39,044 nucleotides of DNA from Alphaproteobacteria bacterium (GTDB taxonomy: Bacteria; Pseudomonadota; Alphaproteobacteria; Rhodospirillales; Magnetovibrionaceae): contig JADGBG010000003.1 of assembly GCA_015231605.1 (NCBI GenBank), forward strand, positions 1-39,044. Direction: 5' to 3'. Positions 1 through 39,044 of this stretch are shown here, in pieces. A program made the position numbers and the translations under genes. The notes beneath the pieces were generated by a model, which was not told the DNA's origin, did no database searches, and saw only the letters and a program-made list of their open reading frames with translations. The stretch's first letter is position 1. Each line of letters begins with the position of its first letter.

Positions 1-197
1 CCCTTGGCGGCGACGGCGCCGCCCTTGGCGGCTGCGCCGGCGGCGGCCTTGGCTTTCGCGGCGGCGGCAGCCTTCGCGGCCTTCGCCTTGGCGGCGGCGG
101 CGGCTTTCTTGGCGTCGGCCATGCGCTCGAGGTTGTCGGCCATCATCTGAATTTCAGCGGCGCTTTTGCCCGCGACCAGTTCGTTCAAGGGAATCAT
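1..197 (-). CDS. Ala/Lys-rich low-complexity protein, N-terminal part (runs off the window)
   Basis: Reading left from an ATG at 197, the frame is open to the window edge (65 codons seen). A good ribosome site (GGAG, 7 nt spacing) precedes the start. Residues 1-29 look like ordinary protein (MIPLNELVAGKSAAEIQMMA and on). From about residue 30 it becomes almost pure Ala and Lys with some Gly, with AKAKAAKAAAAAKAKAAAG-like repeats. Such tails occur in histone H1-like DNA-binding proteins and in some polymer-granule proteins, but the folded N-terminus is not one I recognise. It lies 165 bp downstream of the kinase gene on the same strand, and the gap could hold its own promoter. Function unknown. 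The repetitive codons (GCC/AAG) are the reason it is easily missed by gene callers. Confidence 0.6.
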   Translation of the reverse strand, partial: MIPLNELVAGKSAAEIQMMADNLERMADAKKAAAAAKAKAAKAAAAAKAKAAAGAAAKGGAVAAK

Positions 198-362
198 GAC
201 TGTGCTCCGTTCTCCCATCGCCCTTCGGCAAATCTGTATGTCCGTATGCTAACCCATTGAATCCGGGCATTGCAAGCATCCTTATGGATTAAATTCACAA
301 GAATCTTAAAAGAAACGCGTGTGCCGGACGCGGGGGGGGGATGTATTCCTAACCCCTTGAAA

Positions 363-1331
363 TCACCCGCCAAACAGCCCCAAAAGACCGCCGATTCCAG
401 CCGAGGTCGGTTCCGTGTCGGATTTGCGCAATTGCTTGAGCGCGCGGTCGATTCCCGGCACTTCGATGGTGCTGGACAGAACACTTTTGATCAGCCGGTT
501 GGTCATGTCGCGAATCAGGAAGTCCGGGCTCTGGCGCAAATGGTCGATCAGGGGCGACGCTTCCGGGTCCATGAAGTCGTCATGGGTCAGGATCAGGTTC
601 TCCCCGGTGAAATGCTGGGCGAACAGTTCGGGCGCCATCGTGATGGCGCGCAGCGACAGGGCGATCACCAGGATGGAGAAGTGATCCATCGTCGGGCCGT
701 AATGGCGCACGCCGCGGGCGTGGTGTTGGAAGTTGACGCCGCCCAGAAGCACGGACTTCAGGCCCTTGAGCGCCGGTACGTACATGGAATCGTAGTCGAT
801 CAGCTTCAGCACGCCCTTGGACGTCACGATGATGTTGTCGTGTTTGAGATCACCGTGCGCCGTTTTGCGCGCCAACATGTCCAACGCCATGATGGCGAAG
901 GCGCGGGTCAGCGCGGCCAGACCTTTTTGCTTGTTCTTGGCGGCCAGCATCTCCACCGCCGCCGCCAGGGTGTGGCCCTCGACCCAGGGCATCACCACCA
1001 CCGGATAGTCGCCTTCCGCCGCGATGGACGATTTGACGTAGATTTCATACGGGCGATACTCGACGTCGATGAAATAGCTGGCCTTGGACTTGCGGATGTG
1101 CTCGCCGAGCGCCGCGTGGCGGCGCTCCAGGTCCGGCAGGTCGCGGATGAAGCACTTGACCGCCATGGTGTGCTCTTGCGCACCGGCGGTGCGGAACACG
1201 GCGGCGAAGTTTCCGGCCATGAACACCGGTTCCCCGTTGTGGTCCAGATAGGGACGCAAATCCAGCGTCCTCAAACGGTTGTGGGCGTTGCGCATGGCGG
1301 ATTTGTAGTCGGTGATGATGGGAAAGGTCAT
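363..1331 (-). CDS. Protein kinase of a TerY-P-type triad
   Basis: 322-aa protein with a eukaryotic-type kinase fold. Visible motifs are a glycine-loop remnant GNFAAVF (about residues 40-46), the ATP lysine in AVK (K59), a catalytic loop HGDLKHDNIIV (159-169, HGD replacing HRD) and DYD (179-181) where DFG is usual. This variant set is typical of the kinases that accompany TerY and a PP2C phosphatase. I see no membrane segment. The C-terminus ends in a Gly/Leu-rich GIGGLLGLFGG tail rather than the zinc ribbon found in some relatives. Its ATG overlaps the stop of the phosphatase gene by 4 bp (ATGA), so the two are probably translationally coupled. Inference: it phosphorylates a partner, perhaps the vWA protein, in an unidentified stress or surface-linked response. 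The substrate cannot be read from sequence. Confidence 0.85.
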   Translation of the reverse strand: MTFPIITDYKSAMRNAHNRLRTLDLRPYLDHNGEPVFMAGNFAAVFRTAGAQEHTMAVKCFIRDLPDLERRHAALGEHIRKSKASYFIDVEYRPYEIYVKSSIAAEGDYPVVVMPWVEGHTLAAAVEMLAAKNKQKGLAALTRAFAIMALDMLARKTAHGDLKHDNIIVTSKGVLKLIDYDSMYVPALKGLKSVLLGGVNFQHHARGVRHYGPTMDHFSILVIALSLRAITMAPELFAQHFTGENLILTHDDFMDPEASPLIDHLRQSPDFLIRDMTNRLIKSVLSSTIEVPGIDRALKQLRKSDTEPTSAGIGGLLGLFGG

Positions 1332-2368
1332 GGCGCGGTCCTATCCGTTGGCTGCGGCGTGTCGTCCGGAGGTGTGGCGTCGGCGGCGGCTGGCGGGGGC
1401 TCAATGTGCGGCCACTCGACATCCACGTCAATCAGGATCAGCGTGGCGTCGTCGTTGGCCATCAAGCCTTGGGCGTGAATTGCGGCGAGCATGTGCGCGA
1501 AGGCGGCCTCGTCGTCGAGATTGGCGCGGACCGCGTCCAATTCGCGCACGAAATCCGTGGGCGGTTGGGCGGCGTGGGCGCGGAACGCGTCGTCCAGGCG
1601 GGGCGAGGGGGCGGATATCCCGGGGGCAACCGCGCCGGTATGGCGAAGATGGCGCAACCACAGGAACTGTCCGATCCCATCCGACGCCAGCACCACGGTG
1701 CAGCGTTCCGGCAGATCCAGGGATCCGGCGCGAAGTTGCCCGGCGTCCGGCAGGTCCTTCCAGTTGAGAAGATGCGGATCGCGGCCCATGTCGGCAAGGT
1801 TAAACGGAGCCGAAAACAATAGGTTAAGACCACTTTTGGGGGTTCGGTCGAAGATCAATAGCGGGCTATCTCCATAATTTAGCCAGCTTAACGAAATTTT
1901 AGTCTTTTTTCGGGTGATCCAGCAGGCGGTCAGAGTCGCACACGACCCCTCGCGGACGAACTTGCTGCGTTGGGAGGCGTTGGAATCCGGACGATTCTTG
2001 CAGCTTTGAGAAAAGTCGCTCCAGAATCCATCCATCCAGGCGTTCAAATCCTCATAGCCGGCTATCGGCGAATCGGGCAGGCGGTCCATCAGGCACTCGG
2101 CCCACGGTCCGCAATACAACCCCGTGGATCCCGCGCCGTCGGACACGGCCGCGACGATGCGTTTCGCGCCGACATCCAGTCGGAAACGGTCCTCGTTCTG
2201 TCGGGCGACGATCCCGGCGGCGGTTTCGAAGGTGTCGTTTTTCGGCTTGGGGGCGGTGCGCCCGCGCGCCGACCATGTGACGACCGGTTTGGGCGGCGCG
2301 AGCAGAACCGGCGCGGGCGACGGCGCCAGAAGCGGAAGATCCGGTTTGGGGGCGTCCGGCGAGGTCAG
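1328..2368 (-). CDS. PP2C-type Ser/Thr phosphatase of the TerY-P triad
   Basis: PP2C metal-dependent phosphatase of about 346 aa. After a Pro/Ala/Lys-rich start come the family motifs in order: NEDRF, AVSDGAGST, EGSCATLTA, NYGDSPLL, LASDGIGQF and NDDATLILI, which supply the metal-binding aspartates. The C-terminus is Pro/Asp/Thr-rich. The start is unclear: the frame stays open far upstream inside the vWA gene, but I see no in-frame ATG, GTG or TTG near the domain. The best signal is CTG at 2368, 6 nt after GGAGG and overlapping the vWA stop as CTGA, which mimics the usual ATGA coupling. The frame further upstream is a shadow of the vWA gene. It probably reverses phosphorylation by the adjacent kinase. 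Confidence 0.82.
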   Translation of the reverse strand: MTSPDAPKPDLPLLAPSPAPVLLAPPKPVVTWSARGRTAPKPKNDTFETAAGIVARQNEDRFRLDVGAKRIVAAVSDGAGSTGLYCGPWAECLMDRLPDSPIAGYEDLNAWMDGFWSDFSQSCKNRPDSNASQRSKFVREGSCATLTACWITRKKTKISLSWLNYGDSPLLIFDRTPKSGLNLLFSAPFNLADMGRDPHLLNWKDLPDAGQLRAGSLDLPERCTVVLASDGIGQFLWLRHLRHTGAVAPGISAPSPRLDDAFRAHAAQPPTDFVRELDAVRANLDDEAAFAHMLAAIHAQGLMANDDATLILIDVDVEWPHIEPPPAAADATPPDDTPQPTDRTAP

Positions 2369-3420
2369 CTTCGGCCTCCGTACCCGGGGCCGCCGGGACG
2401 GGATTGCGGCGGATAGGGCGGGACGATGCCGGACGGCACCGGCTTTTGCGGTGCGGGAGGATGCGCGGGGCGCGGCGCGGGTGCCGCCGGAGCCGCCGGA
2501 GCGGGTTGCGTCGCGGTCTGCATCATCGCCTGGCCGACCTGACCCGCGTTGGGGAACACGATGGCCTGGCGGGTGCCGATGTCCAACAACTTCACCAGCC
2601 CCACGGCGTCGGCGTTGAACGCCATGCCGCGCACGCTGGGCGTGGTTTCCAGGTCGCGGTCGAAGATTTCGCAGATCACAGCGCGGTGACGGTCGGACAT
2701 TTCCGAGGACATCTCGAACAACAGCTTGGCGTAGCGGTCGTCGGGCAGTTCCATCGGGCTCCACGGGAACACCACCGGTTCCTGGTCGCTGCCGGAAATG
2801 TGGCAGTTGATCAGCAGGACGTTGCCGTCGCTGGTCTTGAGGCTGGTGAGATGGCGCGCCGTCATCAACAGCTCTTCTTCCGTGTCGACGTCGTTGGCCA
2901 TGCCGTCGGTGATGTTGATGATGATCGGCGGGAAGGAATTGGGGTTGCGGTAGATCCATTCCTGAAGCGTGGCGTAGGCCAGCTTGAACGCCGCGTTCAT
3001 GGGCGTGCTTTCGATGGCGGTGGGGGTGATCCAGCGCGACACGGTGACGGTCTCGCTGACCGGTTGGCCGCGCACCATGGTGGTGATTTCCTGTTCGTCG
3101 ACGCGGGCGTTGGCGGCGACTTCGGAAATCGGCACCAGGGACCGCCCCGCCAGACCGTCTTCCCAGCAAAAGCGCGGGCGGTGGGTTTCGCCGTAGCCGA
3201 TCACGCCGATGTCGAAATAGTCGCGCACGCCTTCGTCGCGCATGCAGCGGTTCACCAGCTCTTCCAGCGTGCTGTTGAGCGCCTCGGCCACCAGCACGGC
3301 GCGGCTCACCGGGTTGCCGTTTTCGTCGACGCCGAAGTCCTTGTTCATGGACCGGGACTGGTCGACCAAGAACAAAAACGCGCCCGGACATTCCCGGCTG
3401 ATTTCCTGTGAATAGGCCAT
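2365..3420 (-). CDS. TerY-like von Willebrand factor A domain protein
   Basis: 351-aa protein opening with a vWA domain. LVDQSRSM is the MIDAS DxSxS motif near residue 20, and NITDGMAND supplies the later MIDAS acidic position. The C-terminal 60 or so residues are Pro/Ala/Gly-rich (PAPAAPAAPAPRP and on), probably a flexible tail. It has no signal peptide. The chosen ATG at 3420 follows an AGGGGGG ribosome site at 5-6 nt spacing. It is the first gene of the vWA-phosphatase-kinase operon (4-bp overlaps throughout). TerY proteins are metal-dependent scaffold proteins in predicted tellurite/chemical-stress systems, and the triad is a recognised unit. No TerB/C/D/Z gene lies in this window, so the triad appears on its own here. 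Partners are unknown. Confidence 0.85.
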   Translation of the reverse strand: MAYSQEISRECPGAFLFLVDQSRSMNKDFGVDENGNPVSRAVLVAEALNSTLEELVNRCMRDEGVRDYFDIGVIGYGETHRPRFCWEDGLAGRSLVPISEVAANARVDEQEITTMVRGQPVSETVTVSRWITPTAIESTPMNAAFKLAYATLQEWIYRNPNSFPPIIINITDGMANDVDTEEELLMTARHLTSLKTSDGNVLLINCHISGSDQEPVVFPWSPMELPDDRYAKLLFEMSSEMSDRHRAVICEIFDRDLETTPSVRGMAFNADAVGLVKLLDIGTRQAIVFPNAGQVGQAMMQTATQPAPAAPAAPAPRPAHPPAPQKPVPSGIVPPYPPQSRPGGPGYGGRS

Positions 3421-3486
3421 GTTCGCCCCCCTGGTGATGAAAAGTAACCGCCCACGAAGCGCGGCCCCGCAGCGAATCGCTTGGGA

Positions 3487-3514
3487 ATCATAGCCCCGAG
3501 CGCCACGCGGGCAA
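3487..3514 (-). promoter_or_regulatory. Candidate sigma-70 promoter for the vWA-phosphatase-kinase operon
   Basis: On the minus strand TTGCCC (3514-3509) and TATGAT (3492-3487) are separated by 16 nt, about 65 bp upstream of the vWA start. The -10 matches 5 of 6 consensus bases and the -35 matches 4 of 6. By eye only. Confidence 0.35.
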
Positions 3515-3551
3515 CAGCTATTTGCGCCCCGCCGCCCCTTTGGCCCGTTGC

Positions 3552-3580
3552 TTAAACGGCGAATTTGCGATAGGTACAAT
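3552..3580 (+). promoter_or_regulatory. Candidate promoter for mamZ
   Basis: TTAAAC (3552-3557), 17 nt, TACAAT (3575-3580), 43 bp before the mamZ start. The -10 matches 5 of 6 bases; the -35 is weak. It lies in the roughly 200-bp divergent region shared with the vWA operon. No obvious Fur box was seen here. Confidence 0.35.
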
Positions 3581-3622
3581 GACAAAACATGGCCCGCCCC
3601 GAACGCGGCATGAGGATCATCC

Positions 3623-5614
3623 ATGACGGACCGCCCCATTCAGCCTTGGCATTGGAACACGCTTTATCTCCTGTTGGCGTGCTCGACCATCATCATGACG
3701 CTTTCGGCGGGGCTACAGCCGTTGTTCCTCAACGAGGTGCTGGGCGTCACGGGCCCGCGCGTCGGCGTCATCAATGCCAGCGTCCAGACCGCCGCGGAGG
3801 TGGTGTCGCTGGGGCTGATCGCGTTTCTCGGCTACTACTCCGACCGGGTGGGGCGTGGCCCCATCGTCTACATCGGGTTCCTGGTGGCGGCCGCTGGCGC
3901 GTTCCTGGCGATTCTGAGCCCCTGGTTGGGCGCGATGTTGGGCGTGGGCGCGCTCAGCTTCTATTTTCTCACGCGCATTCTGGTGTTTCTGGGCCTGGGC
4001 GCGGTATGGCCGCAGCTCACCGTGCTGGCCGGGGACTACACCACCTATGAAACCCGTCCGGGCCAATTCGCCAAGGTTCTGTTCATGATGACCTTCGGCG
4101 GTTCGGTGATCTACGCCGTTCTGATGCAGATCCCGGAATACGGCGGGCTTTACGTGGTGATGGCGCTGACGGTGCTGATCGCGCTGGGCGGTGCGTGGCT
4201 GGCGCGCGGCCACCATCTGCCGGATGTCGCGCCGCACCTGGGGCAGCGGACGTATCCGTTCGAACAGTTGCGCAAGCTGACGGCCAACGAGCCGCGCATG
4301 CAGTTGGCGTTCGTGTCGGCGTTCTTTTCGCGCTCGGACATGGTGTTCGTCGCCATGTTCCTGATGCTGTGGTTCCTCAATTACGGCAAGTTCGCCGGGT
4401 TCAGCCGCGAGGAAGCCGTGGCCGTCGCGGGCGGGGTCCTGGGCGTTCTGGGCATCGTGATCATGGTGGCCTTGCCGGCGTGGGGGATGTTCATCCGTCA
4501 ACGCGGCCGCGTGTTGGGTATCGCCGTGGGCATGGCGATTTCCGCCGCCGGGTTCCTCGGCATCGGCCTGATGGGCACGCCGTTCACGCCCTGGATTCTG
4601 GTTCCCATCGCGCTGATCGGCGTGGGGCAGGCGGGGTGTTTGATTTCGCCCCAGGTCATGGCCATGGACCACACGCCCAAGAACCTGCGCGGCACCGTGA
4701 TGGGCGCGTTCAGCGTTTTGGGCGGGCTGGGCATCATTTTCTTCGTGCAAAGCGGCGGCATGCTGTTCGACATCGTCGGTCCGCACGCGCCGTTCGTGCT
4801 GATCGGCTTGGTCAACGTCATGGTGATGACCTACGCCTTCAGCATGATGCCTTACGACACCGGCGCGGAAACCCCGGCGAAAAAGCCCAAGATCGGGTTC
4901 AAGCCGGTGGTGTTCAGCGTGTGCCTGTTGCCCATGCTGGTGCCCTTGATGTGGCTGGTGGACAGCGGCGGGGCCAACCATCACGGCGCGTTCGGCGGCC
5001 TGCCGCTGGGCTACTGGAACCGCTACACCGGCGTGTGGGCCTTGAACTTCCTGATCATTTCACTGGCGCTGCGGCCGATGCGCGAAATGTCCAAGGTGGC
5101 GCAGTTGGCGCGCTACAACCGCATGATCGGCCTGTTCGCCTTCTTCTACGCCGTGCTGCACGTGTTGACCTATCTTTGGCTGGAAATCGGCGGGCACAGT
5201 TTGTCGCACATGTGGAGCGACTTCTGGCTGCGCTGGTTCATTCCCATCGGCATCATCGCCTTCGTCCTGCTGACGGTTCTGGCGATCACGTCGCACAAGT
5301 ACTGGTCCAAGCGCCTGGGCGGCAAGCAATGGAAGTTCCTGCAGCGTTCCGTCTACGCCGTCAACGTGCTGGTGCTGCTGCACTTCATCGTCGCCGCCGA
5401 CATGGCGGATTCCGGCATGGCCAAGGCGCTGGTGTATACGGCGATCGTGTTCGCGCTGTTCACGTACCGGGTGCGTCAGTACATGGCGACCCACGACATG
5501 CTGCGCCAGGGGCTCGACCCCGAAGACGCCAAGAAGGCCGCCAAGCTGGCCAAATCCAAGGGGCATGGCGCGCCGAAAACGGCAAAACCCGTCAAAGCCA
5601 AGGCCGAAGCCTAG
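3623..5614 (+). CDS. mamZ: MamZ-type magnetosome protein: MFS transporter fused to ferric-reductase-like heme domain
   Basis: 663-aa polytopic membrane protein. Residues 1 to about 415 form a 12-helix MFS transporter, with a cytoplasmic loop containing YSDRVGRGP. From about 430 a second set of helices resembles the YedZ/MsrQ ferric-reductase transmembrane family: GYWNRYTGVWALNF, then histidines at 513 (YAVLHVLTY), 558 (TSHKYW) and 587 (VLLHFI), the likely heme ligands. The tail is Lys/Ala-rich. This fusion and length are characteristic of MamZ, which with MamX is implicated in iron redox control during magnetite formation in Magnetospirillum. A magnetochrome gene converges on its 3' end, supporting the call. 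GAGG precedes the ATG. It could be another MFS-reductase fusion, but with the neighbour MamZ is by far the best reading. Confidence 0.9.
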   Translation: MTDRPIQPWHWNTLYLLLACSTIIMTLSAGLQPLFLNEVLGVTGPRVGVINASVQTAAEVVSLGLIAFLGYYSDRVGRGPIVYIGFLVAAAGAFLAILSPWLGAMLGVGALSFYFLTRILVFLGLGAVWPQLTVLAGDYTTYETRPGQFAKVLFMMTFGGSVIYAVLMQIPEYGGLYVVMALTVLIALGGAWLARGHHLPDVAPHLGQRTYPFEQLRKLTANEPRMQLAFVSAFFSRSDMVFVAMFLMLWFLNYGKFAGFSREEAVAVAGGVLGVLGIVIMVALPAWGMFIRQRGRVLGIAVGMAISAAGFLGIGLMGTPFTPWILVPIALIGVGQAGCLISPQVMAMDHTPKNLRGTVMGAFSVLGGLGIIFFVQSGGMLFDIVGPHAPFVLIGLVNVMVMTYAFSMMPYDTGAETPAKKPKIGFKPVVFSVCLLPMLVPLMWLVDSGGANHHGAFGGLPLGYWNRYTGVWALNFLIISLALRPMREMSKVAQLARYNRMIGLFAFFYAVLHVLTYLWLEIGGHSLSHMWSDFWLRWFIPIGIIAFVLLTVLAITSHKYWSKRLGGKQWKFLQRSVYAVNVLVLLHFIVAADMADSGMAKALVYTAIVFALFTYRVRQYMATHDMLRQGLDPEDAKKAAKLAKSKGHGAPKTAKPVKAKAEA

Positions 5615-5656
5615 GCTCGGCCTGATCCGTTCCGCTTCCTGAAACGAGGGTTTGTA

Positions 5657-6058
5657 TTACGGCTGCGCCGCGGCCGCCGGTGATCCCTGGACCGCCGGCG
5701 TGATGGGCTGGCCGTTGCGTGTGATCACGTGGCACGCTTCGCACTTCATCGCCTTGCCCCGGCCGTCGGCGTGGATGTCGGGCGCGGCAATGTCGATGGC
5801 CGGAGCGGAACGGGACTGGCCCGCGCCGGCTTGCGTGACGTCGACCCCGGCCGGATTGCTGCCGTGGGTGATCAGGTGGCACGAGCCGCAGGCGACGTTG
5901 TCGCGTTCGTCACGATGTGGCGACATGATTCCCGGCGGAATGGGCGGGGCGTCGTGAAAGCCTTCTTCCTCCCAAATGACGTCGGCGAACATGGCGAGGG
6001 CCGCCAGTCCGATGACCGTCAAAACGCCACCGCCGATGACCAAATGTTCCGGCTTCAT
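5657..6058 (-). CDS. Membrane-anchored double magnetochrome (c-type cytochrome) protein, MamX/MamT-like
   Basis: 133-aa protein with one N-terminal membrane helix (about residues 7-27, HLVIGGGVLTVIGLAALAMF) and a periplasm/magnetosome-lumen part with two heme c sites, CGSCH (57-61) and CEACH (106-110). Each is preceded by the magnetochrome pattern: APPIPPGIMSPHRDER before the first, AAPDIHADGR before the second. Magnetochrome domains are known from MamE, MamP, MamT and MamX, where they handle electrons for mixed-valence iron. By linkage to mamZ it is probably the MamX counterpart, but at 133 aa it is much shorter than Magnetospirillum MamX as I recall it and nearer MamT in size, so no symbol is given. 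The ATG at 6058 has AGGAG 9 nt upstream; a longer frame to 6172 lacks support. It converges on mamZ with a 42-bp gap and no visible terminator. Confidence 0.85.
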   Translation of the reverse strand: MKPEHLVIGGGVLTVIGLAALAMFADVIWEEEGFHDAPPIPPGIMSPHRDERDNVACGSCHLITHGSNPAGVDVTQAGAGQSRSAPAIDIAAPDIHADGRGKAMKCEACHVITRNGQPITPAVQGSPAAAAQP

Positions 6059-6272
6059 GGGGTGGGGCTCCTGTCGGGATGGGGAGAAAACGTTGCACGC
6101 ATGACGGATTTTGGAACTCTTCTTTCCTTTCCGCGTCCCGAAATCTTTATACCGCTTCGCTTTCAATCGCAAGTTCTTCGCAAGGGATGGTACGAAAAAT
6201 GGCTATCTTCGGGGCAGGGAACCGTGTAAAAATGCGAAGCATTATCAATCCGTACAATCCGGGGAACGCGTC

Positions 6273-7358
6273 ATGGACATCGCAGTGTTCGTTGAAAATC
6301 TCATCCATCTCAGTCTGGACGCCGCGCCGTGGCTGTTGGTGGGGCTGTTGCTCGCGGGGTTGATCAAGGCCTGGGCTCCGGAACAGGGCATGGCGCGCCT
6401 GATGGGCGGGCGCGGGCTGGGTTCGGTGCTGAACGGCGCGCTGGTTGGGGCGCCGCTGCCGATCTGTTCGTGCGGCGTGTTGCCGGCCGCTATCGGGTTG
6501 CGGCGCGCCGGGGCGTCGCGCGAAGCCACCACGTCGTTTCTCGTGGCGACACCGGAAACCGGGGTGGACTCGGTGGCCGTTTCCTACGCCATGCTGGGGC
6601 CGTTCATGGCCGTGGCGCGGCCCGTGGCGGCCATCGCCAGCGCCGTGGTCACGGGGCTGATGATGCGCTTTCTTCCGCCCGAACCCGCGGTCCAAACGCA
6701 ACCGTCCGTCCAGGGCGGAGGGTCATGTTGCACGTCATCGTGCTGTGGCGGCGCGAAGCCCGCGCCCGCGCCCGCGAAGCCGTCCGCCTGGACGCGCACC
6801 TGGGGTGGCGTTCATTACGCGCTGTTCGATATTTTCGACGATCTGGCGGTTTGGTTGATGGTGGGATTGGTGTTGGCGGCCGCGACCATGACGTGGGTCC
6901 CGCCCCAGACCATGGCGGAATACGGCGGCGGCCTGTTCGCCATGGTCATGATGGTGATCATCGGCATTCCCATGTACATCTGCGCCACCGCGTCCACGCC
7001 GGTCGCGGCGGGTATGCTGATGGCCGGGGTGTCGCCGGGCGCGGCCATGGTGTTCATGCTGGCCGGTCCCGCCACCAACATCGCCACGCTGGGGGTGGTG
7101 CGCAAGGAAATGGGCGGGCGCGCCGTGGCCCTCTATCTGACCGGCATCATTTCCAGTTCTCTTGTCGCGGGGCTCGTCACGGACGCCGTGGCGTCGCGCC
7201 TGGGCGTCGACATGACGGTGCAGATGGCTGCGGCCGGCGAGGTGGTTCCCGACATCGTCGCCCAGGCGTCCGCCGTGTTCCTGGCGGCGTTGCTGGTCCG
7301 CACGCTGCTGAAGGGGGTGGGACTGGGCCGTGTCTTCGCGCGGGAAAACGCGTTATAA
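6273..7358 (+). CDS. SO_0444-like permease (predicted Cu/Zn efflux) with Cys-rich loop
   Basis: 361-aa integral membrane protein of the UPF0718/DUF318 permease type. The N-terminal half carries PICSCGVLPAAIGLRRAGAS followed by a TPETGVDS segment, which is the family signature. The C-terminal half repeats the fold (STPVAAGMLMAGVSPGAA, GPATNIATLG). The two halves are joined by a hydrophilic loop with a metal-binding look, GGGSCCTSSCCGG, then a Pro/Ala linker. The Cys-rich loop is typical of the SO_0444 group, annotated elsewhere as copper/zinc efflux. The ATG at 6273 has GGGGAA upstream; longer frames starting at TTG 6111 look artificial. Placed between a magnetochrome gene and EcsC, it may serve metal homeostasis around the magnetosome functions, but that is only context. 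Confidence 0.8.
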   Translation: MDIAVFVENLIHLSLDAAPWLLVGLLLAGLIKAWAPEQGMARLMGGRGLGSVLNGALVGAPLPICSCGVLPAAIGLRRAGASREATTSFLVATPETGVDSVAVSYAMLGPFMAVARPVAAIASAVVTGLMMRFLPPEPAVQTQPSVQGGGSCCTSSCCGGAKPAPAPAKPSAWTRTWGGVHYALFDIFDDLAVWLMVGLVLAAATMTWVPPQTMAEYGGGLFAMVMMVIIGIPMYICATASTPVAAGMLMAGVSPGAAMVFMLAGPATNIATLGVVRKEMGGRAVALYLTGIISSSLVAGLVTDAVASRLGVDMTVQMAAAGEVVPDIVAQASAVFLAALLVRTLLKGVGLGRVFARENAL

Positions 7359-7391
7359 TCCCCGGACCTCCAACATCCGGGACCTTTCGCC

Positions 7392-8210
7392 ATGACCCCA
7401 TACGAACGCGCCCAGGCCGACGCCATCGCCGCCTGGAAAGCCGAGGAACCCAGCGCCGCCAGCCGCGCCTTCGACCGTCTGACCGCGCCCATCGCCTGGG
7501 CGGTGGAAAAGATCGTCCCCGACGATCTGGCGCACAACGTCGTGCTGGGCGTGGACGGCATGGCCCGGGCCCTGGTCAACGCCGAGGATATCCTCGCGCG
7601 CGGCGACGTCACCTCGATCACGGACCTGAAGTCCGAAGACCTGTCCCTGTCCGACGCCCTGGCCGAGGACGTGCACAATCGCGCCCTGGCGCTGGCGGGG
7701 GGGACTGGGGCGGCGCTCGGCGCCACCGGGGTCGGCGGCATCGCCCTGGACTTGGCGTCGCTGATGACGCTGGCGCTGGTCACGGTGCGCAACATCGGGG
7801 TCTGTTACGGCTATGACGAGGTCGAGGAAGCCTTCGTGCTGGGCGTTCTGGCGGCGTCCAGCGCCAACACGCGCGACGAAAAGAAGTCCGCGCTCGATCA
7901 TCTGCGCGCCGTCGAGGCACATCTGGCCGGGGAGGCCGTGGAAAGCGGCCTGACCGACGCCTTGTTGAACCGCGCGGCACGGGGCGGGGTGTTCTTCACC
8001 GCGCGCGGCGTGTTCAAGCGCATCGCCCAGAACCTGGCGCGGCGCAAGGCCTTGCAGTCCGTGCCCATGATCGGGGCGGTGTTCGGGCTGGCGACCAACG
8101 CGTGGTTCATCAACGACGTGGCCTGGGCCGCGCGGCGCATGTTCCAGGAACGCTGGATGATGGACAACGATTTGGGTGCCGCGAAACCGGCGCGGAAGGC
8201 GAAAGGCTGA
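7392..8210 (+). CDS. EcsC family protein
   Basis: 272-aa EcsC-domain protein. The family features seen are a Gly/Ala-rich hydrophobic core (GTGAALGATGVGGIALDLASLMTLAL), NIGVCYGYD, and a second hydrophobic segment near the C-terminus (SVPMIGAVFGLATNAWFINDVAWAARRMFQERW). The tail is basic. The biochemical role of EcsC proteins is not known; in Bacillus EcsC is linked to an ABC exporter locus. It follows the permease by 33 bp, so co-transcription is likely, although TATAAT at 7354-7359 and a 6-bp hairpin CCCGGA/TCCGGG (7361-7381) lie in the gap and might give it its own signal. Its 3' end abuts the degraded HTH gene on the other strand. Confidence 0.85.
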   Translation: MTPYERAQADAIAAWKAEEPSAASRAFDRLTAPIAWAVEKIVPDDLAHNVVLGVDGMARALVNAEDILARGDVTSITDLKSEDLSLSDALAEDVHNRALALAGGTGAALGATGVGGIALDLASLMTLALVTVRNIGVCYGYDEVEEAFVLGVLAASSANTRDEKKSALDHLRAVEAHLAGEAVESGLTDALLNRAARGGVFFTARGVFKRIAQNLARRKALQSVPMIGAVFGLATNAWFINDVAWAARRMFQERWMMDNDLGAAKPARKAKG

Positions 8211-8222
8211 GGCTCGCCGATC

Positions 8223-8354
8223 TCAGTTTTCGGTTGAGACGCCCGCGTCTCGCGGGGCCTTGGGGTCGTGGCCCAGTGCTTTCATGATGTCGAGGCCCAT
8301 GAAGTGGTAATCATCGTCAACCTCCATGGCGGGAAAGCAGCCGTCACGGTCCCT
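8223..8354 (-). pseudogene. Degraded fourth MamR-like HTH gene (3' fragment)
   Basis: Reading the minus strand from 8354 to a TGA at 8223 gives about 43 residues whose end matches the neighbouring gene at 8890-9210. Here MGLDIMKALGHDPK corresponds to MGIDIMKALGHDPK there, preceded by FPAMEV versus LPAMKV and followed by RDAG versus QDAG. A stop codon (TGA at 8357-8355) interrupts the frame upstream. The sequence beyond it shows only faint resemblance in another frame (IIRQ near 8390), so the 5' half containing the HTH core is lost or frameshifted. There is no usable start. It is a relic of tandem duplication, lying directly after the intact copy at 8397-8759. Confidence 0.8.
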
Positions 8355-8396
8355 TCAAATTGATCAGGCCTTTGCCGGATGATCTGGGGGCCACAG

Positions 8397-8759
8397 TCAC
8401 GGATTCTGCGGCGTATCCCCTTGTTCTGGATTTTCGGCTTCCGGCTCTTTCTTTTTAAGGCTGGAATCCCTATGAGCGAGATACTTCGTAAGCTCACTTC
8501 CCATAATTTGGTAGTTGTCCTTGACCTTTCTGGCTTTCAGCTTGCCCTTATGGATCAGGCGGATGATCCCCTCACGGTCCGTACCAAGATAGCGCGCGGC
8601 CTCGGTGCTGTTATAAGCCCGGGAGCGACGAATTTCGCGGGGGTAGAAAATTTCGCGAATTTTAAAAAAAGCGAACAGCAGGAGGGCGGCGTCTCTAGTC
8701 GCTTTGAGAAGCTTTTCAACAACGGTAAGCACACCGACCATCTGTGAGCTGTTGGCCAT
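8397..8759 (-). CDS. MamR-like small protein: hydrophobic N-terminal helix plus excisionase-type HTH (copy 1)
   Basis: 120 aa. The N-terminus has a hydrophobic or amphipathic helix (VVEKLLKATRDAALLLFAFF). The middle is an excisionase/HTH_17 domain: YNSTEAARYLGTDREGIIRL, then KGKLKARKVKDNYQI, the usual helix-turn-helix and wing. The tail is Lys/Glu-rich. Magnetosome protein MamR is described as a small protein of this excisionase type, and all three copies here fit that description. Start chosen at ATG 8759; TTG at 8777 in the same frame has no ribosome site, and the site for 8759 is itself weak. This copy is visibly more AT-rich than its neighbours (AAA, GAA, TTT codons common), suggesting separate arrival. 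It could be a DNA-binding regulator or, given the hydrophobic helix, a membrane-associated adaptor. Confidence 0.72.
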   Translation of the reverse strand: MANSSQMVGVLTVVEKLLKATRDAALLLFAFFKIREIFYPREIRRSRAYNSTEAARYLGTDREGIIRLIHKGKLKARKVKDNYQIMGSELTKYLAHRDSSLKKKEPEAENPEQGDTPQNP

Positions 8760-8803
8760 CTTGTTTTCCAATCCCAACGAATCGTATACGTGCGTCAGCG
8801 CAG

Positions 8804-8822
8804 CGGACCTGAAATAGGTCCG
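8804..8822. repeat. 7-bp perfect inverted repeat with a repeated half-site
   Basis: CGGACCT (8804-8810), 5-nt loop GAAAT, AGGTCCG (8816-8822). TAGGTCCGG occurs at 8815-8823 and again at 8891-8899, overlapping the end of the upstream HTH gene. The element lies 45-63 bp upstream of the ATG at 8759, where an operator would sit. No T-run follows on either strand, so it is not a normal intrinsic terminator. Confidence 0.5.
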
Positions 8823-8889
8823 GCGGTAATCCTACGGCATGTGTCCCCAACGTTTCAAGTGGATTTGAAGTTGTCGCCAAGCCTAAGCC

Positions 8890-9210
8890 TTAGGTCCGGT
8901 TTACGTCGGCGAGGCCAGCGTCTTGTAGGCTCTTGGGGTCGTGGCCGAGCGCCTTCATGATGTCGATGCCCATGATGCGGTAGTAGTCGTTCACTTTCAT
9001 CGCGGGCAGGTCGCCCTGGACGATCATGCGCACCACGTCGATGCGCTTTACGCCGAAAAAGCGCGCAGCTTTCGTCGTGGAATACTGCCGGTTGGGTTGA
9101 ATCACGTCGGGATAGAAGAATTCCCGCACGCGCAGGGCGCCGAACACCAGAAAGCCCGCGTCGCGCATCAGCGACACCAGGATCCGGACCAGTTCCAGGA
9201 TCTTGGTCAT
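8890..9210 (-). CDS. MamR-like excisionase-type HTH protein (copy 2)
   Basis: 106 aa. A hydrophobic N-terminal helix (ILELVRILVSLMRDAGFLVF) leads into the HTH domain: YSTTKAARFFGVKRIDVVRM, then VQGDLPAMKVNDYYRIMGID. It is closely related to the relic at 8223-8354 and shares KRIDVVR with copy 3. The ATG at 9210 overlaps the stop of copy 3 by 4 bp (ATGA), so it is translated by coupling. No zinc or catalytic motif is present. Domain type and size match MamR; direct homology should be tested by alignment. A role in regulation of, or structural attachment to, magnetosome functions is inference from neighbours (CDF transporter upstream, feoAB divergent). Confidence 0.78.
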   Translation of the reverse strand: MTKILELVRILVSLMRDAGFLVFGALRVREFFYPDVIQPNRQYSTTKAARFFGVKRIDVVRMIVQGDLPAMKVNDYYRIMGIDIMKALGHDPKSLQDAGLADVNRT

Positions 9211-9584
9211 GACGCGGTTCCCCGGGCTTTTCCGTCGGCATCGATGGCCGCTTCGAGGGCCGTGTCGGTCTTGCCGGTTTTGGCGGTTTTGCGCGCGGCG
9301 GAGTAATCCAGAACGCTCTGTCCCGGAATACGGTAGAAATCGCCCACTTTCTTGGCGGGGATTTCCCCGTCGCGCAGCGCGCGGACCACGTCGATGCGCT
9401 TCATCTTGAGAAGATGAGAGACTTCCTTGGAGGTGTAGATCTTGTTGGCGTTGATTTTCTTTTCGCGCAGGCTGTTGAGCAGCACGATCCCGCCCAGGAT
9501 ATCCGCCAGTTCCGCCAGCAGCGTGACGAGCGAGCGCATGGTCGGCATGGCGCTGCGTGCGACGAAGGTTTGCCAGGACATCAT
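9207..9584 (-). CDS. MamR-like excisionase-type HTH protein (copy 3)
   Basis: 125 aa. N-terminal hydrophobic stretch LVTLLAELADILGGIVLLN, then the HTH core YTSKEVSHLLKMKRIDVVRA and the wing RDGEIPAKKVGDFYRIPGQS. The C-terminus is Lys/Ala/Thr-rich (ARKTAKTGKTDTALEAA). ATG at 9584, or the next codon at 9581, follows a G-rich ribosome site (GAGGGGGG). It is 63 bp downstream of the CDF gene on the same strand and overlaps copy 2, so CDF, copy 3 and copy 2 look like one transcript. Of the copies this is the most divergent in its first half, but IPAKKVGDFYRIPGQ is the classic excisionase-fold ending. Possible roles are as for the other copies. Confidence 0.78.
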   Translation of the reverse strand: MMSWQTFVARSAMPTMRSLVTLLAELADILGGIVLLNSLREKKINANKIYTSKEVSHLLKMKRIDVVRALRDGEIPAKKVGDFYRIPGQSVLDYSAARKTAKTGKTDTALEAAIDADGKARGTAS

Positions 9585-9647
9585 CCGCCCCCCTCAGTGA
9601 AAGTGAATCCGTTCCCGCGGACAATTTAACGGAAGCGGCGGGGAACC

Positions 9648-10901
9648 TTAAGCGTTATTTTCCGGGAACACGGAGGTGGAATTTTCCATGTAATTCTTCA
9701 TCAGGCTCGCGACTTCGGTCGCCTCGGTGACGCGCACGTCGATGCCGAAACGGTGAAACATCAAGCCCGGCCCCTTGTCGTGCAGATCTTCGCGCGAACA
9801 GACGCTGTCCACCCCCTGGTCGATCAGGGTCGTGGCGAGATTGATGCCCCGGTGCTTTTCGCTTCGCGCATGGGGGTTTTCCACGATTTTTCGGGAAAGA
9901 ACTTTGTTTTCCAGACGGTTGTACTCGATGATGGAGAAATGACCGGTCTTGCCGAATTCCTCGCTGATCACCTCCCCCGTGGCGTCGGTGGGCACGAACA
10001 GCTTGAGGGTCGCGGGGAATTCGTGGCGGTAGTGGACGAACACCGTGTCGATGGCCTCATCGTGATCCTTGAGCGCCTTTTCGATGGTGTCGGCGGTGGC
10101 GTTGGCCTGATCCAGGGAAAAGGCCTTGATGTCGATTTCCACGTCGACGAAGCGGAAACTGCCCGCGTCGCGGCCGCGGATGGACTGGACGGCCAGCACG
10201 CCGGGTTGCCGGGCGACGATCTTGCGCATGGCGTCCAGGCGGTCCTTGGGCAATGAGATGTCGAGCAACACCTTGACGTTGTCCCACAGGATTTCCAGGC
10301 CGATCTTGGTGATGATCATCGCCACGATCAGCGCCGCCCACCGGTCCAGGTTGACGCCGAAGAACGCGCCCACCAGACCCGCCAGCACCACCATGGACGA
10401 ATAGACGTCGGACACCGTGTGATTGCCGCTGGCCTCGATCCCCGGCGAGTTCATGAGGCGCCCGGAGCGAGCCTCGAACGAGCCCCAGAAATAGTCCAGC
10501 GCCATGCCCAGGATCACGGCGGTGACGCCGATGGGGATGTTTTCCGGCAGCGGGGCCTCGCCCGACAGGAAAATCATCAGGATTTCATACGCGCCGTAGA
10601 GAATCGCGAAGCCGATGGCCAACGCCAGCAGGTTTTCGATCTTGTAGAAACCGTACGGAAATCGCTTGTACTTGTGCGGGGCCAGACGGACGCCGATCCA
10701 CACGATGAAGGAACCGGCCACGTCGGCGGCGGAATGGATGGCGTCGGCCACCAGGGCCGTGCTGCCGGTGAGCCACGCCGCCGTGATCTTGATGAACGTT
10801 CCCACCAGGGATTCCAGGGCGGAAAACAGCACCACCCATTTGCGGCGGAATTCTTTTTGTTCCGGGGTCAGGGGATTGGGGGCGGGGGAGGTCATTTCCA
10901 T
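9648..10901 (-). CDS. CDF metal transporter with C-terminal NifX-like domain
   Basis: 417 aa. Residues 20-210 form the six-helix cation diffusion facilitator channel. The TM2 metal site is H56/D60 (VADAIHSAAD) and the TM5 site H161/D165 (GNHTVSDVYSS), an HD-HD set more usual in zinc-type CDFs than the Asp-rich FieF iron site. Residues 212-295 are the cytoplasmic CDF dimer domain. Residues 298-403 look like a dinitrogenase iron-molybdenum cofactor (NifX/NafY-like) domain: LKLFVPTD...GEVISEEFGKTGHFSIIE, later GVDSVCSREDLHDKGPGLM. CDF proteins MamB and MamM import iron into magnetosomes, but this one is not assigned to either. Its neighbours (feoAB, HTH proteins) suggest iron or other divalent metal traffic. 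ATG at 10901 has GAGG just upstream; ATG 10895 is possible. Its start lies inside the 43-aa peptide gene. Confidence 0.85.
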   Translation of the reverse strand: MEMTSPAPNPLTPEQKEFRRKWVVLFSALESLVGTFIKITAAWLTGSTALVADAIHSAADVAGSFIVWIGVRLAPHKYKRFPYGFYKIENLLALAIGFAILYGAYEILMIFLSGEAPLPENIPIGVTAVILGMALDYFWGSFEARSGRLMNSPGIEASGNHTVSDVYSSMVVLAGLVGAFFGVNLDRWAALIVAMIITKIGLEILWDNVKVLLDISLPKDRLDAMRKIVARQPGVLAVQSIRGRDAGSFRFVDVEIDIKAFSLDQANATADTIEKALKDHDEAIDTVFVHYRHEFPATLKLFVPTDATGEVISEEFGKTGHFSIIEYNRLENKVLSRKIVENPHARSEKHRGINLATTLIDQGVDSVCSREDLHDKGPGLMFHRFGIDVRVTEATEVASLMKNYMENSTSVFPENNA

Positions 10902-11023
10902 TCATCCTCATGCGGTTCGCCCCCCAGAAGGCCTGGAAAGCGGCGGTTGATGTCCCGGATTTTCACGACCACGAATACGCCCAACAGCAAAATCACGAGA
11001 CCGATCGCAATGATGTCTTCCAT
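10892..11023 (-). CDS. 43-aa single-helix membrane peptide upstream of the CDF gene
   Basis: A short gene of 43 codons plus TGA. One membrane helix covers residues 4-20 (IIAIGLVILLLGVFVVV), followed by a positively charged segment KIRDINRR and an acidic end PHEDEWK. A G-rich ribosome site (GGGGGG) lies 2-7 nt before the ATG. The 3' end overlaps the CDF start by 10 bp, so translational coupling to the transporter is likely. I do not recognise the family. Several magnetosome proteins (for example MamI, MamL) are small membrane proteins, but no sequence similarity is claimed. It may be a small subunit or assembly partner of the transporter. Support is frame, ribosome site, overlap and a credible helix. 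Confidence 0.6.
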   Translation of the reverse strand: MEDIIAIGLVILLLGVFVVVKIRDINRRFPGLLGGEPHEDEWK

Positions 11024-11090
11024 GTCCCCCCACGCTTCGCGGTCCAGTGTGCGCATCAGGTGGTGTCAATGCACTGATTTTTCAAGGAGC

Positions 11091-11099
11091 ATTTTAGCA
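11091..11099 (-). promoter_or_regulatory. Candidate extended -10 for the membrane peptide-CDF-HTH operon
   Basis: On the minus strand TGCTAAAAT (11099-11091) is an extended -10 (TGn plus TAAAAT, 5 of 6), about 68 bp before the peptide start. No good -35 is visible, as is common for extended -10 promoters. Confidence 0.3.
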
Positions 11100-11165
11100 T
11101 GATCTTTGGGGGATCGCCTGTTTAATGCCGTATGCGCCGGATGCGCGCAATGATCCATCAAGCCT

Positions 11166-11195
11166 ATTGACTTTCATTCTCAATAGTACTTCAAT
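11166..11195 (+). promoter_or_regulatory. feoA promoter overlapped by a Fur-box-like 19-mer
   Basis: ATTGACTTTCATTCTCAAT (11166-11184) has palindromic ends and on the other strand reads TTGAGAATGA followed by AAGTCAA, close to the classical Fur site pattern TGAGAAT-n-ATTCTCA. It overlaps TTGACT (11167-11172), which with 17 nt spacing is followed by TTCAAT (11190-11195), a plausible -35/-10 pair. Fur repression of feoAB in iron-replete cells would follow. Inferred by eye. Confidence 0.5.
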
Positions 11196-11202
11196 TGGCG
11201 TT

Positions 11203-11242
11203 GCGAGTGGTTATCATTTGTAGGAAGTTTTTGACCACTCGC
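11203..11242 (+). promoter_or_regulatory. Inverted repeat in the feoA leader
   Basis: GCGAGTGGT (11203-11211) and ACCACTCGC (11234-11242) are perfect 9-bp complements around a 22-nt AT-rich loop. With a start site near 11202 the feoA transcript would begin almost directly with this hairpin, and the ribosome site (AAGGT near 11268) lies outside it. It could stabilise the mRNA or be a dyad operator. No T-run follows. Confidence 0.5.
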
Positions 11243-11276
11243 TATGAGGGGTTTCCAACAACAAAAAGGTCAAGCC

Positions 11277-11519
11277 ATGTCGAACATGAACACATTGACT
11301 CTCGCCGATCTCAAACCCGGACAGGAAGGCGTCGTGCAGATGATCAACGGCACCGCCGACCTCAAACGGCGCCTGTCGGCCTTGGGTTTGGTCAACGGCG
11401 TCAAGGTCACCTTGGGCCATACCGCGCCGCTGGGCGACCCGCGCGCCTACGAAGTTCTCGACTACACGCTGAGCCTGCGCAACGAAGAGGCTCGTAAAAT
11501 CGTCCTGCAAGGGGCGTAA
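11277..11519 (+). CDS. feoA: FeoA, ferrous iron transport accessory protein
   Basis: 80-aa cytoplasmic SH3-like protein. TLADLKPGQEGVVQMI opens the barrel, and RRLSALGLVNGVKVTLGHTAPLGDP and YEVLDYTLSLRNEEARKI are typical FeoA segments. It supports FeoB function, probably by direct contact. ATG at 11277 is chosen over GTG/ATG-like codons upstream because AAGGT precedes it and the family begins here; an in-frame ATG at 11244 would add 11 unrelated residues. It is first in the feoA-feoB operon behind a Fur-like site. A GC-rich hairpin separates it from feoB. Confidence 0.92.
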   Translation: MSNMNTLTLADLKPGQEGVVQMINGTADLKRRLSALGLVNGVKVTLGHTAPLGDPRAYEVLDYTLSLRNEEARKIVLQGA

Positions 11520-11528
11520 GGAAGGCGC

Positions 11529-11554
11529 GGCGCGCGCGAACACATGCGCGCGCC
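11529..11554 (+). promoter_or_regulatory. GC-rich hairpin between feoA and feoB
   Basis: GGCGCGCGC (11529-11537) and GCGCGCGCC (11546-11554) form a perfect 9-bp stem with an 8-nt loop. An A-rich stretch but no T-run follows, so full termination is unlikely. It may pause polymerase or protect the upstream message, setting unequal feoA and feoB levels. Confidence 0.5.
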
Positions 11555-11610
11555 AGCAGCCGCCGACGAACATTCCAAAAAACGATAAAAAGAGAAACGG
11601 GGAAAGCACC

Positions 11611-13743
11611 GTGACGAACAAAACGATTACGGTTGCCCTGGTTGGCAACCCGAACGCCGGCAAGACGACGCTGTCCAACGCGTTGACCGGCGCCAAGGAC
11701 AGCGTCGGCAATTACCCGCGCGTGACCGTGTCCAAGCGCGCCCGCGAAATCCAGCACAAGGGCTGGACCATCAAGCTGGTCGATCTGCCCGGCATCTATT
11801 CGCTGACGTCGCAGTCCCCGGAAGAACGGATCGGCCGCGACTTCATCCAGGACGAACGGCCCGACATCGTGCTCAACGTGCTGGACGCCGGCAGTCTGGA
11901 CCGCAGCCTGTTTTTGACCACGCAGTTGATCGAAATGGGGCGTCCGCGCATCTACGCGCTGAACATGGTCGATGAAATGCGCAAGAAGGGCTATTCCATC
12001 GACACCGCGTCCCTGTCGTCCATGCTGGCCGGCCCGGTGATCGAGACCGTCGCCACCAAGAAACAGGGCGTCACGGAGCTTCTTGACGCGGTCGTCGCGA
12101 TTGCCGACAGCGGACAGTTGGATGACAAGCCCTTGCAGGTGCCGTACGACGGCCACCTGGAAGACGCCATCGACCGCGTGCAGAAGACCGTCGCGGAACT
12201 GCATCCCGGCGAATTCGAATCCGTGCAAAGCCGCTGGATGGCCATCAAGCTTCTGGAAGGCGACGATGAAATGCTGCGCCGCGAAGGCGAGCACGGACTT
12301 CTGATCGAAATGGTGCGGCGCGAACGGTTCGATCTGTCGCACACGCACAGCGACGAAGTGGAAATCATGTTCGCCGACGCGCGGTACGGCTTCATCCATG
12401 GCTTGCTGTCGGAAGTGCGCACCCGGTCCCTGGATCCGGAAAGGCGTCTCAGCCAGACCCGCCTGTTGGACGGCGTTCTCCTGCACCGCACCCTTGGCCT
12501 GCCGCTGTTTCTGTTCTTCATGTGGCTGATGTTCGAAACCACGTTCACCGTGGGCGCGTATCCGATGGACTGGATCGACGCGGGCGTCGGCGTGTTCAGT
12601 GAAACCGTCGCGGGGATCCTGCCCGACGGCATGGTCAAGGACCTGATCGTCGACGGCATCATCGCCGGCGTGGGGGGGACCATCATCTTCCTCCCCAACA
12701 TCGTGATCTTGTTCTTCTTTCTCGCGTTTTTCAGCGAAAGCGGCTATCTGGCGCGCTCCGCGTTCCTGTTGGACCGGGTGATGCACACCTTTGGTCTGCA
12801 CGGCAAGGCGTTCATCCCGCTGATCATGGGTTTCGGCTGCAATGTCCCGGCGATCATGGCGACGCGCACCATCGAAAGCGAAAAGGCCCGTCTGATCGCG
12901 ATCCTGGTCAACCCGTTCATGTGCTGTTCGGCGCGCCTGCCGGTGTTCATCCTGTTCGCGGGCGCGTTCTTCGCCCAGTGGGCGGGAACGATCGTATTTA
13001 TGATCTACATGTTGTCGATCGTGATCGCGCTGGGCTCCGCCATATTTTTGTCGAAGTACGTGGTGCGCGGCGGCGACGAGGCATTCGTCATGGAACTGCC
13101 GCCGTACCGCATGCCGTCGCTCTCGGCCGTGCTCTATCACATGTGGGACAAGGCCAAGGACTTCCTCAAGAAGGTCGCCGGCGTGATTTTGGTGGGCTCC
13201 ACCGTCCTGTGGTTCATGCAGGCGTTTCCCAAGGAAGTGGCCTGGAGCGTCGATTACGACACCCAGTTCGCGGCCCTGGAGGCGCAGGCCGAAAGCGCGG
13301 AACGCGACGCAGCCATCGCCAAACTGGCCAATGAGCAAGGGCGCGAGCACCTGGAAAAGAGCTACCTTGGCACGGTCGCGCACACGGTGGCCCCGATCTT
13401 CGCCCCCTTGGGCTTTGACTGGCGCGACACCACGGCCATTCTGACCGGTCTGGTGGCCAAGGAAGTGGTGGTGGCGAGCTACGCCGTCATCTACGCCCAG
13501 GGCGCGGAGGAGACGGAGGAGTCCAATAGCCTGCGCGAGGCTCTGGCCGCCAACATGAACCCGGTGGTGGCGCTGGCCTTCATGGTGTTCATCCTGATCT
13601 ACGCGCCGTGCGTCGCGACCATCGCGGTGATCCGCCGCGAGGCCGGCGGCTGGCACTGGGTCGGCTTCTCGGTGGCGTTCTCCATGTCCCTGGCGTGGCT
13701 TCTGGCGTTCGGCATCACCACCATCGGCGGAGCGATCGTGTGA
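11611..13743 (+). CDS. feoB: FeoB ferrous iron transporter
   Basis: 710-aa FeoB. The N-terminal G domain shows G1 GNPNAGKTT (residues 12-20), a switch region NYPRVTVSK, G3 DLPG and G4 NMVD. A helical GDI-like region follows, then the membrane part with two Gate repeats (GCNVPAIMATRTIESEKARL and MCCSARLPVFILFAGAF) and about 8-10 helices. It imports Fe2+ across the inner membrane. The start is GTG at 11611 with a purine-rich ribosome site. Its stop overlaps the next small gene (TGATG). Magnetotactic bacteria often carry an feoAB copy in or near the magnetosome island, and the proximity here to mamZ and magnetochrome genes suggests the same. Whether this is the only feoB of the genome cannot be told. 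Confidence 0.96.
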   Translation: MTNKTITVALVGNPNAGKTTLSNALTGAKDSVGNYPRVTVSKRAREIQHKGWTIKLVDLPGIYSLTSQSPEERIGRDFIQDERPDIVLNVLDAGSLDRSLFLTTQLIEMGRPRIYALNMVDEMRKKGYSIDTASLSSMLAGPVIETVATKKQGVTELLDAVVAIADSGQLDDKPLQVPYDGHLEDAIDRVQKTVAELHPGEFESVQSRWMAIKLLEGDDEMLRREGEHGLLIEMVRRERFDLSHTHSDEVEIMFADARYGFIHGLLSEVRTRSLDPERRLSQTRLLDGVLLHRTLGLPLFLFFMWLMFETTFTVGAYPMDWIDAGVGVFSETVAGILPDGMVKDLIVDGIIAGVGGTIIFLPNIVILFFFLAFFSESGYLARSAFLLDRVMHTFGLHGKAFIPLIMGFGCNVPAIMATRTIESEKARLIAILVNPFMCCSARLPVFILFAGAFFAQWAGTIVFMIYMLSIVIALGSAIFLSKYVVRGGDEAFVMELPPYRMPSLSAVLYHMWDKAKDFLKKVAGVILVGSTVLWFMQAFPKEVAWSVDYDTQFAALEAQAESAERDAAIAKLANEQGREHLEKSYLGTVAHTVAPIFAPLGFDWRDTTAILTGLVAKEVVVASYAVIYAQGAEETEESNSLREALAANMNPVVALAFMVFILIYAPCVATIAVIRREAGGWHWVGFSVAFSMSLAWLLAFGITTIGGAIV

Positions 13744-13961
13744 TGGGGGATGCGGTCGAATATCTCGTTCTCGCCGTCGTTTTGGTGCTGTGCGTCGCCT
13801 ATATGGCGCGGGGCGCGAAACGCAAGTTCTCCAGCGGCGGAAGCGGCGGCGGATGCGGGGGCGGGTGCTCCAGCTGCGCCCCCATGCCGGGAAGCAAGAC
13901 CGGAAACTGCGCCGCGCCACCCCGTGCAACCGCTCCGGATGGCCCGGACGCCAAGTCCTAA
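13743..13961 (+). CDS. FeoB-associated Cys-rich membrane protein
   Basis: 72 aa. One N-terminal membrane helix (YLVLAVVLVLCVAYMA), a basic stop-transfer ARGAKRK, then a Gly/Ser/Cys segment with CGGGCSSC and a further Cys near the end. This matches the small FeoB-associated Cys-rich proteins found after feoB in many bacteria, presumed to aid iron uptake or sense iron or oxygen. The ATG shares a base with the feoB stop (TGATG), so coupling is expected. It is the last gene of the operon, before a strong terminator. Confidence 0.85.
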   Translation: MGDAVEYLVLAVVLVLCVAYMARGAKRKFSSGGSGGGCGGGCSSCAPMPGSKTGNCAAPPRATAPDGPDAKS

Positions 13962-13967
13962 TCCCTT

Positions 13968-13999
13968 AAAACCAGGCGGTAATTTCCGCCTGGTTTTTT
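13968..13999 (+). terminator. Intrinsic terminator of the feoAB operon
   Basis: AAAACCAGGCGG and CCGCCTGGTTTT form a 12-bp stem around TAATTT and run into a T-rich tail. It begins 6 bp after the stop of the Cys-rich gene. A textbook Rho-independent terminator. Confidence 0.92.
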
Positions 14000-14078
14000 C
14001 TTTCCCCGTTCCCATATATGAATTCTTAAGTGGTCTTATGATGGAAATGATCATAGAGTTGATCGCGTGGGGGATGAA

Positions 14079-14975
14079 ATGGACAAGATCCGTCAGGCCG
14101 GTGAGCTGGAGGAGCTCGATCTGTCGCGCGTCTGTTTCGGTGTGATCGACCCCAACAAGCACATGCGCACGCTGCTCAAGGAAGTCGTCCGGTCCCTGGG
14201 CGGAAAGGTGGTGTGCGAAGCCGAAAACGTCCCTGATGCCGTCCAGTCCTGTTACAACAACCGCCCCGACATCGTTTTGTCCGAATTGGTGATGGACGGC
14301 GGCGGCGGGTTTGAATTCACCCGCGCCATCCGGTCCGAACCGGATCTCTCGAAGGCGTCGATGCCGATCATCCTGGTCACGGCCGCGACCGAGCAACGCC
14401 ATATTCTCACGGCGCGCGATGTCGGCGTGAACGAGTTCGTCGCCAAGCCGGTGTCCATCAAACAGCTCTACAAGTGCATTTCCCACGTCATCACCAAGCC
14501 CCGGCCGTTCGTCATGTCCGCCAATTTCCGCGGGCCCTGCCGGCGGCGCCACAGAGTCGAAGGCGAGGAGATCACCCTGCGCCGCGCCCGCGATTGGCAT
14601 GACGCGTGCGCGGCCGCGTGCGAACAGTCCAAGGCCGCCCGGGACGAGGTTAGGGAACTGGCCGGTAAGTTGGGCGGCGGCAAGGTCGAGGCCCAGCTTC
14701 AACGCGCCAACGAGGCCGTCAAGGCCGCTTCGGCGGCCGTGGACGCCGCCGCGCCGCTTTACAAGGTGGAAGAGGTCATGGTTCAGGCCGAGATCGCCCA
14801 AGCCGCCCGCGACACCGCCGTACAGGCCTTGGAAACCGTGCGCGCGGCGTACGAAGCGGTCAAGAAAAAGTCCGCGCCCCCGCCGCCGAAACCCGAACCC
14901 ACACCGGAACCCGCACCCGACCCCGGCGCCATGTCCCAGGCCCAGGTCGCCAGCCTGTTGGGCGCAAAGGCTTGA
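14079..14975 (+). CDS. CheY-like receiver protein with atypical phosphosite, coiled coil and C-terminal CheZ/FliM-like tail
   Basis: 298 aa. Residues 17-140 are a receiver domain with the acidic pocket (VIDPN), the switch Thr (LVTAATE) and Lys (FVAKPVS). The phospho-acceptor Asp is replaced by Glu69 (VLSELVMDG), so normal phosphorylation is doubtful and a constitutively active mimic is possible. A linker with FRGPCRRRHR resembles the GPDRRR linker of many Rhodospirillales response regulators. Residues 180-270 are an Ala/Glu-rich coiled coil, then a Pro-rich spacer. The end MSQAQVASLLG resembles CheY-binding peptides: the FliM N-terminus (SQxEIDALL) and the CheZ C-terminus (SQDQVDDLL). ATG 14079 is chosen for its GGGGGATGAA ribosome site; GTG 14067 is an alternative. 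A link to motility signalling is inferred. Confidence 0.78.
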   Translation: MDKIRQAGELEELDLSRVCFGVIDPNKHMRTLLKEVVRSLGGKVVCEAENVPDAVQSCYNNRPDIVLSELVMDGGGGFEFTRAIRSEPDLSKASMPIILVTAATEQRHILTARDVGVNEFVAKPVSIKQLYKCISHVITKPRPFVMSANFRGPCRRRHRVEGEEITLRRARDWHDACAAACEQSKAARDEVRELAGKLGGGKVEAQLQRANEAVKAASAAVDAAAPLYKVEEVMVQAEIAQAARDTAVQALETVRAAYEAVKKKSAPPPPKPEPTPEPAPDPGAMSQAQVASLLGAKA

Positions 14976-14996
14976 TCGGGACGATCCACAACGCGC

Positions 14997-15965
14997 TCAA
15001 CGACAGCTTTCCCCGGTGCACGGGTTGACCTCGACGCTGACGTGGACCAATTCCGGATGGCCGTTCAGCAGCGCCTTGTAATGGCGGGGGGGGCGGGGGT
15101 CGTGGGTCACCACGGACACGATCGCCGCCAAGTGGCGTTCGCTGACGCGCCAGACGTGGATGTCGGCCACCAGATTGTCAGAATCGCCTTCGATGTCTTC
15201 CTTGATGTGTTCGACGATGTGCGGATCGACCCCGCCGTCCAGCAGCACCGCGCTGGTGTCCCTGAGCAGGCCGTAAGCCCATTTCGCGATGACCAGCGCG
15301 CCGACGATCCCCATCAGAGGGTCCATCCAGGTCCACCCCATGGTCTTGCCCGCGAGCAAGGCCACGATGGCCAGGACGGACGTCAAGGCGTCCGCCAATA
15401 CGTGCAGGTACGCCGCGCGCATGTTGTGGTCGTGATGATGGCCATGTCCGTGGTCATGCGCGTGGTGATGATCGTGGGCGGGATGGTGATCGTGATGCCC
15501 GTGTTCGCCGCCGTGCAGCAGCCACGCGCTGACCAGGTTCACGACAAGCCCGACGCCGGCCACCATCATGGCCTGATCGAAGGAAATGGGCAGGGGGGTG
15601 ATGAACCGTTCCGTGGATTCCCAGACCATCATCAGCGCCACCACCGCCAGCACCAGGGCACTGGAAAATCCGCCCAACACGGAAACCTTGCCGGTGCCGA
15701 AGGTGAAGCGCTGGTCGCGCGCCCGCCCGCGCGCATACCAATAGGCGAACAGGGTGATGCACAGCGCGGCCGAATGACTCGCCATGTGCCAGCCGTCCGC
15801 GACCAACGCCATGGAATTGAACAGCGTGCCCGCGGCGATTTCCACCACCATGGTGACGGCGGTCAGCGCCACCACCCACACCACGCGTCGTTGACCGTGG
15901 CGGATGGCGTCCTCGTCAAGAAAATGATGATCGTGCCGCCACGTGTCCAGGGTGTGCGAATGCAT
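14997..15965 (-). CDS. dmeF: DmeF-type CDF exporter for Co/Ni and other divalent metals
   Basis: 322 aa. The start MHSHTLDTWRHDHHFL is the DmeF hallmark. The CDF sites are visible in TM2 (VADGWHMASHSAAL) and TM5 (HVLADALTSVLA). A very His-rich cytoplasmic loop lies between TM4 and TM5 (about residues 152-182, HGHHDHHPAHDHHHAHDH), where metal is gathered. The C-terminal dimer domain follows, ending VNPCTGESCR. DmeF exports Co2+ and Ni2+ in proteobacteria and is usually controlled by the DmeR repressor; no dmeR gene is adjacent here, although the promoter carries a dyad. GGAGGGGG precedes the ATG at 15965; the frame further upstream is not supported. Confidence 0.9.
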   Translation of the reverse strand: MHSHTLDTWRHDHHFLDEDAIRHGQRRVVWVVALTAVTMVVEIAAGTLFNSMALVADGWHMASHSAALCITLFAYWYARGRARDQRFTFGTGKVSVLGGFSSALVLAVVALMMVWESTERFITPLPISFDQAMMVAGVGLVVNLVSAWLLHGGEHGHHDHHPAHDHHHAHDHGHGHHHDHNMRAAYLHVLADALTSVLAIVALLAGKTMGWTWMDPLMGIVGALVIAKWAYGLLRDTSAVLLDGGVDPHIVEHIKEDIEGDSDNLVADIHVWRVSERHLAAIVSVVTHDPRPPRHYKALLNGHPELVHVSVEVNPCTGESCR

Positions 15966-16002
15966 GGTTTCCCCCTCCGGTTCCGATTGGAAATACGGTG
16001 GG

Positions 16003-16031
16003 ATGATAATGAAAGTGCGAAACACTCGCAA
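16003..16031 (-). promoter_or_regulatory. Candidate dmeF promoter with dyad operator in the spacer
   Basis: On the minus strand TTGCGA (16031-16026), 17 nt, TATCAT (16008-16003), about 38 bp before dmeF. A perfect 5-5-5 palindrome TGCGA-n5-TCGCA (16016-16030) sits over the -35 and spacer, a typical place for a metal-responsive repressor or activator. Factor unknown. Confidence 0.45.
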
Positions 16032-16044
16032 ACAAAATGTACGA

Positions 16045-17415
16045 TCAGAAGCGCGCGCCGGACAGTTCGTCGTCGTCTTCATCCGGATCTTCGGTTTCTT
16101 CCGGCAACAGGTCGCGGCGCATGGTGGGGATGTTCTTGAGCACGATGTAGGTCAAGGGCAGCAGATGCACCATCAGCATGGTGCCGATCAGCAAATCGCC
16201 GAACGACCACAACGGCGCAAGCGGCAAAAACGGGCCAACGAACGCCACGGCGGAAAAGAAATAGCGGAAATGCATGACGTTCTTGCCGCCCAGGTATTCG
16301 TAGCAGCGTTCCGCGAAATGCGCCCAGCTGATGATGGTGGTGTAGGCGAACACCACCAGGCACGCGGTCACCATGATCCGGCCGCCTTCGCCCAAAAAAT
16401 GGGTGAACGACGACACGGTGAGGTATGCGCCGGTCTTGTCCAGCCACTGATCGGCGGTGAGAATCACCAGCCCCGTGGTGGTGCAGACGATGATCGTATC
16501 GACGAACGGCACCGCCGCGGCCATGAACGCGGCGCGGGACGGATGATCGTGGTTCGCGCCTTGCCAGAACGGCGTCAGGCCGATGCCGGAACCGTGCGAA
16601 AACACCCCGCGCGCGATGCCGAATTGCAGGGCTTCCATCACCGCGTAGCCCGCAAGTCCACCGCCGATGGACAACGGATTGAACGCATAGAAGATCACGG
16701 CGGAGAACGCGCCCCAGGTGTCGGCCTCGGAAAACAGCAAGATGGACCAGCCGCCCAGCACATAGGCGATGATCATCCACGGCGCCACGAGGGACGAAAA
16801 ATTGAGGATGGTGCGGAACCCGCCGATGACCACCAGCGCCACGGTGGTCCCCAAGGCCAGCGCGGTCCAGAAGTTGGACAGGCCCGTTTCGCCGGAAATG
16901 GCCTGGGCCACGGAATTGGCCTGGATCAGGTTGGCCGACACCAGCCCCTGCATCATCAACAACACCGCCAGCACCGCCGCGATCGACGTGCCGTGGGATT
17001 TGACGTTCTTGACGATGTACAGCATGGGGGTGGCGAACAGCTTGGACTTTTCCTCGCCGTGGCCCTGTTTCACCGCCCAGTAGGCGGAGCTCATGCGAAA
17101 CGACATGCCGAGCAGCGCCGACACCCACATCCAGAACAGCGCGCCCGGGCCGCCCAGGTGAATGGCCGTGCCCACGCCCGCCAGGTTGCCGACCCCGACC
17201 GTGGCGGAAAGGGCGGCGAAAAAGGCGTGGCGGTGCGACACCGCGCGCTCATGAGCCAATTCGGTCTTGGCATGGCGTTCGCGCCACAGCGCCTTGAGTT
17301 CCTTGATCATCCCCTTGAACGCCGCTCCGCGCGTGGCGAAGGCGAACAACAGGCCCAACTGGATGTACATGAAGACGAGGAACGGATTCCAAAGCCAGGA
17401 CGACAGGATTTCCAT
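16045..17415 (-). CDS. Sodium:alanine (AGCS) symporter
   Basis: 456-aa membrane protein with about 10-11 helices. The AGCS signature is clear: SATVGVGNLAGVGTAIHLGG followed by PGALFWMW near residues 70-100. Later helices and loops (SGIGLTPFWQG, TIIVCTTTGLVIL, YTTIISWAHFAERCYEYLGG) also fit the family. It probably imports alanine or glycine with Na+. The C-terminus is acidic (EETEDPDEDDDE). ATG 17415 has ACGAGG upstream. It is on the same strand as dmeF and 79 bp upstream of it, with a dmeF promoter in between, so the two are probably separate transcripts. Confidence 0.92.
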   Translation of the reverse strand: MEILSSWLWNPFLVFMYIQLGLLFAFATRGAAFKGMIKELKALWRERHAKTELAHERAVSHRHAFFAALSATVGVGNLAGVGTAIHLGGPGALFWMWVSALLGMSFRMSSAYWAVKQGHGEEKSKLFATPMLYIVKNVKSHGTSIAAVLAVLLMMQGLVSANLIQANSVAQAISGETGLSNFWTALALGTTVALVVIGGFRTILNFSSLVAPWMIIAYVLGGWSILLFSEADTWGAFSAVIFYAFNPLSIGGGLAGYAVMEALQFGIARGVFSHGSGIGLTPFWQGANHDHPSRAAFMAAAVPFVDTIIVCTTTGLVILTADQWLDKTGAYLTVSSFTHFLGEGGRIMVTACLVVFAYTTIISWAHFAERCYEYLGGKNVMHFRYFFSAVAFVGPFLPLAPLWSFGDLLIGTMLMVHLLPLTYIVLKNIPTMRRDLLPEETEDPDEDDDELSGARF

Positions 17416-17600
17416 GGATGCCTCGTTTCGGGGTGGGCGGGGTTTCGCCTGTTCGCGGCGGGGTGGCCTTTCTTATAGCCTGGAAGCCGTCGTTTCTTCA
17501 ACGGCGAAACCGGCGTCCGTCGGGGTTCGGTCGGATAAATCCAGGAAATCGATGCTTCGATGTGCTAGACTTCCCATTCACCCGCGTTGGAGGGATGTCC

Positions 17601-18272
17601 ATGGACTGCAAATCGGTGATGGCCCCCATCAAGATCAGCCTGTACGCCGACGAACCGGCGGGGGCGATGATCGACTTCATGGTCGAAAAGCACATGGGCT
17701 TGGTTCCCGTGGTCGAACGCGACGGCACCTTCGCGGGGCTGGTCAGCGGCGACGGATTGATGACGCACCTTTTGCCCAAGGCCTTGACGGCGCTGGGACG
17801 CATGGTGTTCCATGGCGGGGGCTTCAGGAAAGCCAGCTTTCTTCATGAATCCGCCGAGGACATGAACGTGCGTCTGGAAGCGTTGCGCGTTCGCCCCATC
17901 CGCGACATGCTGGACCGCGACGTCAAGGTGGCGCATCCGGAAACCCCGCTGATCGACGCGCTGATGATGATCAAAAGCAAGCAATACGTCGTTCCCGTCG
18001 TCGATCACGATCGCAAGCTTGTCGGCGCGATCTCCTTCTTTTCCGTGCTTTACGGCCTGCGCGAGGAATACAACCGCGAGACCGTGGACCAGTTGCGCGA
18101 AGATGAGCGCAAGCGCCGCGCGGAAGCGAAGATGGAAGAGCGCCGCGAGACGGAACGCCGCGAGGGCGAGCGCCGTCATGCCCGCTACGACGGCGAACCC
18201 CACGACGAGCGCCGCCACGGAGAGCGGCGCGACGGGGAACGGCGTGGCGACGGTTCGGATGGGAAAGGGTGA
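17601..18272 (+). CDS. CBS-domain protein with charged Arg/Glu repeat tail
   Basis: 223 aa. Two CBS motifs: residues 5-60 (VMAPIKISLYADEPAGAMID and LVPVVERDGTFAGLVSGDGL) and about 95-155 (IRDMLDRDVKVAHPETPLID and YVVPVVDHDRKLVGAISFFS). CBS pairs bind adenine nucleotides and gate partner proteins. The last 55 residues are almost all Arg, Glu, His, Gly and Asp, with ERR recurring (ERRETERREGERRHAR, DERRHGERRDGERR). ATG 17601 has GGAGG at 7 nt spacing. A permease gene begins 4 bp after its stop, so the pair is co-transcribed, and the CBS protein may regulate that permease by energy state. Confidence 0.85.
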   Translation: MDCKSVMAPIKISLYADEPAGAMIDFMVEKHMGLVPVVERDGTFAGLVSGDGLMTHLLPKALTALGRMVFHGGGFRKASFLHESAEDMNVRLEALRVRPIRDMLDRDVKVAHPETPLIDALMMIKSKQYVVPVVDHDRKLVGAISFFSVLYGLREEYNRETVDQLREDERKRRAEAKMEERRETERREGERRHARYDGEPHDERRHGERRDGERRGDGSDGKG

Positions 18273-18276
18273 AGCC

Positions 18277-19647
18277 ATGGTCGTCGAGTCTGCCGTTGAC
18301 GCCGCCCTCGTTCAGCCCACCGCCCATGCCGTGCTGTTCGGCATGGATCCGTTGTGGCTCAGCACCATATTGTTGATCGCGTCCTACGTCGTTCTGCTGA
18401 GCGAAAAGGTCAACCGCACCATCGTCGCCCTGCTGGGCGCCGGGGCGGTGATCATCACGGGGGTGATCTCGCAAAACCAGGCCATCGCCGCCATCGACTT
18501 CAACACCATCGCGCTGCTGACAGGAATGATGATCATCGTCGCGGTGACGCGCAGTTCGGGCGTGTTCGAATTCGTCGCCATCTGGTCGGCCAAGAAGGTC
18601 AAGGCCGACCCCATGGGCATCCTGATCGTGTTGTCGTGCGTGACGGCGCTCTTTTCGGCGTTTCTCGACAACCTCACCACCGTGCTGTTGGTGGTGCCGA
18701 TTGCGCTGCTGATCGTGGAAAAGCTGAACGTCACGCCGTACCCCTTTTTGATTTCTCAGATTTTGGCGTCGAACATTGGCGGCACGGCGACCTTGATCGG
18801 GGATCCTCCGAACATTCTGATCGGTTCGGCCACGGGGCTGACGTTCATGGATTTTCTGACCAACATGGGGCCGGTGTCGCTGCTGGTGTTCCTCGTGATG
18901 GCCCCGATTTTCAAGGCGTTGTGGGGCAAGGAGATGGTCGCCACCGAAAAGGCCCGCGCCGGCATCATGCGGTTTCGCGAACAGGATTCCATCACCAACG
19001 TGCGGCTGATGGTCATGTCGCTTTCGGTTCTGGCCCTGGTGATCGCCGGGTTCATCATCGGCGAACACTTTCACATCCCGCCCGGAACCACCGCCATGTT
19101 CGGCGCGGCGGTGCTGTTGTTGCTGACCAGCATCGGACTGAACGGCGAAGAGCAGTCCGAGCTGGTGCACGGCGCGCTCATCGAGGTCGAATGGGCGGCC
19201 TTGCTGTTCTTCGTCGGGTTGTTCATCATCGTCGGCGGGGTGGAGCATGCGGGGCTCCTCACCATTCTGGGCGAAGCGATGGTCGATTTCACCGGTGGCG
19301 ACGCGGCGCTCACGGCCTATGCGACGCTGTGGATGTCGGCCGTGGTGTCCGCCGCGGTGGACAACATCCCGTTCGTCGCCACCATGATTCCTTTGGTCGA
19401 AAGCATGGAAACGACCTTGGGCGGCGCGGAAGCTCTGGAGCCGGTATGGTGGTCCTTGGCGTTGGGCGCGTGTCTGGGCGGAAACGGCTCGTTGGTGGGC
19501 GCGGCGGCCAACGTCATGGTGTCGGGCATGGGCGAGCGCGCGGGCTATCCCATCAGCTTCATGCGGTTTCTCAAATTCGGATTGCCGCTGATGCTCTTGT
19601 CCATCGCCATTTCGAATGTCTACATCTTCCTGCGCTATTTCGCTTAA
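18277..19647 (+). CDS. ArsB/NhaD-type (SLC13-like) ion permease
   Basis: 456 aa with about 11-12 helices. The family signature SNIGGTATLIGDPPNILIGS is present in the first half and its partner GACLGGNGSLVGAAANVMVS in the second; these are the paired substrate-binding hairpins. Close relatives are annotated as ArsB/NhaD, citrate/anion permeases or Na+/H+ antiporters, so the substrate is uncertain. The start ATG at 18277 has GGGTGAAG just before it, overlapping the end region of the CBS gene. It may form a unit with the CBS protein and the small MscS channel 36 bp downstream. Confidence 0.88.
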   Translation: MVVESAVDAALVQPTAHAVLFGMDPLWLSTILLIASYVVLLSEKVNRTIVALLGAGAVIITGVISQNQAIAAIDFNTIALLTGMMIIVAVTRSSGVFEFVAIWSAKKVKADPMGILIVLSCVTALFSAFLDNLTTVLLVVPIALLIVEKLNVTPYPFLISQILASNIGGTATLIGDPPNILIGSATGLTFMDFLTNMGPVSLLVFLVMAPIFKALWGKEMVATEKARAGIMRFREQDSITNVRLMVMSLSVLALVIAGFIIGEHFHIPPGTTAMFGAAVLLLLTSIGLNGEEQSELVHGALIEVEWAALLFFVGLFIIVGGVEHAGLLTILGEAMVDFTGGDAALTAYATLWMSAVVSAAVDNIPFVATMIPLVESMETTLGGAEALEPVWWSLALGACLGGNGSLVGAAANVMVSGMGERAGYPISFMRFLKFGLPLMLLSIAISNVYIFLRYFA

Positions 19648-19683
19648 AATGGTCATGAGGGCCAACAACGGCGGACAAGGACC

Positions 19684-20265
19684 ATGACCGACTTTTTCGA
19701 GATCCTGCAATTGCGCCTTTCGGCGGCGTTCCCTCAGCTCGTTGCCGGCGCGGTCGTGGCTGCGGCGTTCTGGATGCTGGCGCGGTTCGTGGGCGGCTGG
19801 GTCATGCGCATGCAGGACCGGGTTGACGACGATCACAAGGAATTGGTCGGCCTATTGGCCGATGTCGCCGGGTGGGCGGTGTTCATCACGGGTCTGGTGG
19901 CGGGCCTGGGCACGGCGGGCTTCAACGTCGCGGCGTTGGTCGCGGGGCTGGGATTGGTGGCGGTCGCCCTCGGTCTGGCCATGAAGGACACGTTGGCGAA
20001 CGTCGTCGCGGGGCTGACGATCCTGGCCTACCGTCCGTTCGCGCGCGGCGACAAGGTGCAGATCGGCGCGCATGCCGGCCGGGTGGCGAAGATCGACCTG
20101 CGCTACGTCACCATCGAGGCCAAGGGCGCGAACGTCCTGATCCCCAACGCCAAAATCCACACGGAAACCGTGATCGTCATGAAGGACATGCCGAAATCCG
20201 AAGACGCGCCGGACGCCAAGGCGGAACCCAAGCACGTCCAGGCCGTGGCCAAGCCGGGCAAGTGA
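19684..20265 (+). CDS. Small MscS-family mechanosensitive channel
   Basis: 193 aa. Two to three N-terminal helices lead to the pore helix region AALVAGLGLVAVALGLAMKD followed by NVVAGLTILAYRPFARGDKV, the MscS core motif. A short beta domain follows (GRVAKIDLRYVTIEAKGANV, then LIPNAKI). The C-terminal vestibule domain is much reduced and ends in a Lys/Ala tail. It probably releases solutes under osmotic down-shock. ACAAGGACC precedes the ATG. It is third in a likely CBS-permease-MscS operon and converges on the TPR gene with a 7-bp gap. Confidence 0.88.
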   Translation: MTDFFEILQLRLSAAFPQLVAGAVVAAAFWMLARFVGGWVMRMQDRVDDDHKELVGLLADVAGWAVFITGLVAGLGTAGFNVAALVAGLGLVAVALGLAMKDTLANVVAGLTILAYRPFARGDKVQIGAHAGRVAKIDLRYVTIEAKGANVLIPNAKIHTETVIVMKDMPKSEDAPDAKAEPKHVQAVAKPGK

Positions 20266-20272
20266 GTGGGGG

Positions 20273-21394
20273 TTATCTGGCCAGGCGTTCCAGTTCCCGC
20301 TTGGCCGCGTCGTATTGGCGAAACGCCACCGCGCCCGACGCCAGGGCCTTTTCGAAATGGCTCCGCGCCAGGGGGGCGTCTCCGGCCCGCAACGCTTCCG
20401 CGCCCAGGAAAAAGTACCCCGTGCAGCGCCGTTCGTCCCGGGGGGCGCCGATCTGGACGTCGTCGGACTTTTCAATGACGGCGCGCACGCCGTCCGCGTC
20501 CAGACGTCCCAGGAGGTGGGCGATCAGCGGCCCGGGCCAGCGGTCGAGCGCCTCGTCCTTAACATCCTCGGTCAAACGGGCCGTGGCGTCCTGACCGGCG
20601 CGCGCGCGGCTCAGGTGCAGCCACAGATGGGCGTACTGGCGCAAGGCCGCGTCCTCCGCCACTCCCTGGGTGCGCAGGAAATCGGTCACGGCGTCCTGGG
20701 GACGGCCCGCATAAAGTTTCAGGTACGCCCTGCTGAACAGCGCGAAGGCATGGTCGGGCTTGACGTCGATGGCGTGGCCGTAATCCGCGATGGCGTCCTC
20801 GGGCCGTCCGGCTTTTTCCAGCGCCCAGCCGCGCGCGAACCAGGCGTCCGCAAACGTGGGCTCCGCCTCCACGGCCAGGTCCAGCTCGCTCAACGCCTTG
20901 ACGAACAGCCCCCGGTCCATGAGTTCCCAGGCCCCGTCCACGTACTCTTGAACGCTTTTTCCCGCGATCTCGACTTTCGGGGCGGGCGCCATTTTGGGGA
21001 CGGGCCTTTCCGCCACGGTGATGGGCGTTTCCAAGGGAGGCGGCGCGGGCGCTGGCGCCGGCTCCGGCTCCGGTGCTGGTCGGGGATCGGCCGCGGCTTT
21101 GGCCATTTCCTTGACGGCGACGGGCGGCACGGGATCCGGCGCGGGTTCTACCAACGGTTCGGCGGCGGGGGACGGGGGAGGTGGCGTCACCGGCACGGGC
21201 GCTTCACGCAGCAGCAACACCGCGCCCAAGCCCACGGCCGCCAGCCCGGCCCCCCCGGCGACGATCCACGGAAGCACGCTTCGTTGCGACGCCGGTTGCG
21301 GGGTGGACCGGTCCGGAGCATCGCTGATTCCGGGCACTTCGCCGCGTTTGCGTTCGGCGTCTGATTTCTGTAGGGCTTCCAGGATATAGGACAT
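20273..21394 (-). CDS. GspB/MshN-like TPR protein
   Basis: 373 aa. MSYILEALQKSDAERKRGEV is the characteristic start of GspB/ExeB-type proteins. One membrane helix (about residues 43-65, VLPWIVAGGAGLAAVGLGAV) and a long Pro/Ala/Glu linker follow, then at least three TPR-like helical pairs (about residues 150-370; AELDLAVEAEPTFADAWF, AIADYGHAIDVKPDHAFA). GspB with GspA/ExeA inserts the secretin through peptidoglycan; in MSHA pilus systems MshM (ExeA-like) and MshN (TPR) play a similar part. This protein combines a GspB start with MshN-like TPRs. It lies 4 bp after the ExeA-like gene, so they work together. No secretin or pilin gene is in the window. Confidence 0.82.
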   Translation of the reverse strand: MSYILEALQKSDAERKRGEVPGISDAPDRSTPQPASQRSVLPWIVAGGAGLAAVGLGAVLLLREAPVPVTPPPPSPAAEPLVEPAPDPVPPVAVKEMAKAAADPRPAPEPEPAPAPAPPPLETPITVAERPVPKMAPAPKVEIAGKSVQEYVDGAWELMDRGLFVKALSELDLAVEAEPTFADAWFARGWALEKAGRPEDAIADYGHAIDVKPDHAFALFSRAYLKLYAGRPQDAVTDFLRTQGVAEDAALRQYAHLWLHLSRARAGQDATARLTEDVKDEALDRWPGPLIAHLLGRLDADGVRAVIEKSDDVQIGAPRDERRCTGYFFLGAEALRAGDAPLARSHFEKALASGAVAFRQYDAAKRELERLAR

Positions 21395-21398
21395 GGGC

Positions 21399-23036
21399 TT
21401 ACTCGGCTGTGGGAACCAGGGCGGGGAGGGCGGTTTCCCCCCCCATGCCGGTGATGAACAGCAAGGTGGCCTTGCCCACGATGCCGTCGGCGGACAGCCC
21501 TGCGCGGGCCTGCAACGCCTGGACGGCGGTTTTCACGGTCTCGTCGAATTTGCGCGCGGTTTCGTCGCCGCCGTCGTGTCCGGCTTTCGTCAGCAGCCGG
21601 CGCAAGGCCAAGACGTCGTCTCCTTCCAGACCGATTCTCAAGTCGCGGGTGAAGACGGCGGGCAGACGCCAGATCAGGACATATTCGCCGGTCCAGCGGT
21701 CCGTGAAGTCGGACAGCGCCATATCCCGGGTTTCATCGCCGGTGACGAGGGCAACCCCATCCAGACGGACGGCGGTGACGACGGCGAAAGACCGCGTTCC
21801 CGACGCATCCGCCAAGGATGCCACGGCGGGACGGTTCATGGCGCGCAGGTTGGCGATGCTGGCCCGGCCCTGGATACACTGCAATCCGGCGCTTTCCGCC
21901 TTTTCGCAGGGGCCGAAACCGGCGAGGGCGGTGAAGTCCAGATCCCACAGCGCGAACAGGCGCGTGAGCGCGCCTTCCGCCGTGGGGGGAGGAGGGACGG
22001 CCACGGTTTCGGCCGGTGCGGGGAATTCGTCGATGGGCGCGGCTTCGACCGGTTCGACAAACGCCGTGGCCGCGACGGTGGGCGGCGGACTGACCCAACT
22101 CCGGATCCGATCCCGCAGGCCCAGGTTCATGGGGTCCAGGGTCACGAACACGACGAGGGCCGCCACGAGCGACGCCAACAGCAGATCGCGCCGCCATACC
22201 TGGGGGGCGGCATGAATTTCGCCAAGCACCTCGCGGGCCGCGGACTTGGCCAGACGGGCGTCGATGGCGCGCAGGTTCTTGGCATATGCCGCGAGCAGGC
22301 AGCGGTCGCAAATGGAATTGATGAGCCGGGGAATGCCGCGCGACGCCACATGGACGGCCTTGATGGCGCCGTTGGAAAAGAGGGTTTCCTGGAGACCCGC
22401 CACCTTGAGACGGTGCAGGACATAGGCCCGCGTCTCCACCAGGCCCAGGGGGGAAAGGTGGTAGCGCGCCGTGATGCGCTGCGCGGTCTGGCGCATTTCC
22501 GGTTTGGCGAGGATGTGCAGCAGTTCAGGCTGGCCCACCAGGATGATCTGCAGAAGCTTCTTGTCCTTGGTTTCCAGGTTGGTCAGCAGCCGGATCAGTT
22601 CCAGGACGCCCGGGCTGAGCGCCTGGGCCTCGTCGATCATCAGCACCGGATTGCGTCCCTGGGCATGGGCGCGCAGCAGGTGGCGGTTGATGAAATCGAT
22701 GAAGTTTTTAACGGTGTTGGCCCCGCGCGGATAGACGACGCGCATTTCATCGCAAATCGTGGCCAGCAGTTCGATTTCGGTCAGTTTGGGATTGAGGATC
22801 AGCGCCAGATCCACGTTGTCCGGCAACTGTTCGATCAAGGTGCGGCAAATGGTGGTCTTGCCGGTACCGACCTCGCCGGTCAGCAGCACGAACCCGCCGC
22901 TTTCGCCGACGCCGAACAACACATGCGCCAGCGCCTCCCGATGGCGCGGGCTCATGAACAGATAATGCGGATCGGGAATGATGGAAAACGGGTTCTCCGC
23001 GATTCCGAAATAGTCTTGGTAAAGGGCTTGGCTCAT
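21399..23036 (-). CDS. ExeA/MshM-like AAA ATPase with peptidoglycan-binding domain
   Basis: 545 aa. The N-terminal AAA module has Walker A GEVGTGKTT (54-62), Walker B VLMIDEAQAL (131-140) and the ExeA-type opening YFGIAENPFSIIPDPHYLF. A membrane helix at about 285-305 (LLLASLVAALVVFVTL) follows, then a periplasmic region ending in a PG_binding_1 domain (about 455-530; LGLEGDDVLALRRLL-like, then VQALQARAGLSADGIVGKAT). This architecture drives secretin or pilus assembly across peptidoglycan. ATG 23036 is chosen because the family begins with this motif; the ribosome site is weak and an upstream in-frame ATG at 23108 exists. A perfect TATAAT lies 43-48 bp upstream on the minus strand (23084-23079). 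Confidence 0.88.
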   Translation of the reverse strand: MSQALYQDYFGIAENPFSIIPDPHYLFMSPRHREALAHVLFGVGESGGFVLLTGEVGTGKTTICRTLIEQLPDNVDLALILNPKLTEIELLATICDEMRVVYPRGANTVKNFIDFINRHLLRAHAQGRNPVLMIDEAQALSPGVLELIRLLTNLETKDKKLLQIILVGQPELLHILAKPEMRQTAQRITARYHLSPLGLVETRAYVLHRLKVAGLQETLFSNGAIKAVHVASRGIPRLINSICDRCLLAAYAKNLRAIDARLAKSAAREVLGEIHAAPQVWRRDLLLASLVAALVVFVTLDPMNLGLRDRIRSWVSPPPTVAATAFVEPVEAAPIDEFPAPAETVAVPPPPTAEGALTRLFALWDLDFTALAGFGPCEKAESAGLQCIQGRASIANLRAMNRPAVASLADASGTRSFAVVTAVRLDGVALVTGDETRDMALSDFTDRWTGEYVLIWRLPAVFTRDLRIGLEGDDVLALRRLLTKAGHDGGDETARKFDETVKTAVQALQARAGLSADGIVGKATLLFITGMGGETALPALVPTAE

Positions 23037-23223
23037 GGGCACCGTTTGTATCGCGTCGATCCGTTGGCTGCGGGGGGCATTATAGGGGGATAAGCATGTC
23101 ATCGTCACGGGAAAGAGGATGTGATTGAACTCACCCGCACATAAGTTAAAATCATCTTGACTTCGTGAACTATCGATATGATTTTCAAGAGGGAAACACC
23201 CCTGTATTTAAAGGTTTGCCGGC

Positions 23224-24312
23224 ATGTCCTCGGTTCCTGAGCATATCCTGTCCGCCCGGCTTCTGGTCGTCGACGACAACATCACCAACGTGATGCTGTT
23301 GACCAAACTGTTGCAGGCCGAGGGCTATACGGACGTCGAGGGCATCACCGATCCCCGCGAATTCAAGGCCAAATGGGAAGCTCGACCCTACGACCTGGTG
23401 CTGCTGGACATCCGCATGCCGCACATCGACGGCTATGGCGTCATGGAGCAGCTCAAGGCCATGGTCGAGGTGGGCGACTACCCCCCCGTCATGGTGCTGA
23501 CCGCGCAAACCGACAACGAAACCAAGCTCAAGGCGCTCGAGTATGGGGCGCAGGACTTCCTGCATAAGCCCTTCGACCGCGTCGAGGCGCTGACCCGCAT
23601 CCGCAATCTGGTCGAGGTCCGTCTGCTGCACAAGCAGGTGCGCAACCAGAACGAAATTCTCGAGGAAAGGGTGCGTGAACGCACGAGGGAACTTGAGGAA
23701 ACGCGCCTGGAAGTGGTGCGCCGGTTGGGCACCGCCGCGGAATACAAGGACAACGAGACCGGCATGCACGTCGTGCGCATGAGCAAGGTCGCCAAGGTGC
23801 TGGCCCAAGCGGTCGGCATGTCGGACGAGGACGCCAATCTTCTGCTCGCCGCCGCCCCCATGCACGACATCGGCAAGATCGGCATTCCCGACGTCGTTTT
23901 GCTGAAACCCGGCCGTCTGACCCCGGAAGAACGCGTGATCATGGAAACGCATGCGCAGATCGGCGCGGAAATCCTGGGCGATCATGAATGGCCCTTGATG
24001 CAGATGGCGCGCACGGTCGCCATCACCCACCATGAAAAATGGAATGGCAAGGGCTATCCCAAGGGCCTCGAGGGCGAGGAAATCCCCCTGGTGGGTCGCA
24101 TCGTCGCCGTCGCCGACGTGTTTGACGCGCTGACTTCGACCCGACCCTACAAGGAAGGCTGGCCGGTGGAAAAGGCCGTGAACCTGATCAGGGAAGAGGC
24201 GGGCCAGCATTTCGATCCGGGCGTGGTGGAGAAATTCCTGGAACACTTGGACGAGATCGTGCGCATCACCCACGAACACCGCGAATCCTTCGAAGCCGAG
24301 AAAAAAGGGTAG
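23224..24312 (+). CDS. HD-GYP response regulator (cyclic-di-GMP phosphodiesterase, RpfG type)
   Basis: 362 aa. Receiver domain at residues 10-130 with acceptor D62 (LVLLDIRMPHIDG) and conserved Lys (HKPFD). A coiled linker (140-165) leads to an HD-GYP domain with HDIGKIGIPD (214-223), HAQIGAEIL, and HHEKWNGKGYP (269-279). All metal ligands and the GYP signature are present, so cyclic-di-GMP hydrolysis is expected, lowering c-di-GMP when phosphorylated and favouring motility. No kinase is adjacent. AAAGG precedes the ATG. An MFS gene follows after 37 bp on the same strand. Confidence 0.93.
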   Translation: MSSVPEHILSARLLVVDDNITNVMLLTKLLQAEGYTDVEGITDPREFKAKWEARPYDLVLLDIRMPHIDGYGVMEQLKAMVEVGDYPPVMVLTAQTDNETKLKALEYGAQDFLHKPFDRVEALTRIRNLVEVRLLHKQVRNQNEILEERVRERTRELEETRLEVVRRLGTAAEYKDNETGMHVVRMSKVAKVLAQAVGMSDEDANLLLAAAPMHDIGKIGIPDVVLLKPGRLTPEERVIMETHAQIGAEILGDHEWPLMQMARTVAITHHEKWNGKGYPKGLEGEEIPLVGRIVAVADVFDALTSTRPYKEGWPVEKAVNLIREEAGQHFDPGVVEKFLEHLDEIVRITHEHRESFEAEKKG

Positions 24313-24349
24313 TTCCCTCTTTCTCTCCCTTCCTGAACTGGGCGACGTC

Positions 24350-25549
24350 ATGTCCGATCCATCCGCGCGTCTGACGTTGGGGTTTTCCTGCGTCGGGCAC
24401 ACGTTTTCCCACCTGATGGCCCCGACCTTCTTCGTCGTGGCCTTGGCGCTGGAAGGCGAATTCGGCCTCACCCATGGCGAGGTGGTGAGCCTGATCGTGC
24501 TGGGCAACATCATGTACGGCGTGGCCGCCCCGGCGGCCGGATGGCTGGGCGACAAATGGTCGGCGGCGGGCATGATGGGCGTCTACTATTTCGGCCTGGG
24601 TGTCGGTATGATCCTGACCGGGGCGAGCCAGACCCCCGCGCAATTGGTGGGTTTTTTGACTCTGACGGGCATCTTCGGCTCCATCTACCATCCGGTGGGC
24701 TTCGCCTGGCTGGTGAGTCAGGTGGAAAAGCGCGGCCAGGCGTTGGGCGTCAACGGCGTGTTCGGATCCATCGGGCCGTCGATAGCGGCCCTGACGGCCG
24801 GGGTGCTGACGGATGCGGTCAGTTGGCGCGCGGCGTTCATCGTTCCCGGCGTTCTGATCGTGCTGACGGGCGTGGCGTTCGTGTTCATGTTGCGCCGGGG
24901 CGCCGTTCACGACCGGCCCACCGTGACCGACGCGCCCCACGGGGCCAGCCGTCATGAAATCGTGCGCGCCGTCATCGTCCTCGCCACGACCATGCTGTGC
25001 ACCGGTCTGATCTATCAGAGCACCGGTCCGGCTCTGCCCAAGATGTTTTCCGAACGCCTGGCGGATTGGCTGGCCTTCGACGGCGTGCTGGGGGCGGGGG
25101 TGTTGGTGGCGGTGGTCTACGTGGTGGCGGGCGGCTTTCAGGTTTTGGCCGGGCGCATGTGCGACCGCTGGCCGTTGCGCCGGGTCTACCTCCTGGCGTT
25201 CATCGCGCAGGTTCCTTTTCTGATCCTCGCGGCCGGCGCCGGGGGTGGGGCGTTGATGTTCGCCGCCCTGGTGATGGTGTCCGCCAACCAGGCGGCCTTG
25301 CCGGTCGAAAACACCCTGGTCGCGCGCTATGCGCCGAAGGATTGGCGAGCGCTGGCGTATGGCCTCAAGTTCATTTTGGCGTTCGGGTTCAGCGGGCTCG
25401 GCGTGTGGATGGAAGGCTATATCTACGACGCCACCGGAGGCATGCACGCCCTGTTCATGGTGCTGGCGGCGCTGGCGTTCACGGGGTTCGTGATCAGTTG
25501 GATGCTGCCAGGGGACAGGCCGGTCAGCCTGGAGCGCGCGGGCACTTAG
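24350..25549 (+). CDS. MFS transporter (Fsr-like)
   Basis: 399 aa with 12 predicted helices in two halves. GFSCVGHTFSHLMAPTFFVV opens TM1, the loop 2-3 motif appears as GWLGDKWSAAG, and GSIYHPVGFAWL lies in TM4. The H-x-F start and YHP motif resemble the fosmidomycin-resistance (Fsr) group of efflux pumps. The substrate cannot be deduced. It follows the HD-GYP gene by 37 bp and may share its transcript. Its stop overlaps the convergent receiver-hemerythrin gene by 4 bp. Confidence 0.85.
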   Translation: MSDPSARLTLGFSCVGHTFSHLMAPTFFVVALALEGEFGLTHGEVVSLIVLGNIMYGVAAPAAGWLGDKWSAAGMMGVYYFGLGVGMILTGASQTPAQLVGFLTLTGIFGSIYHPVGFAWLVSQVEKRGQALGVNGVFGSIGPSIAALTAGVLTDAVSWRAAFIVPGVLIVLTGVAFVFMLRRGAVHDRPTVTDAPHGASRHEIVRAVIVLATTMLCTGLIYQSTGPALPKMFSERLADWLAFDGVLGAGVLVAVVYVVAGGFQVLAGRMCDRWPLRRVYLLAFIAQVPFLILAAGAGGGALMFAALVMVSANQAALPVENTLVARYAPKDWRALAYGLKFILAFGFSGLGVWMEGYIYDATGGMHALFMVLAALAFTGFVISWMLPGDRPVSLERAGT

Positions 25550-26394
25550 GGGGGCGATGCGCCGGCGGCGCGTTTGGCGACCCAGCGGGCGTACTTCTTG
25601 TCCATGCTCATGATGTGGCTGTAGAGCCACTCCCACAGGAACACCATGAATTCCTTTTCCAGCGCCGAATTCCAGTTTTCCCGTGGGGCGTCGGCGAGTT
25701 TCTCAACCTTTCCGCAGAGCAGTCGGTGTACCTGGGCATGATTCGCGGCCTGGGGATAGCCGTGGTCGCGCATGTACGCTTCCTCTCGATGGAAATGGAG
25801 TTTGGCGTAGGCGTCCAACTCCCGCAGCACCTCGTGAACGGTTTCCAGGTTGCAACCGTTGGCCACGGCGGTGTGGTAATCTCCGATCAGTTGGAACAGG
25901 CGCAGGTGGTCCGCGTCCATTTCCGACGATCCGGTGAGCATTTCCCCAGGAAGTTTGTTGTAGCTGGGCAGCAGCTTGCCTTCCGCATGGTGATAGGCCT
26001 GGGCCTCCATGAATTCGATGGCGAGCAGGTTGGCCAAGGTGGCCTTGAGGTCACTCGCATCGAGCGGTTTTTTCAACGTCGCGGCAATGTTGACCCCACG
26101 CGCCAGGCCGATGGTCCGCCCGGCGTCCAGGTATCCGTCGCCGTAGCCGCTGATCAGGATCACCGGCGCGTGGCACTTTTCTCCTTCAAGCCATTGCAGC
26201 AACTCGATCCCGTCCATGTGCGGGATCACCATGTCGATGATCATGACGTTGGGGGTGTATTCCCGGATCTTGGACTGAAAGTCCCTGGATCGCAAACAGG
26301 TGTCCACGGCGAATCCGGCGTCTTCACCGATTTTGGCGATGATCTTGCAAATAATGGCGTCGTCGTCGATGACGAGAAGGCGCGGCGCGGCCAT
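25546..26394 (-). CDS. Receiver-bacteriohemerythrin fusion
   Basis: 282 aa. The N-terminal receiver has the DDD pocket (LLVIDDDA), acceptor D54 (VMIIDMVIPHMDG) and Lys (LKKPLD). The C-terminal hemerythrin domain keeps a full di-iron set: H163, H200, E204, H219, H223, H260 and D265, with the spacings of the family (HFHREE, HAQVH, HIMSMD). The fusion suggests an O2- or iron-binding output module controlled by phosphorylation, suited to oxygen-sensing (aerotactic) bacteria. It lacks a DNA-binding domain. It ends convergently with the MFS gene. Start ATG at 26394. Confidence 0.92.
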   Translation of the reverse strand: MAAPRLLVIDDDAIICKIIAKIGEDAGFAVDTCLRSRDFQSKIREYTPNVMIIDMVIPHMDGIELLQWLEGEKCHAPVILISGYGDGYLDAGRTIGLARGVNIAATLKKPLDASDLKATLANLLAIEFMEAQAYHHAEGKLLPSYNKLPGEMLTGSSEMDADHLRLFQLIGDYHTAVANGCNLETVHEVLRELDAYAKLHFHREEAYMRDHGYPQAANHAQVHRLLCGKVEKLADAPRENWNSALEKEFMVFLWEWLYSHIMSMDKKYARWVAKRAAGASPP

Positions 26395-26445
26395 GATGGC
26401 GTCTTTCGCGGTGAGTGCTATGGTATGGTGAGGGTTTTTATGGCA

Positions 26446-26877
26446 TCATAAATCCAGGCGCGCAATCTCTTTCATGGGGCAGCGGTCCTGGATGACCACC
26501 AGGCCCTCGGCCTCGGCCTCGGCCTTGGCGGCGTCGTTGGCCACGCCGATCTGCATCCACACCACGGTGATTCCCTTGGCTTCGGCCAGTCGGATGGCCT
26601 GACGCGTGACGTCGCCAGCGGGACCGGACGGGCGGAAGATGTCCACCATGTCGATGGGAGCGGGGACGTCGGCCAAATCGGCATAGACCATTTCGCCCAA
26701 AATCCGTCCGCCCGCCTGTCCGGGATTGACGGGGATCACGCGATAGCCGCGCTTTTGCATGAATTCCATGACCTGGTGGGACGGGCGTTCGGGTTTGGGC
26801 GACGCCCCCACCACGGCGATGGTCTTGACGGTTTCCAGGATGCCGGTGATCAGGTCGTCGGTGTCTTTCTTGCTCAT
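26446..26877 (-). CDS. CoA-binding (YccU-like) protein
   Basis: 143 aa Rossmann-type CoA-binding domain protein. IAVVGASPKPERPSHQVMEF is the nucleotide-binding start, and YRVIPVNPGQ, VDIFRP and GITVVWMQIGVAND follow in family order, ending in RCPMKEIARL. Relatives (YccU) bind CoA, and their role is poorly known. The conserved Cys in DRCPM is present. It lies 15 bp downstream of the enoyl-CoA hydratase homologue on the same strand, probably in the same transcript. ATG at 26877 chosen. Confidence 0.88.
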   Translation of the reverse strand: MSKKDTDDLITGILETVKTIAVVGASPKPERPSHQVMEFMQKRGYRVIPVNPGQAGGRILGEMVYADLADVPAPIDMVDIFRPSGPAGDVTRQAIRLAEAKGITVVWMQIGVANDAAKAEAEAEGLVVIQDRCPMKEIARLDL

Positions 26878-26892
26878 GAACCGTTTCCGTTC

Positions 26893-27702
26893 TCAGTCTA
26901 GGTCTTGCGGGTCTGGCCAATCGGGGGCGGGACGTTTCTCGAGGAAGGCGCGAATGCCGGCCTGAGCGTCGGGGAAATGCAGGTTGGCGCCGATGGCGTC
27001 GATGGCGATGGCGTACGCGTCCGGGACGGATCGGTCCATTTGGGCGTTCAGAAGCCTCTTGCCCGCCTGAATGGCGGCGGGGGATTTCGAGGCGATTTCC
27101 AGCGCCAGGTTCTCGACCTCGGCGTCCAGAACCTCGGCCCCCACGGCGCGGTTGATGAGGCCCAGCGTCTGGGCCTCGTTCGCATCGACGAAACGGCCGG
27201 TGAACAGCATGTCGGCGGCGGCCTTGCGTCCCACGGCGCGCGAGAGGGGCACCGCGGGCGTGGCGCAGAAAAGGCCGAGGTTGATGCCCGAGGTGGCGAA
27301 GCGGGACCGCGTGCTGGCGATGGCCAGGTCGCATTGCGCCACCAGCTGGCACCCCGCGGCGGCGGCGATTCCGTCGACCTGGGCGATCACGGGTTGACGC
27401 AGATCGTGGATTTTGCCCATCACCCTGGCGCAGGCCTGGAAAATGGCGCGGCCCGTTCCCAGATCCGGCGCGGCGATCAATTCCTTGAGGTCATGCCCCG
27501 CGGAAAACGCCTTGCCCAGGGCGCGCAGCACCACGACCCGCACGCGTCGATCCCGCGCCGCCCCGTCCACCCCGTCCTCCAGCGCGCGGAGCACGTCGGT
27601 GGACAAGGCGTTGAGCGCCGCCGGTCGGTTGAGCGTCAACCACGCCACATGATCTTGGACGTCAACGGTGACGGAATCCTGTTCGCTATCGGTCATGGAC
27701 AT
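26893..27702 (-). CDS. Enoyl-CoA hydratase/isomerase family protein, ECHDC3-like
   Basis: About 269 aa crotonase-fold protein. The oxyanion-hole motifs are AFSAGHDLKEL and AAAAGCQLVAQCDLAIAS. The sequence around the usual catalytic Glu reads SGINLGLFCATPAVPLSRAV, as in the ECHDC3 group, where the active-site Glu is absent. Classical hydration of enoyl-CoA is therefore doubtful. Start uncertain: ATG 27702 is nearest the domain, with in-frame ATGs at 27738 and 27774, none with a clear ribosome site. It is followed by the CoA-binding gene. The rplM promoter lies upstream on the opposite strand. Confidence 0.85.
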   Translation of the reverse strand: MSMTDSEQDSVTVDVQDHVAWLTLNRPAALNALSTDVLRALEDGVDGAARDRRVRVVVLRALGKAFSAGHDLKELIAAPDLGTGRAIFQACARVMGKIHDLRQPVIAQVDGIAAAAGCQLVAQCDLAIASTRSRFATSGINLGLFCATPAVPLSRAVGRKAAADMLFTGRFVDANEAQTLGLINRAVGAEVLDAEVENLALEIASKSPAAIQAGKRLLNAQMDRSVPDAYAIAIDAIGANLHFPDAQAGIRAFLEKRPAPDWPDPQDLD

Positions 27703-27827
27703 ACTGTGCTGGCTGACGGGGCGCTTCGCAAGCGGCATTTCGGGACCATTTTGCGAGGTATTCAAATACCTCATTTTTAACCGATTGTTTTTGCTTGTTT
27801 ATTTTCCGTGGTTTCGGAATAAATGAT

Positions 27828-27856
27828 TTGACAGGCCGCGCAATAGGCCGTACATA
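27828..27856 (+). promoter_or_regulatory. Candidate rplM-rpsI promoter
   Basis: Perfect TTGACA (27828-27833), 17-nt spacer, TACATA (27851-27856), giving a leader of about 70 nt before rplM. The -35 is consensus and the -10 is weak, and the region around it is AT-rich. Confidence 0.5.
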
Positions 27857-27935
27857 GCGGCTTCCTTGCGCGGGGGATACCCAATCCAGCGCGCGAGACC
27901 TGATTTTAACATCCGTCAACGAAACGGAGCGGAAC

Positions 27936-28400
27936 ATGAAAACCTACTCTGCCACGCCCGCCGACGTGGAAAAGAAATGGTACGTCATCGACGCCGAGGA
28001 CGTGGTCCTCGGCCGTATGGCCAGCCAAATCGCCATGCGCCTGCGCGGTAAGCACAAGCCGATGTATTCGCCGAACATCGACTGCGGCGACAACATCATC
28101 GTCATCAACGCCGAAAAGGTGAAGCTGACGGGCAAGAAGGCCGAGAACGAGAAGTTCTATTGGCACACCGGTTATCCGGGCGGCATCAAGGAACGCACCA
28201 TGGGCGCGATCCTGGACGGCGCGCATCCGGAACGCGTCATCATCAAGGCCGTCGAGCGCATGATCACCCGTTCGCCGATGGGCCGCACGCAGATGAAGAA
28301 GCTGCACGTCTACGCCGGTCCCGAACACCCGCACGGCGCCCAGAACCCGGAAGTCCTGGACATCGCCGGCATGAACCCGAAGAACAAGAGGAGCGCGTAA
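27936..28400 (+). CDS. rplM: 50S ribosomal protein L13
   Basis: 154 aa, the family's usual length. [20 protein letters not shown], then [27 protein letters not shown], and [12 protein letters not shown] near the C-terminus are diagnostic of L13. It binds 23S rRNA early in assembly of the large subunit. ACGGAGCGGAAC before the ATG is the ribosome site. It is followed by rpsI after 3 bp, the universal rplM-rpsI operon. Confidence 0.98.
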
Positions 28401-28403
28401 ACC

Positions 28404-28886
28404 ATGGCTGATCTCGGAGATCTCAAGGATCTGGTCGCGGGCGGCTCTATTGCCGCCGCTGGCGAAGCCGCCGCTCCCGCCGAGCCGAAAATCGACGCCC
28501 AGGGCCGTTCCTACGCCACGGGCAAGCGCAAGAACGCCATCGCGCGCGTGTGGATCAAGCCGGGCACCGGCAAGATCACCGTCAACGGCCGCGAAGTCGA
28601 AACCTACTTCGCCCGTCCGGTGCTGCGCATGATCATCAACCAGCCGTTCACCCGCGCCGACCGCGCGGGCCAGTTCGACGTGTTTTGCACGGTCACCGGC
28701 GGCGGTTTGTCCGGTCAGGCCGGCGCGGTGCGTCACGGCATTTCCAAGGCCCTCACCTTGTACGAACCGGCCCTGCGCACGGTTCTCAAGAAGGGCGGCT
28801 TCCTCACCCGCGACTCGCGCGTGGTGGAACGCAAGAAGTTCGGCCGCGCCAAGGCGCGTCGCAGCTTCCAGTTCTCGAAGCGCTAA
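28404..28886 (+). CDS. rpsI: 30S ribosomal protein S9
   Basis: 160 aa. The conserved body starts at about residue 34 ([20 protein letters not shown]) and ends in [16 protein letters not shown], the C-terminal Arg/Lys tail that reaches the P-site tRNA. The first 33 residues ([20 protein letters not shown] and on) are an Ala-rich extension seen in several alphaproteobacterial S9 proteins. Coupled to rplM with 3-bp spacing and closed by an intrinsic terminator. Confidence 0.98.
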
Positions 28887-28913
28887 CACCCCGGCGTTTC
28901 GGTATCGAACGAC

Positions 28914-28948
28914 GAACGGCCCGGGGTGTTCCCCGGGCCGTTTTCGTT
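28914..28948 (+). terminator. Intrinsic terminator after rpsI
   Basis: AACGGCCCGGGG (28915-28926), loop TGTT, CCCCGGGCCGTT (28931-28942), a perfect 12-bp stem followed by TTCGTTT. Strong Rho-independent terminator about 30 bp after the stop. Confidence 0.9.
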
Positions 28949-28986
28949 TATTTTCAGTGCAATATTTTGCTTTGCGAGGTTAGAAC

Positions 28987-29934
28987 ATGAGCGCGCGTGT
29001 TTTCATTGACGGGGCGGTGGGGACCACCGGCCTGCAAATCCAGGCCCGGCTGGAAGGGCGGTCCGACATCGAGCTGACGCGTTTGGCCGAGGCGGTGCGC
29101 AAGGATCCGGCCGCGCGCGCAGACATGCTCAATTCCGTCGATGTGGCGATTTTGTGTCTTCCGGACGATGCCGCGAAGGACGCCGTGGCGATGATCGAAA
29201 ACCCCGCCGTCAAGGTGATCGACGCCAGTACCGCGCACCGTGTCGCCGACAGTTGGGCCTATGGCTTCCCCGAATACGACGCGGACCAGCGCGCCAAAAT
29301 CGCATCCGCCACGCGGGTGTCCAATCCGGGCTGCTATGCGGTGGCGTCGATTTCGATTTTTCATCCGCTGGTGTCTTCCGGCCTTTTGCCCGCGGACGCG
29401 GCCGTCACCATCAACGCCATCTCCGGCTATTCCGGCGGCGGCAAGGCCCTGATTCAGAGCTTCGAGGATCCGGACAGCGAAAACCCGATTCACGCCCCGT
29501 ACTTCGTGTACGGTCTGAGCCTGAATCACAAGCACGTCCCGGAAATCCAGGCCCACGGCGGACTTTCCAAGCGGCCCCTGTTCGTGCCTAGCGTCGGGCG
29601 TTTCGCCCAGGGCATGATCGTGCAGGTTCCTTTGCAGCTGTGGTCGTTGCCGGGCGCGCCCAAGGCCGCCGACGTGCATGCCGCGTTGGCCGACCATTAC
29701 GCCGGGCAGCGCTTCGTCACCGTGGCGAGCATGGAAGACGCCGCTGGAATTGGCCGCATTTTCCCTGAATCCGCGAACGACACCAATGACTTGCGTCTGT
29801 TCGTCTTTGCCAACGAGGCGGAAGGCCAAGCCGTCGTCATGGCGCAGTTGGACAACCTGGGCAAGGGGGCGTCCGGTTCGTGCGTGCAGAACCTGAACAT
29901 TATGCTGGGCCTGGACGAAGGCGCGGGCCTGTAA
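28987..29934 (+). CDS. argC: N-acetyl-gamma-glutamyl-phosphate reductase (type 2)
   Basis: 315 aa. FIDGAVGTTGLQIQARL is the NADP-binding start and SNPGCYA (residues about 115-121) holds the catalytic Cys. GYSGGGKALI and LNHKHVPEI belong to the short, type 2 ArgC group common in alphaproteobacteria. It makes N-acetylglutamate semialdehyde in arginine synthesis. GAGG lies before the ATG at 28987. The location after rplM-rpsI is conserved in this lineage. The methyltransferase gene starts 5 bp after its stop. Confidence 0.96.
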   Translation: MSARVFIDGAVGTTGLQIQARLEGRSDIELTRLAEAVRKDPAARADMLNSVDVAILCLPDDAAKDAVAMIENPAVKVIDASTAHRVADSWAYGFPEYDADQRAKIASATRVSNPGCYAVASISIFHPLVSSGLLPADAAVTINAISGYSGGGKALIQSFEDPDSENPIHAPYFVYGLSLNHKHVPEIQAHGGLSKRPLFVPSVGRFAQGMIVQVPLQLWSLPGAPKAADVHAALADHYAGQRFVTVASMEDAAGIGRIFPESANDTNDLRLFVFANEAEGQAVVMAQLDNLGKGASGSCVQNLNIMLGLDEGAGL

Positions 29935-29939
29935 CGCCG

Positions 29940-30740
29940 ATGGGTGAGGTGGAGCCCCTGGGCCACTGGAGTCGGGACTGCCCGTTGTGCGGGCGCGACA
30001 ACCGCGCGCTGGCGGAAGGGGAGTTCAGCACGGTCGGCTGGATCCTCAAAACCTGCGAGCGCTGCGCCATGGTTTACGTGGAAAGCGGCGATGCGCGAAG
30101 GCCGCCTCCCGGCCGGGAGGCGTCGCGGTTCACGCGGCTGCGCTTGCGCTTCGCGTTGCGCAAGGATTTCCCGACGCTGGTGGAGGTGTGGGCCAAGCCC
30201 GGCGCCGTGTTGGACATGGCGTGCGGCGACGGGACGCGCTGGGACGAATTGTCCCCGGCCTTCGTGCCGTTCGGGATCGAGGCGGACGCGGAACGGGCCG
30301 CGATGGCGCATGGACGCTTCGCCGCGCGTGGCGGAACGTGCCTGAACGCATCCCTGTTCGGCGGTTTGACGGCGTTCGTGGACCGGACATGCACCGCCGT
30401 GGTCATGCGCTCCTGCCTGGCGCGCGAGATGGATCCGCTGGCGGTGTTGCGCGAAGCCCATCGCGTTCTGCAGCCGGGCGGAGTGGTTCTGGTCAAGACC
30501 CCCAATTTCGCCTCGCTGAATCGGTTGGCGCTGGGGCGGCGCTGGTGCGGGCTGCGTCCCTACGAACACCTCAACCACTTCACCCCGGCGACCTTGCGCA
30601 AAATGGCGGAGAAAGCCGGGTTTCGCGCCCACTACGGGCTGACCTACACACTGCCGACGTCGGACAGCATGTACGTCGTCTTGAAAAAGGAAGGCGGCGA
30701 AAGCCGCGCGCCCCGGTCGTGCGGCGGCGGATGTTGTTGA
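29940..30740 (+). CDS. SAM-dependent methyltransferase with N-terminal zinc ribbon
   Basis: 266 aa. The N-terminus carries CPLCGRDN and CERC, a likely four-Cys zinc ribbon (residues about 14-41). A class I methyltransferase follows: VLDMACGDGTRWDEL is the SAM-binding motif I, and VLREAHRVLQPGGVVLVKTP is the later strand-helix. YEHLNHFTPATLRKMAEKAGF is typical of the Methyltransf_23 group that acts on sugars or lipids linked to surface polymers. The end is Cys-rich (SCGGGCC). ATG 29940 chosen. It begins 5 bp after argC, so co-transcription is likely. Substrate unknown. Confidence 0.85.
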   Translation: MGEVEPLGHWSRDCPLCGRDNRALAEGEFSTVGWILKTCERCAMVYVESGDARRPPPGREASRFTRLRLRFALRKDFPTLVEVWAKPGAVLDMACGDGTRWDELSPAFVPFGIEADAERAAMAHGRFAARGGTCLNASLFGGLTAFVDRTCTAVVMRSCLAREMDPLAVLREAHRVLQPGGVVLVKTPNFASLNRLALGRRWCGLRPYEHLNHFTPATLRKMAEKAGFRAHYGLTYTLPTSDSMYVVLKKEGGESRAPRSCGGGCC

Positions 30741-30830
30741 AGGCTGATAATTCTGGTGATTTTTTCGTCCTGCCCCCATATGTTAAATGCATTGGGGAAA
30801 TGAATTTGCGTCGATGCGGCGATCGGGATC

Positions 30831-32933
30831 ATGGCTGATCATACATACGGGAATGTTGGAGACCTTAAAGAGGCGCTGACGGCATGCGAGGATCGGTTTT
30901 CGACCGTCTTCGGTTCCAGTCCCAGCGCGATCGCAATCTCCACTTTGGAAACCGGGCATATCTACGCCGTCAACGACGCCTGGTTGAAGTCCTTCGGTTA
31001 TCAGCGCGACGAAGTGATCGGCCGCACGTCCCTGGATCTTGGAATCTGGCCGAGCGACGCCGACCGGGAGCGTTTCGTCGACGCCTTTCGCACGCGCGGC
31101 AATCTGCGCAATCACGAAGTGCGGATGCTGAATAAGGGAGGGAAAGACCGGACGTTCCTGATTTCCGCCGACGAAATCGAATACGACCGCGACCTGCGGC
31201 TGATGGTCGTCCTGAACGACATCACCGAGCGCAAGGCCATGGAAGAGGCGTTGCGCCGCTCCCACGACGACCTGGAACGCATCGTCGAAGAGCGGACCCG
31301 CGAACTCCAGAAACAGGTCAGCGCCACGGAAAAGGCGCGGGCCGAAGCCTTGCAAAGCGAACAGCACTTCCAGCAGGTCAACCGCATGCTGCACTCGGTG
31401 TTGGACACCATTCCGGTCCGCGTGTTCTGGAAGGACACGGATTTGAATTTCGCCGGGTGCAACCGTCTGTTCGCGCAGGATGCCGGGTTCGACGGCCCGC
31501 GCGACGTGGTGGGGCGCAACGACACCCATATGCCGTGGAAGGCGCATGCCGTTCAATACCGCGCCGACGAGCAGACCGTCCTCAGCACCGACACGTCGTT
31601 GGTCGGTTACGAAGAACAGCAGACCACGTCAAGTGGCGAAACGGTCTGGCGGAACACCAGCAAGATTCCCCTGCGCGGCGCTGATGGGAACATCATCGGC
31701 ATCCTTGGCATGTACGAGGACATCACCGATCGCAAGGCGCAGGAACGGGAACTTGAACAGGCCAAGGAGGCGGCCGAACGCGCCAATCTGGCCAAGTCCC
31801 AGTTCCTATCGTCCATGAGCCACGAACTGCGCACGCCGTTGAACGCGATCCTGGGTTTTTCCCAACTGCTGGAATACGACCCGGCCAACCCGCTGAACGC
31901 GGCGCAACTGGATCACGTCGAACAGATCAAGAAGGGGGGCAAGCATCTCCTGGAGCTGATCAACGAAATCCTCGAACTGGCGCGCATCGAATCCGGGCGC
32001 ATGGAGGTCCAGATCGAGGACGTCAACGTCACCAACGTGTTCGAGGACGTGGTCACCATGATCCAGCCCATGGCGGACAAACGCGCCATCACGTTCCACG
32101 CCCCGGGCCTGCGCTGCCAATGTTCGCCGATCCGCGTCGATGCGTTCCGCTATAAACAGATTTTGTTGAACCTGTTGTCCAACGCCGTGAAATACAACAA
32201 TGAGAACGGCGAAATCACCCTGTCGTGCGAGGAACGGGACGGGTGGCTGCGCGTCAAGGTATCCGACACCGGTCCGGGCATTTCGGACGAACAGATGAAG
32301 GAACTGTTCCAGCCCTTCAACCGTCTGGGTGCGGAGGAAACGGCCATCGAGGGCACCGGTATCGGCCTTACCATCACCAAGCAGTTGGTGGAATACATGG
32401 GCGGCGAGATCGGCGTGTCTTCGCACGTGGGCAGGGGGACCGACTTCTGGATCGATTTCCCAGCCGTCGCCAAGCCGCAATGCGATGCGCCCAAGCCCGC
32501 ACAGGAAGAGCCCAAGAAATTTCTCGACGGCAAGGTCGAGGATGCGGGCTATCTGGGCAAGGTCATGTACGTCGAGGACAACCCCGCAAACATGCTGTTG
32601 ATGAAGACCGTGTTCAAACGCTTCAGCAAACTGCGTCTGGTCACCGCCACCAACGCCCTGGACGGGCTGGCGACGGCGGATGCCGAACAGCCGGACATGA
32701 TCATGCTGGACATCAACCTGCCGGGCATGAACGGCATCGAGTTGCTGGGGGAACTGCACAAACGCGGGTTCCAAGGGACCCCCGTCATCGCCATCAGCGC
32801 CAACGCCATGGCGGCGGACGTGCAGGCCGGCATCGACGCGGGATTCGATGCGTACCTCACCAAACCGCTCGACATCTCCCTGTTGATGAAGGAACTGGAG
32901 CGCGCCTTCGGTTCCGCCGGTTTGGGCGCATAA
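30831..32933 (+). CDS. Hybrid sensor histidine kinase, PAS-PAS-HisKA-HATPase-receiver
   Basis: 700 aa, no membrane helix, so a cytoplasmic sensor. Two PAS domains (about 15-140 and 185-305) are joined by a coiled coil. HisKA carries H331 in SMSHELRTPLNAILGFSQLL. The ATPase part has NLLSNAVKYNN (N box), DTGPGISDE (G1) and GTGIGLTITKQL (G2). The C-terminal receiver has D627 (MIMLDINLPGMNG) and a later Lys (YLTKPLD). The signal is unknown; PAS domains often read redox or oxygen through cofactors. No response regulator is adjacent, so its output may be one of the orphan receivers in this window (14079, 23224 or 25546). The ribosome site is weak (GATCGGGATC). Confidence 0.92.
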   Translation: MADHTYGNVGDLKEALTACEDRFSTVFGSSPSAIAISTLETGHIYAVNDAWLKSFGYQRDEVIGRTSLDLGIWPSDADRERFVDAFRTRGNLRNHEVRMLNKGGKDRTFLISADEIEYDRDLRLMVVLNDITERKAMEEALRRSHDDLERIVEERTRELQKQVSATEKARAEALQSEQHFQQVNRMLHSVLDTIPVRVFWKDTDLNFAGCNRLFAQDAGFDGPRDVVGRNDTHMPWKAHAVQYRADEQTVLSTDTSLVGYEEQQTTSSGETVWRNTSKIPLRGADGNIIGILGMYEDITDRKAQERELEQAKEAAERANLAKSQFLSSMSHELRTPLNAILGFSQLLEYDPANPLNAAQLDHVEQIKKGGKHLLELINEILELARIESGRMEVQIEDVNVTNVFEDVVTMIQPMADKRAITFHAPGLRCQCSPIRVDAFRYKQILLNLLSNAVKYNNENGEITLSCEERDGWLRVKVSDTGPGISDEQMKELFQPFNRLGAEETAIEGTGIGLTITKQLVEYMGGEIGVSSHVGRGTDFWIDFPAVAKPQCDAPKPAQEEPKKFLDGKVEDAGYLGKVMYVEDNPANMLLMKTVFKRFSKLRLVTATNALDGLATADAEQPDMIMLDINLPGMNGIELLGELHKRGFQGTPVIAISANAMAADVQAGIDAGFDAYLTKPLDISLLMKELERAFGSAGLGA

Positions 32934-32936
32934 TTC

Positions 32937-33467
32937 TCAGCGTTCCAGCTTGGGCAGCCCGAAAGCGCGGGCATAGGCGTCCCATTGCTCCACGGGCGGT
33001 TCCTCCATGCGGCGGCGCATCAGCGGCGCGGTCTTGTCGTCATCGACATGGCGCAGGTCCAGGCCATAGATCGTGCGTCCCTGTTCGTCGGTTTTCCGGG
33101 TCAGGGCCACGCCCGCGTAGGCGCTCAGCGGCGCCGTCAGCCGGCGGCTGTAGAGTGGGGCGCGACGCAGCACTTCGACCTGGCCGGTTTGCGTGTCCAC
33201 GCTCACCACGATGCGGCCGTACCAACTGAACACGCCGATCGTCAGCAGCGCCAGGCTCAACGCCGAAACGCCCAGCGCATACGGCAATTGCGCGCCGTCC
33301 AGGATCGCCATGGCGATGAAGTAGGTGGCGACGATCAATCCGCCCTTGCCCAGCGCCACGGCGACGAACGCGGTGATCACCTGCATGCGGATGGCGATGG
33401 CGTGCGGCGCGCGCTCCAGGTCCAATTCAAAGAATTCCGGGTTGTTCCGGATGTATCGAAAGATCAT
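32937..33467 (-). CDS. Conserved small membrane protein downstream of parE
   Basis: 176 aa. Two membrane helices (about 28-52 and 60-82; VITAFVAVALGKGGLIVATYF, ALGVSALSLALLTIGVFSWY) are followed by a beta-rich cytoplasmic part: IVVSVDTQTGQVEVLRRAPL, then TIYGLDLRHVDDDK. This layout resembles small membrane proteins with a PH-like or DUF-type domain, but I do not recognise the family. The gene starts 10 bp after parE stops on the same strand, so it is co-transcribed. It converges on the histidine kinase gene with a 3-bp gap. Confidence 0.7.
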   Translation of the reverse strand: MIFRYIRNNPEFFELDLERAPHAIAIRMQVITAFVAVALGKGGLIVATYFIAMAILDGAQLPYALGVSALSLALLTIGVFSWYGRIVVSVDTQTGQVEVLRRAPLYSRRLTAPLSAYAGVALTRKTDEQGRTIYGLDLRHVDDDKTAPLMRRRMEEPPVEQWDAYARAFGLPKLER

Positions 33468-33477
33468 GGCCTAGCGC

Positions 33478-35547
33478 CTAGACATCGATGGTTTCCACGA
33501 AACGGGCGTGTTCCTGGATGTAGGCGTAGCGCAGTTCGGCCTTCTTGCCCATCAGGCTTTCCACCAGTTCCTCGGTGTCGTGCATGTCGTCCCAATCGGT
33601 TTCGGCATGGCCGGTCGGGATGGTGACGCGCAACAGCACGCGCTTGTCCGGGTTCATGGTGGTGTCCTTCAACTGCGCGGGCGGCATTTCGCCCAGGCCC
33701 TTGAAGCGGTTGATTTCGATCTTGCCCCGGCCCGTGAATTCCGTGGCGAGCAGTTCGTCCTTGTGCGCGTCGTCCCGCGCATAGATCACCTTGTCGCCCT
33801 GCGCGATGCGGTAAAGTGGAGGCATGGCGATGTAAAGATGACCGTTTTCAATCAGTTTCGGCGTTTCCTTGAAAAAGTACGTCATCAATAGCGAGGCGAT
33901 GTGCGCGCCGTCCACGTCGGCGTCGGTCATGATGATGATCTTTTCATAGCGCAACGCTTCATCGTCGTAGTGCTTGCGCGTGCCGCAGCCGAGCGCTTCG
34001 CTCAGATCGTTGAGTTCCTGGTTTGCCTTCAGCTTGTCGGTGGTCGCGGAGGCGACGTTGAGGATCTTCCCGCGCAACGGCAAAATCGCCTGAGTGCGCC
34101 GGTCGCGCGCCTGCTTGGCGGATCCGCCGGCGCTGTCGCCTTCTACTATGAACAGTTCGGTGCCCTCTTGCGTCGCCAGGCTGCAATCGGCCAGCTTGCC
34201 GGGCAGGCGCAGCTTCTTGGTCGCGGACTTGCGTTTGGTTTCCTGCTCAAGGCGCTTGCGGGTGCGGATGTTGGCGCGCTCCACCGCGTTGTCCAGCAGA
34301 ACCTTGGCGACCTTGGGGTCGGAACTGAGCCAGTGATCGAACCGGTCGCGCACCGTGTTTTCCACCAGTCGTTGGGCGTCGGCGGTGGCCAGCTTGTCCT
34401 TGGTCTGGCCCTGGAACTGTGGATCGGCGATGAACACCGACAGCATCACGCAGCCCCCACCGATGACGTCGTCGGCCATCACCTTGGCCGCGCGCTTGTC
34501 GCCGGTCAGGTCAGCATAGGCCTTGATGCCTTTGGTCAGCGCGCTTTTCAGGCCCGATTCATGGGTGCCGCCTTGGGGCGTCGGCACGGTGTTGCAGTAC
34601 GAGTTGAGAAATCCGTCCTCGTCGGTCGGCCAGGCCACCGCCCATTCCACGCGGCCGGGCGCGTCGGGGAAATCCGCGCGGCCCTCGAACGGGGTGGGGG
34701 TCACGGTGCGCCGGCCTTCCAGCAGGCTGGCGACGTAATCGGCCAGGCCGCCCGGAAAATGCAGTTCGGCCTTTTCCGGGACGTCCTTGTCTTCCTTGTC
34801 CTTGAGCAGCGCCGGATCGCACGACCAGCGGATTTTCACGCCGCGGTACAAATACGCTTTTGACCGCACCATGCGCCACAGGGTGTGCGGGCGGAAATGG
34901 GTGCGCGTGCCGAAAATGTCGGTGTCGGGCACGAACGTCACGGTGGTGCCGCGCCGGTTGGGCATGGGGCCCAGGTCTTCCAGCCGCGTGGTGGGGAACC
35001 CCCGCGAATAGTTCTGCCGCCACAGCCGCTTGTCCTTGGCGACCTCGACGATCAGTTCCGACGACAGGGCGTTCACCACGGACGAGCCCACGCCATGCAG
35101 GCCGCCCGAGGTCTCGTAAGCGCCGCCACCGAACTTGCCGCCCGAGTGCAACGTGGTGAAGATCACCTCCAGCGCGGACTTGTCGTTGAACTTGGGGTGG
35201 GGATCGACCGGGATGCCGCGACCGTTGTCGCGCACCGTCAGGCGGTTGCCGGGGTCCAGTTGGACCTCGATCACGCTGGCGTGGCCGGCCACGGCCTCGT
35301 CCATGGAATTGTCGATGATTTCCGCCGCCAGGTGATGGTACGCGCGCTCGTCCGTGCCGCCGATGTACATGCCGGGGCGTTTGCGTACGGGCTCCAACCC
35401 CTCCAACACCTCGATGTCGGCGGCCGTGTAGACGCCGCCGCCCGCGCTGGCGGCCTGGGGCTTGGATTTTTTAGGTGCGGCGGGCTTCGGGGCCGGCCGT
35501 TCCGGTTCGGGCGCGGGGGTATCGGAAACGTCGAACAGGTCGCTCAT
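33478..35547 (-). CDS. parE: DNA topoisomerase IV subunit B
   Basis: 689 aa. A Pro/Ala/Lys-rich leader (MSDLFDVSDTPAPEPERPAP) precedes the GHKL ATPase: IIDNSMDEAVAG, DNGRGIPV, TSGGLHGVGSSVVNALS. The TOPRIM region has EGDSAGGSAKQARDR and IMTDADVDGAHIASLL, and the C-terminus is RFVETIDV, typical of ParE rather than GyrB. It decatenates daughter chromosomes with ParC. ATG 35547 is taken because ParE proteins of this lineage begin MSDLFD; in-frame ATGs at 35568 and 35574 give no better ribosome site. Confidence 0.97.
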   Translation of the reverse strand: MSDLFDVSDTPAPEPERPAPKPAAPKKSKPQAASAGGGVYTAADIEVLEGLEPVRKRPGMYIGGTDERAYHHLAAEIIDNSMDEAVAGHASVIEVQLDPGNRLTVRDNGRGIPVDPHPKFNDKSALEVIFTTLHSGGKFGGGAYETSGGLHGVGSSVVNALSSELIVEVAKDKRLWRQNYSRGFPTTRLEDLGPMPNRRGTTVTFVPDTDIFGTRTHFRPHTLWRMVRSKAYLYRGVKIRWSCDPALLKDKEDKDVPEKAELHFPGGLADYVASLLEGRRTVTPTPFEGRADFPDAPGRVEWAVAWPTDEDGFLNSYCNTVPTPQGGTHESGLKSALTKGIKAYADLTGDKRAAKVMADDVIGGGCVMLSVFIADPQFQGQTKDKLATADAQRLVENTVRDRFDHWLSSDPKVAKVLLDNAVERANIRTRKRLEQETKRKSATKKLRLPGKLADCSLATQEGTELFIVEGDSAGGSAKQARDRRTQAILPLRGKILNVASATTDKLKANQELNDLSEALGCGTRKHYDDEALRYEKIIIMTDADVDGAHIASLLMTYFFKETPKLIENGHLYIAMPPLYRIAQGDKVIYARDDAHKDELLATEFTGRGKIEINRFKGLGEMPPAQLKDTTMNPDKRVLLRVTIPTGHAETDWDDMHDTEELVESLMGKKAELRYAYIQEHARFVETIDV

Positions 35548-35714
35548 GGAAGATAGACATTCCTTCATCGTCACAAGGTCTGGGACGGCTGGTCCCGGCG
35601 GCGCGCACAGGGTATCCTATTCCCGGACGTCCCGCCGCATTTTCATCATAATGTGAATCGTGGCGCGTATCAGTACTATATCTCGCGTATGAGCGGAAGA
35701 TAAGGATCGGGACC

Positions 35715-36179
35715 ATGAACGAATCGGCGACCTCGACCACGGTCCAGACCAAGGACCGGCCCCGCGGCCAATTGGCCATCCGCCTGGTCGCCATGCCGGC
35801 CGACCTCAACGCCGGGGGGCACGTGTTCGGGGGCTGGATCCTGTCGCAGATGGACCTGGCGGGCGGCATTTGCGCCAGCGAACGGGCCCAAGGGCGCGTC
35901 GCCACCATCGCCATCACCGCCATGGAATTCCACCATCCGGTCCACGCCGGCGACGTGCTGAGCTGTTGGGGAGAAGTCACGAAGGTGGGCAACACCTCGC
36001 TCACCGTCCATGTCCAGGCCTGGTCGCGCCGTCACGACGGCCCGCGTCTGGTCGACCTCAAAGTCACCGAGGGCGATTTCGTGTTCGTGGCGCTGACGGA
36101 CGCGGGCGTTAAACGCTCCGTTCCGGCCGATCAGGAGCGGAATCAAGAGTGCTCCCCACATCCAACCGATCACCCGTGA
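35715..36179 (+). CDS. Acyl-CoA thioesterase (YciA-type hotdog)
   Basis: 154 aa. One hotdog domain with LNAGGHVFGGWILSQMD, the acyl-CoA thioesterase motif with the catalytic Asp in QMDLAGG, then MEFHHPVHAGDVLSCWGEVT and LKVTEGDFVFVALTD. It hydrolyses acyl-CoA to free acid and CoA in the cytoplasm; chain-length preference is unknown. AAGGATCGGGACC precedes the ATG. The upstream 167-bp region is shared with parE (divergent). Confidence 0.92.
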   Translation: MNESATSTTVQTKDRPRGQLAIRLVAMPADLNAGGHVFGGWILSQMDLAGGICASERAQGRVATIAITAMEFHHPVHAGDVLSCWGEVTKVGNTSLTVHVQAWSRRHDGPRLVDLKVTEGDFVFVALTDAGVKRSVPADQERNQECSPHPTDHP

Positions 36180-36224
36180 CCCGCCCCGGCGGTCCCGTTA
36201 CGCGGTCCGATCCGTCACCCTTTG

Positions 36225-36320
36225 TTACGCCACCATCAACAGCACGTACAATCCCACGAACAGGGATGTGGCCGCCGCGACTTCGCCCAGGATGCGTTCA
36301 ATTTTGACTGTACAGATCAT
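36225..36320 (-). CDS. 31-aa SOS-controlled membrane peptide candidate (SidA/TisB-like)
   Basis: 31 codons then TAA, with a perfect ribosome site AGGAGG 5 nt before the ATG. Sequence by segment: a charged start MICTVKIERILGE, then one hydrophobic helix from residue 14 to the C-terminus (VAAATSLFVGLYVLLMVA). Upstream on the same strand are TTGACA (36375-36370) and an alphaproteobacterial LexA box overlapping the promoter. Short single-helix peptides under LexA are known: Caulobacter SidA (29 aa, blocks division) and E. coli TisB (membrane depolariser). No sequence similarity is claimed. The gene sits between the thioesterase (convergent) and a DMT exporter. Too short for most gene callers. It could also be an unrelated small membrane protein with a chance box. 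Confidence 0.7.
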   Translation of the reverse strand: MICTVKIERILGEVAAATSLFVGLYVLLMVA

Positions 36321-36344
36321 GTCGTCCTCCTCTTTTCTGAACGA

Positions 36345-36375
36345 GAACAAAACATGAACATTCAGGGGTTGTCAA
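36345..36375 (-). promoter_or_regulatory. LexA (SOS) box and promoter of the 31-aa peptide
   Basis: GAAC-AAAACAT-GAAC at 36345-36359 reads GTTC-N7-GTTC on the minus strand, exactly the LexA site of alphaproteobacteria. A third GAAC lies at 36339-36342. A consensus -35 TTGACA is at 36375-36370; with 17 nt spacing the -10 falls inside the box (TTTTGT, weak), a classical place for repression. Confidence 0.72.
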
Positions 36376-36480
36376 GGGTTTTGAAGCGAACAATTTTATG
36401 CCGGGAGGATGGAAATCGGCCCGCGAAACCGTGAAATCGGATAAACTCGACCGTCACACGCACAAACGAAGGCTGACGGC

Positions 36481-37380
36481 ATGGGCCTGACCCGCTTGCC
36501 CCCGGTAATCCTGTTGACGTTGTCCGCCCTGTTTTGGGGCGGGAATTTCGTCGTGGGCCGGTGGGCGCACACGGAAATCGCGCCGCTCAGTCTGACGTAT
36601 TGGCGCTGGATTCTGGCGGGGGCGATCCTGCTGCCGTTCGTCGCGGGGCCGGTGTGGCGCGACCGCGCGCTGGTGCTGCGCCATTGGCGTCTGCTCGCCA
36701 TACTGTCCATGAGCGGCATGGCGATGTTTCACAGCTTCACCTACATCGCGCTGTCCACCACCACCGCCATCAACGCCGCCGTGGTGTTGGCGAGCATGCC
36801 GATGGTGATCCCGGTGGTGTCGTTTCTGATCGGCGACGAACGGCTCGGCCCGCGCCAAAGCCTGGGGATCGCCATATCGCTGGCCGGGGTGGGCGTGATC
36901 GTATCGCGGGGCGAGTGGGCCGTGCTGGCCGGGTTGCAGTTCACGCCGGGCGACGTGTGGATCCTGGCGGCCGTGCTGGCGTGGTCGGTCTATTCGGTGT
37001 TGTTGCGCCGCCTGCCGGCCGAGATGCCGCCGATGGTCATGCTGGGGGTTTGCATGTGGCTGGCGGTGGGGATGTTGACGCCGTTCTATCTGTGGGAACT
37101 GGGGCAGGTGGGGCCGTTCGCGCCGACGGGGCCGACGCTCGCGGCGCTGGCCTACGTCGCGGTGTTCGCTGGGATCGTGGCGTTCGTTTGTTGGAACGCG
37201 GCGGTGCCGCGGGTCGGCGCGAACAAGGCCGGGCTGTTCATCCACCTGATCCCGGTGTTCGCGTCGATCTTTTCCATTTTGTTTTTGGGCGAAAGCCTTT
37301 ACGCCTATCATTTCGCCGGGATCGCGCCCATCGTGGCGGGGATTTATCTGACCACCACGGCGAAAACGAGGGCCGACTGA
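36481..37380 (+). CDS. EamA/DMT family exporter
   Basis: 299 aa with ten predicted helices in two EamA repeats. The first starts LTLSALFWGGNFVVGRWAHT and the second WILAAVLAWSVYSVLLRRLP; GESLYAYHFAGIAPIVAGIY closes the second. Such proteins export amino acids, nucleosides or other metabolites; the substrate is unknown. Its stop is directly followed by the ATG of the MFS gene, so they form a two-gene operon. Confidence 0.9.
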   Translation: MGLTRLPPVILLTLSALFWGGNFVVGRWAHTEIAPLSLTYWRWILAGAILLPFVAGPVWRDRALVLRHWRLLAILSMSGMAMFHSFTYIALSTTTAINAAVVLASMPMVIPVVSFLIGDERLGPRQSLGIAISLAGVGVIVSRGEWAVLAGLQFTPGDVWILAAVLAWSVYSVLLRRLPAEMPPMVMLGVCMWLAVGMLTPFYLWELGQVGPFAPTGPTLAALAYVAVFAGIVAFVCWNAAVPRVGANKAGLFIHLIPVFASIFSILFLGESLYAYHFAGIAPIVAGIYLTTTAKTRAD

Positions 37381-38556
37381 ATGCACGGCCATCACTTCGG
37401 GCGCAACGCCTTCCTGCTCGCCACGGCCCAGGGGCTGTATCTGATTTCGGGCGTCACCTACATCATGTTCATGGGTCTGGCGGGGCAGATGCTGGCCGAC
37501 GTCAAATGGCTGGCCACGCTTCCGGTCGCGCTGATGACGGTCGGCACCGCCACCGCCACGGTGCCCATGTCCTTGCTGATGCGGCGCATCGGCCGGCGCG
37601 CGGGGTTTCTGATCGGCGCCACGGCGGGGGCGGGGAGCGGCGCGTTGGGCGCGTTCGCCATATCCCAGGGCAGTTTCGAATTGTTCTGCGCCGCCACGCT
37701 GGTGATGGGCGTGTATCAGGCCTGTTCGCAGTACTACCGTTTCGCCAGCATCGAAAGCGCGCCCCGCGACCAGGTCGGGCGCGCGGTGTCGTTCGTGTTG
37801 CTGGGCGGCGTGCTGTCGGCCCTGGTCGGCCCCACCATCGCGGTGGCCAGCCGCGATTTGCTGTCGCCGGTGCCGTTCGCGGGCGGCTTCCTGGTCTCGG
37901 CGGTCGTCGCCGTGGTGGCGATGGTTCCGCTGGCGCTGATCCGCATTCCCCGCCCGATGGAAGAAGAGAGCGGCGAGGGCGCGCGCCCGCTTTTGGTCAT
38001 CGCCCGCCAACCGGCGTTCGTCGCCGCCGTGCTCAACGCCGCCACCAGCTATGGCCTGATGGTGCTGGTGATGACGGCCACGCCCATCGCCATGGTCGGC
38101 TGCGGCTTCGCCATGGACGACACCGGCCACGTGATCCAGGGCCACGTGCTGGCCATGTTCGTGCCGTCGTTTTTCACCGGAACGCTGATCAAGCGCTTCG
38201 GCGTCGTGCCCGTGCTGTTCACCGGCATGGCGCTGTTCGGCCTGGCCGCCGCCGCCGCGCTGGCGGGACAGGCGTTCGGCAACTTCACCGTGGCGCTGAT
38301 TTTGCTGGGCGTGGCGTGGAATTTCCTGTTCGTCGGCGGCACCACCTTGCTGACCGAGGCCTATAGACCGGCCGAAAAAGCCAAGGTCCAGGGCGTCAAC
38401 GAATTCATCGTGTTCGCCGCCGCCGCCTCGGGCTCGTTTTCGTCGGGCGGCCTTTTGCACCTGTCCGGCTGGGATGCCGTCAACTGGTTCATGGCCCCGT
38501 TCCTGGCGATGACCTTCGCCGCGACGGCGTGGTACGCGCGCAGCCGCCGGGCCTAG
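37381..38556 (+). CDS. MFS transporter
   Basis: 391 aa with about 12 helices. LLMRRIGRRAGFLIGATAGA contains the loop 2-3 type motif. Other recognisable parts are YQACSQYYRFASIESAPRDQ (loop 4-5) and VGGTTLLTEAYRPAEKAKVQ in the second half, a pattern I associate with uncharacterised MFS proteins of alphaproteobacteria. The ATG at 37381 abuts the upstream stop, with GAGGG in the preceding gene as ribosome site. Its end overlaps the convergent TPR gene by 4 bp. Substrate unknown. Confidence 0.87.
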   Translation: MHGHHFGRNAFLLATAQGLYLISGVTYIMFMGLAGQMLADVKWLATLPVALMTVGTATATVPMSLLMRRIGRRAGFLIGATAGAGSGALGAFAISQGSFELFCAATLVMGVYQACSQYYRFASIESAPRDQVGRAVSFVLLGGVLSALVGPTIAVASRDLLSPVPFAGGFLVSAVVAVVAMVPLALIRIPRPMEEESGEGARPLLVIARQPAFVAAVLNAATSYGLMVLVMTATPIAMVGCGFAMDDTGHVIQGHVLAMFVPSFFTGTLIKRFGVVPVLFTGMALFGLAAAAALAGQAFGNFTVALILLGVAWNFLFVGGTTLLTEAYRPAEKAKVQGVNEFIVFAAAASGSFSSGGLLHLSGWDAVNWFMAPFLAMTFAATAWYARSRRA

Positions 38557-39044
38557 TCCTCCGCCCCGTCCAGCCGGGCAAGGTCCGCGTCAAAGCTTTC
38601 CAGGTATTGCCGCCACAGGGCATGGCCGGAGCGTTCCGCCAACGGCAGGACGATGTCCCGGCCTTGCACGAACTGCGCCCGCGCCGCGCCGGCGTCGCCC
38701 TGCGCGGCCAGAACCTGCCCCATCTTGCCGTGACTGGCCGCCAGATCCGCCCGCCATTCGGCGTTGCCGGGGCCGGCTTGGGCGAGGCTTTGGGCGATGT
38801 CCATCCCGGCGCGGAAGCTTTGCAGGGCGTCGTCCAGCTTGCCCTGGGCCACCAGCACGTCGCCGATTTTGTCGTGGGAGACGGACAGATCGCGCCGCCA
38901 TCCGGCGTTGCCGGGGTCGGCCTGGGCGAGTTGCTGGGCGATGTCCATCCCGGCGCGGAAGCTTTGCAGGGCGTCGTCCAGCTTGCCCCGGGCCACCAGC
39001 ACGTCGCCGATTTTGTCGTGGGAGACGGACAGATCGCGCCGCCA
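38553..39044 (-). CDS. TPR protein, C-terminal part (5' end beyond the window)
   Basis: The frame enters from the right edge and ends at 38553. At least three TPR-like units of 48 residues are seen, with the core RRDLSVSHDKIGDVLVAQGK followed by LDDALQSFRAGMDIAQ and ADPGNAGW. The last unit is divergent and leads to a C-terminal cap (ERSGHALWRQYLESF). Repeats of this exact style occur in large TPR proteins, often joined to an N-terminal caspase, TIR, NACHT or similar effector domain, which would lie beyond the window. Function therefore open. An internal ATG near 39002 is not the true start, since the repeat continues through the edge. Confidence 0.85.
   Translation of the reverse strand, partial: WRRDLSVSHDKIGDVLVARGKLDDALQSFRAGMDIAQQLAQADPGNAGWRRDLSVSHDKIGDVLVAQGKLDDALQSFRAGMDIAQSLAQAGPGNAEWRADLAASHGKMGQVLAAQGDAGAARAQFVQGRDIVLPLAERSGHALWRQYLESFDADLARLDGAED
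38757..39044 (-). repeat. Tandem 144-bp coding repeats
   Basis: Copies at 38757-38900 and 38901-39044 are nearly identical at DNA level (for example ACGGACAGATCGCGCCGCCA ends both), each encoding 48 residues of TPR. Differences include Gln/Arg, Ser/Gln and Gly/Glu codons. The array probably continues past the window. Copy number is likely variable and prone to assembly collapse. Confidence 0.85.

Follow-up and report, generated by a model that had tools for sequence, protein, structure and literature searches.

The window is a stretch of 39,044 bp from a draft genome of 3.18 Mb, 99% complete, where it makes up bases 1-39044 of the 78,842-bp contig C193. It carries mamZ on the forward strand and a short mamX on the reverse strand; the two converge, separated by 42 bp (Table 1). 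Both reading frames had been delimited exactly to the base in an earlier sequence-only reading of this DNA. On one side of the pair, a gene for a von Willebrand A-type (VWA) protein is divergent from mamZ and belongs to a triad with a kinase-like and a PP2C-like gene; the PP2C-like gene sits between the other two and is 41–46% identical to its relatives. On the other side lies an efflux-type permease, which is also the next gene in Magnetovibrio blakemorei MV-1 and in its congener G101. The neighbours common to the window and MV-1 are thus the triad, mamX, mamZ and the permease. The triad also adjoins mamX/mamZ, in one orientation or another, in loci of Magnetospirillaceae, Magnetovibrionaceae and the Terasakiella type. 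We found no mention of it in the literature examined, and it may have a regulatory role within the magnetosome cluster.

Table 1. Positions of genes, domains and sites around the mamX/mamZ pair in the window
Feature	Position	Strand	Basis or remark
N-terminal part of mms6-like gene	1..197	-	Cut by contig end; C-terminal part at end of contig C64 (L018)
Ser/Thr-kinase-like gene, triad member	363..1331	-	Pkinase E 4e-6, just under cut-off; 49–53% identity to relatives
PP2C-phosphatase-like gene, triad member	1328..2341	-	5′ limit approximate; PP2C name by sequence judgement
VWA protein gene, triad member	2365..3420	-	Name by sequence judgement; 59–77% identity in relatives
mamZ	3623..5614	+	Pfam; NCBIfam NF040998 738.7 bits, cut-off 650 (equivalog)
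Gln574 codon CAG in mamZ	5342..5344	+	First position of HX12H pair with His587
Intergenic gap	5615..5656	.	42 bp, convergent; without remnant of MamX C-terminal domain
Short-form mamX	5657..6058	-	N-terminal TM anchor and two magnetochrome domains, no C-terminal OB-fold domain
Magnetochrome domain 2 (CEACH)	5717..5803	-	PF18509 26.5 bits, by itself under cut-off
Magnetochrome domain 1 (CGSCH)	5861..5947	-	PF18509 34.4 bits, over cut-off
Ribosome-binding-site-like AGGAG of short mamX	6068..6072	-	Sequence
SO_0444-family Cu/Zn efflux-type permease	6273..7358	+	NF033936 414 bits, cut-off 300; 65% identity in relatives

The mamZ product is 663 aa long. Residues 14–374 match MFS_1 (E 9e-26) and residues 469–584 match Ferric_reduct (E 1e-12) in Pfam, the C-terminal domain being of the ferric-reductase/YedZ type (MsrQ-like). 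This fusion had been read as MamZ, and the profile search bore the reading out, with a score above the equivalog cut-off. The protein is 57–58% identical to MamZ of its Magnetovibrio relatives and groups with MV-1 and G101 in the MamZ tree (support 100). It is also fast-evolving, with a branch of 0.81 and 25 departures from near-invariant columns.

Position 574 is Gln in the window MamZ versus His in all 45 of the 45 other distinct MamZ proteins that have a residue there. His is also found at the equivalent position of the genome's own MsrQ. Gln574 sits 13 residues before His587, and an HX12H motif at 574/587 would be expected to ligate haem; HX12/14H is the haem motif of the haem-binding helices in the ferric-reductase/NOX (FRD/NOX) superfamily (PMC5676040). 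His513 and His587 are kept, and both align to MsrQ histidines. The lost His points to one specific haem. Either the window MamZ would hold one haem fewer, or Gln574, a matter of one base in one draft genome, would be an error or a compensated change. Together, the fast evolution of MamZ and the loss of a conserved His make reduced function possible.

The gene facing mamZ encodes 133 aa, with an ATG start and AGGAG nine bases upstream, and its product has a single hydrophobic N-terminal helix. Two PF18509 magnetochrome domains were found (whole-protein E 2.5e-13). Searches of 14 control genomes with PF18509 found nothing, so the two matches are not due to chance. Both CXXCH motifs noticed earlier are present, in the contexts PHRDERD..CGSCH and IHADGRG..CEACH; the PHRD pattern that was said to precede them is found at the first motif and is missing at the second. 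On the NCBIfam MamX model the protein scored 60.6 bits over model positions 9–111 of 264, below the equivalog cut-off of 400 because its C-terminal half is missing; the MV-1 mamX product scores 104 against the same cut-off of 400. In an alignment with MamX proteins the window cytochrome includes the TM anchor, the W-E/D...AP-I..G linker and the two magnetochromes but nothing further C-terminal. At the sequence level, this protein is MamX reduced to its N-terminal half.

Its best BLASTP matches were MamX of MV-1, G101, a Magnetospira QH-2-like genome (G025) and M. moscoviense BB-1, with E-values from 1e-23 (MV-1) to 4e-18. The match to the window genome's own MamE had an E-value of 2e-10, and MamX of relatives was preferred over the genome's own MamE, MamP and MamT. 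The cytochrome and MamZ both have their nearest relatives in the mamX/mamZ pair of MV-1, and thus within magnetotactic bacteria. A structure model of the short form, of moderate confidence, weakly matched MamP (E 0.065). A search for a full-length mamX elsewhere in the window genome found none; the match to the MamX C-terminal domain on contig C148 is MamS. The cytochrome had no match in a viral contig scan or in a plasmid search, and MamZ gave only partial plasmid matches (at most 29% of the query, mostly in the MsrQ-like half). When a class-wide sample of 385 genomes was searched with the cytochrome protein, the window genome was the sole match; this would be expected where the sample contained few magnetotactic genomes and the divergence of MamX defeats a search with a single sequence.

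The C-terminal part that is absent from the window MamX is likewise absent from MamX of MV-1 and G101, and all three short forms end cleanly with no relic of the lost domain. In the BB-1 protein this domain (residues 161–250) models as a beta-barrel with a mean pLDDT per ten residues of 71–93, and its nearest solved structures in Foldseek are OB-fold proteins (best E 2e-3, probability about 1). The lost domain thus models as an OB fold, the fold predicted earlier for the MamX C-terminus and MamS (PMC3905215). The sole remaining copy of the OB domain in the window genome is in MamS.

To place the pair among its relatives we compared 68 loci with a complete mamZ, encoding 47 distinct MamZ proteins, from Magnetospirillaceae, other Rhodospirillales and Magnetococcales; the set is a sample and not a census. 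Full-length mamX (250–324 aa) lies immediately upstream of mamZ and collinear with it at 43 of the 47 distinct loci. At one locus, that of G025, full-length mamX is divergent. MV-1 (110 aa) and G101 (107 aa) have a short mamX that is collinear and ends 10 nt before mamZ. The window alone among the 47 has the convergent order, which agrees with the earlier description of the pair as rearranged. The term minimal, also used for it, fits the short cytochrome but does not single out the window genome: among 18 Magnetovibrionaceae genomes three carry mamZ, and all three, including both others with the 107–110-aa form, have a short mamX. Within the sample the short form is limited to this family. It maps to one change on the MamZ tree, where the three short-form genomes make up one clade (support 100), so one loss of the C-terminal domain suffices and is inferred; the minimal form is thus a trait of the family. 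The MV-1 gene mv1g00028 has already been counted as MamX (PMC3847676). As the only candidate, the 110-aa reading frame is presumably this gene; no statement that MV-1 MamX is short was found in the literature examined, the published alignment being in a supplement. A deviation of another kind was seen in MamX at L068:5125-6081 (-), identical to L110:7011-7967, which has three CXXCH motifs, one above the usual number.

The sequence-only reading had also proposed a magnetotactic host, and mamAB genes were indeed found in the genome. MamH, I, K, M, O, P, A, Q, B and T scored over their cut-offs, MamS reached 198.4 of 200 bits, and a MamR-like gene is also present. Contig C148 carries mamK, M, O, P, A, Q, R-like, B, S and T; contig C64 carries the end of the mms6-like gene, mamH, mamI and most of mamE; a MamY-like gene lies on contig C165. 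Judged from these genes, the host is presumably a magnetosome-forming member of the Magnetovibrionaceae and predicted to be magnetotactic. On the simplest reading there is one compact magnetosome cluster, running feoB-feoA, a cation diffusion facilitator (CDF), three mamR-like genes, an EcsC-like gene, the permease, short mamX, mamZ, VWA-PP2C-kinase, mms6, mamH-I-E and mamK to mamT. A search for an exact overlap joining the left end of the window to contig C64 found none; the join, and with it the link to the mamAB operon, rests on the Ala/Lys-rich Mms6-like protein, which is split between the contigs within an Ala/Lys repeat.

Several further features of this cluster were observed. MamE is split over C64 and C148, at L018:1-2304 (-) and L017:2-640 (+), with three magnetochrome domains on one contig and two on the other; MamE may have five. 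Three tandem MamR-like genes at 8397-8759, 8890-9210 and 9207-9584 (-) score 64–77 bits against a cut-off of 100 and adjoin a cation-efflux transporter. They are extra to the normal mamR in mamAB on C148; a move of mamR from mamAB into the window was rejected, since mamR is at its usual place there. The transporter at 9648-10901 (-) is a CDF with a C-terminal nitrogenase-cofactor-type (Nitro_FeMo-Co) domain, an extension found at none of the other mamZ loci; its nearest magnetosome models are MamB and MamM, far below cut-off. A feoA-like gene (by sequence judgement) at 11244-11519 (+) and feoB at 11611-13743 (+, 617 bits) possibly encode a magnetosome-linked ferrous iron transporter.

Taken as a whole, we consider it very probable that the locus encodes MamX and MamZ, with the OB fold lost, MamX in its short form, the mamX gene inverted and the haems of the two proteins working as a redox pair. 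Of the other readings we weighed, the strongest sees the truncation of mamX, the lost His574 and the fast evolution of MamZ as signs of a non-essential redox module that is degenerating. The lost OB domain, the H574Q change and the long MamZ branch would all fit such decay, but neither reading frame is interrupted, both CXXCH motifs persist together with a ribosome-binding site, and His513 and His587 remain. Moreover, three genomes from two genera have stably kept the short form, among them that of the cultured, magnetosome-forming MV-1. We therefore regard decay as improbable.

Considerably less likely still is that the cytochrome is a free magnetochrome protein, MamT-like or derived from MamE, that came to lie beside mamZ while the true mamX was lost. 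MamT is the known protein with a TM segment and two magnetochromes and no other domain (PMC3971196), and MamE domains also match the cytochrome. However, the window genome has its own MamT, to which the cytochrome gave a BLASTP E-value of 3.9, against 1e-23 to MV-1 MamX, and the NCBIfam MamT model gave no match; MamT identity was rejected on these two results. The TM anchor and linker are also common to the cytochrome and full-length MamX, and two relatives have the same gene exactly in the mamX slot before mamZ.

The gene order itself, read from one draft assembly of 213 contigs, can be compared with that of Magnetospirillum-type loci, in which kinase-PP2C-VWA lie on one strand, followed by mamX and mamZ on the other. 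As in Magnetospirillum, the window triad faces away from mamZ, and it is turned round in MV-1 and G101; because of this distribution the window triad order is probably the older one. In the ancestor, then, kinase-PP2C-VWA and mamX-mamZ would have pointed away from each other, the arrangement of Magnetospirillum. In the window lineage the single mamX gene would have been inverted and re-placed downstream of mamZ, so that co-transcription of the two would no longer be possible. No flanking repeats stand out around the inverted mamX (best inverted 15–20 nt at 80–93%). An assembly or binning artefact hiding a collinear mamX-mamZ order, as a 213-contig draft and the collinear MV-1 and G101 might suggest, is likewise very unlikely, since both mamX junctions are internal to the 78.8-kb contig, no long inverted repeat flanks mamX, the permease comes next as in relatives, and the triad is oriented as in Magnetospirillum and not as in MV-1. 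The permease position and the Magnetospirillum-like triad orientation argue for a coherent rearrangement history of the region, and the order in the window indicates that mamX and mamZ need not be co-transcribed.

Returning to MamX and MamZ as the products of this locus, the identity of the two genes and their domain content were shown, and electron transfer between the members of the pair is predicted from the genes. MamZ would lie in the magnetosome membrane, where its MFS half is probably a transporter of iron or of a counter-ion and its ferric-reductase-like half would pass electrons via b-type haem towards the lumen side. Short MamX, anchored by one helix, is predicted from its CXXCH motifs to present two c-type haems in the lumen, which would accept or donate electrons and so adjust the ratio of Fe(III) to Fe(II) for magnetite. 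The di-haem part alone would be the working core, and the OB domain would be dispensable, or else MamS would supply it in trans. In Magnetospirillum gryphiswaldense MSR-1, mamX mutants form haematite-like flakes alongside magnetite, and a MamX deprived of its magnetochrome domains fails to complement (reviewed in PMC3971196). Because short MamX retains exactly the part known to be needed, the pair most likely works as it would in MSR-1, with electrons passing between the MamZ membrane haem(s) and the two lumenal MamX haems. A more specific version, which we hold to be possible but doubtful, is that a MamZ with one b-type haem (His513/His587, His574 lost) feeds a two-haem MamX stub made from a separate transcript, the OB domain thus being unneeded for redox.

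A family with a naturally OB-less MamX amounts to a ready-made domain-deletion experiment. The short form bears on the role of the MamX C-terminal domain and on the direction of electrons through MamX/MamZ, questions raised in PMC3971196. The MamX/MamZ system is already known, and the short form is present in the cultured MV-1; new are the limitation of the short form to Magnetovibrionaceae (in our sample), the convergent order and the lost His in MamZ.

Among known systems, the mamX-mamZ locus of MV-1 (contig NZ_MCGG01000056) resembles the window in having a short double-magnetochrome protein beside mamZ and the same triad and permease, with a MamZ 58–59% identical to that of the window, but its mamX is collinear upstream (10 nt gap), its triad runs in the same direction, and His occupies the 574 position. 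The mamXY operon of MSR-1 (mamY, mamX, mamZ, ftsZ-like) and its relatives share with the window a MamX with a TM segment and two magnetochromes and a MamZ with the MFS and YedZ-like fusion. There, in contrast, MamX is about 270 aa long with a C-terminal OB-fold domain and the operon is collinear and includes mamY; MamZ of this type is about 38% identical to the window MamZ. At the Magnetospira QH-2-like locus mamX and mamZ are likewise not collinear, but their order is divergent and the 320-aa MamX is full-length, with its C-terminal domain. MamT and MamP have the TM anchor and tandem magnetochrome domains of short MamX, yet belong to another sequence family, and each is present separately in the window genome. 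Finally, the C-terminal half of MamZ resembles MsrQ/YedZ ferric-reductase-like haem proteins, and MsrQ histidines align with its His513 and His587; MsrQ is free-standing whereas MamZ adds the MFS half, and the window MamZ, unlike MsrQ/YedZ, is without the His of the K-x-LHR-x-x-Y motif.
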